Shown here: piece by piece, positions 1 to 53,653 of the stretch
How positions within the stretch are numbered: the first letter of the stretch is position 1
How the letters are laid out: each line of letters starts with the position of its first letter
Origin: Ceraceosorus guamensis
Lineage: Eukaryota > Basidiomycota > Exobasidiomycetes > Ceraceosorales > Ceraceosoraceae
DNA: 53,653 bases
Reading direction: 5' to 3'
NCBI RefSeq assembly: GCF_003144195.1
Contig: NW_020290093.1
Coordinates: 1-53,653 of the forward strand
Translations under genes and position numbers: made by a program
The notes under the pieces: generated by a model
Told to the model about the DNA's origin: nothing
The model's database searches: none
The model's input: only the letters and a program-made list of their open reading frames with translations

Positions 1-22
1 GGGGCAAGAGGCGCCGTTATGC

Positions 23-2169
23 TCACCTGAAGCGATGACCATAGTGATCGTCTGGCAGACGACGATTTCCCGCTCCGTACAGCTTCTCCCGAGCTGTCAA
101 GCCCAGCTGCTCATCCTCTCCAAAGCCCTTGGGCGCCTGATTGACAGCCGTCGAATTCGTCTTCTTGTTGCTGGGCCAATCCGAGGGTGCTGCGCCCGCT
201 TCGGGATAGTCTGACCACATGTGACCTCGCTTTTGCAGCTCGGGCACTAGCAGCTGAACAGTGTCGAGGAAGGTGCCTGGCGAGATGGCGCTGTGAAAAG
301 TGGAGGGGTGGGTGATGGACGTCAGTCAATGCGTTTGTCTCGCATTTGCTGCAAGGCACTCACTAGGCCAAGCTGGTCAAAGCAAAGGCAAGGTGACAGG
401 TCCGGAAAGAATTAGCACAATGGAGCTAGCTATCGCAAGTCTTGGCTTGAAAATGAACTCACTTGAATCCGTCCACGCCAGCTTCGTTGACCCACTCCTC
501 GAGCTTGTTCGCAACAGTGCTAGCGCTTCCCACAATGAATGGTCCCAATCCTCCAATCTTGAGCTGGTTGGCGACTTCGCTCTTGGTCCATTTGCCAACC
601 GTGGGGTCCGCTCTAGCAAATCCCTCCACAGCAGACTTGATCGCATTGCCCTCAGGCAGATCGCGCAGCTCCTCGTCAGGGGCGTAGCTCGAGAGATCTA
701 TGCCCGTCCACCCTCCAAACAAGGCCAAAGCGCCCTCTTCAGATGCATTGTTCAAAAAGTCTCGATGCTTCGCCTCGGCTTCCTCGTCCGTTTTGCCGAC
801 CTGCAAGAGCGCAAAGTGGAGGCGCATAAGCTGCATATTCAGCGGCAGCACCTAATTTGGCAAGGTATTGCGAACTCACGATGGGCAGCAAGAGGGCAAG
901 CACGCGAAGCTTCTTGGGGTCACGACCCGCCTCCGCAGCGGCCTTGCGAGCTCCATCGACTCGAGATTTGGCTACTTGGGGTGCGTGAGCAGCTATGAAG
1001 ATCACTTCAGCGTGCTTCCCTGCAAATGCAAGACCAGGGCCGGAAGAACCCTAGACGATGACAAAATAACGTTTGGGATAAGATGCGAGCTCAGTGACTC
1101 GCGCATGGAATCAATGCTTGCCCGGTCTCTACTGACAGCTTGAAAAATGACGGGAGTGCGCTGCAAGCTTGGCTCGCAAATATGAGGGCCAGGTACCTCG
1201 TAGTACTGAACGGGCAAGCAAATGGACGACAAGACAGAGGGTTGTCAGTACGAGAAAGCACAAGACGACCTGCCTTCCTGCCCAGCATTTGAGCACTCAC
1301 CTGGCCCTTGTGCTTGATGTCGCGGACTCTTTCTGGGTCCGCGTAGAGGGGTTTGCTAATGTCATGTTTGACAGCGTCGTCGGCCCAGGAGGATTCCCAA
1401 AGCTTGTACACGACCTGCGAGAGGTTTGCGCCAGTGAGTGGAACGCAAAAGCGGTGCATCTAGCGGGGTCATGCCCGACTCAGACTCACATCCATGTACT
1501 CGTGGGCGACTTCATATCGCTTGGCATGCAGTTCCTGGTTTCTAGCGCCGAATTGACGAGCAGCAGAGTCCAGATAGCCTGTGACCACGTTCCAGCCTAC
1601 TCTTCCGTTGGTGAGATGATCCAGCGTGCTGAAACGACGAGCGAGAGAATAGGGATGCTCGTACGAGGTCGTGGCCGTCAGACCAAACGTGAGGTGCTTG
1701 GTGGCTGTGGCCATGGCGGGCACAGTGAAGAGCGGGTCGATCAAACTGCGATTGCGACGACGATGAGAGCGAGAGCGCGGAGGGTGAGTGAATGCAACGC
1801 GTCAGATAAGAGTGGTTGACGAAATCCTGTCAATGCTCACGGGATCTGAGAGCCGGTAGCGAGAGAAGGAGCGAGGGACTTGGTGTACACGTCGTATCCT
1901 CCCCATACATCGGCCAAAAACAAACCGTCGAACTTGCCTCCTTCCAGCAGCTTGGCCAAGTCGGTCCAGTAAGAGAGCTTGTTGTGGAAGATGGACTTGT
2001 CGGCTGGGTGAGCAAAAGATCCCGGAGATTGGTGACCCGAGCAGCCCATGGCGAATGCGAACCTGAACGCAGAGTTTAGGCCCACTTGTTAGTGTCGGCT
2101 TCGACGAGTTCTGTATGCTAAAGCTCGGTGCATTAAAACTCACATCAGCCATCTCTTTTGGTCCGACAT
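23..2169 (-). CDS. FMN-dependent luciferase-like monooxygenase (NtaA/SnaA/DszA family)
   Basis: Eight exons on the minus strand: 2169-2144, 2062-1841, 1745-1490, 1414-1301, 1205-1137, 1050-880, 800-463 and 290-23, giving 487 residues. All junctions are GT-AG and keep frame. Family landmarks appear in order: MGCSGHQSPG near the N-terminus, GLFLADVWGGYDVY, DPLFTVPAMATATKHLTFG, NGRVGWNVVTG, RTPVIFQAGSSGPG, and PGTFLDTVQLLVPELQKRG at the C-terminal end. Known members are flavin-dependent oxygenases of xenobiotic or sulfur compounds that use reduced FMN from a separate reductase. The substrate here cannot be told. The 26-nt first exon is supported because it restores the conserved start of the first beta strand (KRWLMFAFAMG). 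The end is less certain: the last codons overlap a good donor (AG/GTGAGC at 28-22), so another exon could lie beyond the left edge. The family call is firm; the exact C-terminus is not. Confidence 0.88.
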
Positions 2170-3235
2170 CTTGAGTGCAGTGGGGTACGAAGTCAAAACC
2201 AAGTAAAGGGCGGGAATCGCAGGCAGTAGGAGCTGTGATGAGGGCTAAGAAGCAAGAGAGACTGCAAGCTCCTTGATGATGCTCGTGGATTAGAAAGTCT
2301 TTCACGACCGCGATTCGATCATCTCATACAAGACGTGGCTCGGGGCGCTATTCCTACTTGCAGCGGTTCTTCTCGATCGCGGCAGGGATCTCAAGAGTCA
2401 CGAGTGCAACTGAGATGAATCTCCACCAAGATTGGGTGGAGGCGTGCCATGTATGCGCGAGTTGAGCTGGCCACTGGGCCACTCGGCCGTGATTGCCTGA
2501 TCGCTGCCCATCCGTGCCACTCAGAGAGCATGCATTTACACTGTAGAGCGACGGCAGGCGGCAAAGGCAGGCCCCAGGTGGAGATCGACAACCGTGTATA
2601 TGAATGCAGTTCATCAGAGATGCTTTGTGGTGAATGTGTGATTGCTTGTGATATGTGCGTTTAGGTGCCGAATGCTAACTGCACATCAGCATGTATGCTG
2701 GTAGAAGAATCGTGTTAGTGTAGTTGAGCAGATGCTCCGTGCACGGCTCTTGCGCTCCCAATCGCGTTAATTTGCAGCTTTTGACGCGAGTTTTGCCTTG
2801 AATCGCGTGATTCAGTCACGTGTTGGGGCAATCCCCCTTCTTGACGGTCGAGAATATTTCACCAATCACGAGATCGGCGGGTACAGGTGAGCATGCCGCA
2901 CTCAAACTCGCGACTCAGCACTCACGTGACTGATGACTGTGACGGCAATCAAATCGCTGCTAGCTGTGCACGGACGTTGAGAAGGGAACGAATTGGCCGA
3001 GAAGGGGCACGCTCGGCCAATCTGAACTTGGCGGAGATGAGGAGCCTCGAGCGCTGCATGGCTGCAAGCAAACGAGCAAACAATTCACACAAAGACTCAC
3101 GACTACCCCATGCACTGCCACGACTACGTACGACAACCCACGACGGCAACCCACTGCACTCTCGTCACCTCTGCCTGCTCGGACAAGGGCCCTTGCGACC
3201 ATCTATCTGATCGCCGCCGCATTTCGCTCCGTTTC
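2170..3235. promoter_or_regulatory. Divergent spacer between monooxygenase and phosphoglucomutase
   Basis: This roughly 1.07-kb spacer serves two divergently transcribed genes. I see no credible coding frame in it. It holds two CACGTG E-box-type palindromes at 2817-2822 and 2923-2928; the second sits in the longer palindrome ACTCACGTGACT. It also has AATCACGA and ATCGCGTGATTC-like elements that recur in other spacers of the window. An in-frame upstream ATG at 3110 could extend the mutase by 42 residues, but that stretch does not resemble the family. Regulatory function is inferred from position only. Confidence 0.4.
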
Positions 3236-5330
3236 ATGTCCGGTCTGTTGGCTTCACGAAGCGCAGGAGGTGCGCCTCTATGCACCTCCACCTCTCCCTA
3301 CGCTCCCTCAGCTCTAGCATGGCTTTCCAAAGATCCCGACCAGCGCACACGAGATCAGCTCGAGTCTCTTCTCGCGCGTGACGATGCAGATTCGCACGCT
3401 GAGCTCCAAATGGCTTTCAAAGAAAGGCTGGCCTTCGGAACGGCAGGTCTGAGAGGTATCGTGGGACCAGGACCTGGTAGGATGAACCTGCTCGTTGTTC
3501 AAGAGACCACTTTGGGTCTCGCGAGGTTCGTCAAGGAAGAGTATGGAGAGGATGCAGCGAGAAATCAGGGAGTTGTCGTGGCATACGACGGAAGATTGGA
3601 TTCGGAATCCTTTGCAGCTTCGGCCGCTTGCGTCTTGGCTGCTCAAGGTATCACCGTTCACCTCTTCATGCAGAAAGCTCCAACGCCGCTTTGTGGTTTC
3701 GCCGTTCGGAAACTGCACGCGAGGGCAGGCATCGTCGTTACCGCTTCTCACAATCCGCCAGAGTATAATGGTTACAAGGTTTACAGAGCTGGTGGTACGC
3801 AGATCAACACGCCCATGGATGATCAGATTGCCAGGCACATCGACGAGGTGGCCAAAGAGACTAGAGCTCCCCTCTCCATAGACCTGTTGCAGGCTGTGCA
3901 GAAAGGCTTCATTCGCTGGCTAGAGCCGAGCATCTTTGATGAGTACGCGCAGGCCATCTTGGACCGCACATCGGCACCTTTATCACCGGCACCTCTCCAA
4001 CCAAAGGACTTTAAAGTAGCCTACACGCCCCTCCACGGCGTGGGCGCTCCTGTGGGCGAAGAGCTGTTGAAGAGGCGTGGGTACGCCTTCTTCACTGTGC
4101 CAGAGCAGCGGGAGCCGGATGGACACTTTCCCACTGTCAAGTTCCCAAGTGAGTGGTCCGTGGCACAAGGAACACGCATCTGACTCGCTGACGCGTCACC
4201 CCGCTCTGGCCGCAGACCCAGAGGAATCGGGAGCGATGGACAAAGTGATTGCGCTCGCCAACCAGCAAGGATGCGAGATTGCCATCGCCAACGACCCGGA
4301 TGCGGACAGGTTGAGCGTTTGCGCTCGCAACAAGTCGAGATCGATGATTCAGCTTTCTGGCGACGATATCGGATCTTTGCTGGGCGATGCATTGCTTCGG
4401 CGAGCGGAGAAGAGAGGGGCTGAACGAGGCTCGGACCTCAGCAAATCTTGGGTGCTCAATACCATCGTCAGTTCGAGATTGTTGGCTCGTCTAGCTCTCA
4501 AGTATGGCGCTTCGCACAGGGAAACTCCGACGGGTTTCAAATGGCTCGGACCAGCCGCGTCGCAACTTGAAGAAGCAGGCGACGAATTCTTGTTTGCTTA
4601 CGAAGAGGCTTTGGGATACATGGTGCTGAATCTGGTGTGGGACAAGGATGGTCTTTCTGCGCTGCTTTTGCTGGCCGATTTGGCATTCGAGCTTCGGCAG
4701 GAGGGCAAGACGCTGTTGGATAGGTTGGAAGAGGTGCACAGATCAGTGGGATTGGCCGTCAATACGCAGAGGACCATTCGCTTGACGCCTGGAATGAGCG
4801 GTGCAGAGGTGATGAAGAGGATCAGGAGCAACTTGCCAAGCAGATTGGGCGAGCACGAGGTGCTGCTGATCGAGGATCTGAAAGATGCGCCAAAGGCGCA
4901 GGATTGCAAAGAGGGACAAATGCCGAGCAGCGACGTGGTGAGGTTTTACTTTGAGACGCCCGACATCAAGAGGGGTACGGCGAGCTTGGAGGAGATCAGA
5001 TTGGGAGCGCCTAGAATACAAGTGAGTTCCATCCCGAATGAGTTCCACGTCGCTCTAAATTTGCTCACGCCTCGTGAGCCATGTTCCCGACGCAGGTCCG
5101 GCCGAGCGGTACGGAACCAAAGGTAAGCCGTGAAGGCCCATTTGCGCTTCAAGAAGAGGATCCGATTTGCTGACCCGGCGTCAATGACCACCTGCTTCCA
5201 GGTCAAGATATACTGCGAATCTGCTTTGAGTCCTTTACATCCCGACGCAGAGTATGCTACGGAACGGGTTCGTATTGCGAATCAACTAGAAGACATTGTC
5301 AATGTAACCTTTGACTTTCTGCGAGGATAG
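3236..5330 (+). CDS. Phosphoglucomutase/phosphopentomutase, PGM2-like
   Basis: Alpha-D-phosphohexomutase family enzyme that moves phosphate between C1 and C6 of glucose, or C1 and C5 of ribose, in the cytosol. Four exons (3236-4148, 4216-5021, 5096-5122, 5202-5330) give 624 residues, the usual length of the PGM2/phosphopentomutase branch. The phosphoserine loop TASHNPPEYNGYKVY holds the catalytic Ser at about residue 171. The metal loop DPDADR is at about 331-336, the sugar loop reads YEEALGY, and the phosphate loop RPSGTEPK is at about 575-582. The start at 3236 (MSGLLASRS) is chosen because family similarity begins about 25 residues later; the upstream in-frame ATG at 3110 adds unrelated sequence. 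The third exon is only 27 nt and encodes essentially just the phosphate loop. All catalytic elements are intact. Which sugar is preferred cannot be decided by eye. Confidence 0.93.
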
Positions 5331-5342
5331 CAGATGGAAGCG

Positions 5343-5475
5343 CACATCCACATCCACATCCACATCCACATCCACATCCACATCCACATCCACATCCACA
5401 TCCACATCCACATCCACATCCACATCCACATCCACATCCACCTCCACATCCACATTCACATCCACATTCACATCC
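5343..5475. repeat. CCACAT hexanucleotide tandem array
   Basis: About 22 consecutive copies of the 6-bp unit CCACAT, nearly perfect, with a few T or C variants at the right end. The array starts 13 bp after the mutase stop codon, so it probably lies in that gene's 3' UTR or transcription termination zone. Because the unit length is divisible by three, every frame is open, which creates spurious Thr-Ser and Asp-Val repeat frames that are not genes. Confidence 0.97.
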
Positions 5476-5569
5476 ATGCGCGCAAGCACAGACACGCGTG
5501 CATGTAGCAATACCTAGCATAGTGTCCAATACCATTGTATGGGGCGGCAAAGCGCTGCGTATTCACACT

Positions 5570-7053
5570 CTAGTCTACCTGGAAAAGCCCTTGGCGATCA
5601 GCCACGTTGATCTTAAGCTTTGCCAGATCCTCCTTTGAGTCTGGCAGACCAAGACCGGCAGTGATGACGTCGCCCGCAACGACTCTCCCAACACCCTGAG
5701 GAGTACCTGTGTGCGCGCGCGCGTATATCAGAGAACGACTGATGAGCCTCCTTCGCGCTTCGGATTCCCTTCACCGGACTCACCGGTCAGGACTAGATCG
5801 CCGACTTCGAGAGTCATGATGCTGGAAATGTATTCCAAGAGGTGCGGAATGTCAAAGATCATGTCTTGCGTATTGCCATTTTGCTTCATCGCTTCGTTGA
5901 CCTGGACACGCGGCAGGCAGGCAGGAAGGGCGAGCAGGATTGGCCGCAGAGCGAAGCAGAGCGGTTTGTCAGCCTTGCATTCTTACCAAAGACTCATCTT
6001 TCTTGACCCTTCTCCCTTTACCACTCACAGCAAGCCACAATCTGACATTGTGCGGATCGGCAATCTTGGACTTTTCGATGAGCGAGCTGCGCGGGGGAGA
6101 AGGTGAACAGAGTGCGGTTCGGTGTTTGCTGAGCTTGTCGCATTGGCTCGTCTCGGCTCGGCTCGGCTCGGCCGTTCGAGAGCTGCGTGGCTGGACATGA
6201 CGGCACAGCATTGAAGCTCTCACCTGACCGGATTAAAGGTGTCAAAGCCTTTGGCTGCGCTCCATGGAAGACCTGCTTTCTTTGCCTTGTCCTGAGCAAA
6301 GAGGAATGAAGCGAGATTGTTGGGCACGGCTTTACTGCACTATACGCGTACATGTCCCTCTCCTTTCACTCACCTGCAGGTTGCGAGCCGTCATGTCGAT
6401 ACCCAGCGCTAAAGCGAGCGCATCATTGCAACAGTACGAAGAGGAGGCGCGGGGGGAAAAGAATCGCATTTGCGAATAGGAGTGTAAAGATGCAGCCCGT
6501 TCATTGCGCTCTTCGCAGGCCCGCAATCTATCTCTGCCCCCTCCCCGGCGGGCATCCCACTCACCATAACCGCCGATATGCCTCTCCGCATCTGCCCGCT
6601 TCACATCTCGCGCTTCTTTGCCCACCACCACGCCGAGCTCCACTGCGATGCGAAGTGCGAGCGCGGAAGCAATGAGTTGTAAAAAGGGGGGTGCGTTACA
6701 AAGCGTCAATTCTCTGCTTATGCGTCGCATTTCCCCCCCCCCCCTCCCCCCCCCCCCCCCCCCCCCCCCCAATCCCGAGGTCGATGCGTGACTTCTTCGA
6801 GCCAAGCCGCCCATTGTGGCTAGACCCCCGACCAAAAGCTTCATCGCAGATCGCGCGACGCACCTTCAAAGTGAGCTTCGACGCCCTTGGGTATCAATAC
6901 GGTGCCTCCATCATCCAAGTAGCTCGTTGTAGGTTTCAAAAAGAAGAATGGGGAAGTGGGCACGGCATTGCCTAGCTCTTTGGCATGAGCTCCGAAATTC
7001 CGACCGATGGCTACGATCTTTTTGCCCGAATGACGAAAGGTGGAGATGGACAT
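5570..7053 (-). CDS. Fumarylacetoacetate hydrolase-family acylpyruvase (FAHD1-like)
   Basis: Seven exons (7053-6864, 6642-6565, 6408-6374, 6291-6224, 6086-6029, 5901-5784, 5706-5570) give 227 residues, matching FAHD1 (about 220). Known members hydrolyse acylpyruvates or decarboxylate oxaloacetate, often in mitochondria. Visible family marks are KKIVAIGRNFGAHAKELGN at the N-terminus, FFFLKPTTSYL, the metal ligands HFEVELG (Glu63 and Glu65) and Asp94 in GIDMTARNLQ, AKGFDTFNPV, and the closing block MTLEVGDLVLTGTPQGVG. Exon 3 is only 35 nt. Intron 1 is 221 nt, much longer than the others, and carries an almost unbroken run of 38 bases that reads as G in the transcript. The gene is divergent from the Bli-3-like gene and converges on the mutase. 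Substrate and organelle are inferred from the family. Confidence 0.92.
6733..6770. repeat. Poly-C/poly-G homopolymer tract inside FAHD1-like intron 1
   Basis: Thirty-eight bases of C on the plus strand interrupted by a single T at 6745. Because the host gene is on the minus strand, the primary transcript carries a G-run of this length. It lies inside the 221-nt first intron, clear of both splice sites. Exact length may be uncertain, since homopolymers are error-prone in sequencing. Confidence 0.9.
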
Positions 7054-7790
7054 GATTGTGAATGGGGGCTTGGCTTGCGTTCGCTCGCCTCGATAGGATG
7101 ACGCGGGAGCGGTTTGATCCGGTTTGATCCCCCTCGATGGACGTTGAGGGCAAGGAAATGGGTCTGCGCTGTCGAGTGCAAGGCAGAATGGGTCGCTGGA
7201 TTGTGACTCGACTGTAGCGTGCTGTGTATGGAGTGCAACGATCGAGCTGCTGCTGCTGTTGCATGCACCAATCCACCGCTCGACCGCGCGGAGAAAGCAC
7301 CTCAACTCCGCGGAGCCCATTTGGCGACTTGCCTACCTGGCCGCACGTGGGGAAAGGACATCCGCGGTCACGTGGCTATTATGCGGGATATGATCGAGGA
7401 AGATGCGGGCGCGGGCGCAGGCGGGTGCGCATTCGCATGCATGCAGGGTGCTGTGCGATGATTCAGCGCAGCAGCTATGCATGGCGTGTGCGTGCGTACG
7501 TGCGTGCGTGCGTGTATGCTCTGGATGATCTCGATTCGAGGCTTGCAAGGTGATCAGTCATCAGAGTCGAGCAGTCAGAGTCGTGAGTTGTCAATTTTGG
7601 AGTGGTGAGTCAGTATTGAGCACAAAAGTTGCAGTGACGACGTGCGTGCTCCACTAAGCGTCGATGGTACGAGAACTTCGTGCGAGCGCACACAAATTCC
7701 CCTTCCCTCACCACCACCCTGTCCTCGCAAATCCCATCATAACCCCCCTTTTGCAAGACATTTGACGCATTCGCACTACTATTGCACAAA
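7054..7790. promoter_or_regulatory. Divergent spacer between FAHD1-like and Bli-3-like genes
   Basis: A 737-bp spacer with no credible gene. It has two CACGTG palindromes 25 bp apart (7344-7349 and 7369-7374) roughly midway between the two starts, and a short GTGC/GTAC-type tandem stretch at about 7485-7515. Two direct copies of GGTTTGATCC occur near 7110-7130. Regulatory roles are inferred from position. Confidence 0.4.
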
Positions 7791-8702
7791 ATGGCTACGC
7801 ACGACCCCACTGCACAAAAGGCGTCCAGCCATGCTCAGCTGAACCCTTCGCAGAAATGGGACGAGGTTCAAAAATTCATCAAGGAGGTGCCCACCAGCAT
7901 GCTCGTATCCAACAGTCCTGACGGAAAGCTGGCGAGCAGGGCCATGAACGCGGCCACTGTCGAAGGCGGCATCTTTCACTTTTTCGTAAGTATCGTCATC
8001 GTCATCGTCGTTGTAATCGTCGTCATCATCTCTGCTCATTTCAGACAAGAGGAACAAGCAAGCTTGCATAAATAGTGTCCCGCGCGCTCAGCTGACGTCC
8101 TGCCTCCTCCTTCTTCCGTAGACCAACGTCGAGTCAGGCAAAACGAACGACTTGGAAAACTCTCCCCAGGTCAACGTGTCCTACCTGAACCCCAAGGATG
8201 GCTCCTGGGTATCGGTGAGCGGTACGGCTCGAGTGAACACGGACAGGGAGAAGATCAAGAAGCATTGGCATCCTTCCTTGTCCGCTTGGTTCAACAAGAA
8301 GGACGACAAGCACGATGGAACGGCCAATGACCCTCGCGTAGGCTTCATCGAGGTTCATCCTGATGAGATTAGGTACTTCAAGGTGAGCAGCACAACCTTG
8401 CATGCGCAAATACCCTTCAAGGGCGATTCGCTACCTCTCGCTTCTATGGCTAACAATCCTCTGTCCCTTTCGCTCGACCACCTTCAGTCCGACGGTGCAC
8501 TCAAGACTGCAATCGATGCGGCAAAAGCAGCTCTTACCGGAGGCGTGGCAGCACCTGGCAGCTTGATCATCATCACTCAGGAGGAGGTGAGTGGACATTA
8601 CAACTATGCTCCTGCTGCAATACGTACACTGACACTCGAGGTTGATCTTTCTGCTTTGGTAATAATCAGCTCAAGGTTCTCGCGGACCACTTCCACAAGT
8701 AA
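7791..8702 (+). CDS. Bli-3-like protein, pyridoxamine-phosphate-oxidase-type flavin-binding fold
   Basis: Four exons (7791-7985, 8122-8382, 8488-8586, 8670-8702) give 195 residues. Recognisable family elements are WDEVQKFIKEVPTSMLVSN, then SRAMN with a strand ending FHFFTNVESGKTNDLENSPQVNVSY, and the closing block WVSVSGTARV followed by PRVGFIEVHPDEIRYF. This matches the fungal Bli-3/general stress protein 26 group of the split-barrel FMN-binding superfamily. Bli-3 was named as a blue-light-induced gene in Neurospora; its reaction is unknown. The start codon is the first ATG. The first intron is rich in GTCATC-type triplets. No signal peptide or membrane segment is seen, so it is probably cytosolic. 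The gene converges with Gcn1, with stops 227 bp apart. The fold assignment is strong; the biochemical role is open. Confidence 0.88.
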
Positions 8703-8928
8703 ATGTACGCGAACAAGACGAGTTCAATAAACGCAATGGAGATCAAATAATGTGAATGTACCTTCATTTACCCAATGCTTTTTGTCTCTCCATACGGCAC
8801 CAAGACGTAGTAACGAGTCGCGATCAGCCGCCATGGTGACGATAGGATCAGACTCTGGGTTGCATTTTGCACTTGTTGGCTATTTGCCTTTTTTTTTTCT
8901 GCTTGGCCATTTCGATGGTATCTGATCT

Positions 8929-11900
8929 TTACAATACATCAAGCACATCTGCATTGTCCTTCCAAGGAGACTGACCCTGCATGATCTCTCGCGATTGTCT
9001 GGCAGGTCGCGCGACCGAAGCGTCGCAAGTGCACCAGTGACCCACTGCACGAGCCAAGCGGGTAGGTGAATCGATGACAAACGTCTGCCCGCTTGCTCTC
9101 TCCAAGCTCGCAGCTAAGCACAGACTTGCCAGCTGCGCCTCTGGTGCATCTTGCGAAATGTGAACCGCAAAGATGCGCATCGCGCCTGGTGCTCCCTCTG
9201 CAGTGCGGGGATCGCCCAGAGCGACGAGTGCGCCAAACACGTCGGCTAGCACCACCTTGGCTCCATCCTTGACAGCATTGGTACCGGTGGCAGCGCATTC
9301 CTGAAAGGCTTCCTCCACCAAACCGCTCACCGCTTCTCTAGCCGCAGCACCAATGTTCTTCGCTGGCGCCGCTGCCAGAACCTGCGCAAGGGCGGAGAGC
9401 GAGGATTCTGCCAACGTCTTTGCATCTGGCACCGGACCGGTCTGGGCACTTCCAGCTGCGCTCGCTGCCGCAGCGGGGGCAGGTCCTCCCACAGCAGGTC
9501 GCGATCCTGCCACGAGCTCCAAGATCACTGGGTCGACACGCGCCTGCAACGCCATCAACACGCCCAGCGCGGTGGCAGCTTTGGACCGCACGTTCAAAGA
9601 GGCGTCCGAGACGGCCTTCTGGAACGAACGCTGAAGCTGAGGAAGGAATGCCTTGGTGTGTTGAGGGACGACTCGCAGGGTGGTTGTGAGAGAGACCAGG
9701 ATTGCAGCTTTCACAGCGCCCGGGTGTCGATCACCGCACGCTCTGATTAGCGGACCAACCATCTGAATGACGAATGGCTTGATCGCGTCCGCCGACGTCC
9801 GCTCCACGATGTCGGCCAAACCGTACGCTCCTTGTTCGCGCTGCTCGGCCGTCCCGTTTAGCAGGCCTGCAAGAAACACGGGCACCAGGGGCGCAGGCCC
9901 TTTTGGTCTGCACAGTCCCGGCAGTTCTTCTCCCGGTGCACCAGTCGTCTCGAGGGTTCGGCGCATGGGCACGACGAGATTCTCAACCTCGCCCTTTGGA
10001 ACTGTTTTGAGCAGCGCGTCCAAAGCTGTCCATGCCTCATCCACCACTTCCGATGTGCGATCTTCGAAGAGCGACAGTAAGCGGCGCACCCAGTCTTGGT
10101 GGTAGTCGCTGATGTCGACATCGCCACGTTTGACAGAGCAAAAGGTGGCAAAGAATCGGCAGCCTCGTACTCGCTGCTTGGGATTGTCCCTGTCGCCTGC
10201 CCAGCCAAGCAAGAGTAGCATAAGCTGATGGAGACCCTCAAAGTCAGAGACCGAGCTCAGAATGCTCGAGACTGCGCCCTCGAGGTCCGATCGCGTCTTC
10301 TCATCCGCTTCCCTCTCTAGCGAGGTCGACAAAGCTCCGAGAATGCTCGACAATCTGTTGATAGAATGCAGGTACAGTCAGCTTTGGATTGAGGAGATTG
10401 ATTTGGTGCAGCACTCCATTCAGATACGCACTTCTTGGTGAGCGAGCTGCCTGCAACGCGCACAAGGGCAGAGATCGCGCGGGCATTAAAGGCAGAGATG
10501 GGCTGCTTCGTGAGAGTGGGGACCACCACGGGGAACACCACGTCGCCACGAGCGCGCATGACTTCGCGGAGGGCAGCGAGTGCAGTCTCTGAGCTTCCGG
10601 TACCCTCCTGTAGCGCACCAAGCAAGGTTGGGATGGTCTCGTCAATAGCTCGAGGTCCGATGACGCGCTGCAGGGCATCGAATGCGGACGCCGCGGCCTG
10701 CCGTACTTTGGCAGATTCGTCGACCAAGCCGTGACGAACAATGGCGATGAGGCTGTCTTCGTGATCATCCAATTGCGCTGTGTGACAAAGTCTAATTGAT
10801 GAGTATCAGGCGAGCGCATGGCCAAACCAGTGCACTCACATCTCGTTGCTGCCGACAGAACTTCAGTGACAGCGAAGCAGACACCTGCCCGGAGCTGCGC
10901 ATCGGATGCTTCGGCACCTTTGAGCCGCAAGAGAGGAATGCACTCTCCAAGGATGCGCTCTCCCAGCTTTGCAACGAGCTCGCCAAGCGTTCTTCCGGCC
11001 ATCTCTCCTTGCTCCACGCCTTCGGCAGCCAGAGCCTGTGCAAACCAAGATGACGCTGCTCAGTCCAGCTGATCCATTTCCATTGGCTCGCCAACGTGCA
11101 CTCACCTGGATGATCAGATCCAGCATCACTGCAAGTACCTCGCGAGCCGTCCGGGGAGTATTCGCGACGAGCGTCTTCCAAACATTCTGCGCAGTCTGGC
11201 GCACGTTGATGACAGAGTCTTGGCGCAGGATATAGATGCCAGCAAGGATGCGATCTCTTCTTTCCTTGCCAAGGGACTCCATGAGCTGGCGCTGGATCGA
11301 ATTGCCTACCACGGCGTTCTCCTCATTTCCTTCGCCGCCCTCTTCGTCATCGGCGACATCATTCGCGCCAGAGATGCCGCTGAGCTTGTACAATAGTTCA
11401 GCAACGAGCTGGATGGAAGAGAGACGCACTCTCCAGCTCTCGTCGAACATGCCGCGCTCGAGCTCTGGAAGGAGCAGTTGTCGAGCTTCGGACGAGTACT
11501 GAGCAATGACCATTCTACCCGCGCGCATGGACACTTCGCGCACACTCTCGCTTTCATCTGCGATGCCCGAGACGATTGGCGGCAAGATGCGTGGCAAGTG
11601 CACAGCAAAACGAACGCCAAAGGTGGCGGGCAGATAAATGAGCAGCGTGAGATGTCCGACGCGCACGTATGGTCTGCTGCTGCTCGCTTGCGCAATCAGC
11701 TCGGGTAGCAACGACTCCATGCGTTCCATGCCAAGCGCTGCCAGCACCTCGGCCAGACCCTGCGCAGAGCCTTGTCTGTCCACTCCCGTCGCATCAGAGC
11801 GCAGCACTTGGAGCAGGCTGGGCACCAGCTCGACAAAGTAGACCTCCCCAAGGCGTTCCACCAAGGTGCCGAGAGCTCTGGCAGCGACAGCTCTGGCTTC

Positions 11901-14900
11901 CGGAACGGGCGACACCAGCACGGTCCGAATCAGAGGCACCAAGGTTTGCAAGTAAGGTGTGAAATCCTTGGCATCGGTCAGACTGGCCAAGTTGCCCACA
12001 ATTTTCGCGGCGTCTTTCTGCACTTGAGCGCTCCTCTCTCGCATGCCTCTATCGATGACTGGAATCACCAATGCCAGAGAGGGGGCGTCAATGTAGTGCA
12101 CAAAGGTAGTCTTGAGCAGCCGTGACTGTGCCGTGGCCGTCTTTGCATTTGGGTCGATGAGTGCTTTGAGGAGCGTGGGTACCAGTTTTTTGATCTCAGG
12201 GTTGCGAATGACCTCTCCAAAGCCCTTGATGGCTCGCTCGGCCGACTGTCGCACTTGAGTGTGCGAGTCTTTGAGTGGTTCATTGAGGCTTGGGATAATC
12301 GTTGGCAGTGCGGCAGAAAGTTGCTTGGGAGCGCAATAGGCCATTGCTCCTAAAAGCTCGATTGCGCCCTTCTTTGTTCTCCATTGTTTGTCCTCAAGGC
12401 CGTCCAGCAGCGTCGGAAGCACGACCTTGACGCAGTAACCTGAAAGGTTGGTCATGAGAACACGGGCCGTATCTTGCGTGGCTTCGCGCACATCCGTCGA
12501 CGTGTCGCCAAAGCTGGCAAGCATGTGGGGAAGAATGCTGGGAACGTACGGCTCGAAGAGCCGCTGCAAGGTGGCAGAGAAGGTTTCGTACGCCATCATC
12601 GCTCCTTGCCTGCTCTGCGGGTTCTTCTTGTCTTCGATCGCATCGGCTAGTCGCTGCATGATGCGATACTCTGCGATGCTCGAGATACCGCGCCCTTTGA
12701 TGAGACCGGCCAGACCATATGCAGAACCTCTTCGAAGAGCATATTTTTCGCCATGGATGAGATCGGCGAAGAGACGGTCGACCATTGGAGAGGTCGCATC
12801 GCCCAGAGATCGGACTAGCGGTGGCAGGCAGTCCGTCACAGCGACTTGCACCGTCTCGGATGGGGTAGCGAGGGCAGCGATTAGTCGATCGACGACTTGT
12901 GTGACGCGCGTGTCCGCGGGCTCCAGGTGGCGTGCCAAGCGTCCGAACAAAATGATGACTGCTTCCGTCACCCCGTCGTCTCGCTCAAAGGCAGGTGTGG
13001 GATGAGACAGGTAACTCTCAAACATGTGTATGAGGCCTGACAATGTGTCCCCGCCTCTTGCGTCGATGACGGCTGTGCCAGCCTCGAGCATCTTCTGTCT
13101 GACCTCCTCATTGCGATCACCAAGCGCGCCTCCAGCAATCAAGAAGTCAAAGAATGGCTCAACATCCGTGCCGTTGAACAGGGGTGCGAGCTTTTGAAAG
13201 GCGAGCGCAACAGCTGCCCTTGCCCGCCAAGGATCTTCACGGCCCACCGTTTCGTCCCGCACAAGACCGTACATGTCCAGCTCGGGCTTCAACTCGACGG
13301 CTCGCAAGTCGTAAAGCTTGCGAAGCTCTCCAACCAGGGCAGTGACTGACTCGGGATGAAGACGCGCTGCTTCCGTGAGGGCTGCTCCTGTAGCGATGCG
13401 CACAAAGTTGTTTTCATGCTCGAGCAAAGGCACAAGCGTCGCCATGTAAGAGCTCGGCACGTCCATCGCGTTCTCCTCCCAAGCCTTCTCTGCCAAACGA
13501 GCATTTTCACCGTCAGAGTCGTGGCAGGCAACCCAAAGCTCGACACAGTACTCCATGTGGGTAAGGTCGAGCGGCTGCAAAGCCTGCAAGCTGCCAGAGC
13601 GAACATAAGTCTCGTCAGCGAGAGTGTGCCTCAGAATGACGGCAATCTCCGCCTGGGTGGCGTTCGTCTTGATGGCTTCTCCCAAAGAGCGGAAGATGGC
13701 GACAGCTTCTTGCGCGAGCTGGGTATGTTTCGCAACTACGTGCACAACATTATCTACGAAGAGAATGCGAGGAAAGCGCGGATCCTCGGAAGCTGCTGCA
13801 TGGAAGCCCATAAAGTCGAGGGCGAGTTGGACCTGTTCAGCGATGCTCTCAGCGTCCGTTTCTGCCACACCAAGTCCGCCATTAAAGATAACGCGCGTGA
13901 TGAGGGGGCTGATTAAGGAGACGCTGCCCAGGTCCAAAGGAGCAGCTTCGCTGACGAAGCGCACTCGATACAGCACTCGAAGAGTGAGGTCGCCGAGCGG
14001 CTCTCTCCGCAGGTCCTCCGAAATGAGCTCTTCGTCGACGCTTCGGAGAAGGGCAAGACGTAAGGATGCCTCGTACTCTGCCAGACGAGGAGAGAGCACA
14101 GAGACCAGCGAGGTGACAGCCTGATGTATTTGCTGGTTCGCAATGATCATCGCATGCGGACTTGCAAGCAGGTCCGAGACGAGCAGAGTGAGCGTCGAAA
14201 TGACCCCTTGCGTTCCTTCACTCCTCGCCATGACGATGCTATCAATGGTCCGCATAGCATGCACCAGCTTCTGCTCAAGCAGCGTCACTCGCGCTCGAAC
14301 CTCAGCTTCCAGCTTCAGTTGCGTATCGATGGCTCGCTGCTCCTCTTTCGTGAAGGTCTTGTTAGCAGCTGCCTTTTTCCGAGCGATCGACTCGCGCAGC
14401 TCTGCCTCCCAAGCCTCGATATTAGCGTCCTTTCTGTTTTTGTCCACTGCCTGCTTATCTTTCTTGGCCGCTAGAATGTCGACGAAGAGGGTACCTGGAG
14501 GAGTGTGCCAGATCCCTAGGTCTTGCTGAGTGAGATTTGCCAGGTCGTCTTTGGCGACATTCGTGATCACTTGACTCGTCAAAGCTTGAGACACAAGTGA
14601 TGGCGCAATGAGGACCAATGTGGACATTGCTGGATATGCAGCTTCACGCAGGTACGGAAGGTCCTTGGCCTCGTCGCAAGAGCTCAGCAATTGTGCTAGC
14701 TTGTTCTCAACAAAGGCGGGAGGGTCGACCTTGGCTCGGAGCATGAGATCCACGAAAAGATCTCGGTCCCGGTCTTGCAGGACAGGATGGTGCGCGAGTA
14801 CCAAGAATCGCACCAGGATATCTTCGCACTGGCCTTCGGCCACGTCATTGCTTGAAGGGATTGTAGCTTGCAGGAGCAACCTCAAGATCCTTTGGTACGA

Positions 14901-17285
14901 TTTTGGCTTGACTGTCACGCCTTCTGCATCCGTCGACGCCGACGTAGACGAGCCAGCTGTCGGCAGGGCAGAATGCCGAGCCTCGAGCCATGTGGAGAGA
15001 CCTAGGTGGACGAGCTGCGGTCCCAGGGCCGCATCGCGCTCGACGATGTGCCTGACAGACTCTACCGCCGCTTGCGATGCCTCGCGATGATTGGATGACA
15101 AGACGCAATGAGACAGTGCCAAAGCAGCGGCAGTCCGAGCGGACTGATCGCCTGCAAGCTTGGCGCTGTAGCGCAAGATGACACTTTCCAGAGCTCGCAC
15201 GTGCCAAGTCTCTTCTTCGAGGCCCGTCGCTCGTCGATAGATCTTGTCCCAAAGCACAAAAGACGGCTTGGCACCGCCTGCTGCCATTCCTTGAATCACC
15301 GCATTGTCCGCAATGAAGCTGTCGATCTTTGCTGAAGACCATCCGCCCATTCGGCCAATGAGCGCAGCTACGGCGATGTAGCCCTCCAAAGGTCCAGACT
15401 GGGACGTCAATGGACTGGTAGTCGCGGTTTTGAGATTGAAGGCGAGGCCGGGCAGGAGTGCTTCGCCAAAGCTGAGAGAGGCGGGTGTTGCGTTCTTAGA
15501 AGACAAGCCCCATAAGGTCTCGCCGACGCCAATGCAGACCAATTTCCTCAGAGGTACCTTGGGATTTTGAAGCTCCTTGGCGAGCGAGGTCGCTACCGAT
15601 GCTGGCGGAGCCTGGCCCTGGCTCAGAAGCCAAGCAGTGTGAGAGGTGATGGCTCGCACAGCAGCCTGCATTGCAGATTCGTTGTTCTCCTTTCCAAGAA
15701 CCACAGCGATCACCTCTGTGATCGAGGCAGATTGGTCCGAGGCGGGTTTGACTCCAGCAAGCATGTCAAAGAGAGCCCCTCTCTGCTCGGGCGAGCTAGC
15801 TTTGCCAGCCTTCAAAGTGCTGAGCATGTCTTCCGAAACATTTTTGACAGCGGTCGCATCCTCTGTGCGCGAGACCAGAGTGCCAAAGAAGGCGACTGCA
15901 CGCGCCCGAGTTGCCGGCGCGCTAGATCTCGAAGCGGACATGATGGAACCCTGCAGGCCCTTGAGGTGCGGTGTCAAATCGCCATGATACGCGCTGAAGA
16001 AGGCATTTGCAGGAAGAAGCGCAATTTCGGGTGATCTGAGCAGCATCTTTTCCAAAGGAGGCCTTATGAGAGTAGTGACGTCCTCCTCCGTCACTTCTGC
16101 GGCGATAAAGTCTCTCAGCGAATCGGGGACGTGCTCTGGCACGGCCACCTTGGAGGAGATGACGTTGGCGGTGTAAAATGTGAGAATGTCCTTTTTGGCC
16201 TCTCCGAGGGTGCGCCGACCAAATCCATCGGAACTGCCCTTTTGCAGCTCTCGACCGGACCGCAGTCTCAACGCCACGTCCGTGACTACTCCAAGCAAGA
16301 CTACTGCTCTGAATGCTGCTGGCCCTGTCGGTGTAGAGACGATTGTGTGGATCAGGGCAACAAGCTCCGCATGGGACTGAAAGTGGAGCGATGTGCTTTA
16401 GCATACTCTGAGCTGAGCAACGCGACATTGGACCTCGTAGCAGACACTCACACTTCGGACCGTCTTTCTCACTATCCGCAGCACCGAGAGTCGTCCGGAA
16501 GGCTTGAGCTCATCACCACCAAGCAGTGAGTCCAGCACGAGGGCAATGTTGGATACAAGAGGCTGCCAATGTGGTGATTGACTGGCGTTATCTTTTTGTT
16601 CGAGAGTGCCGCTACTGGTGAACGAATCCACGAGCGTAGCGAAAACGGCGCATAGCCAGCTGAGCAGAGCAATCCTGACAGCAGGGGCGCTCGTGGGTCC
16701 TGAACCCGCCGCTTTGCACAGCCGCTCTGCCTCTCTTGAGAGAAAGCCGACTGCGTACCTCATAGGCAGCCCCTTGGGCTCTTCCGAATTCGCCCTATCC
16801 TGTGCAGCATCGCATCGAAGCAGCGTTGTTCCCGCCGTCAATGCTGCCAAATGAGAAGATCGATCGGAGAAACGGCCGTAGGTGTGGAGGATGCGAGCCA
16901 GCAGCTCTGCTCGTTGCGAAGATGACACAGCTGCAGACACCGAAGCGCATGCGATTCGCATCAGGCTCTGCCTTCAACAATGGAAAAAGATCTTGCACCA
17001 GCACTCACACTTGGACTTTGCAGCAGTGACCAAGCCCCCACTCATAAACGATGTGCGCGCCTTAGAACTTCCGCTGCGTATCCTAGCCTCGGCCAAAGAG
17101 AGAAAAGCAGGCCAGTCCTCGGCGGGTGCATCGCCGATTGCGAAAGTCGCAGCTGCGCTGCTGGCAGCACGAGCTTCTGCTCCAGGTGCCATCTCGTCGT
17201 CGCTATCGTAAGGTTGGTGTTGAGAAGCTGAAGAGCTTTGACTGCTGGTATGAAGCCAGCCTTGCAAGTCCTTTTTAGCTTTCAT
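8929..17285 (-). CDS. GCN1: Gcn1, translational activator of the eIF2-alpha kinase Gcn2
   Basis: Six exons (17285-17009, 16930-16452, 16376-11106, 11035-10840, 10777-10432, 10354-8929) join in frame to 2,664 residues, nearly the length of yeast Gcn1 (2,672). The product is a ribosome-bound HEAT-repeat scaffold that passes uncharged-tRNA or collided-ribosome signals to Gcn2. HEAT-like helical pairs fill the protein. The conserved eEF3-like block begins near residue 1,585 (KKGAIELLGAMAYCAP, then PTIIPSLNEPLKDSH and DPNAKTATAQSRLLKTTFVHY). The Gcn2-binding RWD-interaction region should fall at about 2,060-2,440, across exons 3-6. The third exon is an uninterrupted 5.27 kb, unlike the small exons elsewhere in the window. 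The start was chosen as the first Met of the open frame (MKAKKDLQGWL); the N-terminal 50 residues are acidic and low-complexity. It converges with the Bli-3-like gene. Confidence 0.96.
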
Positions 17286-19110
17286 GAGTGCCCGCCAAGC
17301 GCGGATCGCTTCACTTACAGCGCCGCCAGAGCACGAGCTGGCAGGAGCAGCAGCAGCAAGGACCTCCGACTTGAGAAAAGGACTGCACGCGGTTGGACAG
17401 CCTCAGATCAGCAGGCCGTAATGGAGTGAATCCTGCTCTGCTCTTCGAAATCCGTCGAGAAGAGCCGCGTGCTCGCTTATGCGCCTATGACTCGCAGTGC
17501 CTCGTGTATGACTCGACTTTAGCACCTGCCGAAGGCAAGCAAGGCTGCTGCTGTGGAGGCCCAAAGGGTGGATCGGAACGAGCGCTGAGCTCTTTGGCCG
17601 ATGTCGTGGCGGCTGTGCTCTGGTGTGTGGTGTGTGTCGCTGCACGAATTGCACATGAGAAGCACAACAGAGAGCTCTTCTCTTCCTGATCCTCGTCAAG
17701 ACTGTGTGCGAGTAGAATGACTTGTGACTGCCAATCGAGTTGGTTATAGTGTGCAGGAAGATTTCCAGAATAATTTCGTCTTCGCCGCGCCGTGCGAGCT
17801 TCGTGGGGACCGAGGGCCGTGCGTCCGCACTCACGACTGCCGCGCCCATCATGCAGATGCACGTGGTTCGCGCGGTGCGTCTTAGTGGATGGGATACACC
17901 GCGCCACACAGTCAGCGATTCAAGATTCACATTCCTTTCGGTGATTTTGATTCATCAATCAGTTGTCATACAGCTCCTCACCATATGGCCTCCGCGATGA
18001 GTAACGTCATGCGCTTCAAGCAAGGCTCGCACAGGATGGCAATAGATGCTTATGCACTCACGTGACTACTTGCACAATTAGGAGCGGAGCTGCGTAGGCG
18101 CGCATGGCTGATGGATCACAGCTATATACTGTAGCTATAGCCGCACGTCATTCACGGACTGCGATGGATGGCGCACACTGATCTCGCCCCAAGCCTATCT
18201 GTGGTCTCATATATATACATGCTCATCGTGTATGCATGGTTATTAAGTTCGAGTCGGCCAATTAAGCAACCATCAGCGGGCGTGCGCGTGAGGGCGCACA
18301 TATGTAGCACTTCACTCAGTTTCAGGCTGAGACTGGCGGTGCATGGGTTGCTTGCTGGGTGTATTACGACACACGCATGCAGCAGCGTTGCTGTAAGGTA
18401 CAGCCAAACCGATCGGCAGGCCCTCCCCTCTTTTGCGCGATGACCGTGACCCAGTAGTAGCCAGGGGATGGGGGCGCACACATACCGCGCTATATACAAG
18501 TCACAGCCTGGCTGGTTTGGGTGCTGCTGGTCGATCGATCGATGAAAGCTTTACGAGGACGCCGAGCGCCGTTGCAGCTCTCGATGATCGCGTTTGATGC
18601 GTCATTCACATTCGCGCGTGATTGTTATTGTGCCGTCAACTTTCATACACGCTGTCTCAGCCCACAGCTCTATTGGATTCTGCTAAAGAGCATACGAAAC
18701 CCATCAAAGATCGTTGAGCCTAAATTTGTTACAAGTCAAGGCACCGCGGAAGCCGCGAGCGGGCGCTCGATCACTCGTCTCGTGACTCCTGCACAATACG
18801 TGGCTCGCGTGCTAAGCCGTCCGTTATACGCTACCGGTACAGCTACCATTATTAATGGTCTTGAGTCTTGCGTATATAGGCTCGCCCACGCCCTGACTTC
18901 TGTGCTCGCCCAGCTTAATTGCACACGACTGCTGGGACTCGTGACTGTGACTCGTGGCACAGCCGCACGGTCAGCTATGAGGCGTGACCAAATGCACAGC
19001 GTAGCTCATCAGCATTCGCAGCGCTCTCACGTATCCCATACCACCCTCTCTCTTCTCCCCGCATCGACTGCCGCTGACATTTCCAACATTTAGGCTCCGA
19101 CACTGAAGCA
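17286..19110. promoter_or_regulatory. Divergent spacer between GCN1 and J-domain gene
   Basis: About 1.8 kb without a convincing gene. The plus-strand 190-codon frame at 18521-19093 lacks family features and looks like chance. The spacer holds CACGTG at 17860-17865, the palindromic ACTCACGTGACT at about 18056-18067, several ACTCGTGACT copies near 18780-18960, and TATATA at 18873-18878, about 240 bp before the J-domain start. All regulatory meaning is inferred. Confidence 0.35.
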
Positions 19111-20649
19111 ATGTCAGGCTCTTCGGAGCAGTGCCCGTATCGGGTGCTCGGAGTGGCCTCCGACTCGACGCCACGAGATATCAAAGCAGCATATCGAGCA
19201 AGGTGAGTTCTGAGTCGAGAATAGATGCTGCGCAGGCAGGCAGAACATTTCTTGCAGCTGCGCACTCACCATGCCCGCCCAGCAGAGCATTGCAGACTCA
19301 TCCGGATCGAGCGGAGCCGCACAGAAGGGCGTCCAGCGAAGAGGATTTCAAGGTCTTACTTCGGTGAGCTGAGTGATGGGATTCGCAGCAACGAGCAACG
19401 TTTGCTCGGTGCCAATACCTCGCTCACGACTCGCAGCGTCGACGTTCCTTGCTTGCTGGCGCAGAGCCTACGAACTTCTCTCAGACCCAATCCGCAGAGC
19501 TCAATACGATCATAATTGCACAGCGCACCTTTGTCCTGCACAAGCACCTAGGCCTCAATCAGCAGCTCCTCAGGTACAGCCGCAGCAGCAACAGGGCAGA
19601 CGACATCAAAAAGCGGCCTCAACCTCTGCGAGCTCAAATTATGCGCCCTTTCCCGGCATTCCCCGCGCTTTCCCTCACAGCCCTCCAGCTCCGCCACCCA
19701 TGTCAGGCTTTCAGACTTTTGCGTGGTCGAACCAGATGCCAGCCTGGGCACCTCCCCCCAGCGAGCCGCCGCCGCCCCATTTTCTGAGCCGAATGGACGC
19801 CTACACAAAGCCTCCTCCTGCGCCTGCCTTTCAAGGACGGCGCTCTGGTCATCAGCCATACGACGAGGCAACGACGTTGGCCCAGCCCTTTCCGCCGCTC
19901 CTCGAGAGCGCGTTCGAGCCGGAACATTTCGACGAGCCGTTTCTCAGCGGGAAAGAATCGAGGCAGGATGACTGGGTCCACGCATCCAGATTTGCAAGGT
20001 GCGCCTCTTCATTCAGCGCGCCCCACGCTGCACCGCACGAGTCGGGCGCAGCGTGGAACTCTGATTGGCAAGGACAATCTGCAGCCCCTCTTCCGTCCGC
20101 ATCTCGTCTGAGCTCTACAGCGAGGCACTGCCCCTCCACTTTTCGCCTCCATGCCACGCTCACGGGCATGCGGCGTGATGATGGTCTGGTGTTCGATGGA
20201 TCGGTAAGTGCGAATGGGAGGTTGTCTGGCAGCGCGCTCCAAGATCGGACACATCTGACGCCCCAACCAGTAGCTCCACGCCGAGTATAGGCAAAAGTAG
20301 CCAGCCCTCATCTGCCGGACCATTGCTGGCTGCGGTGAGGCCACTTGCTGTGCTTCTGAACCTGGCCAAAAGCCGCGCACGGCGCGCTATTGAGTCGATT
20401 GGTGGAGCCTTCGCTCGTCGGAATAGCATCAGAGGGGAAACGGTCAGTAGCGAAGTGGTCGCCGCAACCAAAAATCTTCCAGTCAGCGTAACTTTGAACC
20501 TTTCACTGGCAGAAGAGTTGGTAGTGGTCCGCGCGTTTCCACCTGCTTCGCAAAGACGGCCCAGAGGCGCTTCGACCCAGCCTCTGCTCCATGCTTGTCC
20601 GCGCGCCTCTCACCTTTGGCCCAGGGCCACGAACGCTGCAGGCCTTTAA
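19111..20649 (+). CDS. J-domain (DnaJ/Hsp40) co-chaperone with Pro/Ser-rich middle
   Basis: Proposed exons 19111-19202, 19286-19363, 19465-20203 and 20305-20649 give 417 residues. The J domain spans residues 1-75 across three exons: [25 protein letters not shown], the HPDR motif that triggers Hsp70 ATPase activity, then [24 protein letters not shown]. Splice acceptors were chosen because only they restore these motifs. After the J domain comes a low-complexity Pro/Gln/Ser-rich stretch, then a hydrophobic-patterned tail ([23 protein letters not shown] and [20 protein letters not shown]). No G/F region, zinc fingers or membrane segment are visible, so it is a type III J-protein of unknown client. 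It converges with the PAK gene. The J domain is certain; the last exon and exact stop are less so, since the final 35 residues look weakly coding. Confidence 0.75.
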
Positions 20650-20924
20650 CATGGGCAATCGATTGAGATTTACATCCGCAGCATTATGGCAAAAGCTGAA
20701 CATGAGTGGCCAACCTGAGGCTGAAGGCAAATGCATGGCGAGAGGCGCTGAAGGGAAGACTGCGCCCGGTTGGGGAGCCATGATAGCCATGATGAGAGTT
20801 CGGCGTTCCTCTGCCGGAGAGAAACGCGGGAACCTGGGTGCCCTGGCACAGCGAAAAGTTGGGCATTGGTATTGGTTTTGCGTGACGATCTCGAGATGTG
20901 GCACGTGCATTGTGCAGATCTTCA

Positions 20925-23900
20925 TCACTTCTTGTTCTGCTCCCGAGCCGCTTTGATCAGAGGACTCAGTGTCCGCAAGCTGTCGCAATACTTCAAGAAG
21001 GAGTGCTGTATGGCATGCCGACACCAGAGTCAGCCTGAATCCATTCAGATGCATAAACGCAACACTCACTCCAAGGACAGTCGTGGCATCTGGCCTTCTC
21101 TCTGCGTCCACATCCAAGCACGTCTTCAAAAAGTCGCGGAAGGTGCTGGACAAATTCTCCGGATTGTTGATCTTTGGCGTACCGTTTGTCGCGATGAGGT
21201 ACAATGCGCGAAGCGGGTTCTCATTCAGGTAAGGAGGCTCGCCCTCCACCATTTCTTTTGGGGCCAGTGAATGAAATCAGCCCGGATCTCGAGATTGGGC
21301 ACATGGCTCGGTCTCCCTCACCAATGCACATGATACCAAGACTCCAAATGTCCACCTTCGGCCCATACTCTTTGCGTGTGACCACCTCGGGTGCCATCCA
21401 GTACGGAGTTCCGACCATCGTAGTACGCTTCGCTTGGGATTCTCCGATCTGAGCGCAGAAGCCAAAGTCAGCTGCGCAGGAGAAGCAAAGCAGGCAAAAG
21501 TCAGCATCCTGGTTGATTCGTGCGCTGAAGCTTTGGCCCAACGCACTGAGCTTGATGTCACCGTTCATGGACAAGAGGATGTTGTCGCTCTTGATGTCTC
21601 GATGAATGACGCTGTTGGCGTGCAAATGACGCAGACCTTCGAGCACTTCGCGGCTGACTGCAGCAATTTGGCCCTCTGTCATGATGTTGCATGTCACGAC
21701 GTCTGTCAGACTACCGCCCTCCATGTACTCCATCACCACCCACAGATCGCCCTTGTACAAGAATGAGTCGATGAAGTTCACGATGTTCCGATGTCTAGAT
21801 TCTCGCATAACCAGAATCTCGTTGATGATCAAGTCTTTCTTTGGCTGTTGGTCCAAATTCATCTGCTTGATGGCCACAGACAGATTTGATCCCACCTGAT
21901 AAGCTGTGTACACTCCACCTGAGGCTCTATTGGCGTAGCGCCAAGAAAATTCGAGCCCAGTCAGCTCTTCCTCGGGCTGCTGCTGGACCGCCGCTGAGCA
22001 TCGCACACTCACCCTTGTCCAATCTTCACTAGACTCCTGTATAGCTTCGTAGGATCTGCGTCTGTGCAAATCGCCTGCAGTTTTGCGATCACGTCTGCAT
22101 CGTTCATCTGTGTCTTCTTCGTCTCTCTGCGACGAGGCGTTGCGCCCGGGCCTTTGGTGCTGCCACCTCCGGGTGCCGCTGACGGGCTCTGTGTCTTGGA
22201 CGCAGCGACCGGAGGTGCTGGTCTCGAAGCGACAGGCGCGACGCTCGCACCCGAGGCACTTGCAGTAACGGCCTTGGGCGGCGCTGGCTTGACAGCAGCC
22301 GGCACAGGGGCCGGAGCCGGCCGTGAGGGTTTAAGATCTGGTACCACCGCTGTTGGTGCCGCAAACCTTTCGGGCGAAGGTGGCCGTCGGAGGGACTTCT
22401 TCGCGGAGGACGCACCTCCAGGTGGAGGGGGAGCTGCCCGAGGCTTCTCGTAAACGCCCTTTGACACTGGCGGTGGAGGCTGTTCCTCCCCCGCTCCTGA
22501 TCGGCCGTCTGAGCTACCCAGTGTGCCTGTCCCAGCCGAAGCGGAAGACTTCGCACCTGCACCCCCAAACTTTCTCCAAACGGCTTCTTCTTCGCCCATG
22601 TTCTGCGTAGCGTCCTGATAGAATGCTACTATATCCATGACCGCCTGAGGATTAGCCTCTTGGTCCTGTTTCGAAATGCCAGAATCTTGCAGCAATTGTT
22701 GCCATTCCTTGGGCAAGCCCTGTGCAGAGGATCGAGGCAGCAGAGATTGGCGTCAAAGGCTCGTAATTTCAGCGAAGCAATACAGTGTGCTGCTCGATCT
22801 CACAGTAAATTCCCCAGTGTCGGAGTTGAAGCCAACATGGGTCAAATGGACAGGATCGTAGGGCGTGGAAATCTCGATCTTTTTCTGCTGCGAGAAGACA
22901 TCTGAGTTGAAAGCAGAAGATTCGTAGACAGGGCGGCAAGTACGTCAGTAACTCCGTTTGCTACACAAGCACTTGAAGAGCGCTCGTTCTGTTGCGCCAT
23001 GCAACTCAAATTTCCTAAGCATGATACTCACCGCTCATTGAGTTGACGAAGCCGCCAAAGACTGATTTAAAGGTGTTGCGCCCAGCAGGGCCGCTCAGAC
23101 TCCCATCCCGTGAACGAATGCTGGCCTGGGGGCCGGCAAATTGGCCGCTTGGGACAGACCCTGCATCTGCATCTACCACCGGTGACGCTCCTCCTAAATA
23201 ATCGAATGTAGCCGAGCCGCTGCTGAGAGGACTTGAAGTCGTCGCACCTAGATGCGGAGATGGAGCTGGCCCACTAACGCTTGCGTGCGACCGCGCACCA
23301 GAACTAGGTACAAAACCGCTCGGTGTGACACCTGCTGGCGCTGCAGCATAGTAAGCGTCTGCACCCATCGTGTTTGATCGCAGAGGTGGTGCCGGTCGCG
23401 GCGCATCTCCGGTAGAGGAGCCTGCGCCATACTTGCTTGCGCTGCCACTTGCATATCCACTCGGCGCGCCGGTAGAGGATGGCAAGCCAGAGCGTGCGGC
23501 AGAAGCTCCCCCACCTGGCAGACCGGAAACTGCTGTGGGACCTTGGCGGTACGACCCCGCAATGTATGAAGATCTCTGCGGCTTGCTGGCGTAAGACGAG
23601 CCGCTCATTGGAGGGCTGCCGTGAGCGGCGTAGGGTCCACTGGAGCCTATCGGTGCAGCTTGGCTTGGCCGCACAAACGCCGACGCGCTTCCACTCAGAC
23701 TAGGGGAGCCAGTAGCACTGGAGGCGTATGACTTGGATGAGCCTGGAGGCGGCGGTGCGCTGCGTTGTGGTATAAGATCAAGCTCTCCAGGAACCGCGCG
23801 ATTGGCACGGAGTGCGTCATCGTCGCTGTGAGAATAGCCATTGCCTGTTCCGTGTCGTGCTGCAGTTGCCGCATGATCGTGCGAGCCGTATCCTTCACCA

Positions 23901-23974
23901 GTGGAGAGAATCTGGGGAGCACCAGCAAAGTCGTGCGGGTGCTTGATGATCGACCTTCGTGGTTGATGTGACAT
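20925..23974 (-). CDS. p21-activated kinase (PAK), Ste20-type with CRIB domain
   Basis: Seven exons (23974-23032, 22901-22804, 22719-22013, 21926-21547, 21471-21322, 21254-21070, 21005-20925) give 847 residues. PAKs are Ser/Thr kinases activated by Cdc42/Rac that control polarity and MAPK cascades. Residues 1-314 are Ser/Pro/Gly-rich and disordered. The CRIB begins at about 325 ([15 protein letters not shown], continuing [14 protein letters not shown]). A Pro/Ala-rich linker follows, then the kinase domain from about 575: [46 protein letters not shown], and a C-terminal [20 protein letters not shown]. All catalytic residues are present. No PH domain is visible, so it belongs to the Ste20/Pak1/Smu1 branch rather than Cla4. 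The start at 23974 is chosen; an in-frame ATG at 24073 would add 33 unrelated residues. Confidence 0.94.
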
Positions 23975-26111
23975 GATTGTGGCCCCGTTGGATGGTTTGA
24001 TACACGCGCACAAGAGTCGACTGTTCCTACGTGATATCTGAGCTGAGCTGAGCTGGTGGTCGTGCCAATACAAGTGATTTGCTAGGCCAGCAGCAACCTC
24101 GACAACACACCGAGACCAGGGTCGCGCCTAAATCTCAGGTGGCGTGCTAGGCACGGAATGCCGACAACAGATATTCTGAGGGCCGAGGTGAGGAATTGGG
24201 AGGCAAATCAACGTTCGGTTGATCCAGCTAGGCGCGACACGAACAGGCTGCGAAAGATGAGCAGTAGCACAACGTGAGTACCCCAAGCAGTTGATCGGAG
24301 TGTCGTGGAGCCTTTCGCAGCTGCAATGTTGATGGAGGTATGTAGAGGCAGCTGGACCAGCTTCCACGCAGCGTGCCCGTTGAAGATCTCGATTGAGAGT
24401 CGCAGCGATTGAGTAGGCGCCAAGTAGCAATGTGCCGTTGCGAGCGCTGTTCGCGATGCCCAGTGAGAGATGAAGCACGAGGTCAGAAGAGCAGACGTAA
24501 GGGTGGGACTTAAGATGGAGCGTCGGTATCAAGGGCTGCGAGTCGACTAGCGACGCACCCACCGGCCTAAAGGTACCGAAATAGGATCTGAAGGAGCAGC
24601 GCTGGTATGTGCTGTTGCAAGGGACAAATCGAGCTTCAAAAGAGGTCAATTGCTGCCGTTGCTGCGATGAAGTTTTGAAGAGCTCCGCGCACTCGAGTGT
24701 GGGAATGAGGTTGGATGGAACTTTGGTGCTAGTGTACCCAGCAGCAACGCAGCAAGCATACTTCGGTCCGCTTGCTGCTGCTGACCGCGAAACGCTTGAG
24801 CTGTGTCCGCGCGCGCGATGTCATGAAAAGCCGCCCCATCCCACGCACGCACGTACGCATCAGGGGGGCGGCGGTCTTGCAGCCCGCTGAGCCTTCACCC
24901 TCACGGCAGCAGCAGCAGAACGACACGTCCGTGCTGCTGTTCAAAATTAGACGCGTCAGGGCGCATCTTGCATCCAGCATGCAGCAAAGGCGACGTGCGT
25001 ACGCGCATTAAGCAGGGAAAATCTTGCAAATTCAATCTTAAATCATACAGGATCTGGATTTGAGTTATGAATCGGAACGTGCTGAAGGCTTTCAAATGAG
25101 GAGCAAGTGAACAGTCAACAGTGAAGAGTTCAATAACATCCCGACTTAGCATGCAAGCAGCAGCAGCGGCAAGATATTCCTGATTATTTTCGAAGTGCAG
25201 CGGTATAATCAGGAATTAGAACTTTGTATGGTTTGCTCCTCTGACATATGCAGCTCCGATTTGCCGTGACGCAGAAAGTGAGACCGAAAATTCGAACTCA
25301 CTCCGCGTTGACGGTGTGTGTATGCGCGCATGGCTCTTGCGTTTCCAAGAAGCCGTTGCGCGAGCAGAGCTGTGTTGCTCGCTCATCAAAGAGTGAAAGG
25401 GGCAGCGAGCGCAAGTGTGAAAAGTCACAGTATAGTCCAGCAGCAACGGACTCGGATTCGACACTTCCAGTCGTGATTGGGAGAGGGGTCAATCAAGCAG
25501 TTCGGTTCGAACGAAATTCGCTCTCGCTCCGGTGACGACAATCACGAATTTGGTAAGGTGATCGGGGCGGCCCGCTCTTTGGACGCGGTCGCCTGGCTGA
25601 AGACTTTCAAGAGGCCGCGAGAGGTGCATTCTGATTGCGTCTCGGATCCTCGAGCGCCTCAAGAAGGTTGTGTGTGAGCGCAGCCTCATTCGATCAAAAT
25701 GCGACATTGCAATCGTGAATTGAGTGGGGCGCTGGATCGGTACCATAGCACCTCCGCCGCATGCTCGCGAGACCAGCTCGAGTTTGTAGATGCGCGGCCC
25801 GCTCAGGATGACGGTGGGTGTCGCCCGCTACCCGACCGAGCATGGTTGGCACAGGCGCTCCAATCTTCATTTCACCGAGGTGGCTCTACACCGATCAATG
25901 AGCCCATAAACCACTTGAGGTGGCAGACTGCTTTGCGGATGTAGAGTCAGTAGCGAATCTAAAGCACGCGAGCAGCTAGCGGCAGTCGATGTGTCTCAGT
26001 CCGATTGCATTGATGGCTGGTCTCATTGCAGCTTTGCCGCTGGGTACGGGTACGACTACAGTACAGTATGCTTGGTGTCGTGATGTGACGCGCGAGCCTG
26101 TAGATCGTTCC
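23975..26111. promoter_or_regulatory. Spacer upstream of the PAK gene and downstream of RAD9
   Basis: About 2.1 kb without a supported gene. The 173-codon minus frame at 24128-24649 shows no domain, signal peptide or splice logic and probably belongs to the PAK 5' leader or promoter. Around 24900-24925 and 25160-25180 there are short CAG/GCA triplet clusters. An AATCACGAATT element lies near 25542. Nothing else stands out. Confidence 0.35.
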
Positions 26112-28453
26112 TCAGAACAATGGTTCGAACTGAGGTTCACAATGTTTCAGCCACACGAGTCTCCAAATCCTTCTTGACACGCATTCACACTCACTCTAGG
26201 TCCAGTACTCTTCTGAACGTCTTCGTCGCTAGCACCCAGCTCATCCTCATCTGGCGGCTGAGTATGAGTATCCGTGCCCTCGAGTGCACGCTGGCGGGCG
26301 GCGTTCTCGTCCGCCTGTGTACCCTCATCATCGTCGAGGACCATCTGGCTTGCGTTCTCGAGTGCGTCTTGCCACGACTTGGCGGCAGGCAAGCGAGCGC
26401 CCGATCGCTGCATCCCTGTTCTTGCTGATGAGTTGAGATTGCTTCGTCCACGATTGGTGGCAGCAACAGGCTGGGACGCAAAGTGCCCAGTACCGACGGA
26501 CCCAGGTGGTCGAATGGACTCATCGCGTTCCTCGTGGCCAGATGACGGAAGATGAACGTGTCGCAAGGATTGAGAGCGCGCATTTGCAAGCGCTCTAGGC
26601 ACCTCGCGTCCGTTGACAGAAGACGAGGAATTGATCTTGTTGCCAACGCTGATGTTACTGGACGTGTACAATTTGACGCTAGGAGGCGTCTCGTCTTGTG
26701 CAGACTGCGGCACATGGGAGGAAGGTGATCCTTGCTCCTTCTCGACATGATGTGGGCTCGCTTGGGCACGAGGGCCAGCGTCAGCCCGGTGCTCAACGGC
26801 GCTGGGAGCTTGGCTGCTGCGAAGTCGTATATCGCCTCTTTGGACGCTCTGCTCGACCTCTTCCAGGGCTGCTAGATCTTCCTCGTCGCGACCTCCAGCT
26901 TCTTCGGATCCTCGATCTTCACGCAAGGCTTGTCCATCTGATCCTTGAGAACCTCGAAAGAGAGGAATGTCAGTGTTGTGGCGCGCGAGAGCCACGCCTA
27001 CTCTGGGTGTAGACTCCTGCATTCTGGGTGGCCGGGCTGAGTCCATGGCGCTGGCATTCGGCTGGGACTCCCCATTTTGCAGAGTCGGACGGCGCGAAGA
27101 GCCTTGCGGCCGAGACGAGTCGATCGCTCGGCTAGCTGCCTCGGCCGCTGGGTTCGCAGCACTCGATGGTCCTGATTGCGCGCGTCGAGCCTGTGCAGCA
27201 CTTGCTGCATCAGATGGAACTTCTCCTGGTGTTGTAGCGATAACAAAGTCGGCGTGCAGCGCTTCAAGCTGGCAACGAATGCGCAATGGCTCGCCTCCTT
27301 CGCCAAAGCTGAGTTCCAGATTCACACCCAAATGCTCGCTTGCTGCAATAGCAGCCTGCAAAAAGAACAAGAGTCGCTGATCAGCAACGATGCGCATGAG
27401 AGAGTGCAGCCCTAGAGTCACGTACCTTGAATTCCTTCAGCGGAAAAGTAAGGCAAACTTCTTTCACCATCGTAAAAGCCTCAAAGGCATCTAATTGAAC
27501 TGTGACTTGGGTGGCGATTGCGCGTCTGAATTGATCTGGTAGTGCGCGAATTGTCGTGAGCCACGCTGAGATGAGGCGTCTACAAGCTCATGAGAAGAGG
27601 CTCACTCTTATCTAGCGTGTCATCCGCCCTGCTGCGCACCATGAAGAATCGTGGACCACACCAGAACGTCACCTCACCACCATTCTTGTTGCCAAAGTGG
27701 TCGAGGAAGTCGTGCACGACTTTGGGACCAATCGATAGCTGGCATGGCGCATTTGGTGGGACATTTGGCCAGAGACCTGGCACTGCAGCATAAGTGAGCT
27801 TGTGAGTCTTTACGATGCCTGTGCACGCATGCAGAAGACGTCGTAAGCCCGGGTTCAGGGAAGCTGCTTCAACGCTCACACTCGCTCACCCCCTTTGCTG
27901 TGAAGGCGTACGGCAATGCGGCTTTCGTCCTCGTGGTCGAAGATGCTGATCTCGCATCTATCGAGTGTCTTGTTGTTTCCAGTTCGCAGGACAGAGAGGA
28001 TCGGCTGGCTCAAGAGAGCACGACACGTGAGCATGCTGCGCAATGATCAACGCCGAACACCATAACTCACTCGGATGCCAGTCTCGCAGTCGATCTTCTG
28101 GTCCAGGTCCGTTCGCAGGACTTCGAAGAAGTAGTCGTAAAATTCGAATGCGCAAAATCCTGATTGAGTGGAATTGATCGCAGAGAGTCGCAACTTTGGA
28201 TGGAAGAGGGCGAATGGTCGTTCAGCAGCTTGCCCGATCGATGGCTCATCAGACTGTAACGCTTACCTTGAGTGAGTCATTCTCGAGGTCACGCATACAT
28301 TGTACATTCAGCCTGTCGCTGAAGCGCAACAAACACGACAAGGCATGAGTGAATGCTGCGGGTTGGGGTCAGGGCCAGCCGTGAGCGACGCTAGTGTCAC
28401 CAGTCCATATCACACTCACGGCGAACGTTACGACTTGGAAATGCTGCGTGCAT
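26112..28453 (-). CDS. RAD9: Rad9, DNA-damage checkpoint clamp subunit (9-1-1 complex)
   Basis: Eight exons (28453-28420, 28355-28267, 28193-28071, 28004-27890, 27818-27606, 27535-27426, 27355-26195, 26129-26112) give 620 residues. Rad9 forms the PCNA-like Rad9-Rad1-Hus1 ring that loads at damaged DNA and recruits checkpoint kinase activators through its tail. The clamp half shows the family order: an N-terminal RPFTHALSCLLRFSDRL helix, LRLSAINSTQSGFCAFEF, CEISIFDHEDESRIAVRLHSK, GIVKTHKLTY, CLTFPLKEFKAAIAASEHLG, and LRIRCQLEALHADFVIATT. After about residue 265 there is a long Ser/Ala/Gln-rich acidic tail, longer than in S. pombe Rad9 (426 residues in all), fitting a phosphorylated regulatory tail. 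The 18-nt last exon (FEPLF) is my preferred ending because it follows a good GTGAGT donor; reading through instead ends at 26147. Clamp identity is strong; the terminal exon is moderate. Confidence 0.88.
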
Positions 28454-31400
28454 GCTGCTGAATTGCCAAGGATTGAGAACGTCTTGCTTACATTACGCCG
28501 TTTTCAAGAAGATGGAACGCAAGCGACTTCATCCCATGATCTTCAGTCTGACCATTTCACGTCACTGTCGCCATTCAAAATTACAGAGCTCTTTTGCTTC
28601 GAGATGGTGTAGCTAGGTTAGATGACTTGACCAGGCCGGTAGCTAGCGAAAGTTCAAGGACTCAGCACGATGGACGTCCAGTCAGATTCCGCATAACGAT
28701 GAAGGGCTCAGTGAGGAGTGACGATCAATCACGAATGAGTATTATTGACTCACAGAAGAGTCTTGAGTCTGGAGCCTATTTGGCCTGCCAGGGTTCTCGG
28801 CTTTGACATAACGAACAGCGCATGCGTTACCACGGTATGCGTTTCTTCTGCTGCTGAGCGCGCGCGTGCCGAGCATGGCACGTGATCAGCGTCCACGCTG
28901 TTTCCAATTTTGAATTATTGGATTTCGGAATCTTGATCCTTGATTAAAAGAGGCCACATTCTTGATTAACGATTCTGATTGCTGATTTACTCGCGATTCG
29001 TTGGTCCTCTTGAGACTCTCGCTGAGCAGCGTTCATCCTTTTGAGATGCTTCAGATGCTCACCGACTCACTCCTGCGGTCCGAAATCGTTCATAGTCAAG
29101 AGTTGGACGTGCCAGGAGGCGAGGTCCATGCGCCGCAGATGACAATGACTTCAGAGATGGGTAGGCGGTGACACAACACCAGACAGATCAATGTGTGGGT
29201 GCACGAGCTCACTCAGACTGCTAAGCGAGCCTTGACGCAGGGCACATCTGGGCGGAAACGCGAACATCTGGACGTCACGGCGAAGGGACACTCAAGACCC
29301 TGCGTATCATTATGGCAGTCCCCCAGGCGGCATGGGTTCGAACGATCAAGCTTGGCAAATGGCTTTGCCTTCTCACGCGCGAGGACATGAGCCGCCTGGG
29401 CTCGGAATAGCTGCGATCGGCGGGCTAGCGAGAGGAGCATGCAAGAGCCCGACATCGGCGTGCATGGAAGCAAAGATGGGAGGGGGGAGCGAGCGGGCGA
29501 GTGGGAGCCACAGAAATGATGAGCTGCCCACCCACGAACCTACAACATTCGTGATCTGATTGTTCGAGACCTGTAGCTTCATGCCGCCAGTGGTTGGTGT
29601 GCAGCAAGAGGGAAAGCGATCCACAATTTCGCAATCAATTGATGGTGCTGCTGCTGACTGCTGAGCCTTAAATGCAGCGAAGCAGCGGCATACGCACATC
29701 GTGCATGATGTGGAAGCTCCGAATCTAGAGGTGCGCAGCTAAAAGCGTCGGAGCTTGGTCCTTGCGCTTCTTGGCCCAGAACGACCCTTCCTGTGGTCAC
29801 AGTCAAAGCGTGTCATCGGAACCCTAGCTGCTGCCTGCCATGCTGTCTCCGTTCCGAGGCGTTCGCGTACTGCGACGTGCTTAACGCAATGTGGAGCAAA
29901 GCAAGCACATACAATAGTTGAGTACGTTGTCGTACCACTCAGAGCAATGTCCGCCCCAGACGTTGAGTTTTTTGCGCCGCTGTCAGGAGGCAAGCCGTTT
30001 GGCATTTGATGACATCTGCCAATACCCCTGCACGACATGCACATGTGGGCAAAGTACTGTAACTCAGATGGTCGAGCAGACTGAGACCTAGCATGGAGCT
30101 TGTTTTGAAAGAGAGGACGACGATCAGCGTAGGGTCGAGCTCCAGCAGCGCAAATGTAGCGATGCGGCGCGGGCCAAGGTAAAGGTGGGGAATGGAGAAG
30201 ACTCGATCGTGACGGCTATTAATCGCATCGTTTATGTGGTACCATGTCCATATAAGTGCCGTGTCTCACTTCCGCGATTCGAGTTGGTCCGGAGCGGCGC
30301 CGCACTGCTCTCACCAGGGGGGTGGATTCGTACGTGGTGGAGTCGTGAGTGTTCGTCAGTGTGCAAACAGTACGAACCTCCCCCCGCAGAGCTCAGGTAG
30401 CGCTTGCTCTGACGCCGTTCGAGGTTGGCGATTGAGCGTTCATCGAGGCTCGGCAAAGTCCATGAGCAGTCTTGAGTCCGTCCTTGTGAGGCCAAGCACG
30501 TGTGTAGAGTAGGCGGCAAGACCATAACACGTGATACACGACACCTTTCTCCAAGTCGTCTAGGTCTTGACCTGCGATCGACTCACTGACACCCACGTAC
30601 AAGTGGATGCCCAGGATAGTCGTGGGCGGCGGGCGGCGCTTAGGTGCAGCGAAAGCGACACACTCGATCGTGTTCATCATGCTGATGCGGGACCGATGAG
30701 CCGAACAAAGGACGGGGAGACATCTCAACTATGACAAGGGTGCACCACATATCATGTGCAGGAGCATATGAGCCTTGCTCAACGCATGAGTTGGCGGCTC
30801 AACGGCGGAAAGGCACATCGAGCATCTGATGCGTGCTGCCTTTCACCGCGAATACCGGATTACCGGGTATGCGACACTAGATCATTGAAGCGAGGCGGGG
30901 GGCATAGGGGGAGCAGTTGCGCTGAAATGGGCGCCACCGGAGGTTTGACGGTTCGGTTCGTTCCTTGCTGCTTTGCGGCGTCTTTGGTTGCGGCCGCATC
31001 GCATGGCGCCACGTCACTTTAAGCGGCGTGGTGCCCGCGCTCCTTTTGGTGGTGAGATGCTGCCTGCACAAGGGCTAATCACAGATTTCCACGCTCATAC
31101 CTTCCGGCGCCGCTCCCGGCCGCCCAGCCATGTGAGAAGCTAGGAGAACAGCTGCTCCTGCCCTAGAGTCCCACCCAGCAGGGAACAGAGTGTAGCCTAG
31201 GCCCAGCCAGCAATCTAGCTGAGCGCAGACCAACACTTCCTTTCAATCAACGTCTAGCTGACACATGTGTAAGTGTTGTTCTGCGTATTTGACATGAGCA
31301 GCCCTCCCTTGAGGCTGCTATTGAGCGTGATCCCTCTCCCACACCACCTTGACTATACCCTCTCTCGCGCCTGCCCTTCTGTCCGCGTGTGCCTTCTCCC

Positions 31401-32050
31401 CTCCGTCAATCCACGCATACGCTGAGCTGCCTTTTCACCCGCCAGCGCACGCGCTGCTGGCAAAGCCAGCGCTTCTTGCCATGTGGCATATGGCGCCACG
31501 CCCAGCAGAACCACGCACCCATCGCACACGCGCGGGCGCGGGCGCCCCACGGGCGCGCGTGCGCTGCTGGGCTGGGTATAGAGCCAGGCGGCCATGCATC
31601 AGGCGCGCGTCGCGTCAGGCTACCGGCACCATATACTTGCACCACCTCCTTCGCCCTCTCATCGTGACCTCAGCCGGCCGCGTATCACTTGCTAGATCAC
31701 AGCTCAGGCAGAGTGCGCGATAGCAGACGTCACTCCTTTTGGGCACATTCACACCGCACATTCGGTCTGTAGCTGCGTCGTCGTCTGCTGAGATCAGCCT
31801 CCTTCCGATAGGTCCTCGTCTGCTGCGCCTCTACGCAACCGACCTCGCCCTGCATCCACTCCTCGCGCGTAGATCGCGTCGCTTTCAGACGGTCCCTCTC
31901 CGTGCGCATGGCAACCTCTCGTTCCGGCAAGCATTCGGCAACGATCAGCGCTGGTCACTGCACTCTGCACGAAGCCCGCTTGACGCATCCTCCTTTGCCC
32001 TTCCGGATATCTTCCACCGTGCGCCATTTCGTCGTAGAGTTCCGAATGGC
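28454..32050. promoter_or_regulatory. Long divergent spacer between RAD9 and SNF5
   Basis: About 3.6 kb in which I find no supported gene. Frames of 60-110 codons occur on both strands but none has motifs or sensible splice structure. CACGTG palindromes are at 28879-28884, 30497-30502 and 30528-30533. An AT-rich patch with repeated TTGATTAA/GATTC-like words lies at about 28910-29000. The stretch from about 31320 to 31450 is pyrimidine-rich, as is common at fungal transcription starts, and probably begins the SNF5 leader. The leader contains an upstream ATG at 31908 (see findings). Confidence 0.35.
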
Positions 32051-35000
32051 ATGTTTGGCGGCGGGCAAAATGCTTTCGCGGGTGCTCTAGGGATGGGATC
32101 TGGCGATGCAATGCAGCAATTTGGGAATGGGAGCGTCAGCGGTGGGAATGGCGCCGATGCTCACACCCAGGGAAGCGCTCCGGAATTCGGTCAGATGGGT
32201 TTTGGCGCAGGCGCAGGAATGGGCATGGGAGCAAACATGGGCGGTATGAATGCTCCACAGCAATCCTTCAACTTTGACCTTGCCACCAACTCTGGCGGAC
32301 TCAACCCCGCGATGCTTGCAATGCTGCAACAAGCGCAATCCTCTTCGAGCAATGTGGGCAACGTGCAGCAGAACGGAATGCCGTGGGCCAACATTCAGGG
32401 TATGGGTTTGGGGGCTTTTCCAAGCGGCAACGATCAACAGCTGGGTGGTCACCAGCAGCAGCAGCGACAGTCACAACAGAATCATCAGCAAGCACCACAG
32501 GCAGCCAATGGCCAACTTGGCCAGCAGAACAATCCCTTCGCTACGCAGGCGCCGCAGACTCCCAATCAGTCAGGCCAGATTCAGGGCGGTCCGAACATGA
32601 ATTTCAACTTTGGCCAACAGCCCAACGGTCCTTTCAAGTTCGGAGGGGCTCAGATGTCTCTGCAAGGCCCTGGACAGTCAGCACAGAGTCAACAGCATGT
32701 GCAGTCGCCTGTATCGATGCTCGGCTTCCCTGGCGACAACACCGGCGGCATGTTTCCTCCTCAATTTATGAATGGCATGATGAGCAGCATGGGACCGGGC
32801 TCGGGAGCACTTCAAAGCCAAGCTGGGTTCCCCAGCCCCGGCAATGGCATGATCCCGTCCCAAATGCACCAGCAGGCTGGCAACATGCCGCGCTTTGGCC
32901 CTAACAACGGCGCACCGAATGGTCTCCCTGCTCATCTCAACAATGCGATGTCCTCGCCGAGCAGCTCCACAGCCGAAGGAGGCGCCGACGGCAAGGGCAA
33001 ACGTGGCGGTGCTGCGAGCTCGAAGAAGAAGAAGGCCGGCGCCAAAGGTCCTCAGTCTGCGGCTGGATCTCCTCCGCCGGGCGGAATGGCGCCCGCTGGA
33101 GGTGTGCAAGCGTTGAACAGCGAGCGGTCACGCAGCCACACTCGAAGTCCTTCCATATCGGGTGCCTCAGTCAGCAGTATGCACCATCCACAAGGGCCGC
33201 TGAACGCTGCAAGGCCGCCCGGCACTCCTATTCAAGGTCAACATGGCCAAAGTGGTTTGCAAGCGCCTCCGACGCCCTTCTCACAGCTGTCAGTGCCAAG
33301 TCAGACGACGGAATCGCATCTGGGCACAGGCGTCAATGGCCCTCGTATGTTACCTTCAACCGCTTTGAACTGCCCTCCCGGATGGCAGCCCTCATTGGGT
33401 CCCCAGCAGCAGCAGCAAATATTAACGCAGGCCATGCACACCTCGAAACAGCGATCAGCGCAAGGCCAGGAATTGCCCGCTGGCACCGTACTTCAGCAGC
33501 TGGGCTTCATATTCGTTCGGGCGCATCAGCTTCCTGCTCATGTGCAGCTATCCGCTTTCAATGGTGGAGGTGCAGTGCTCAGCCTCACAGAGGCTCAGAC
33601 GATCGGATTGCTCCCGCCTCCGAATCAGGCTGCACACAGCTCGACTGAAGGCGGCGCTGGGCCCTTGGGATCTGGCGGCACAGGCGCACCTCCGCGGACG
33701 CCGCAGCAGCAACATGCTATGCCTCCTCCGCAACATTCAATGCGTCCCTCGCCCTCGGGAGCTCCTGGTATGAATCAGATGTCCTCATCGCCCTTCGCGA
33801 CGCCACACAGCCCCTTTGCCATTGCGAGTCCTGCCATGAGCGCTGCAGTACCCCCAAGAGCCAGACAAGCGTCGCAATTTGGCCAGCGGCGCCCTGCATC
33901 CCGCGATGGTGCCGCAGATTCAAATGCACGAAACGCACAGATGGCGTTAAGCGCAGGTTCTGGCGGGCACGCACGAAGATCGAGCACCGCCACCAACGGT
34001 GATGATCTTGGACTGAACGATTTGAATGGGGCAGGGCCTTCTCGCGGCTCCGCACCTAGCGTGCCTCGGCCGTCCGTGCAACCCGCACCGCCTACGGACC
34101 TCAAAGCTGGGCTTGCACCGCAGCGGCCAAAGTCGCCTCCTCGGGGCCCACCTCTGCCACCGATTCACGGTGGCGCCTTGCCAAAGACGACAAAGGGCGG
34201 ACATGAAGTCGTTGAATACAACACTCGTCTAACGCCTCTGCCTCCGCTTCCAGAAAAGCCGTCAGCAGAGGAAGCAAAGGCTTTGACAGACGTGTGGAAG
34301 CCGTTGACCGAAGAGGAGGAAAGGGATTTGTTGGGAGTGATGAAGCGCGATCACGAGTATACCAAGGACATCCATCAGCTTGGGCGTCGACAAGCCACCA
34401 CGTTGCACACAAGAGCTAGTCAATTGCGGGCAACAGCGGCGAACTTGCATTGGTGGGAACGCATGGACGGAGATGTCATCAAGCACAAGGACTTTGAGAG
34501 CTTCCACATGATCTTTCCGCACGAAAAAAGGAAAGCCAGAGCCCGACGAGGGAGACAGATCGGCGGGCCCTTGGCGTCCGGCCTAACTTCTGCGGAAGAT
34601 AGGCGGCACTCGCAGCTTGCCGCTGCCAAGCTGGAAGACCTTGTGCCAATCCGCTTGGAGATCGATCACGAGGCGTGGCGCCTGCGCGATACTTTCACCT
34701 GGAATGCGAGCGATGCTCACGTTGGGCTAGATCACTTTGCGCACACTCTTTGCGATGATTTTGGCCTGCCGCACCAGGTATTTGTGCCCTCTATCAAGTC
34801 GGCGATACAGGCGCAAGTGCAAGAGCATGTCGCAGCCCAAGCGTTCCTTCCCAAGCGACTTGAAGCGTCTTCTGAAGTTGCTAATGTCGGCAAGATTGCA
34901 ACGTCGGTGGATGACAAGTGGTGGAAGTCTTGGCGACGTGAGGTGGATCAGCGGGCGTCTGGTCGGGCGGTCAAGCGACGGAGGCGTTCTGCCACCGGAC

Positions 35001-37151
35001 ATGAACTCGATTCTGCGTCACAAACTCGACCTCATCCTGATCTTCGGATAGAAATCAAGGTGAGTTCGTGTACCGTTGCGTTGCGAGGAAGATGCTCTCA
35101 CCCTTCCTGACACACGTCGGCATTATTCGTGCTCTTAGCTCGACATCACAGTAGGAGCAATGAACCTTGTGGATCGCTTCGAGTGGGACATAGAAGACGA
35201 TGGGACATCTCCGGAGGCCTTTGCGGAAACATTTGCTGCTGACCTCGGACTAGCAGGAGAATTCAAGACGGCCGTGGCGCACTCCATACGCGAGCAGGTG
35301 GATGTGCACCGGCGATCTCTTGCCCTTGTCGGCCACGTCTTTGACGGCAGCGAAGTGCAAGATGAAGATTTGCGTGCTGCTTTCCTGCCGCCATTGACCC
35401 TTTCTGCTCGTGGAGAGCAAGATGCAGAAGGGTTCACGCCTCGTCTCAACCAGCTGAGCGAGGCCGACATAGATGCACTGGAGCGGGAGAGAGAACGCGA
35501 AGCTCGAAGAAAGAGGCGCCAGACTCGAGGCCGACGAGGCGTCAATTTGCCAGATCGCGAGCCACAAAAGACGCAGAGGACGCCAGCCGTGGGGGGATTG
35601 CAAGCAGTTCAAGTGGCCGCTTTCGAAGCCGCACACGGCGGCGCTTTCGGCACCTCCTCAGAATTCGGGGCCAGCGGCCGCGGTGAGCGTGGTGGTGGCA
35701 TGTCTACAAGGCGGGCAGCGGCACAAGCCAACGCGTCGATCACAGGCGTTCATGACGGTCATGATTTCTCCACGCCAGCGCCAGAGACCGCCCCCGATAC
35801 CACGGCGAAGAGCGTTCGGCTCGAGAGTCACGCTATTCATTTTGCGTACCCCGGAGGCCTCGGAGGCCCTCCAGATTCCGACGGTCCTCGATTTGCTCCA
35901 TCAACCGGGTACGAGACTCGGGCACGCAAGGCAAAATCGCCAGTGGTCATCAATGCCCCCACGCAGCCGCCGGAGCCGCCACCTCTTTCTGCAAAGGCAG
36001 CCGCTGCTGCAGCGTTGGCGGCCAAAGACCTTGCTGCACAGCACCCAAACATTCACGACGGACAGTGGTTCTGCTCCAACTGTGGCGTCGCTGGAAGCGT
36101 AGACACTGGTCGGCGCAAAGGACCCCTCGGAGAGAAGTCGCTGTGTGGTGTCTGCGGCAAATACTATCACAGGCATCGGAGAGTTCCGACGATGCACTAT
36201 ACACGAGACGAGGCGTATCACCGCGGCAATCAGCACAACAGACGCAATGTGCGCCACCTCCAAATCGATGCTGGAGACGAAGGACCTTCGACGCAACCCA
36301 CATCATCAGCAGGCACACCCGCTGGCACGACACTGGAGGGCGTGGCCGAGCGAGAAGGCGAGAATGACCATACGCAGAGCAATGGGATTGCGAAATCAAG
36401 CACAAATGCCGGCGACCTCTCGCAAGACGACGACGATGACGATGAAGAGGGGTCTGATGTGCGTCGCGCTGCCAATGGTAGACACACAGCTCAGCATTCG
36501 ACCCGCGGAAACTCGCCCGACCTGCCGTTCCTGGTGCAGGTCGGATCGCCGGACGAAGACTCCGACTCGAGCTCAGACGAGAAGCCCGGTGGCCAAGACG
36601 GCGTTTCGAAGCGAGACGGCAGCGCGGCACCAAGGCCTCAGGCAGGAGTAATTCGCAACGTCTCGCCACTGCGCCAGGAAGTGCTGGGAGGTTCGACTGC
36701 GAGCCCCAAGTCTGCCGCGCTTGCGACAAGTCCTCTACCTCCTGCGCTGAAACCGCCCGAGTGGCTTACCGATGCAGCCGTGGCTTTACGCGCTCAGTAT
36801 GCTCAGGATCGCTTTGAAATTGTGCCCAAGCCGCGCAAAGCAGACGAGCCTGCGCCGATCATTCAGGAATGGCGTGTCAGGTGCAATGACTGTCCCGGAA
36901 AGGTCAGTCGATGTGAAGGTCGTCGGTGCGACTTGACGCGAACGGCTGGCTGACTTTGCTTTGATTGCACGCAGCTGTACACTGCCGGTCCCGATCAAAC
37001 GTTGCAGAACTTTTCCATTCATCTCAGAAATCGTCAGCACCGGAATAACGTGAGTAAAAAGTGCTGCACGTGCGTAAGCGTCTCGGCACTGCGTTTGACC
37101 TGACATTCGTCGCTAAATCCTCTGCAGGTCGCCTCACGGAGAACTGGATAG
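32051..37151 (+). CDS. SNF5: Snf5/SMARCB1-type SWI/SNF subunit with Q/G-rich N-terminus and GATA-like finger
   Basis: Four exons (32051-35059, 35139-36902, 36975-37049, 37128-37151) give 1,623 residues. Snf5 is the conserved core subunit that anchors SWI/SNF-type remodellers to the nucleosome acidic patch and to activators. Residues 1-820 are Gly/Gln/Asn/Pro/Met-rich and disordered, like the Q-rich Snf5 N-terminus of yeast. The two Snf5 repeats follow: LVPIRLEIDHEAWRLRDTFTWN from about 863, and LDITVGAMNLVDRFEWDIED from about 1,004, split by intron 1. A single C-X2-C-X20-C-X2-C finger sits at about 1,313-1,340, and an acidic Ser/Asp stretch lies at about 1,430-1,490. The last two exons restore a conserved fungal ending (CPGK-LYTAGP, then HLRNRQHRNN). 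The start is the first in-frame ATG; the frame stays open upstream without a Met. A role in RSC (Sfh1) instead of SWI/SNF cannot be excluded, but the finger and Q-rich region favour Snf5. Confidence 0.9.
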
Positions 37152-37930
37152 AGCACGAAGCCTCCGTTTGCCAACGCGTGCGACGATGTTGTCGCGATGT
37201 TCAACCTTTGACTTTCGCACCTAATTTCCTATCCCCTCCGTTGCATGTAGCAAATCGCGTCTATCCTGAATGGTCCGTTCTACCTCTTCTCCATCGGGAC
37301 GTTCGCTCCCACCTCAATGCCACATTGTTCGGATTTAGCTTCTGCAGTTGATCTCTTCGACGTGAAGTCGGGAGCGACCCCTGTGTGCGCCAGCTGTCTA
37401 TGGGGGCTCCTAGACGGGGCCGTGCTTACGTGCGTAACTGATCACGAAATGGAGCGCGGACATACAGCTAGGCGCGCTGCAAGAGTGCATGTTCGGCGTG
37501 CGGACCTCGTGGACGGGGTACGCAGTCTTGGATCAGGTTACAAGTTTGAAAGATGGATTAGAACGTGCCTTGTGGACCAGCAACTCATCAGCTGTGACAC
37601 GGCAAAAGAAGAGCGATGCCTGTATGACGTTCCTTCCGAGAGCATCCTGGAAGCAAGCGCGGCTTTGACGGTTTGTCTGGTGTGGCATGCTCGAAGAGGG
37701 CCCTGAACTCACGACTGCATGCATACATGCACCGACGCCCCGGCGCATTGTCGCACACCGGCGCACCGGCGCACGAACCTCCACTTGGCGTGCGGGCGCA
37801 GGCTACTCCCACCTGCCGATGGAGTAGACTATAAAGCCTCCTTGTTTCGAGCCATTGCACTCCTCTCCCTCGCCACCATCACCCACTTGCTTCTCAAGCT
37901 TGACACACCACATCTCTCAAAGCGTCTATC
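37152..37930. promoter_or_regulatory. Spacer between SNF5 and the aldo-keto reductase gene, with a TATA box
   Basis: About 780 bp: the SNF5 3' flank and the reductase promoter. No supported gene is seen; a 129-codon frame at 37317-37706 has no features. A canonical TATAAA is at 37830-37835, 96 bp before the reductase start, followed by a CT-rich tract at about 37860-37925, a typical fungal core-promoter layout. Confidence 0.5.
37830..37835 (+). promoter_or_regulatory. TATA box of the aldo-keto reductase gene
   Basis: A perfect TATAAA lies 96 bp upstream of the start codon and is followed by a pyrimidine-rich initiator-like stretch. Most genes in this window lack such a clear element, which suggests inducible control of this reductase; that is an inference. 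Confidence 0.55.
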
Positions 37931-38994
37931 ATGTCATTGCCTACCGTCAAGCTCGTGTCTGGCCGGTCTGTGCCGCGACTCAGCTTCGGCATTGGAACGC
38001 AGCATTACCAGAGTGATGCCAGTTCGCAAGTCTCCAAAGCGTTGAGCGCAGGCTTCACTTTTCTAGGTGAGTGCCGTGCGGTGTTGCGTTCTTCCTCCTC
38101 CTTCTCCTTGCTGACTTTACGTTGCGCTGGATCATTGTGGCCTTCAAGATGCCGCCGAAGTGTACAGCAACACAAAGAGCATGGGTAAAGCTGTCAGCGA
38201 GCATCTGAGCTCGGGCGTAGCGAGCCGCAAGGATTTGTTCCTTCTCACCAAGCTGGGCTCACGCGGTATCCCAGATCCCCTTGATGAGACGAAGAAAGAG
38301 TTGTCTGATATCGGAGTGAGCGACAAATTGGACGCCGTCCTGCTGCACTACCCGCCTAGAGGCAAGAATGGAGCGCCTAGCAACATCGAGGCATGGAACA
38401 GGCTGGAGAAGGTCAAGGATGCAGGTCTGGTGGATGTGATTGGAGTGAGCAACTGGACGGCAAAGGACATCGAGGAGCTTCTGGCTTCCAAGCCCAAACA
38501 CAAGATCGAGATCAATCAGGTGGAGCTCAACCCTTTCCTCTACTCTCATCCCGACATTCAAGCTTTGCTCAAGCTGCAAGAGAGAGAGGGCATCGCGACC
38601 ATGTCGTATGGCTCTTTGACCTCTCAGTACAAAGACTTGAAGCCTGACAGCAAGTTCCAACAAACCTTGGAAAGCGTGGCGAGCAAGCACGGCGTCTCGC
38701 CAGGCACGGCACTCCTCTACTGGAACTTGCAGCGCACAAACGGTATTGTTGTGACGACGAGCGGCAAGGAGGAGAGGATGAAACAGTACGTCGAGGATAT
38801 CAAGAATATCAAGACGCTCAGCGAGGAGGAACTCAGATCCATCGAGGATGCTGCTGCAGCAGAGGGTGCCAAGGGAAAGAAGTACTACATGAATCCTGTG
38901 AGTTCCTTGCTATCGTGACGCAGCATGCCCAATCAAGCACTCTGACGGCTGCCACGCTTTCACGCCTCGCTCACCACAGTTCTGGGAGCCTTGA
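37931..38994 (+). CDS. Aldo-keto reductase family oxidoreductase
   Basis: Three exons (37931-38066, 38149-38897, 38980-38994) give 299 residues, typical of the family. Members reduce carbonyls with NADPH in the cytosol. The full catalytic tetrad is visible: Asp46 and Tyr51 in LDAAEVYSN, Lys80 in LLTKLG, and His112 in LLHYPP. Other landmarks are GVSNWTAKDIEELL, INQVELNPFLY, and the cofactor-side block TNGIVVTTSGKEERMKQY. The last exon is only 15 nt and encodes FWEP before the stop; it is accepted because the donor after NP is a strong GTGAGT and the stop follows naturally. Reading through instead would end at 38918. No signal peptide. The gene has a TATA box and converges with the proteasome gene. 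The physiological substrate cannot be predicted. Confidence 0.92.
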
Positions 38995-39194
38995 GAGCAA
39001 CGACGTCGACAAAGTCTAGAAGTGCGCCTGCCTTTGCGCTGCGCTCAGTACATCAACTACATCCTGTCGATACTGCTCTATCTAAGCGAAATCAAAAGCA
39101 ATCCATCGTCTACGCAATACATTCCGATGCTAATGAAATTCGATGAATTTGACCTGTGACTCATCATTGCACGAGCGTTTGTGCAAGAGGTAGC

Positions 39195-40389
39195 TTACAT
39201 GGCCGCTACAAGATCCTTGAGCTCGCTCTCTGGCAAGATTCTGAATTGTCCCGACTGCCTGCCATCCTTTGCAGTGCGAGGCGTGACAAGGGCGAGTTGA
39301 ACATTGTGTTCGTCTAGCTTCTCTTCCATGACCTGTTTGAGCACTCTAAGGGTCAAGAGAGACGCATCCCTCAATGACATGTCCTACAGCGTCGCCGAGA
39401 CCTCATACCGCGTCAGCATCCATAGTCGATACCAGAAGTGCTCTTCGAGGAACAGCGCTCACCTTTTTGTACTTGTCCTGCAATTCTGCCTGAGCACCTT
39501 CCGAGCCTGATCCGATCGCTTTGGCGTCATACCTCACCATCGTTCCTGAAGGATCGGCGTGGAACAATTGTGGTCCCTTGACATCGATTCCCGCCAAGAG
39601 GAGCGCCACACCAAACGGCCGAGACTGTTGGTGCGGCAAGGTGGGTCAGCCTACGGGGGCGAGATGGCAACTCATCTTGTCATCACTTGGCTCACCATCA
39701 TCGCCTCGTCATCCTCGGTGCTCTCTCCGAAACGCAACGCCAGATCGCACACTGCTTGAGTGACGCTGGACACTTTGATCTCCTCATCGAACGTAAAAGC
39801 GTGGTTCTGTATCGAATGGAGGCGCGGAGAAGGTTTGTCAACGCCTGAGAGAGCGGAGCACAGCAGCGGGGCGGTCAAGTAGAGCAGCAGGAGAGAGCCA
39901 GTCGCTCGGCCACAGCGACCCCGCAAGGAGCCCACATGATGCAGATCATCCACTGCTCCGCCAGCTCCTCCACGTCCACGAGAGCTGACACCGCCTCGTC
40001 ACTGGCGCATTCGCTCACCTGACTCGTGACTCTAGCATGTTCGATCATGGTCCTAGCATCCGCCGTCAGACCACTCATGGCGCATCCCACATGAGCGTCA
40101 ATCTCCATGATCTTCTCGATGCTGCTCTTTTCCAAAAGACTGCTCTGTACCCTCTTTTCCACTCCCAGCACCACACCCTCTGGTACAGCGATGCCCAAAG
40201 TGGTGCTTCCTAGCTTGATGGCTTCCAGAGCATACTCTACTTGGAACAGACGACCTTCCGGCGAGAAGGTGTTGACGCCGCTATCAAGACGAGAGAAAGG
40301 CGACGGAAGGTGTCAGCGGGGAGCGGAGCTCGTCTTTAGCAAGATATGATGTGCACACACCGGTCGTAGCCATCGCGATTAGCGAACAT
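39195..40389 (-). CDS. PUP2: 20S proteasome subunit alpha5 (Pup2/PSMA5)
   Basis: Five exons (40389-40361, 40280-40019, 39806-39696, 39624-39463, 39383-39195) give 250 residues; the family is about 240. Alpha subunits form the outer gating rings of the 20S core and this position is non-catalytic. The start [17 protein letters not shown], then [21 protein letters not shown], is the alpha5 signature; [39 protein letters not shown], and [12 protein letters not shown] follow. The alpha5-specific helix [21 protein letters not shown] is near the C-terminus. The first exon is only 29 nt with a GTGTGT donor, weaker than its neighbours, but it is required to supply the conserved N-terminus. The gene converges with the aldo-keto reductase gene. 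Confidence 0.95.
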
Positions 40390-41749
40390 TTCGGCAGAGA
40401 GCTTTCGCTCGGAGGTAGAGATCGATCGACTTGATGAACGCGAGCGCTTGATGGATGCGTATTGCAATCACGAATTGTGCTGCTGTGCTTCGTCAGCCAC
40501 TTGAGAGAGCTTGCCGATGGTGAATGAACGTGGATGGCAGGATTGCTTGTTCAGGTTGCTGTCGCTCACGATCACGAATGTCATGCGCGCCCTTCCCAAA
40601 GAAAGCTGCTCACCACTCACGACTCGATTCACGATTCACAATTCGTGATTCATCCAGAAATCCGAGTGAGGTACGTGGTGAACGCGCGTACCAATAGCTG
40701 CGACTCGTGAAGCTGCGCGCGTCCGTGCGTCGGCGACGCAGATTGAGGTCACGTGCATACCATCCGGTGACGAATCGCGACCTTTAATTCACGTGATTGC
40801 AGGATATGCGCCGTGCTTGCATGATACAAGATCCAAGCATATGATGAGGCGCGCCAAGTCAAAGTGAGCGAGCGTCCGCTCCGATCATACCGCGGCTAGC
40901 CTCAACGGTGCGACGAACGACCATCCTGCGTGTCACGTCGAAGCGTAGCTTGGCTGTGACTTGAAGAGCAAGATCGAGCGCCGGTGCGCTTCGCGCGAAG
41001 ACTAGCGCGAGACCGAAGAAGGCTCATCGGTCAACATCTTCTTCACCTGCTGTGCTGCCTTTTCGCTGCCTCAAAATGCTCACGGCAAGTTGGAATTCGG
41101 TTGTGGGTGGGCGCCGTTGCGTATGATTTACATGTGCATGCTTGGCAGCAAAATGCGATCGGGTTTGCACAACTCCGTTGCCGCTTTCGAGCACAGAGCT
41201 GCACTCGACTCGATGGCATTCACATTCTCTTCAGCGTGTCGGCTGCGCATCGAAACGTTGGTGGTGCAAATGCCTTCGCAATGAAGCTGCACAAACGCTC
41301 CCACGGCTTCAAGACAAAAGTGGAAAGTTTAGAGTGGTTCAGTCGTCGCGTTGGAGGTGCTGCATGGCAGCTCCGTTCAGATGTTATCCAGAGCTCTACA
41401 CAAGCGTCAGGAACCGTTGCCCAGCCAACGGCACTAAGGCTCGATCGTCCTGCTGTGACCTCGCTAGCAGTGGACAGCCTGTTTGGTGTGGCCTATCAAG
41501 ATGTCACTCTCGTCCTCTTTCCCATGCACAATCACATCCTCGGCTCGCTGCTTCCATCCACTCATCATCCATCTTCATTTCACTTTCGCTTCTTGCTTGC
41601 TCCTTCGTCTCGCTCATCATTCTTACTTTCTGTTGCGGCTGGACCGTTCTCACATTTGCTTCTAACAGCTGGTCCTGCCCCTCAAGCGACAAAAAGCTGA
41701 GCCCACGTTCCTTCCCACTCAACTCGGACTCGCAATTATTCTTGTCCAA
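40390..41749. promoter_or_regulatory. Divergent spacer between PUP2 and the exo-glucanase gene
   Basis: About 1.36 kb. A dense cluster of ATTCACGATT, ACTCACGACT and ATTCGTGATT words lies at about 40566-40655, and CACGTG occurs at 40750-40755 and 40790-40795. I see no PACE-type proteasome box that I can identify with confidence. A 238-codon plus frame (40984-41700) has no family features and overlaps the presumed glucanase leader, so it is not called as a gene. The last 200 bp before 41750 are CT-rich, as expected for a transcription start zone. Confidence 0.4.
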
Positions 41750-43548
41750 ATGAGGGCCTTTGGGCTACCCTCGGCGCTGGTCGTCGCTGCTCTACTCTCT
41801 ACAGCCATCGGCACCTTCGCTGCCCCTTTGAGCCAGCGGTCTCCACAAGCAAACAGTACCAGCGCTCTTCAAGAGCGCGAAGGATCTCCAACCAACAGCA
41901 TGACCTACGGCTCTGACGAATCACCCAAGCAAGCGCACTTTGGCAGGAACTCCGTCGTAAGAGGGGTCAATCTGGGTGCCTGGTTCGTTCTCGAATCTTG
42001 GCAAAATCCTTCGCTCTTCTTGACGCAGGATATCCGCTCCATGCAACTCAACGATGAGTGGAGCTGGATGAACGCCAAGGGATCCAAAGCGCAGGAGGAT
42101 TTGGTCGAACACTATCGCACATTCATGAATCAGTCGGATTTTGAGGCTATTCAACGAGCAGGTCTCTCAACCGTCAGGATCCCCGTGCCCTTGTAAGTCT
42201 GAGAGCTTTGTTGGACGTTGGAGGGATATTCTCGTCAAGGGCAGCATCGGGACAACCTTCGCTGCGCTTGAATCTGATCTGTATTCCTTGAACATGTTCC
42301 AATTACAAGCTGGACCTTTGTGCCCACGGTGAAGCCAGAGCCATACCTTGCCAGCAGGCAACGAAAAGCTTTGCGCGATGCTCTCACATGGTCAAAGCAA
42401 TATGGCCTTGACGTGGTCCTTGACCTGCACACAGTTCCTGGATCTGTCAATGGGCTGGACAACGGTGGCAGGCTTGGTGAGCAGGTGAGTAGTCAGCATT
42501 TCAGGGAGGCGAGATGCGCGCTGCGATCGACATCTCACGCATTGCCCTTCCAGGCGTTTGCCGACGACCCGAACAATGCAAAGCGCGCTTTGAACGCGCT
42601 GAGCGTCATGACGGACATGTTTGTCAACAACGCGAGCTACGGTGGCGTAGTCAAAGCCATTCAGGTAAGTCTTTGTCAGGAGACTCAAACAGGTAATGCC
42701 ACCACGCGCTGAATCGTACCTCACGCAGGTCGCCAATGAGCCCAAAATCAACGAACGCTTGTCGTGGTCAGTGTTGCAAGATTATCAAGCAGCAGCGCTC
42801 AAGACTATACGCGCTGCTATCAAGCCATCGGCGCCCGTCGTCCCTACCGTCCTCTTCTCGGACGCTTTCCAGCCCTGGTCCAAGTACGATGCGCTGCTGC
42901 CCTCTGACGCTTATCCTACCTCTCAGATTGCGGTGGACCATCACCAGTACTTTGTGCGCGCATGGGATAGCCGTGTTCCAAAGGACGACGATGAGCTGAT
43001 CGATTACGTCTGCGCAATCGGTCCGCGCATCGCAGCAGCCCAAAAGAAGCGCGCCGTCATCGTTGGGGAATTCTCGTTGGGTCGCGAAACGAGATGCGTA
43101 GACTACCACACTTGCCAAGACGTCAAGATGTCGCAAGACGTTTCAACTCTGAACTCAGCAGAGAACAACAAGTTTATGCGTGCGTGAAAGAGGGCCTCTT
43201 AGTTTCCTTTGCTTCCCGCATTTCAAAGTCCGAGCCGCCTGACACTGCATTTCCCCCTTTTCGCCGCACCATCCGAACGTGATCAGGTCGCTTCTTTGAG
43301 GCGCAAGCTGCTTCTTACGAACAAGGAGGAGGATGGATCATGTGGTCGTGGAAGACAGAGTCCGCTGCGGCTTGGTCTTACTCGGCTGCCAGAGAGCAAG
43401 GTTGGATACCGGACGACGTGTCGGACCCTGCTCAATGGCTTTACAGACCGGCGGATGAGAGCCAGAGAAAGGCACTGCCTGATGGTCAGTGCATCACCAC
43501 TCAGCCTTCCCGCTCACCACGCTTCGCGACGCAGTCATAGACTTGTAA
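41750..43548 (+). CDS. Secreted exo-beta-1,3-glucanase, glycoside hydrolase family 5
   Basis: Six exons (41750-42192, 42310-42484, 42554-42664, 42729-43179, 43287-43484, 43535-43548) give 463 residues. The enzyme releases glucose from cell-wall beta-1,3-glucan. A signal peptide is clear: MRAFGLPSALVVAALLSTAI, with cleavage near FAAPLS. The mature protein shows RGVNLGAWFVLESW, STVRIPVPLFWTF, GLDVVLDLHTVPGSVNG, the acid/base Glu247 in VANEP, VDHHQYFV, the nucleophile Glu357 in VIVGEFSLG, and GGGWIMWSWKTE, all typical of fungal GH5 exo-1,3-glucanases (Exg1 type). Both catalytic acids are present, so activity is expected. The 14-nt last exon (ending VIDL) rests on a weaker GTCAGT donor; unspliced, the protein would instead end at 43540 with about 13 different residues. 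No GPI signal or transmembrane helix is seen. Confidence 0.92.
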
Positions 43549-45092
43549 CCTTTTGCAATTCTGACCAGTCTTGCCTGCGCTATGGGTGGAATGCATGCTC
43601 GGCACTTTTCTTTTTCCACGCGCCATGCACTTGTTAGGCCGATATCTTTGCTCCCTTTGTATGGAGGAACCCCACTCGTGCGTGAAGCGTCATTCTGACC
43701 GTAGCGCGGACGGAAGTGGCCGTGCCGCTGCCATCGTGGTCCTGCTAGTACACCCCTCACTTTCACGAAGAATTCAGCGTCGTGAGCGGCGGAAGCAAAA
43801 AAGCGAGCTATCTACAGTCTGATGAATTTGTGGCGGTACGGGTAGCCGAGGTCATGCATCGTCAGCCTGATCGTCGCCCCCCATCCAAGGGAAGGACACT
43901 GACTGCATCACACCCGACCCGATGGCGTCCTGCACGCTCCTCATCGCTTGCCGCACTATCTGTTCCCGAAGCATCGGCTGGAAAAGATGTGCGCGCATGT
44001 ATGCACCTATGCAAAGACGAATCGGCCACATTCACGCCGTTTGTTTTTTGGTCCCGACTCTGCGGGGGAAGCTTGGCCGCGTTAGCCGCTGTTGGTCGTG
44101 TGCGCAAGACGCTTGCTGTTCGTCATTGCCCACTCATCAAGGTCTGCGGCCGCGCGTGAATCGTACCTTCTCTCGTGATCCTCGAGATCATCCCGTCGCG
44201 ATGGGTTCACAAGAGCTTGTCGTACTGCACGACCCCACTCTGATGTGGCGCATTCTTCGGAATACTTCAAGCTCGAGCGGAATGTCCGTTCAAGTGAACG
44301 CGCCAAAAGGAGAAGACGGTGACCTGAAGCTTTGAAGATGAGCTGTGAGCATCACTCTACCATCGGAGCGGAGCACACGTATGCTTGCTACCGTGTTGCC
44401 CCACCCTACAAGGGACGATGATGACGTTACCGAGAAATGCTGACTACCGCAACTTCTCGAACAGAGAAATCCGTTTCGCGTTTCTGTGCATGCTTGACGT
44501 TGGCGGACTCCGACCATTGCGGGGCTCCAGCGAGCGGCCACGCAGAGCGGGCTATCTATCTACTACTGTAACAGACGTCGTTGCTGACGTCCGCGGGGTC
44601 CAAGAAGGGCCGACAGAAGATTAATCCGCATCCGCATCCGCATCCGTAACAGCGCGAACCAGCAAAAGGTCGGCAATCTCTGAAGTGGAGCTTGCCCATC
44701 GCGTACGTTTGCTGGGTCATACAGCACCAGCTGTCTCTGGGCAGTCGAATGGGAAAACGATCGTGGATCGAAGTTCGTGGACTCGTGACTGCATCTGCCG
44801 TCGAGCTGTCTGCTCGTCGTTGACGCCGTCAGCTGCGTCCACGAGGCCGTCGCGAGAGCATTTAGAGGTCTCACGATCGAGTGAGCTCAAATATTCTCCG
44901 CGCCGAATGCGGGCATGCAAGGCAGGTCTCACTATGATGGAAGGAGTCAAGCCCCTCACCACCGCGGGCCGCGAGACGCAACCGAATGCTCGCCGCGCGA
45001 CGGTGCAGCAGTCGCGTCGAGGCACCACACAGTGAGTCGTGAGTCACGATCGACTCGTCGAACTCGAACCCACACATGCAGTCGCTGCCTGC

Positions 45093-45117
45093 CTGCTGCT
45101 GCTGCTGCTGCTGCTGC
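45093..45117. repeat. CTG trinucleotide repeat, about 8 units
   Basis: Eight uninterrupted CTG units in non-coding DNA. It is a simple microsatellite without a gene around it; minus-strand frames read as poly-Gln but have no other coding features. Confidence 0.9.
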
Positions 45118-48100
45118 CCCAAGTCAAGCGGACGCTCTGCTCCTCGGAACAGACGGCTGCGATCTTGTACGTCAGCTTCAGGAGAATTGTCTAGCTATGT
45201 ATGGCGGTTGCTGGCCTCGCTTACGTGTCGGTGTGAGTGGTGGAGCCTGAATCCAATGCAGGCTGATCGTGACTCACCCTCCAAAGCCCTGCCGCGTGGC
45301 GGGTGCGCCAGCCAGCTCAGCTAGACGCATCATGCCGACGAACGGAATCGTGAATCGTGAGTAATATATCCGGACGCGTCGCGATCGCGTGCACCATCAG
45401 CATATGTGCTCAATAAGCCATGCAGCAGCGCTTCATCAAACCCAACCAAACAGTCACCATGCATGCAGTCAAGAGTCAAAAAGCCGTAAAGCGAGTCTTA
45501 GGCTCTGCGCCAAGTCTGTTGCATCCCGCGCCCAGCGTGTCAACAACGCTTTGTGATTCAAGATTGAGTTGGCTACAAGATTCACGTGATTGTACAAATA
45601 TACAAATGAATTCGATGAAGGCTGTCGCTATCCTGCGCTCAAAGAGCCTAAATATGCATGATGGATGGATGAGCGCTGCTGATGTCGTCAATCTTGAGAG
45701 CTCGTTTGTTCCGGCCGCGAGTTGTTCAGCTCAAGGCACTTTAACAGTCCGGACATGCAAATTGTAGTGAGATGCAGTCGCCACGGATGAGAGAGCGGTT
45801 GTACCGTCTGCGAGATCTCCTCTTTAGCTGCAGCTAGAAGCTTTGCGGTATAGGGTGGAGGCACTATAAGGCTGTCGATGAGTCTCTTGCCTGGCATCCT
45901 GCTTTGTCCGCACCCAATTCAGATTTTTGTTGAGCTGTGGCTGCGCGCCCAACTCAAGTTTGGCAACGGTCTTTGCAGGTAATGCGTTCTTTGTCTTTCC
46001 ATATGACCGCGCTACTACTCGAGAACCAGGCAGGGATCGCGCCTCATCAACGTCTCGCACTCGACGGACATGAACGAGCGAGGCGACCGAAGGATGCGTG
46101 GTTATTGTGAATGCTTGCGGGTTTCAAACCGACGCGCGAAAGCCCCTGTCAGCTGTGCTGGGGCACCGCCTCGGCATAGCCACAAAGTCTGATCAAGTAG
46201 CCGTGGCCGAATCGAGAAGACACAGTCCGAGTGTAGAAGTGCGGAACTGAGCGCCCTCACAACAGACTCGGAAATGAGCTCGGAGATGGGGTGCGTCCTC
46301 ATTCACGATTCGAGCTTCGCAGGCCGTGACAAACATCTGCACGATGAATGGTCATAGGCTTGAGATCAGAAAGGACCTGCGAAGCGTGCTTGCAGACGCA
46401 TCATGGATGTTTTCAACGGTCGCGCGTCTGTTGTAGCACTCAACTGCGCGGTGTTTGGTGGAGAGGCACAGCGAGGACGAAGCCGTCAGCGGGGGAACAC
46501 AGCTGTTCGTGCTTCGTGATCTACTAGCTTGCAAGTGCCTACCCGCCTCCCTCGTTCACAGTCGATGCAGAAATCGGTCATGCATGACGGCATGAACTCG
46601 TGACTATAATGCAGCACATGAGCAGCTCGGCGCTTCTACATCGAGCGCCACACAAACGCAGCTCCGGTTTCCGAATGCTGCAATTCAGGCGGAGATTTGG
46701 TCTTCTAGACTCGCTTTGACCCTTCGATTATAGATCTTTCCCGCCCTCAGAGCCTATGAGTAGTGCTCTCCGACGTCGACGTCAACATGCCGCTTCCCAG
46801 CATTGGACTACGGGGCGCTGATGGCTAGCATTCGTGATGCCAGTCTTCCCTTCCCCCAAGCGATTGTGATCATATCGTGAATGCTGTTGTGGATGATGCG
46901 GAAGCAAGTCACGGGTCCCGCGCGCATCGAGAGGCGCCTTTCACGCTCCATCATGAGGGCCCCTGCACGCGCGTGCCTCCTCATCGCGATTTTACCAGCA
47001 GCTTAATTGCAAGCGCCCGCGCTACATGAATCCGTGCACCCTCGTGAAACCGAGCAATCACAATGTCGCGGACTGAGCTTATGCAGAGAGAGGAGAGCAG
47101 GGGCTACTCGAACCTCGTATCAGCCTAGATTCTTTATCGTAGGCTCATCGTGCGGACTTTGGATGTGCATGACCTTTCTGTTTGTATAGCTCCCGCGGTT
47201 GAAGCGCAGCGCTCGATCGAATCAAGAATCGAGGGGCGCAAGCCGCTGCCCCTCCTTGCTATCCAGCCGGATCGAAACTCGAGCATTTACCGGGCTTCGG
47301 ATTTCTGTCCGTGATGGGTGTAGCGCATCCTGCCAACATCATGGATTTGGTTAATTAGCAACAATCTCAACGTAAGACGCCTTTTCATTCATCACTATTC
47401 AACTCACGATTACCGGTATTCAGGTCACGATTACTCACGCCGTTGGGGCAGACAAAGACGGATGTCTCGGGATCCCTTTTGCAGCTTGGTGACCTCATGC
47501 AGAGCGAATGCGAGACCCTCTTTTCACGATCAAGCGCGTCGCGGGAGAGGCGGGATGAGCGGTGCGTGATTCTGCATGGCCCCGACAGCACCACTTGACA
47601 TCAGAAGCAGATGGGGTGCTTGCCGCTCAGCAGAGAAAGGGTGCTGCCACGCAGCTGCTGCTGCTCGCAGGCCGGGCAGCATAGGACGCGCCCTTCATCG
47701 CTGCTGCTGTAACAGTGTGGCAGACCCATGCAGCTGTGACTTAATTGCTACAACTGCTGCTCCCTGATGTCGGTTGCCCCGCCCCTCGGTCGAGGCACGC
47801 CGCAACAACCCGTGCCCGGGCTGGCTTTGAAGCCGGCGTCAAAGCAGCAGCATGCATGCAGCGTACGTACGTGCAGCCATCAGTCGGGCTGCGCAATACA
47901 AGGACCACAAGGAAGGTTGCTCTTCAGGCTGGGGCTACACGACCGCCATGCGACGCCACCTTGACCTTCCCCGGCACTAGAGCAGCCGGCAAAGTGGCCT
48001 TGCTGCTGCAGCATCGTCGCGCTGAATTCTCTTAGCCTACCGTTACTGTCTGCTCACCTGACCGCTCTTTGTCGCGTACGACTCTACTTTCGGCTCACCT

Positions 48101-48741
48101 CTCCGGCCGCCGATCTGGCTGTTTTGGAAAGACGGAGACAAACGCTGAATCACAAGGTTTTGGGTGCCGCGTTGACTCGCATGAGGAAGAGGGAGAGTCA
48201 CCCACCAAAGGCAGGTCCGCTCGCCTGCCCCTACGGAATTGCGCAGCTGACCACGGTACAGTCACAGTACAAACCACGCAGCTGATCGACCGCTCAATCT
48301 AAGATCTCACTTACGACTCGTCAAGTAAGCTCACGTACCCGATTCTATCTCTCACATCCATCTCATCCTCCTCACAATCCACGAAATAGCTTCGCGTCCG
48401 TCGAATTAAGCAACAACGTCGAAAGTCAGGCTCTCCGTCACAACAAGCTTAGACGATCTGCCGCCACAATCGACCTCAGCACGGACGCGTTGCCTTGTGA
48501 CGGCGCCCCGAGCGCCCCTATAGCTGCTTTTCACGCGTAGGCCGTTCACCGCGAATCGCTGCGCACGCGTGCAAATCCCTGAAACAGTGCCTTGTGACCG
48601 CTTCGCATTACGCTGAACAACATTCACAGCATCCGCGACTGTCCACTGTATCGCAGAGGTGTTGGTCGGTAGGGCAGCAGTCACGGCATTAGCTGCGCCC
48701 CAAGCACAAGTTGAGCTGCTGCAACCCATCAGCGTCAGCTC

Positions 48742-49005
48742 TCACTTGCTCCCCCGATCCCTTCCAGCTCGTGGGTTGGGATCCTGCCTCGTTTGGCACT
48801 AACCCTTTGAGAGCCCCTCGCATCTCACACGTACCCCCCATCCTCAAGAAGACCACCTCCACTCGGCCATTCGGAACGATCTCGGTGCCCATAAACAAGT
48901 GGAGCGTTTTGCACCCCGGGTACCAATCAAAGCTACGCGCAGTGCACCGCGCATCGCGGCTTGGACTGCATTTCCAGCGACCAGCGAAGGCCTTGACGCC
49001 CCCAT
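48742..49005 (-). other. Unresolved possible coding segment, Cys-containing, minus strand
   Basis: This stretch is open for about 88 codons on the minus strand and has a balanced, coding-like composition with four cysteines (KCS, RC, GC and TC contexts) and strand-like pieces such as GTEIVPNGRVEVVFLRMGG. Further open pieces lie upstream (a frame with a Met at 49573 just after a TATATA-like box, read as MKSARVVTATSNAHQPAG and onward) and downstream (a frame ending at 48406 with VVTESLTFDVVA). I could not find splice junctions that join these pieces in phase, no signal peptide was identified, and the family is unknown. It may be a small lineage-specific gene, a decayed gene or chance. Confidence 0.2.
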
Positions 49006-49593
49006 ACACGGCACTTCAGCAAAGTCATCAGGGCAGTGGGGCCACGAGTCTCGATCGTGGCGGAGCGTGACACGAATCGAAACGTGCGTCGTGCGACGTC
49101 GATACCTCGCCAAAAGAAGGCCGAGACAGTACCACTTCAGTAGTGATACCGGCTAGACGCTCACATCTGGCGTCAGCATAGTCGTAATTTGACCCCACAT
49201 CTGGCCTCATCACACTACATCGAGTCTCAGGCTCGCCGTTGCAGTAGGGCAATCAGTTCAGCGCAAGTCCTACAGTCACCACCGCTCAGCACCCGAGACC
49301 TGGCAAGATCTGGCTCTTGATAGGTGTCTCGGTGCTTTCGGGCGGTTGAAGTGCTCCAGAGCTTGGATCGACCTGCACAAATCGTGAATTGCCAAACGGA
49401 CCCAGCTCATCAGCACCTCACCTGATCCAGCAACGCGAGTCTGCTGCTGGATGCTGTGACGCTCGCATAGCCTTCTAGCCGAGGCGCCTCGCAAGTCTTC
49501 ATACAGCGCCGCACCCCTGCTGGCTGGTGTGCGTTGCTCGTCGCAGTCACAACTCGCGCACTCTTCATCTTTGCACCCCAATCCAGCAAGAGA

Positions 49594-49602
49594 TATATAA
49601 AG
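49594..49602 (+). promoter_or_regulatory. TATA-like element upstream of the MAP kinase gene
   Basis: TATATAAAG on the plus strand, about 245 bp before the kinase ATG. The distance allows a 5' leader of about 200 nt. It could equally serve a minus-strand transcript, since the core is nearly palindromic. Confidence 0.3.
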
Positions 49603-49840
49603 TAGCGGCCCGCCCGTTGCACACTGCACCAGGCGTGCCTGATACATGCGCAGCACTGTGATCGCATATTCGCTACACGCCTTCAACGCCGCGCGGGCTC
49701 TCGCAGATCGCCGCCTCAGCCTGTCGGACAACCCGTCTGGCGTGCCGTCAGCATAGAAGCACTTTTGACTGCAAGACGTCATCGAAGTGCTTGTATAAGA
49801 CTATCTCGTCGCCAGTCTCCCGCCATCAAGACGCTGCAAC

Positions 49841-52630
49841 ATGCCCTCCATTCAACCAACGAGGCGTTCGCCGCCACCTGTACTGGCGAGCAGCAGTGGT
49901 CTGACCTCATCGTCGCCAGTGCCTCTACCTCAACCACCTTCACAGCAACAGCACCAAGTAGGTGGCAGACAAGCAACACGGTCGCGCACAAGAACGAGGC
50001 AGATGGGATCAACGATCAGCACATCGATGAGCGGCCCGTCAGGGTCGCGCCAAAGGTACAGCAGCGAAGATCACCCCCTCAGTCCCCACAAACTCGCCAT
50101 GAAAGGTTACCACTCCTTTGTCTGCTTAGGTGTGCCTTTTCACGTACACAGGAGGTATACATTCCTCCGAGAGTTGGGCATCGGCGCTTATGGATGCGTA
50201 GCTCTCGCACGCGACAGCGTGCTCGACTGCGATGTTGCGTGAGTTGTTGCTGCATGATTTGCACCGGTGCAATGGCATGCTGACCCCTACGTCCGCTGGA
50301 TACGCCCTGCAATCTCTACAGGATAAAGAAGGTTACGCGGGTGTTCGAGCGAGACGTCTTGGCAAGGCGCGCGCTACGGGAAGTAGCAGTGCTTCGACAC
50401 ATTGGCATGTGCGGCAACGTCACGGCGCTTTTGGACTTTGACACCAGCTTCATCGAATTCAACGAGATTTATCTGGTCATGGAGGCTAGCGAAGCCGATT
50501 TGAGGTGAGTGTCTGTTCTCCATACACCCGTCGCGGACATTCGAGTCTGATGCTTTTGGCCAACATCAACGCAGCCAAATCATTCGGTCGGGCCAAACCT
50601 TGTCAGACTCGCACCTACAATACTTTCTTGCTCAACTTCTCCGCGGCGTGCGGTATATGCACGCAGCAAACGTTATCCATCGCGATTTGAAGCCCGGCAA
50701 TCTGTTAGTCAATGCCGACTGCCAATTGAAGATTTGCGACTTTGGCTTGGCACGAGCTCATGCCGAGCGGCCGGAACGAAGGTCGCGATCTCGTTCGTAC
50801 AGCACCAGCGTAGAACGTCAGCCTCGAGGCGACCGGGGCAAGCCAGGCACCCCACCCACTCAGGATGGTGCTGCTGTGCCAGCTTCTGAAGTTTCATCTT
50901 CATCCGATGACAGCCAGTCCAAATCTCTCTCGCCGATGAAGAGCCCACCGGATGCTGGGCTAGCGCAGGCTCCTGCGGTGGACACCACCAGGCGGTCAGG
51001 CAGAAGTCGGTCCACCAGGCTGTATTTTCCGGGAGGGCCATTGACAGAGTACGTTGCAACGCGGTGGTACCGCGCTCCAGAGGTCATGCTGTGCTTCCGG
51101 CGGGGTTATGGCGCCGAGATTGATGTATGGAGCATTGGCTGCATCTTAGCGGAGCTCATTGCGGGCAAGCCGCTGTTTGCGGGCAAAGACTACGTCGACC
51201 AAATTGCCCGCATCAACAATGTCTTGGGCACGCCAACAGAGGCGACGATCGCCAAAATTGGAAGTCAGCGTGCGAAAACCTACGTGCAGTCGCTGCCGAA
51301 GATGCCAAAGGTCCCTTTCAGCAGCCTTTTGCCCAAGGCAACGCCTTTGGCTCTGGATCTACTTGACCGGATGCTAACCTGGGATCCGGACGAGAGGATT
51401 TCAGCAGACGAAGCGCTCAGACACCCATGGCTGGCAGCTTACCATCAATCCAATGCAGCATGGACACCTCCAGAGCCTTATTCGCGCTTCGATGAAGTCG
51501 AAGCTATCTCCACGATCACGGAATTCAGACTCGGGCTTGAACGCGAAGCTGAGGAGATGCGCGCGGAATTGCTCGCTCTTGAAGCCGAGGAGCAACGTGA
51601 AGAACAGGAGAGGCTTCTCGCCGAGGCAGATGGGGCAACGAGCACAAATCACGGCGATGACGGGCCACAGCCGGGCTCTCAATACCAGACGCAAAGCGGT
51701 GCTTCCCGAGCTGAGGACTCGGACTTGACCGGCTCTGCCCAATCCGCTTCTCTTAGAGCGTCGACCGAAGCTCCTTCGCCATTGCACACTCCGTCGTCAG
51801 TGGACAGCTTGGACGCTTACGAGACCGATCCTACATCCGCTAGCGCTCCTCAGAGCATCAATGGCTCCACGTATGCACCAAGCGCAGGTACGCCTCATTT
51901 AGGCTTCAAGAAGACCAGCAATCATGTGAGCAGCCACAGCAACGAGAGTGGACGCGGCGACTTTGTGGGTGAAGTACGATTACGCATGCAGGAGCTCGAC
52001 GAGAGCTTGGCATCCCACGCCTTGCTCAAGAAGCCTGCACTTGGTGGTGCAGAGCTCAATCACGAAACCTACCGTCGAAGAGCCATCTCCAACGCAGCTT
52101 GCATTCCACGATTTGCACTCAGAAGAGTTGCGAGCAGCAGAGACGACAACGACGCAAGCCAGGATGGCCAGGTTCTGAACGTGCAGTATCTCGTTCCTTC
52201 GGGCGCCCTATCACGGGTGCCGCCGCCTTCTTTCATCAAGCATACGACGGACATCATCTCGCGATCCAAGTGGCAGCGAGAGTGTGTAACACCACCGCTC
52301 GGCAGCAGCAACGAGCTCGTGAGGAGCGTTGATGAGCAATGGCAGGAGCACAGGCTTCGCTGGGCCGCTGCAGAGGCAAGCATGCTGAGTCAGCGTCCGA
52401 AAGGCAAGACTCTAGTGCGCCCAAACAGCAGCGATGGAAGTAGCGAAGGTGGACATGCACCCTTTCCCAGCAGCGCTAGCCCTCGCGCCTCGGTCTTGGA
52501 CGCTAGCATGATGCTCGAAAGGTCGCGCTCTGACAGCGATAGCCAGAGTCGCGAAGGCAGCGATTCGACCATTGGTCAGCGGGGTGGTCGATCGCCAAGC
52601 ACCCTGCAAGCTTCTCCTATTCCAGCATAA
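49841..52630 (+). CDS. Slt2/Mpk1-type MAP kinase with activation-loop insertion and long C-terminal tail
   Basis: Three exons (49841-50238, 50322-50504, 50575-52630) give 878 residues. It belongs to the cell-wall-integrity MAPK branch: the N-lobe lead-in ([23 protein letters not shown]) aligns with that of Slt2, followed by [77 protein letters not shown], then [44 protein letters not shown] and [25 protein letters not shown] begins at residue 249, but TEY is at 351-353: 95 residues lie between DFGLAR and LTEY where Slt2 has about a dozen. The insert is Arg/Ser/Pro-rich and contains no good splice donor. An N-terminal extension of about 100 residues and a Ser-rich tail after about 510 (with an acidic coiled-coil-like stretch, [20 protein letters not shown]) make it almost twice the length of Slt2. 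Catalytic Lys, Asp and DFG are intact. Confidence 0.9.
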
Positions 52631-53245
52631 TTGGTCGAGCGACGCGTGTCTGCCTGCCATCAGCTCCTTCATGTCCCATCCCACAACCACACATCACGCA
52701 TGTACTACCCCGACTCGTAGCCGAACTGTATCTAGTCACCGTAATCGGCCCTCAATCTTTAGGCCTTTTCAAAAGCATCAAGAGATCCCAGCTCCTTGAC
52801 TGTTGGGAGCGACGACGTCGAGCTGCACGCAAGCTGACCAGTGACACTCTGCGACCTCATCTGCTGCCTTCGTTCCGGCGCACTTGTGATGACCCATGAC
52901 CCATACAGACGCTGGCTCGGCATGCAGAGAAGCGGGAGGTCAGGCTGCTGATTAGGCGACACGCACAAGCCCTGCATGTGACCTCCACATTCCGCCGCGA
53001 GAGCTGGCTCGAAACGCGCGATGGCGGCGCAGGACGTTGGGCCTGATGCTGCGTCAGCAACTTCCCCGGCGGTCCCAATGGGCTTACCATCCATTTCCCC
53101 ACGCCCACCCTCCGCCGCGGCAACTCAGCCAAGCTTCAACACAGATCTTTGCTGAGCTATATAGTAGTCTCGCAAGCTGCCTCGTCACCCTGGGAGTCCG
53201 TATCACAATTCGCGGCCACCCACGAAGCACACTCAACGGGCGAAG
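52631..53245. promoter_or_regulatory. Spacer between the MAP kinase gene and the Alr4036-type gene
   Basis: About 615 bp with no supported gene; short frames on both strands lack features. It must hold the kinase 3' end and the promoter of the next gene. A TATATAG-like element lies at about 53158-53164, some 85 bp before the next start. Confidence 0.4.
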
Positions 53246-53653
53246 ATGGCTTCGGCAGCAGCAGCACCTGTTGCGGATCCAAGATGGAAGACGCTGATCG
53301 CAAAGAGCATAGCTGAGAACATCAAGAACGATGGCTCTGTGTGTGAGTATCGAAGCTTGATGTGATTTTGCGCTTGCGAGACGGCTCGCTGAACCTCCCA
53401 TTCTTCTGGGGGGGCGGGGGGGGGGGGGGGAGCAGTGTACTACGCACTTTCGAGCGTGATCCCAGGTTCCCCACCTACTCCTCAAGTCCGATACGTCGTT
53501 CACCGTGGCTTTGTGAACGAGAAGAGAGCAGATACGCCAGAGGGTGTAGAGCCGGCGCTGGATGGGTTTGCCTGTGGAACGGCGCTTTTAACCACGACGG
53601 ACGTTAGGGCTCCCAAAGCGCAACAGATTCGGGACAGCATAGAAAGGACGGGA
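53246..53653 (+). CDS. Alr4036-type pyridoxamine-phosphate-oxidase-like FMN-binding protein, 5' part
   Basis: The first two exons are seen (53246-53342 and 53436 to beyond the right edge), giving about 105 residues. Features match the fungal Alr4036 family of the PNPOx split-barrel fold: DPRWKTLIAKSIAENIKND at the N-terminus, LYYALSSVIPGSPPTPQVRYVVHRGF as the first strands, and ALLTTTDVRAPKAQQIRDSIE. Such proteins bind FMN and may oxidise pyridoxamine phosphate or an unknown substrate. The start is the first ATG (MASAAAAPVAD). The 93-nt first intron ends with a run of about 22 G bases abutting the acceptor, where a pyrimidine tract is normally expected. The protein is truncated only by the window edge. 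Confidence 0.85.
53408..53430. repeat. Poly-G tract next to a 3' splice site
   Basis: Twenty-three bases of G interrupted by one C, ending immediately before AGCAG, the acceptor of the first intron of the Alr4036-type gene. The transcript therefore carries a G-run instead of a pyrimidine tract. Confidence 0.9.

Follow-up and report, generated by a model that had tools for sequence, protein, structure and literature searches.

Structure of the Gene and Its Kinase Motifs

The window, that is, the whole stretch of 53,653 nucleotides that was analysed, is an entire contig (C98) of a 23.8-Mb genome assembled in 199 contigs. On its forward strand lies a MAP kinase gene of the Slt2 class (49841..52630), which begins with an ATG at 49841, ends with a stop codon at 52628–52630 and encodes a protein of 878 aa. 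The gene is composed of three exons (49841–50238, 50322–50504 and 50575–52630), the last of which sits within an open frame of 708 codons. They are separated on the same strand by intron 1 of 83 nt (50239..50321) and intron 2 of 70 nt (50505..50574); both introns are of the form GTGAGT..CAG, both contain a CTRAY branch motif, and both were recovered by a junction search.

The Pkinase domain of Pfam was matched in two stretches with 194.2 bits (cut-off 31.7). Alignment with five MAPKs showed that the catalytic motifs GxGxxG, VAIKK, HRDLKPxN, DFG and APE are all present, as is the TxY dual-phosphorylation motif in the form of TEY. The DFGLAR motif (50738..50755, forward strand, as are all the following features) is succeeded by a Ser/Arg/Pro-rich stretch of 95 residues (50756..51040), which contains the insert discussed below, and then by the 15 residues from the phosphorylation lip to APE (51041..51085), whose TEY-to-APE spacing is the same as that of all five aligned MAPKs. 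The place of the common-docking (CD) motif, 12 residues long, is at 51443..51478, where the compared MAPKs have HDxxDEP. After it comes a long C-terminal extension (51479..52627), whose part 51641–52627 scores clearly as coding (z 5.64). At the other end, an extension of 103 N-terminal residues (49841..50149) begins at a putative start codon and has a weak coding signal (z 0.65), so that the true start codon may lie elsewhere.

Class and Paralogy of the Kinase

Among the 2567 solved sequences matched, the best are chains of MPS1-type MAPKs (8h59, 5z33 and 8ztc, 358–359 bits), and the next kind is MAPK11 (293 bits). All of the 60 solved chains listed from these 2567 align to the window kinase in two stretches. 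The flanks of the insert align strongly to MPS1, again as two stretches, while the insert alone is unmatched.

Besides the window kinase and MPS1, the alignment contained four MAPKs from this genome, which on their motifs and likeness as read would be a canonical Mpk1 (C111), two kinases of Kss1/Fus3 type (C53 and C120) and Hog1 (C23). In the alignment and the tree, the joins in C120 and Hog1 were set by eye, and 1–2 residues there may be wrong, at places remote from both the loop and the CD motif. The window kinase is 56% identical to MPS1, 54% to the Mpk1 of its own genome and 44–48% to the Kss1/Fus3 and Hog1 types; Mpk1 and MPS1 share 76% identity. In the tree of these six rows, the window kinase is grouped with Mpk1 and MPS1 at 97/97, a grouping that gives no order within the trio; its end branch is 1.02 long, versus 0.15 for Mpk1 and 0.20 for MPS1. 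Judged by sequence, the window gene is thus a second, fast-diverging MAPK of the Slt2 class beside a canonical Mpk1. An earlier note on this DNA had offered a diverged Slt2 paralogue as one possibility, and the MPS1-type best matches (358 bits vs 293), the Slt2-class grouping and the separate canonical Mpk1 all bear it out. The cell-wall-integrity (CWI) type is assigned to the window kinase by class, from its likeness to Slt2/Mpk1/MPS1. No relatives of it were found among viral contigs or bacterial and archaeal genome contigs. As to the genome as a whole, it contains an STE3-type receptor, whereas STE2 matched only below its cut-off and a search for Mating_C, run with no positive control, gave no hit; this is suggestive of a basidiomycete and short of proof.

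Length of the Activation Loop

LTEY starts at 51041, in the same frame as DFGLAR at 50738, and exactly 95 residues lie between the two. The residue positions given previously (DFGLAR ending at 254, LTEY beginning at 350) are accurate to the residue in the present gene model. In the alignment, the corresponding length from DFGLAR to the lip is 19 residues in Mpk1, 12 in MPS1, 13 and 12 in the Kss1/Fus3 types and 5 in Hog1. That is to say, the short pre-TEY loop usual in the Slt2 subclass (12–19 residues in the two members compared, and not a defining character) is absent from the window kinase, and the "about 80 extra residues" of the earlier note correspond to an excess of 76 over the genome's own Mpk1 and of 83 over MPS1. 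The frame is indeed open throughout the insert, as that note had said, which at such a length and GC content is by itself only modest evidence. As for the canonical Mpk1 (L051, C111), its loop is itself slightly long, with 19 residues as compared with 12 in MPS1.

From DFG to APE, the window kinase has 109 residues. A survey limited to those kinases of this genome whose motif pattern falls within a single open frame gave 29 rows, of which one is the window kinase, mis-anchored; the genome's Mpk1 is absent from these rows. Four further rows (L005, L020, L025 and L026) look mis-anchored and one (L017) may span an intron, and these five were set aside. Among the 23 usable rows, 20 have 19–28 residues from DFG to APE, and the outliers are L022 with 40, L042 with 85 and L024 with 186. 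Long DFG-APE inserts are thus present in two other kinases of this genome, L024 (C27), which we take to be a Rim15-like AGC kinase, and L042 (C38), presumably also of AGC type.

Splicing and Coding Signal of the Insert

The loop would be ordinary or of middling length if the insert, in whole or in part, were an unusual intron removed from the mRNA. To weigh this reading, a reference set of 17 introns was compiled from five of the genome's MAPK genes. It was obtained from 21 junctions, of which 17 gave a single answer, three gave none and one was ambiguous, the latter four being left out of the scoring; since the junctions were picked visually, and since the window gene itself contributed two introns, the set may lean to canonical sites. 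The introns are 61–251 nt long, 13 of them contain a CTRAY branch motif, and their donors are GTGAGT (13), GTAAGT (2), GTCAGT (1) and GTGCGT (1), with G at +5 and T at +6 in every case (17/17). The GTCAGT donor belongs to the Mpk1 gene (L051, C111), which has another intron of 321 nt with a GTGAGT donor, resolved at the junction EIML/SFQNY and kept outside the scoring set.

The statement that the loop has no GTRAG donor was verified at all of its 14 GT dinucleotides (0/14). This test alone is insufficient, because one of the 17 introns uses GTCAGT. In position-weight scoring, the best donor of the loop, GTCAGC at 50817, reached 2.8 bits, as compared with 6.5 for the lowest true donor (leave-one-out, 17 introns), and the only two GTs of the loop with G at +5 and T at +6, at 50793 and 51006, scored 2.1 and 0.7 bits. 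The sole donor of the GCAAG type in the loop is GCAAGC at 50838, and no CTRAY branch motif is found within the loop. Having no donor near the scores of true ones and no CTRAY, the insert is unlikely to be spliced out in the canonical way. In favour of an intron, the loop holds 38 in-frame GT-AG pairs at least 45 nt apart, and excision of 50793–51035 (243 nt) would leave a loop of 14 residues; introns of comparable length (251 nt and 321 nt) do occur in the genome.

The codon usage of the insert points in the same direction, and it is the strongest evidence against the reading that the insert is translated. Synonymous codon usage was scored after training on 21 open frames of kinases, taken from stop to stop (12033 codons) and not from verified exons, and the insert received −5.7, where −4.9 (sd 3.3) is expected of non-coding and +4.4 of coding sequence. 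Its per-codon score of −0.060 is below all of the 118 coding windows and all of the 37 coding windows rich in disorder, and is equalled or exceeded by 516 of the 590 wrong-frame windows. The insert may be young or weakly constrained, which is the simplest reading of such codon usage, or it may not be coding. In all, we consider it improbable that the insert, in whole or in part, is an intron.

Composition of the Insert

The 95 residues contain 18 Ser, 13 Arg and 12 Pro, in agreement with the Arg/Ser/Pro richness described before, and S, P, Q, G, T, N, R, K, E or D make up 78% of the insert. Along its length the net charge is +5, −2 and +3, that is, the ends are basic and the centre is acidic. 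As predicted from composition alone, the insert is most likely disordered. AlphaFold, run without an alignment on the exon-3 part alone (355 residues), gave a model too poor to be informative (mean pLDDT 40.2, pTM 0.23).

The motifs [ST]P and RxxS/T are no commoner in the insert than in shuffles of the same residues. RS/SR pairs are marginally enriched, with nine versus a shuffle mean of 4.94 (P 0.040, uncorrected, for one of four motifs tried). A docking motif was considered near the insert's end, where basic residues precede LYF, and the basic-hydrophobic expression used gave 0 matches in the insert. An origin as a copied element was also considered; 282 nt of its DNA match only themselves in the genome, in a search that passes over simple repeats and the commonest words and thus leaves a distant or degenerate source possible.

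Loss of the Common-Docking Motif

In MAP kinases, HDxxDEP usually follows the kinase domain, although it is not strictly defining, and the CD motif is where the docking peptides of MAPKKs, phosphatases and substrates attach. At this position (51443 onwards) the window kinase has HQSNAAW, while HDxxDEP is kept by all five of the other MAPKs aligned. Because of the role of the CD motif in docking, its loss predicts altered partners for the window kinase, whose wiring would then differ from that of the genome's canonical Mpk1. With the acidic CD motif lost, we infer that MAPKK, phosphatases and substrates are contacted in other ways (through the tails, the insert or a scaffold), or else that the kinase autophosphorylates. 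CD loss could also mean that the window kinase is no longer activated by a MAPKK.

The insert itself might have been recruited to replace the lost CD site, as a dock or gate that holds on to a partner, or to the catalytic face of the kinase itself, until phosphorylation releases it. Such a role is favoured by the absence of the CD motif from this paralogue only, among the MAPKs aligned, and by the alternation of basic ends with an acidic centre. Against it, the insert is devoid of the form of docking motif sought, and phosphorylation-type motifs other than RS/SR occur in it at shuffle frequency. Motif counts thus lend no support to the phospho-gate or docking element of the earlier note, any regulation through the insert would be conjectural, and recruitment as a dock or gate seems to us unlikely.

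Comparison with Known Kinases

The closest kinases in sequence are the canonical Slt2/Mpk1/MPS1 (54–56% identity), which have the same catalytic and TEY motifs and differ from the window kinase in their loop of 12–19 residues and intact CD motif. The MAPK set of this genome resembles that of Cryptococcus neoformans, for which Cpk1, Cpk2, Mpk1, Mpk2 and Hog1 have been reported (PMC11253600). Mpk2 of C. neoformans (CNAG_04282) is described as a protein of 807 aa, extended at length on both its N- and C-terminal sides, whose phosphorylation upon cell-wall stress is controlled by Mkk2 and whose overexpression gives the mpk1 mutant back part of its cell-wall integrity (PMC11253600). Compared by size and architecture only, the window kinase is like Mpk2 in being a second CWI-class MAPK beside Mpk1 with long tails (878 aa vs 807). 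In contrast to the window kinase, no activation-loop insert is mentioned for Mpk2 in the available text of that paper, which calls the kinase-domain models of Mpk1 and Mpk2 highly similar (PMC11253600). Orthology of the window kinase to Mpk2 is only a lead.

It has been reported that TgMAPK1 (BARKY / MAPKL1) of Toxoplasma gondii is predicted to carry an insert of 93 residues between DFGLAR and the lip, and that about 800 further residues extend it at the C-terminal end (PMC3100106, PMC4055737). The place of the insert and the long C-terminal extension are shared with the window kinase; TgMAPK1 differs in belonging to another MAPK subfamily, in having two further inserts and in coming from a lineage reported to be without MAPKKs (PMC9560070 for the MAPKKs). 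Among apicomplexan MAPKL1 kinases, many have extended loops of up to about 100 residues (PMC9560070), and Pfmap-2 has about 26 extra loop residues (PMC3239843). The likeness to TgMAPK1 is taken as convergent, and the Slt2-class placement argues against membership of the window kinase in the TgMAPK1/MAPKL1 subfamily.

Greatwall/MASTL is an AGC kinase, not a MAPK, and is without a TxY lip. It resembles the window kinase in its very long DFG-APE insert, with the difference that this amounts to about 500 residues, and it is reported to be still fully active with four residues in their place (PMC5342071). In Candida albicans, an acidic activation-loop insert of the MEKK Ste11 is reported to bind the next kinase, Hst7 (PMC8022970). 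Ste11 is, like the window kinase, a fungal kinase of a MAPK cascade with an insert in its activation loop, and unlike it a MEKK whose insert is acidic; it may serve as a reported fungal precedent for such an insert acting as a dock.

The earlier note regarded activation-loop length as highly constrained in MAPKs, which is overstated in view of what is reported for TgMAPK1, MAPKL1, Pfmap-2 and Greatwall; the limit is less strict than was supposed. With long loops known in a few unrelated kinases, the window kinase would be an unusual variant and not something new in kind. In the available text of the open-access literature searched, no fungal MAPK was found described as having a long insert between DFG and TEY.

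Proposed Explanation and Significance

The probable explanation, in our view, is that the window gene encodes a second, fast-diverging Slt2-class MAPK with long tails, in which an insert of about 80 residues, translated and most likely disordered, loops out and leaves TEY within reach. The insert lies wholly upstream of the lip, where it would loop out of the catalytic core and make the activation loop flexible. The segment from TEY to APE, which is read by the MAPKK and forms the P+1 pocket, stays at its normal length, and with it dual phosphorylation should still be feasible. Without the CD site, docking would proceed through the tails, the insert or a scaffold, or else be replaced by autophosphorylation.

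It is very unlikely that this is a decaying or non-signalling paralogue in which relaxed selection let in both the insert and the CD loss, as the long end branch and the CD loss together with the unusual codon usage of the insert might suggest, given the intact catalytic and lip motifs, the last exon in its long open frame and the strong coding signal of the C-terminal tail.

The point of interest of the translated, looped-out insert is that a second CWI-class MAPK would combine a long loop with a missing docking motif. Provided that the long loop is genuine and that the kinase does become activated, it would show, as a natural experiment, at what distance from DFG a TEY lip can be tethered, and whether activation of an Slt2-class MAPK can do without the CD site. 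Moreover, having two CWI MAPK isoforms was described in a paper of 2024 as "a distinctive feature" of a Cryptococcus species; if the present genome is not Cryptococcus, its two Slt2-class MAPK genes would mean that such pairs are more widespread than stated there. A bolder proposal, which we consider unlikely, is that this second CWI MAPK outside Cryptococcus has lost the CD site and moved partner recognition or gating into the insert directly upstream of TEY, so that two Slt2-class kinases that dock by different rules would divide the output of one MAPKK between them.

Other Observations in the Window

At 53408–53430, a run of G broken by one C lies in an apparent intron of the next gene and is a possible weak spot of assembly or sequencing. 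In addition, a reading frame on the reverse strand (21221–22330), named by eye, resembles a PAK/Ste20-like kinase.
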